8,445 bases of DNA from Candidatus Nanohalarchaeota archaeon (GTDB lineage: Archaea > Nanohalarchaeota > Nanosalinia > Nanosalinales > JAFCCC01): contig JAFCCC010000016.1 of assembly GCA_017610385.1 (NCBI GenBank), forward strand, positions 1-8,445, written 5' to 3'. Position 1 is the stretch's first letter. Each line of letters starts with the position of its first letter. Below, piece after piece: positions 1 through 8,445 of the stretch. The position numbers and the translations under genes are program-made. The notes under the pieces are model-generated. The model was not told the origin of the DNA. It did not search any database and worked only from the letters and a program-made list of their open reading frames with translations.

Positions 1-1
1 T

Positions 2-1387
2 TTACTCAAAACATTTCTCAACATGATTTTTAAATGCTGCCTCAATAACGTATTTTTTGCCGCAAGTAGGACAAATAAATTCCTTTTTCGGTTTTTTCTC
101 GTCTTTTCTCTCTTTTGTTTTTTTAGTTTCCTGTGAACTTCTTAATTTAACAACACCGTATGAAACCGGGTTTTTAATGCTTTTACACAGACTATCTGGC
201 TCACATATTAATAAATCACTATAATAACCCTCTGCAAAACAATTTGGTGGAGCAATGGATTTATTTTGCCTTTTTTGCCAACTTAACTGCGCTCTAATAT
301 ATCCATCACGCAAAGGTTGTTGATTCTTTTCATTCCATTTAATTACAATATTCTCAATTTCCGCAAAAGAATAATTCGCGCTCCTTAAAAAATTAAGCAA
401 AATAAATAAACCTCTCTTTCGACCATCTTCTAAACCATTCTTTAACAAATTTTTAATACAAGGAGGGAAAAACACTTCTGGAATTTTTCCTTTCAGTACT
501 TCATAAGCTTTTCTTTCACCAGTTTCTTCTATTTCAAGTTTTTTATTAGTTTTAGCATGCCAATCCAACGCCTGAACAACCAAACCTAGAGCTTCCCCTT
601 TTTCATAAGTTTCCAAAAAACCAGTTTCAAAAGTAACATTTTCTGGCTTTGCCATTTCCATTGTGAACTTTTTCAATTGCTCTATTGTTAAAGGAATAGA
701 AACTAACCAAGTTTTTTCGTTTAGTGAATACGGCATTCTAAATAAGTGACGAGAACTCCAATTGTTTTCTGGGTTTGTCACCTTAAACGGAAGCTGCTTG
801 TGACCTTTTTTCCAATCCATTTCAAAGAATTTTTCAGCTTTTTCAGGATCGATGTCATAAAACTTGTCATAAAGACCGTTCTTTTCAATATAATCTCGTA
901 AGTAAGAAACAATTATTCTATGAAGTTGTGGATACCATCGTTCGATTCCCTTTCCATGAATGGTCTCAGGCAATGCATTTCTATGAACAGCTACATGAAA
1001 GCCTCGGCTTCCTGAAAACTTAATTGAAATATTTTTAATTCCATGATCTTGCAAAGCTTTCACAAATAATTCTGCGGTAACTTTACCATACTCAATGCCA
1101 ATATCTGAATCAATATCAATAACCAAATCCCACCCAAGTCTCAAGGAAGATTTGTCTTTCACATTATCAATTAACAAAGGATTCCTCCAAACTTCAACAG
1201 AACCATGAAATGATGTTGCTCCATTATTCACCCACAATAAAAAATCCCCTGGAAAATTAACTATACTAGGCCGCTTACCAAAGCCTTCGCCATAACGAGG
1301 AACAACTTCACGATGTTTAGAAAGCTCTAAAATCTTTTCAACTAATTTTTCCTGAGAATAAAACTTTTTGATTTCAAAGCGATCCAT
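2..1387 (-). CDS. priS: Single-chain DNA primase: PriS catalytic domain + PriL-type Fe-S domain + C-terminal zinc finger
   Basis: Synthesises RNA/DNA primers for replication. The 461-aa chain has three parts. Residues 1-240 are the archaeo-eukaryotic primase catalytic fold: metal-binding DID at 91-93, SGSRGFH at 125-131, and RMPYSL at 217-222, matching the family's RLPGSLH segment. Residues 303-412 resemble the PriL C-terminal 4Fe-4S domain: PPC at 308-310, then C383, C395 and C401, with helical GLFILLNFL between. Residues 437-460 form a C2HC zinc finger (C439, C442, H455, C459) after a Lys/Glu-rich tether (about 418-436). The first cysteine is C310, so the zinc knuckle of ordinary PriS is missing. 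A PriS-PriL single chain is known from Nanoarchaeum equitans; the PriL N-terminal domain is not recognisable here. The third catalytic Asp is not at its expected place. The gene is last in the minus-strand replication operon and also has its own TATA-like box about 25 nt upstream. Complete gene; stop at 2-4. Confidence 0.93.
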   Translation of the reverse strand: MDRFEIKKFYSQEKLVEKILELSKHREVVPRYGEGFGKRPSIVNFPGDFLLWVNNGATSFHGSVEVWRNPLLIDNVKDKSSLRLGWDLVIDIDSDIGIEYGKVTAELFVKALQDHGIKNISIKFSGSRGFHVAVHRNALPETIHGKGIERWYPQLHRIIVSYLRDYIEKNGLYDKFYDIDPEKAEKFFEMDWKKGHKQLPFKVTNPENNWSSRHLFRMPYSLNEKTWLVSIPLTIEQLKKFTMEMAKPENVTFETGFLETYEKGEALGLVVQALDWHAKTNKKLEIEETGERKAYEVLKGKIPEVFFPPCIKNLLKNGLEDGRKRGLFILLNFLRSANYSFAEIENIVIKWNEKNQQPLRDGYIRAQLSWQKRQNKSIAPPNCFAEGYYSDLLICEPDSLCKSIKNPVSYGVVKLRSSQETKKTKERKDEKKPKKEFICPTCGKKYVIEAAFKNHVEKCFE

Positions 1388-1407
1388 AAACTCTAATTAG
1401 AATTTAA

Positions 1408-1415
1408 GTTTTAAA
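1408..1415 (-). promoter_or_regulatory. TATA-like box for the primase gene
   Basis: Read on the minus strand this is TTTAAAAC, centred about 25 nt before the primase ATG at 1387. That is the archaeal TATA-to-start distance and implies a leaderless primase mRNA. The 43-nt gap here is the only real gap in the minus-strand operon, so the primase may be expressed both from this site and by read-through. Inferred from spacing and sequence only. Confidence 0.45.
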
Positions 1416-1430
1416 TTTGATTATGGGTTT

Positions 1431-1676
1431 TTATAGAAAGCCATCAATAACACATATTCCACCCAAAGCAACTGCAACGTATTTTGATAAATCTAATATA
1501 GCTCCTCCTGCAGTCACACCTGTTTGAGCAAGAAGAGACCAACCAACTTCGCGAGATAAATCTTCAAAAAGATTAGAAAAACCATAAGGAGAAACTAAAA
1601 CACGGGCGACTCCTTTAATTGCCTCTAAACTAGGATCATAGTTTGATTTTCTTGAATCATATGGTTCCCAGTTCAT
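1431..1676 (-). CDS. Small hypothetical protein with C-terminal hydrophobic segment
   Basis: I do not recognise this 81-aa protein. It has a polar, aromatic N-terminus (MNWEPYDSRKSNYDP), an amphipathic middle (about 16-45) and a mostly non-polar Gly/Ala/Val-rich C-terminus (about 47-80). That last part includes VAVALGGICVIDGFL and could be a weak membrane helix, broken by charged residues in LDLSKY. The start is set by GGAGAG (minus strand, in 1682-1687) about 5 nt before the ATG, lying inside the last codons of the PCNA gene. Only 2 nt separate the two genes, so they are very probably translated from one message. The place between clamp and primase suggests a link to replication or a replication-membrane contact, but nothing in the sequence proves it. 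That it is a true gene rests on the Shine-Dalgarno site and tight packing. Confidence 0.65.
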   Translation of the reverse strand: MNWEPYDSRKSNYDPSLEAIKGVARVLVSPYGFSNLFEDLSREVGWSLLAQTGVTAGGAILDLSKYVAVALGGICVIDGFL

Positions 1677-1678
1677 TT

Positions 1679-2425
1679 TTACTCTCCTTCGATTCTTGGA
1701 GCCAAAATAAAGCTTAATTGCAATTTGTCAGGAACTTTGAACTCTAATCTTAATGGAAAATTATTTCCCAAATTTAATCTTACAGTATCACTTAATTTCT
1801 CTGCTTTAATCATTTTGTTTAAATAATCTAAAGAAAACATGGATTTGGATGCTTCTCCTTGGATATCAAGAATTTCGTCAGTTCCTTTTTGTAAAATAAA
1901 CTTGGTTTTTGAAGAATCACCTTCTGCTTCTAATGTAATTTTTTCAGAATCTGCACTGAGAGATAATGCATCACCAACAATAGACGCATCTCCAATACCC
2001 CTACTTAAAGATTTTGTCTTGATATCTGCGTAAATCTTAAAAGTTAACTGATCTGTTGCAGGAACATCTTCTTGATCAATTTTTAATAAAGGCAAAGAAA
2101 ATGTTCTAATTGCTGATCCTTTAAGAGTTATTGTAAACGAATTTTCCTCTAAGCTTAAAAAAACTTGGTCTTGAACACTAGCTCGCCTCAAAATAGAATT
2201 TAATCGCTCAATACTTAGTCCAATTTGCTCCTCTTTTTCAAATTCAAAAGATTTAAAGGCCTTTTTAGATAATTTAAAATCAACTAGTGCTACCATTGCA
2301 GGATCTGCAGCAATTAGCTCTAATCCACTTTCTTTAACATTAAATAAGCCTTCACTTATTAAATTGGATATTGCTTGGATTGAATCCTTAAGAACAGATA
2401 TATCTTCTAATTCAGCTTTAAACAT
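1679..2425 (-). CDS. pcn: PCNA, DNA polymerase sliding clamp
   Basis: Ring-forming processivity clamp that tethers DNA polymerase, Fen1, ligase and RFC to DNA. At 248 aa it has the usual archaeal PCNA length. Diagnostic segments are LELIAADPAMVALVDFKL (about 35-52; family form LDPxxVAMVxLxL), the interdomain connector around LPLLKIDQEDVP (about 112-123) and the C-terminal LSFILAPRIE (family LxFxLAPRIE), which carries the docking surface for PIP-box partners. The start has a GGTGA Shine-Dalgarno site (minus strand, 2432-2436) overlapping the stop codon of the upstream OB-fold gene, 10 nt from it, indicating translational coupling. It is the only clamp gene in the window, so a homotrimer is the simple expectation. 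Nothing looks truncated or altered. Confidence 0.97.
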   Translation of the reverse strand: MFKAELEDISVLKDSIQAISNLISEGLFNVKESGLELIAADPAMVALVDFKLSKKAFKSFEFEKEEQIGLSIERLNSILRRASVQDQVFLSLEENSFTITLKGSAIRTFSLPLLKIDQEDVPATDQLTFKIYADIKTKSLSRGIGDASIVGDALSLSADSEKITLEAEGDSSKTKFILQKGTDEILDIQGEASKSMFSLDYLNKMIKAEKLSDTVRLNLGNNFPLRLEFKVPDKLQLSFILAPRIEGE

Positions 2426-2435
2426 GAGTATTCAC

Positions 2436-2762
2436 CTATAATGTTACATTAAATTTTTCTTTAATTTTACTATAGACCTCAAGATTTAAATTATTCATGT
2501 TTTGAATAAATTCTGCTTGAATCTCAAAACCTTCTGGTGATGGTAAAATTCTTCCATAAATTCTTAGAAGATCTTTAACATTTATAGAAACTAAATTTTG
2601 ATTGTCTACGAACACTTCAACAGATTTCGTTCCATCATCTAATATTATAGAATCTTCTTTTTTTTCAATAACTGTTCCTAAAACCCTCGCTCTAATGTCT
2701 TCATCAGCATTGATGTCTTTAATATTTTTAGATTTGGCGCTAGTTCTTTTAAATCTGTCCAT
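2436..2762 (-). CDS. Small OB-fold nucleic-acid-binding protein, RPA32/RPA14-like
   Basis: A 108-aa protein with one OB-fold. Residues about 21-90 show the order seen in RPA2-like and related anticodon-binding OB domains: RARVLGTVIEKKEDSIILDDGT (strands 1-2), SVEVFV (strand 3), then VKDLLRIYGRILPSPEGFEIQAEFI. The LDDGTKSVEVFV segment matches the (L/V)DDGTGxIEV hallmark of these folds. The basic N-terminus (KRTSAKSK) may contact DNA. The likely role is binding single-stranded DNA, or acting as a small partner subunit of RPA, at the fork. The single-OB size fits an accessory subunit better than a stand-alone RPA. It is first in the minus-strand operon, directly before PCNA, with a TATA-like box 26-27 nt before its ATG. 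The tRNA-binding OB family is an alternative, but context favours replication. Confidence 0.75.
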   Translation of the reverse strand: MDRFKRTSAKSKNIKDINADEDIRARVLGTVIEKKEDSIILDDGTKSVEVFVDNQNLVSINVKDLLRIYGRILPSPEGFEIQAEFIQNMNNLNLEVYSKIKEKFNVTL

Positions 2763-2784
2763 AATTTTTTTATTTGTTATTAAC

Positions 2785-2792
2785 GTTTAAAT
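2785..2792 (-). promoter_or_regulatory. TATA-like box for the OB-fold/PCNA/primase operon
   Basis: Minus-strand ATTTAAAC, centred 26-27 nt before the ATG at 2762. This predicts transcription starting at or next to the A of ATG. No Shine-Dalgarno site is seen in the A/T-rich stretch between, which supports a leaderless mRNA. Confidence 0.55.
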
Positions 2793-2877
2793 CTATGAAA
2801 CTCCGAGCGCTTGGATAACTGCCAAATCAATTTCGTCCCAGCTTTTTTTAAATTCGTTAATGAATGTCAGATACACA
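2793..2877. other. Core of the divergent intergenic region
   Basis: About 85 bp lie between the two divergent TATA-like boxes. The segment is visibly richer in G+C than the surrounding promoters and holds an imperfect 12-bp palindrome, CCGAGCGCTTGG (2803-2814), around a perfect AGCGCT core. On the minus strand there is a 25-codon open frame from a GTG near 2880, ending in TAG at about 2795. It has no Shine-Dalgarno site and no recognisable family. I see no tRNA or other structured RNA. It could be a regulatory region shared by both operons. Confidence 0.3.
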
Positions 2878-2885
2878 TTAAAAAT
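2878..2885 (+). promoter_or_regulatory. TATA-like box for the GINS gene
   Basis: TTAAAAAT centred about 25 nt before the GINS ATG at 2906. No Shine-Dalgarno-like purine run lies between box and start, so a leaderless or near-leaderless mRNA is likely. This box faces the one at 2785-2792, giving a divergent promoter pair for the two replication units. Confidence 0.45.
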
Positions 2886-2905
2886 TTCTTACAAATACTA
2901 AAAAT

Positions 2906-3862
2906 ATGGGGGAAAAAGATTCACGTAAAGTGCCGTTTAATGTTCTTACTTTTGAAGAACTCAGAACCGTTCAAAAACGGGGCCGAAATAATGATTCATT
3001 GCAAGAGTTGGGGCCAGAGTTCCTTGATCGTATTGCCAGGTATTTAAAATTAAAAAGATCTTTGGGGGATCGGTTAAGCAGTAAAGAATATGAAAACGCA
3101 GTAAGAGTAATCTCAGACATTTTAGAATTAAGAGAACGTAAGTTAATTAGACTAGCCGCGCTCGCAGCAAAAACAAAAATACCAATAAAAAATGTTTCAG
3201 ATAGTGAAAAAGAATTTTTAAAAAGCTTAAAGATGATTTTTGAAAAACACCATAAATTTGTAGACACGAAAATCGGAATTATTCGTGGTGCAGCCAACGA
3301 GCAAGAATTAAAAGAGCTTCAAGAAGAGAAACAACAATCTATTGAACAAAAAACTGAAGTTGAAAAAGATGCTATAAAAAAAGAGAATACGAATGAAACC
3401 GCGTCAGAGCTCATTGAAAATCAAATTAAAGAAAATACTGCTATTGAACCTATGAAAATAGAACCACTTTCAAATATACTAATAGAAAACACAGAAGAAG
3501 TACGACCTGAAAAAGAAATATTAAAAATCAAAACTACGCCGGTCTTACTAGAAAATAAAGAATCAGAAGAGCTTAATGAGATTCTATCTACAGAACAAAA
3601 TAAAAAAGAAATAGAAAATAAACAAATTCAACAGACAAAAGAAATTAAAAGTATAGAACAATCAACTTCAAAGGAAATATTAGAAAGTCAAATGCATAAA
3701 ATAAGAATAAAAAGTGCGGTTCCAAAGTTTTTGGGGGTTAATTTAGAAGTTTATGGTCCATTTAATAGCGGAGATGAAATAAATCTGCCTTTAAAAAATG
3801 CTGAAGTTCTGATTAATCAAGGAATTGCTGAGGTTATAAAAAGTCCAGTTTCCAGTGCATAA
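2906..3862 (+). CDS. gins51: GINS complex subunit, Gins51-like (A domain - long linker - B domain)
   Basis: Subunit of GINS, the complex that with Cdc45/GAN-type proteins and MCM forms the replicative helicase. Residues about 10-130 are the helical A domain: VPFNVLTFEELRTVQKR, then EYENAVRVISDILELRERKL and IRLAALAA, the family's E-x-n...R-x-x-K pattern. Residues about 266-312 are the small beta B domain: KFLGVNLEVYGPFNSGDEI, then LPLKNAEVLINQGIAEVI. The A-then-B order is that of Gins51 (Sld5/Psf1-like) proteins. Unusually, about 134 residues (131-264) of Glu/Lys/Asn/Ile-rich, low-complexity sequence separate the domains; archaeal Gins51 proteins are usually near 190 aa in total, so this 318-aa chain is much enlarged. 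The linker is probably disordered or coiled. No Gins23 gene is in the window, so a homotetramer is possible but unproven. The gene runs divergently from the PCNA/primase operon. Confidence 0.88.
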   Translation: MGEKDSRKVPFNVLTFEELRTVQKRGRNNDSLQELGPEFLDRIARYLKLKRSLGDRLSSKEYENAVRVISDILELRERKLIRLAALAAKTKIPIKNVSDSEKEFLKSLKMIFEKHHKFVDTKIGIIRGAANEQELKELQEEKQQSIEQKTEVEKDAIKKENTNETASELIENQIKENTAIEPMKIEPLSNILIENTEEVRPEKEILKIKTTPVLLENKESEELNEILSTEQNKKEIENKQIQQTKEIKSIEQSTSKEILESQMHKIRIKSAVPKFLGVNLEVYGPFNSGDEINLPLKNAEVLINQGIAEVIKSPVSSA

Positions 3863-3871
3863 AAAACAACA

Positions 3872-3879
3872 TTTAAAAA
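3872..3879 (+). promoter_or_regulatory. TATA-like box for the eL44-eS27-aIF2a-Nop10-PAC2 operon
   Basis: TTTAAAAA preceded by CAACA, lying in the 46-nt gap after the GINS gene. Its centre is about 33 nt from the eL44 ATG, so transcription would start near 3901 with a leader of only some 7 nt. GINS read-through could also supply these genes. Confidence 0.5.
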
Positions 3880-3908
3880 GCTTATTCTTAATTTAGGACT
3901 AGATCGAA

Positions 3909-4208
3909 ATGGTAAAATTAGCAAAAGAACAAAATAGATATTGCCCATACTGTAAAAAACACACATTACAGGTATTAAAAGAAGACAGCAAAGGCAAATC
4001 AAATGTATTAAACAAACGATTCAGGCATAGACAAGCGAATATTGAAAAAGGATACGGTTCGTTTCCATACGAAGACCCCTCTCATAGATCTAGAGGTAGA
4101 AAGAGTCCAACGTCAAAGAAAAGGAATTTTCACTATACTTGTAAAGAATGTGGTAAATCAAATAAACCCAGAGAAGCTATGCGGGCAGGTAAGCTCGAAA
4201 TTGCGTGA
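3909..4208 (+). CDS. rpl44e: 50S ribosomal protein eL44 (L44e)
   Basis: Zinc-binding large-subunit protein shared by archaea and eukaryotes, located near the tRNA exit site. At 99 aa it is a little longer than the usual 92-95. Two zinc knuckles are visible: CPYC (12-15) and CKEC (78-81). Between them is the very basic family core, with RFRHRQANIEKGYGSFPYE (about 38-56) and the GRKSPTSKK run (63-71). The C-terminus KPREAMRAGKLEIA also fits the family. It opens the plus-strand translation operon. The following eS27 gene begins 4 nt after its stop, and its GTGA-type Shine-Dalgarno site overlaps this stop, so the two are translationally coupled. Confidence 0.96.
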   Translation: MVKLAKEQNRYCPYCKKHTLQVLKEDSKGKSNVLNKRFRHRQANIEKGYGSFPYEDPSHRSRGRKSPTSKKRNFHYTCKECGKSNKPREAMRAGKLEIA

Positions 4209-4212
4209 TTTT

Positions 4213-4368
4213 ATGAGTAAATTTATTAGAGTTAAATGTAATAAATGCAATAACGAACAAATTTTGTTTGAAAAACTCTCAACAAACGTTGATTGTTTAG
4301 TTTGTAATGAAAAACTTGCACAAAGTACTGGTGGTAAAGCCAAAATTTTAGGGACGATTTTAAAATAA
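4213..4368 (+). CDS. rps27e: 30S ribosomal protein eS27 (S27e)
   Basis: Small zinc-finger protein of the 30S subunit, 51 aa here, near the short end of the archaeal range. The zinc ribbon is made by C9-x2-C12 (VKCNKC) and C28-x2-C31 (CLVC). The tail AQSTGGKAKI is the characteristic family ending. The frame stays open upstream to an ATG at 4042, but that longer reading would lie inside eL44 in another frame. The correct start is ATG 4213, because the family begins with this short basic segment (MSKFIRVKCN) and because GTGAT (4205-4209) lies just before it, over the eL44 stop. eL44 and eS27 are adjacent in very many archaea. Confidence 0.95.
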   Translation: MSKFIRVKCNKCNNEQILFEKLSTNVDCLVCNEKLAQSTGGKAKILGTILK

Positions 4369-4392
4369 TTTCTTTGCATTCCAGAGGATTAA

Positions 4393-5139
4393 ATGAAAAA
4401 ATATAGAGTATATCCAGAAAGAGGGGATTTGGTCGTTGTTAAAATTACAGAGGTTAATCCGCATAGTGTTTTTGTGAAATTAATTGAATATGAACAAGAT
4501 GGTTTAATCCATATTTCGGAAGTTTCTAGGAGATGGGTTCGTAATATCAGGAAACAGGTCCGAGTTGGAGAAGTTAAAGTAGCTTATGTATTAGGAGTTG
4601 ATGGACGATCTGTAAATCTTTCATTAAAAAGAGTAAATGAGGGACAAAAAAAATTAACACTAGAAGAATGGAATAAAGAAAAGAAGGCAGAAAAATTCTT
4701 AGAAAAACTTTCGAAAGAGATGCAAATTCCAATGGATGAATTATATGAAAATGTGGCATTCCCTTTCCAAAAAGAATTTGGAACTACATTTGATGGTTTT
4801 GAAACCGCATTAAAAGAACCAGAAAAGATTAATTCATTACTTGATAAAAAATATTCTCAAAAAGTAATAAACATAGCCAATCAACTTATTACCCTAAAAG
4901 AAGTTAAATTAGAATCTAAGGCAATTATTAGAATTCCAACACCCGCCGGAATTACTAAACTCAAAGAAATTTTGACAAGCGAAGAAAAAGTAAAAATTAG
5001 TTATATTTCTGCTCCAAGATATAAAATAGAGGTTTTTGCACCAGAGTATAAATCTGGAAAAGAAATAATGAAAACTAAAATAAACGAACTAAAGGAGAAA
5101 ATTGAAGCAGTTGGCGGATCTTTTTCAATAGAGGAATAA
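4393..5139 (+). CDS. eif2a: Translation initiation factor 2 subunit alpha (aIF2-alpha)
   Basis: Subunit of heterotrimeric aIF2, which brings initiator Met-tRNA to the small ribosomal subunit. Residues 8-80 are an S1-type OB domain: PERGDLVVVKITEVN, then GLIHISEVSRRWVRNI and VLGVDGRSVNLSLKRV. S45 in EVSRRW sits where eukaryotic eIF2-alpha has the regulatory phosphoserine 51. Residues about 90-165 are the helical domain, and about 170-248 the C-terminal alpha/beta domain that contacts the gamma subunit (IIRIPTPAGITKLKEIL; YKIEVFAPEYKSGKEIM). At 248 aa it is slightly shorter than the usual 260-275. The start is set by AGAGG (4383-4387) 5 nt before the ATG. It sits in the standard archaeal order eL44-eS27-aIF2a-Nop10. 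Confidence 0.96.
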   Translation: MKKYRVYPERGDLVVVKITEVNPHSVFVKLIEYEQDGLIHISEVSRRWVRNIRKQVRVGEVKVAYVLGVDGRSVNLSLKRVNEGQKKLTLEEWNKEKKAEKFLEKLSKEMQIPMDELYENVAFPFQKEFGTTFDGFETALKEPEKINSLLDKKYSQKVINIANQLITLKEVKLESKAIIRIPTPAGITKLKEILTSEEKVKISYISAPRYKIEVFAPEYKSGKEIMKTKINELKEKIEAVGGSFSIEE

Positions 5140-5140
5140 A

Positions 5141-5305
5141 ATGGGAAAGATTAAAAAGTGTGTTAAGTGTAATTTATATACTCTAAAAACAAAATGTGAT
5201 TTGTGTGGAATCGAGACTCAAAATGTTGTTCCCCCAAAATTTTCTCCAGAAGATAAATATGGAATCTATCGGAGAAAAATGAAAAAGAGGTTAGAATATG
5301 TCTGA
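5141..5305 (+). CDS. nop10: H/ACA RNP protein Nop10
   Basis: Small protein of H/ACA guide ribonucleoprotein; it bridges Cbf5 and L7Ae for RNA-guided pseudouridylation of rRNA. The 54-aa product (MGKIKKCVKC...KKRLEYV) has the archaeal zinc ribbon C7-x2-C10 and C19-x2-C22 with the family's YTLK between them. After it come VPPKFSPEDKYGIYRRKMKK (30-49), nearly the exact Nop10 signature that wraps Cbf5. A GAGG site 6 nt before the ATG lies inside the end of the aIF2-alpha gene, whose stop is 1 nt upstream. The last 8 nt overlap the next gene. Its short length makes it easy to miss in automated calling. Confidence 0.96.
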   Translation: MGKIKKCVKCNLYTLKTKCDLCGIETQNVVPPKFSPEDKYGIYRRKMKKRLEYV

Positions 5306-6077
5306 AAGAACTCAAACAGAAATAATAATTACTAAAAAACCAGATTTAAAAAATCCAATTTTCGTTGAAGGCTTAACAGGAATTGGACATATTGGTAGAT
5401 CTGCTGTATCTTATTTAATAGATAAGTTAGGAGCAATAAAATTTGGGGAGATTTATTCAAATCATTTTCCACACATTGCAATAGTTAATGATTCTGGTGA
5501 AATGGAATTACTAACAAACGAGCTTTATTATTTAAAAAGTAAAGGAAAACAACCAGATATTATATTTTTAACAGGTCATACACAGAGTATAACTCCAGAA
5601 GGACATTATGAAGTAGCCTATAAGATTGTAGACCTAATAAGACAATATAATGTAAAAGAACTAATAACTATTGGGGGCTACGGTGTAGGGGACTTAATAG
5701 ATGATCCATTAGTTTTAGGAATTCCAACTAACAAAAAATTGAAGAGTAAGTATGAAAAATTCGGTGTAATTTTTGAACATAGTGTAGGACAAGTTGTTGG
5801 AGCTACTGGTTTGCTTTTAGCAGTTGGTAAAAGATTCGGATTAAATGGTGTGTGCTTGTTGGGTGAAACACCCGGATTCTTACTTTCTGATCCTAAAGCA
5901 ACAGAAAAGGTATTAAATGTTTTGGAACGTATATTAAATATAAAAATAGATTATACAGATTTGAACAAGAAAATTAAAGAAGCTGAAAAAGTCATTAAAA
6001 AAGTTCAAGAATTACAAGGTCAAATTTTGCAAAACCAAAAAGGAGATAAAGACAAAGATACTGGATACATAGGCTAA
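5298..6077 (+). CDS. PAC2-family proteasome assembly chaperone (PbaB-like)
   Basis: A 259-aa member of the PAC2/DUF75 family, which helps assemble the 20S proteasome alpha ring in archaea. Family features: PIFVEGLTGIGHIG (about 20-33) with a following helix SAVSYLIDKLGA, DIIFLTGHTQ (about 87-96), YEVAYKIVDLI, and ELITIGGYGVGDL (about 120-132). A Lys/Glu/Gln-rich helix (about 216-247, KKIKEAEKVIKKVQELQG) is probably a coiled coil. The chain ends TGYIG with Tyr at the third-last position, so it does not carry a strict C-terminal hydrophobic-Tyr-X proteasome-docking motif. The start is set by GAGG (5287-5290) 7 nt upstream. The first 8 nt overlap nop10, and this conserved pairing with nop10/aIF2a is seen in many archaea. 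No proteasome subunit gene is in the window. Confidence 0.9.
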   Translation: MSERTQTEIIITKKPDLKNPIFVEGLTGIGHIGRSAVSYLIDKLGAIKFGEIYSNHFPHIAIVNDSGEMELLTNELYYLKSKGKQPDIIFLTGHTQSITPEGHYEVAYKIVDLIRQYNVKELITIGGYGVGDLIDDPLVLGIPTNKKLKSKYEKFGVIFEHSVGQVVGATGLLLAVGKRFGLNGVCLLGETPGFLLSDPKATEKVLNVLERILNIKIDYTDLNKKIKEAEKVIKKVQELQGQILQNQKGDKDKDTGYIG

Positions 6078-6104
6078 GTAAAAACCGTTTTAATGGGGAG
6101 TCTA

Positions 6105-6112
6105 TTTTAAAA
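6105..6112 (+). promoter_or_regulatory. Possible TATA-like box for rpoK
   Basis: TTTTAAAA lies about 56 nt before the rpoK ATG. Transcription would begin near 6134, leaving a leader of about 30 nt, enough to carry the AAGGG Shine-Dalgarno site at 6154-6158. The inverted repeat at 6123-6142 straddles the predicted start site. This is a weak call from sequence alone. Confidence 0.3.
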
Positions 6113-6122
6113 TGTGTGGGAG

Positions 6123-6142
6123 ATCAATTATGAATAATTGAT
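6123..6142. repeat. Perfect 8-bp inverted repeat with 4-nt loop upstream of rpoK
   Basis: ATCAATTA, loop TGAA, TAATTGAT: two arms of 8 bp with no mismatch. It lies between the PAC2-family gene and rpoK, over the start site predicted from the TTTTAAAA box at 6105. The stem is A/T-rich and no T-run follows, so an intrinsic terminator is unlikely. A dimeric regulator site or a 5'-leader hairpin is possible. One such palindrome in A/T-rich DNA could also be chance. Confidence 0.5.
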
Positions 6143-6164
6143 ATTTCAAGCGCAAGGGTAAAAA

Positions 6165-6353
6165 ATGGAAAAATATACGAGATTTGAAAAATCTAGGATG
6201 ATTGGTGCACGAGCTTTACAAATTTCAATGGGTGCTCCAGCAGTAATTAAAACAGACGTAATTGAGCCAGTTCAAATTGCAAAACAGGAATTAGAAAAGG
6301 GTATACTTCCTATTACAGTTAAAAGACCTGACGTAGGAAAAAGAATCAGCTAA
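6165..6353 (+). CDS. rpoK: DNA-directed RNA polymerase subunit K (RpoK, omega/RPB6 homologue)
   Basis: Small subunit needed for assembly and stability of archaeal RNA polymerase, homologous to bacterial omega and eukaryotic RPB6. The 62-aa chain covers the conserved core: [20 protein letters not shown] (5-24; family T-x-(Y/F)E-x-x-R-x-x-GARALQ-(I/L)-x-MGAP), then a helix with [20 protein letters not shown] (34-53), where archaeal proteins have AxxELxxGxLPxxxxR. It lacks the acidic N-terminal extension of eukaryotic RPB6, as expected. AAGGG (6154-6158) lies 6 nt before the ATG. It is followed by the uS2 gene; in many archaea rpoN and eno also sit here, but neither is present. The conserved segments leave little doubt. 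Confidence 0.95.
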
Positions 6354-6366
6354 ATCTAACTAAGCA

Positions 6367-6374
6367 TTATAAAG
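6367..6374 (+). promoter_or_regulatory. TATA-like box for rpsB (uS2)
   Basis: TTATAAAG centred 26-27 nt before the GTG at 6397, which would place the transcript 5' end at that GTG. A second A/T-rich candidate, TTTATGTA (6382-6389), would start transcription inside the coding region and is less likely. The segment AAAGCTTT-x3-TTTATGTAAA (6371-6391) resembles the sequence before the 7598 gene. Confidence 0.5.
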
Positions 6375-6396
6375 CTTTGTATTTATGTAAAAACAG

Positions 6397-6990
6397 GTGA
6401 TTAAAATTTTAGTAGAACGAGATGAATATCTTTCAAGAGGAGTTCACATCGGAATGAGAACAAAATCAAAAGATATGAGTCCATTTGTATTTCAAATTAA
6501 AAAAAGCAAATTGGCTGTTGTAAACGTGGAAAAAACAGATGAAAGAATTCTAATCGCCGCGAAATTTTTGTCAAATTATGAACCAGAGAACATAGCAGTA
6601 GTTTCTAGAAAAGAAAATGGTATAAAACCCATAATAAAAATGCAAGAAATTGCAGGAGTTCGTGCTGTTTCAGGAAGATTTCTTCCGGGTTTATTCACAA
6701 ATCCAAATGCAAAAGAATTCATAGAACCAAAAATAGTAGTAATTACAGATCCTTCGGAAGATAAACAAGGGGTTAAAGAAGCAATGGCTGCTAAATTACC
6801 AATTATTGCAATTTGTGATACGGGAAATTTTACAGATAATATTGATTTAGTAATTCCTGCAAATAATAAAGGCAAAAAAGCACTAGGAATCATTTATTAC
6901 CTGCTAACCAAATATTACATGTTAAATAAGGGTCTAATCAAATCAGAAAAAGATTTTAAAAGTACGATAGAGGACTTTACTGCAGAGTAA
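6397..6990 (+). CDS. rpsB: 30S ribosomal protein uS2 (S2), GTG start
   Basis: Small-subunit ribosomal protein S2, 197 aa, typical of archaeal uS2. Conserved segments in order: YLSRGVHIG (11-19), TKSKDMSPFVFQ, KTDERILIAAKFL (about 46-58), ENIAVVSRKENG, GRFLPGLFTNPN (about 92-103), VVITDPSEDKQGVKEA, PIIAICDTGNFTDNIDLVIP (about 134-153) and NNKGKKALGIIYYLLTK. The start must be GTG 6397: an in-frame TAA at 6388-6390 lies just upstream, and the first internal ATG (6454) would remove the conserved YLSRGVHIG. A TATA-like box 26-27 nt before it suggests a leaderless mRNA opening directly on GTG. The neighbour rpoK matches the common archaeal rpoK-rpsB cluster, here without eno. Confidence 0.96.
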   Translation: MIKILVERDEYLSRGVHIGMRTKSKDMSPFVFQIKKSKLAVVNVEKTDERILIAAKFLSNYEPENIAVVSRKENGIKPIIKMQEIAGVRAVSGRFLPGLFTNPNAKEFIEPKIVVITDPSEDKQGVKEAMAAKLPIIAICDTGNFTDNIDLVIPANNKGKKALGIIYYLLTKYYMLNKGLIKSEKDFKSTIEDFTAE

Positions 6991-7009
6991 TTCAATCGTT
7001 GATAATTAA

Positions 7010-7017
7010 TTTATATA
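7010..7017 (+). promoter_or_regulatory. TATA box for the 7040 surface-protein gene
   Basis: TTTATATA is the clearest archaeal TATA box in the window. Its centre is 26-27 nt before the ATG at 7040, so the mRNA would start at or next to the start codon. No Shine-Dalgarno site is present between, in agreement with leaderless translation. Confidence 0.65.
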
Positions 7018-7039
7018 CAATAAATTCTAATCTTATTTC

Positions 7040-7537
7040 ATGTGGCATTTAAAAAAAATAGTATTTTGTATTGGATTTATTTTTCTATTTATTAGTTCTA
7101 TTTACGCCACAGATTATATCACTTTAAAGGTTGGCGAAACCCAGAATAGAAAATTGTATATATATAATCCCTCCACTGCAATGACCGACTTATTAGACTT
7201 AACATTAAGTTCAACGGGCTCTGTAAACGCATGGATAACTACTACTCAAGGAAATAGAATGAATGTACAGGTTCTTCCGAAAGAAAACAAGAGTATTCCA
7301 ATTACAATTATCGCAACAGGATGCACACAGAATCCATGTGAAGGAACAGTAGATTTCTTTGCTAATTCATCAATAACTGGAAACTCTGTTTCAAAACAAA
7401 TAACAGTTTCGATACAATCAAAACAAGCTAGAGGGTTCTTAGGAACTGCTCCAGATCTGAACTGGAGTTATTTAGTACTAATTGCATTAGTTGGTGCAAT
7501 AATTTCAATTAGTATTCATAAAATATGGAAAAAATAA
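7040..7537 (+). CDS. Secreted Ig-like domain protein with C-terminal membrane anchor
   Basis: A 165-aa protein of no family I can name, but with clear cell-surface architecture. A signal peptide covers residues 1-23 (KK, then IVFCIGFIFLFISS, with probable cleavage after YA). Residues about 25-126 look like a beta-sandwich/Ig-like domain: alternating strands such as YITLKVGETQNRKLYIYNP, SIPITIIATGC and KQITVSIQS. C95 and C100 (GCTQNPC) could form a disulfide bond outside the cell. A hydrophobic helix (143-160) followed by HKIWKK would anchor the C-terminus, leaving the domain outside. N-glycosylation sequons are NKS (83), NSS (109) and NWS (141, next to the membrane). It is the first of three exported proteins in a row, which suggests a surface-protein locus. 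Strong own promoter. Confidence 0.82.
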   Translation: MWHLKKIVFCIGFIFLFISSIYATDYITLKVGETQNRKLYIYNPSTAMTDLLDLTLSSTGSVNAWITTTQGNRMNVQVLPKENKSIPITIIATGCTQNPCEGTVDFFANSSITGNSVSKQITVSIQSKQARGFLGTAPDLNWSYLVLIALVGAIISISIHKIWKK

Positions 7538-7559
7538 TTTTGTATGACGTTCGTAAAGC

Positions 7560-7567
7560 TTTTTATG
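7560..7567 (+). promoter_or_regulatory. TATA-like box for the 7598 gene
   Basis: TTTTATGT preceded by GTAAAGC, a possible BRE-like element. Its centre is about 34 nt before the ATG at 7598, predicting a leader of about 8 nt. GTGAT (7590-7594) could act as a Shine-Dalgarno site. AAAGCTTT followed by TTATGTAAA is shared with the uS2 upstream region. Confidence 0.4.
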
Positions 7568-7597
7568 TAAATTAAACAAATTTTATACAGTGATTAT

Positions 7598-8023
7598 ATG
7601 CCTAAAAGATTAATTTTCTGGTCCATTGTATGTATCTTGCTTTTAACTATTATTTTGATATTTGTAGCTCCAAGAATTGGAAGAAATAAAGGAGGAATAC
7701 GCATAGATACAAGTAAATGGGACGAGAATTTTGATACTAAACCAATTCCAGAAGATCAGATTCCCATAATAGAAATTGTAAATCAATCCTTTTTAAAAAC
7801 AGAGTTACAATTAGAAAAAGGTAAGAGAATTAAATTTATTAATAAAGATTCTGAGAATTATACTCTAATGATTCCTTTAATTGGAATAGAAGAACCATTA
7901 GATCCTGATTCTGTTTTTGAGCCAACATTTTACAAAGAAGGCGAAATTGAATTCTGGTTAAAAGAACTTGGAGAGAATAAAACGAAGGGGATTGTAAATG
8001 TTACGGTTTCAGAAACATCTTAA
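7598..8023 (+). CDS. Signal-anchored cupredoxin-like protein lacking copper ligands
   Basis: A 141-aa protein not assigned to a named family. Residues 6-24 are a strong membrane helix (IFWSIVCILLLTIILIF) after MPKR, which would leave the rest outside. Then comes a polar tether (25-55). Residues 56-138 have the strand order of a plastocyanin/cupredoxin-type domain: IIEIVNQSFLKTELQLEKGKR, IKFINKDSENYTLMI, LDPDSVFEPTFYKEGEIEFW, GIVNVTV. In copper proteins this frame carries His, Cys, His and Met ligands; here there is no histidine at all, the only Cys (C12) is in the membrane helix, and NKDSENYT replaces the usual N-x-D-x-x-x-H. Copper binding is therefore not expected. Four N-glycosylation sequons (N62, N87, N127, N134) fit an outside location. 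The next exported gene starts 14 nt after its stop. Confidence 0.75.
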   Translation: MPKRLIFWSIVCILLLTIILIFVAPRIGRNKGGIRIDTSKWDENFDTKPIPEDQIPIIEIVNQSFLKTELQLEKGKRIKFINKDSENYTLMIPLIGIEEPLDPDSVFEPTFYKEGEIEFWLKELGENKTKGIVNVTVSETS

Positions 8024-8037
8024 TCCCGTAGGAAAAA

Positions 8038-8445
8038 ATGGTAAAGATAATTTGGAATAGAAAGTCGTATTCTAAGTACTTATTTTTTATAATTTCTGGA
8101 TTATTCTTTACTTCAGTATTTATCTCGGTGAGTGCGGCAGATTTAACAGTAACAGGAACCACAACCTTAAATGCTGGTTCTTATACGTATGGCACAGTTC
8201 ATGTTACAAACACAGGAACTTTAATTCTAAAAGGAAATCCATCACGCACGGGCTTTAAAGGTGTTGAAATAACTGCGACCACATTCACAATTGATTCAGG
8301 CGGCAAAGTCTCTGCTGATGGAGAAGGTTATGTTGGTGGTGCGAGTTCTACAGACAGTTACTATGGAAAGCCGGGAAGTGGGACTGGAAAAGCTACTGGA
8401 TATTACTACAGGTATGCCGATTCTGGTGGTGGTGGAGGGTATGGC
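8038..8445 (+). CDS. Large glycine-rich secreted protein, 3'-truncated by window end
   Basis: The reading frame is open from ATG 8038 to the last base: 136 codons with no stop, so only the N-terminus is visible. Residues 1-34 form a signal peptide: basic start with KRSYSK-like charges, hydrophobic YLFFIISGLFFTSVFI, and likely cleavage after SAA. The mature part begins DLTVTGTTTLNAGSYTYGTV and HVTNTGTLILKGNP, short beta repeats with Thr/Asn/Gly turns like those of right-handed beta-helix surface proteins. From about residue 88 it becomes rich in Gly, Ser and Tyr (GEGYVGGASS, DSGGGGGYG at the edge). AGGA (8030-8033) lies before the ATG and only 14 nt separate it from the upstream gene, so they are probably co-transcribed. 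A surface adhesin or cell-contact protein is plausible; no enzyme motif is visible. Confidence 0.78.
   Translation, partial: MVKIIWNRKSYSKYLFFIISGLFFTSVFISVSAADLTVTGTTTLNAGSYTYGTVHVTNTGTLILKGNPSRTGFKGVEITATTFTIDSGGKVSADGEGYVGGASSTDSYYGKPGSGTGKATGYYYRYADSGGGGGYG

Follow-up and report, generated by a model that had tools for sequence, protein, structure and literature searches.

In the present study, we analyzed an 8,445-nucleotide stretch of nanohaloarchaeal DNA, hereafter the window, which carries the gene of a single-chain DNA primase. It was observed that the minus strand encoded, in order, the primase, an 81-aa ORF, PCNA and an OB-fold protein, and that the divergent plus-strand genes encoded a GINS subunit, L44E, S27E, aIF2-alpha, a probable Nop10 (5141-5305, named from its position and size), a PAC2-family protein, Rpb6 and S2. 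A supercluster combining PCNA, PriS and Gins15 with L44E-S27E-aIF2alpha-Nop10 has been described (PMC2643942), and the primase locus of the window is this conserved supercluster. The features are listed in Table 1. The 81-aa ORF between the primase and PCNA (1431-1676, minus strand) had no Pfam or NCBIfam match. At 7040-8445 of the plus strand, three secretory or membrane-type ORFs were found; one of them had a cupredoxin match below threshold, and another, open-ended, had a haemagglutinin-repeat match that likewise stayed below threshold.

Table 1. Features of the primase locus (positions are those of the window).
Feature	Position	Strand	Basis or remark
Fused PriS-PriL(CTD) DNA primase	2..1387	-	461 aa, complete ORF, ATG to stop included
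PriS-type AEP catalytic core, residues 1-265	593..1387	-	PF01896, VIA-align
Motif I D91-I-D93, metal ligands by homology	1109..1117	-	invariant in alignment A2
Motif II S125-G-S-R-G-F-H131	995..1015	-	H131
Linker helix, residues 267-289, between PriS and PriL-CTD parts	521..589	-	model secondary structure
PriL-CTD-like domain, residues 300-415	143..490	-	phmmer to P. abyssi PriL; NCBIfam PriL models
C310, Fe-S ligand 1 by homology	458..460	-	aligned with P. abyssi PriL FPPC
D321-G-R-K-R325, putative initiating-NTP site	413..427	-	D-x-R-K-R spacing as in S. solfataricus PriX
C383, Fe-S ligand 2 by homology	239..241	-	directly after invariant N382; Y/F/W in all ligand-less relatives
C395, Fe-S ligand 3 by homology	203..205	-	alignment to P. 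abyssi PriL
C401, Fe-S ligand 4 by homology	185..187	-	alignment to P. abyssi PriL
C2HC zinc-finger-like motif C439, C442, H455, C459, at chain end	11..73	-	positions; marginal Pfam zinc-finger match below cut-off
PCNA, upstream of primase	1679..2425	-	PF00705, PF02747
GINS subunit (Gins51/15), divergent	2906..3862	+	PF22090, PF05916
L44E, S27E, aIF2-alpha, probable Nop10 = LSIN translation cluster	3909..5305	+	

In the Pfam search, the N-terminal part of the protein scored 35.4 bits with PF01896 (DNA_primase_S), above the cut-off of 26.8. The AlphaFold2 model of the primase had a mean pLDDT of 88.8, and its comparison by VIA-align with archaeal PriS (9f26_A, 1g71_A and 1v33) gave Z scores of 17.1-17.5; the best AEP fold score was Z 20.6, obtained with Prim-PolC over model residues 1-291. 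A LigD-type Prim-Pol identity was rejected, since PF21686 reached 19.4 bits, below its cut-off of 27.4. Motif I was present in every alignment row covering the site, and H131 of motif II was found without exception in the 126 fused primases that have four or no ligand cysteines. In the model, the catalytic core and the C-terminal domain were bridged by a single helix, with no space for the N-terminal domain of PriL, in agreement with the first-pass annotation, which had found that domain unrecognisable.

The C-terminal part matched two NCBIfam PriL models (E 6.7e-7 and 1.6e-5), neither match reaching the equivalog cut-off of its model. It also matched Pyrococcus abyssi PriL (9f26_B) with E values of 1.5e-4 to 2.4e-4, the latter from phmmer. 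The primase has cysteines at 310, 383, 395, 401, 439, 442 and 459, and the first four were all in register with cysteines of P. abyssi PriL. These results upheld the first-pass annotation both in its residue numbers for the four cysteines and in its proposal that one protein joins a PriS core to an Fe-S-type domain of PriL. By homology, the four cysteines would share one site. The pattern, judged on the alignment, is far beyond chance, as all four cysteines occurred in 82 of 127 fused primases. Because single-sequence matches were weak and the Foldseek and VIA-align lists, made up of PriS-type chains, scarcely covered residues 266-461, the assignment of this domain rests on sequence profiles and the cysteine pattern. 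Within it lies a motif resembling the site of S. solfataricus PriX, which binds the initiating nucleotide via D70 and 72-RKR-74 and has equivalents in eukaryotic PriL (PMC5700102). G322 and R325 of the motif were invariant in all 126 rows with four or no cysteines, and D321 was found in 125 of them.

The chain ends in a C2HC motif, a putative zinc finger. The same motif was present in 22 examined fused primases from Nanohaloarchaeota, Aenigmatarchaeota and two further archaea grouping with Aenigmatarchaeota. It had earlier been taken to set this enzyme apart; within its group that view was not borne out, the finger being common to other Nanohaloarchaeota and some Aenigmatarchaeota. In Nanosalina sp. 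J07AB43 (G020:C7:633709-635035), the fused primase was divided between two ORFs separated by about 10 bases, of which one was PriS-like and the other carried the CTD and the finger; this could reflect a sequencing frameshift or a true re-split.

The assembly comprises 788 kb in 18 contigs, is 93.5% complete and has a GC content of 31.6%; the host is a low-GC, deep-branching nanohaloarchaeote. In this assembly, the window primase was the single PriS locus found. PF04104 gave zero matches in this genome, missing even the PriL-CTD of the window primase, and was thus too insensitive alone for the priL question in these genomes, so the PriL equivalog model was added. This model matched the window primase only, and no separate priL was found in the 93.5% complete assembly, as the first-pass annotation would lead one to expect. 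Across 54 related genomes, PriL outside primase genes was limited to one weak match (G114, E 1e-3). A separate subunit could sit in the unassembled part of the genome.

The first-pass annotation had regarded the fusion as a rarity comparable only to Nanoarchaeum. The Nanoarchaeum equitans primase NEQ395 was reportedly characterised by Schneider in 2023 (NAR gkad261) and, by the title of that study, is monomeric with features of heterodimeric enzymes. Its likeness to the window primase, a single chain, is taken from that title. Moreover, the fused PriS-PriL primase has been published as a synapomorphy of Undinarchaeota and DPANN cluster 2 (Dombrowski 2020, PMC7414124, citing Raymann 2014). The window gene therefore belongs to a known class, and the claim of rarity was not upheld. 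It shares with the primases of this class the joining of PriS and PriL-CTD in one gene, the lack of a separate priL and the chromosomal replicative context, and no class-level difference was found. Relatives were recovered by an alignment-based scan of genome contigs, as an over-specific single-protein scan recovered none, and they showed the same fused architecture. In a tree of 79 fused primases, the window primase fell within the nanohaloarchaeal clade of fused DPANN primases (support 99/92), with Nanohaloarchaea as its nearest named kin.

The unexpected part, which is invisible from the window sequence alone, was found in these relatives. In an alignment with 15 phylum-mates (40-48% identical), only the window protein had the four Fe-S cysteines. 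In the tree, the ligands were absent in 19 of 19 sampled nanohaloarchaeal sisters (L034-L050, L058, L059 and L065, minus L049) and were retained by the window primase and the next lineage out, L049. Among 127 distinct fused primases, 82 had four ligands, 44 had none and one had three, this last sequence being cut off by a contig end. Ligand-less enzymes were also found in one Pacearchaeota family (L107-L109, L113 and part of L120-L170), from which 56 genomes were drawn evenly. When the trait columns were masked, parsimony gave nine ligand changes in this family, of which well-supported branches made six unavoidable, and the hypothesis of one origin for the loss was rejected (p-AU 3e-6). In Nanohaloarchaeota, a quick tree with the trait columns masked placed the ligand-less L050 just outside the window primase (support 51), which leaves room for either one loss or two. 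The loss or losses would lie near the divergence of the window's lineage, and the window enzyme would serve as a closely related comparator that retains the ligands.

The losses themselves are plain at the sequence level, and the domain itself was kept. The position after the invariant N382 was Cys in all retainers and aromatic in all losers, with Tyr in 31, Phe in 12 and Trp in one. G322, R325, N352, N382, N406 and P407 were invariant in both groups, and the initiation-site motif D-G-[RK]-K-R was kept in ligand-less primases. The model of the ligand-less SG9 enzyme had a mean pLDDT of 90.0 and showed the same series of CTD helices as the window model. In the ligand-less genomes, no separate PriL was found outside the primase gene, apart from the weak G114 match mentioned above. 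We consider it likely that complete loss of the [4Fe-4S] ligands has occurred repeatedly among the single-chain primases of DPANN, with one or two events in Nanohaloarchaeota and about six or more in one Pacearchaeota family, and that every event removed all four ligands, put an aromatic residue after N382 and left D-G-[RK]-K-R in place. If true, the [4Fe-4S] cluster is a structural part that a cellular replicative primase can dispense with. In the open-access literature searched, no earlier report of such losses was found; their absence from the wider literature and the continued function of the ligand-less enzymes without a substitute are both uncertain.

Taken together, we hold with high confidence that the window gene is the sole replicative primase found in the assembly, a single-chain PriS plus PriL-CTD enzyme that lacks the PriL N-terminal scaffold and in which the cluster would act as a structural staple. 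By homology, the metal ions needed for phosphodiester formation would be held by D91 and D93 together with another acidic residue, probably E207. The 5' initiating nucleotide would be bound by the C-terminal domain via D321-G-R-K-R and handed over to the catalytic site in the PriS part, so that one chain would carry out both halves of the priming reaction. C310, C383, C395 and C401 would bind a [4Fe-4S] cluster that staples the CTD. A structural role, not that of an obligatory redox switch, is suggested because sister lineages replaced the four ligands and kept the domain with its D-G-[RK]-K-R motif.

Three other readings were weighed. The four-cysteine site might hold zinc or nothing in this organism, since the sequence does not reveal metal content and no SUFBD-core gene was found in the genome; we judge this distinctly unlikely, as the four ligands match those of archaeal PriL, a [4Fe-4S] family (PMC5700102), and as the genome encodes an IscU-type scaffold (151.6 bits) and three radical-SAM genes, with which the organism very probably makes Fe-S clusters. 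It is very unlikely, too, that the single chain is an incomplete enzyme requiring an unrecognised large subunit or a PriX-like partner. Such a requirement has a precedent in S. solfataricus, which needs PriX besides PriS and PriL (PMC5700102), and the assembly is incomplete; against it, the genome has no second PriL-like locus, the 54 related genomes gave the one weak match, and the window chain has its own D-x-R-K-R motif. The title of the 2023 Nanoarchaeum study also speaks of a monomeric primase. Entry of a mobile-element PriS and PriL-like fusion of the PolpTN2 kind is scarcely credible: PolpTN2 of the Thermococcus plasmid pTN2 does join PriS-like and PriL-like parts and four cysteines in one chain (PMC3973330, PMC5862659), but it is plasmid-borne, about 920 aa long and equipped with extra PriCT-1 and winged-helix parts, with Gln in motif II where the window primase has H131, whereas the window gene lies in a chromosomal PCNA/GINS/L44E (LSIN) cluster, is the only PriS found in the assembly and groups in the tree with the organism's own lineage.

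The Fe-S supply was also compared between ligand-retaining and ligand-less genomes. Most retaining genomes near the window's had an IscU-type scaffold, mostly at about 130-163 bits, and no SUFBD; many ligand-less genomes combined SUF genes with a NifU_N gene of lower score, and these often shared a contig. The idea that ligand loss tracks the loss of Fe-S assembly genes was rejected, as the nanohaloarchaeal families f4 and f5, whose primases are ligand-less, carry SUFBD genes and the window's genome has none. In G140 and several f3 genomes, a ligand-less primase occurred together with an IscU-type scaffold but no SUF genes. In the Pacearchaeota family, SUF accompanied lost ligands in 11 genomes and kept ligands in none; genomes without SUF numbered 14 with lost and 31 with kept ligands. 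This association was non-significant on independent pairs (p 0.125), and SUF occurred in 28 of 49 ligand-retaining genomes elsewhere in DPANN, so it was set aside. The pairing of SUF with ligand-less enzymes and of the IscU-type scaffold with retainers was seen in two DPANN groups (genomes G000-G037 and G087-G140) and not elsewhere.

The role of the primase [4Fe-4S] cluster is disputed between a redox switch and fold support (PMC5700102, against the electrochemical reports discussed there and in PMC6298731). The sister clades described here are natural experiments, as they offer single-chain homologues of about 420-540 aa with four ligands or none and the same nucleotide-site motif. Because the window enzyme keeps the ligands and has close kin without them, the disputed role becomes testable, and the comparison of the window enzyme with a nanohaloarchaeal relative would probe it without engineered mutants. 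The retention of the motif in relatives lacking every ligand argues against an obligatory redox role. In S. solfataricus, the Fe-S domain can be removed without abolishing priming, provided that PriX is there (PMC5700102). Sulfolobus PriSLX resembles the fused primases in its D-x-R-K-R nucleotide site and shows that an Fe-S cluster is not essential for priming, but it consists of three subunits with the initiating site on PriX, whereas in the DPANN fused primases the ligands were lost from the very domain that keeps the motif. In addition, the monomeric architecture sidesteps the subunit-assembly problem of heterodimeric primases.

Several further features were observed among the fused primases. 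In L143 (G119) and L146 (G094), the chain was interrupted just ahead of the SG(G/S)KG(M/W)H motif II by intein-like insertions several hundred residues long. L145, L149 and other Pacearchaeota primases of 500-540 aa (among L151-L170) contained, between PriS motif II and the RHLFR motif, a zinc-ribbon-like insert about 100 residues long with many CxxC pairs. One fused archaeal primase (L057) was located on a contig filed as Candidatus Omnitrophica bacterium CG1_02_40_15, possibly owing to a binning error.
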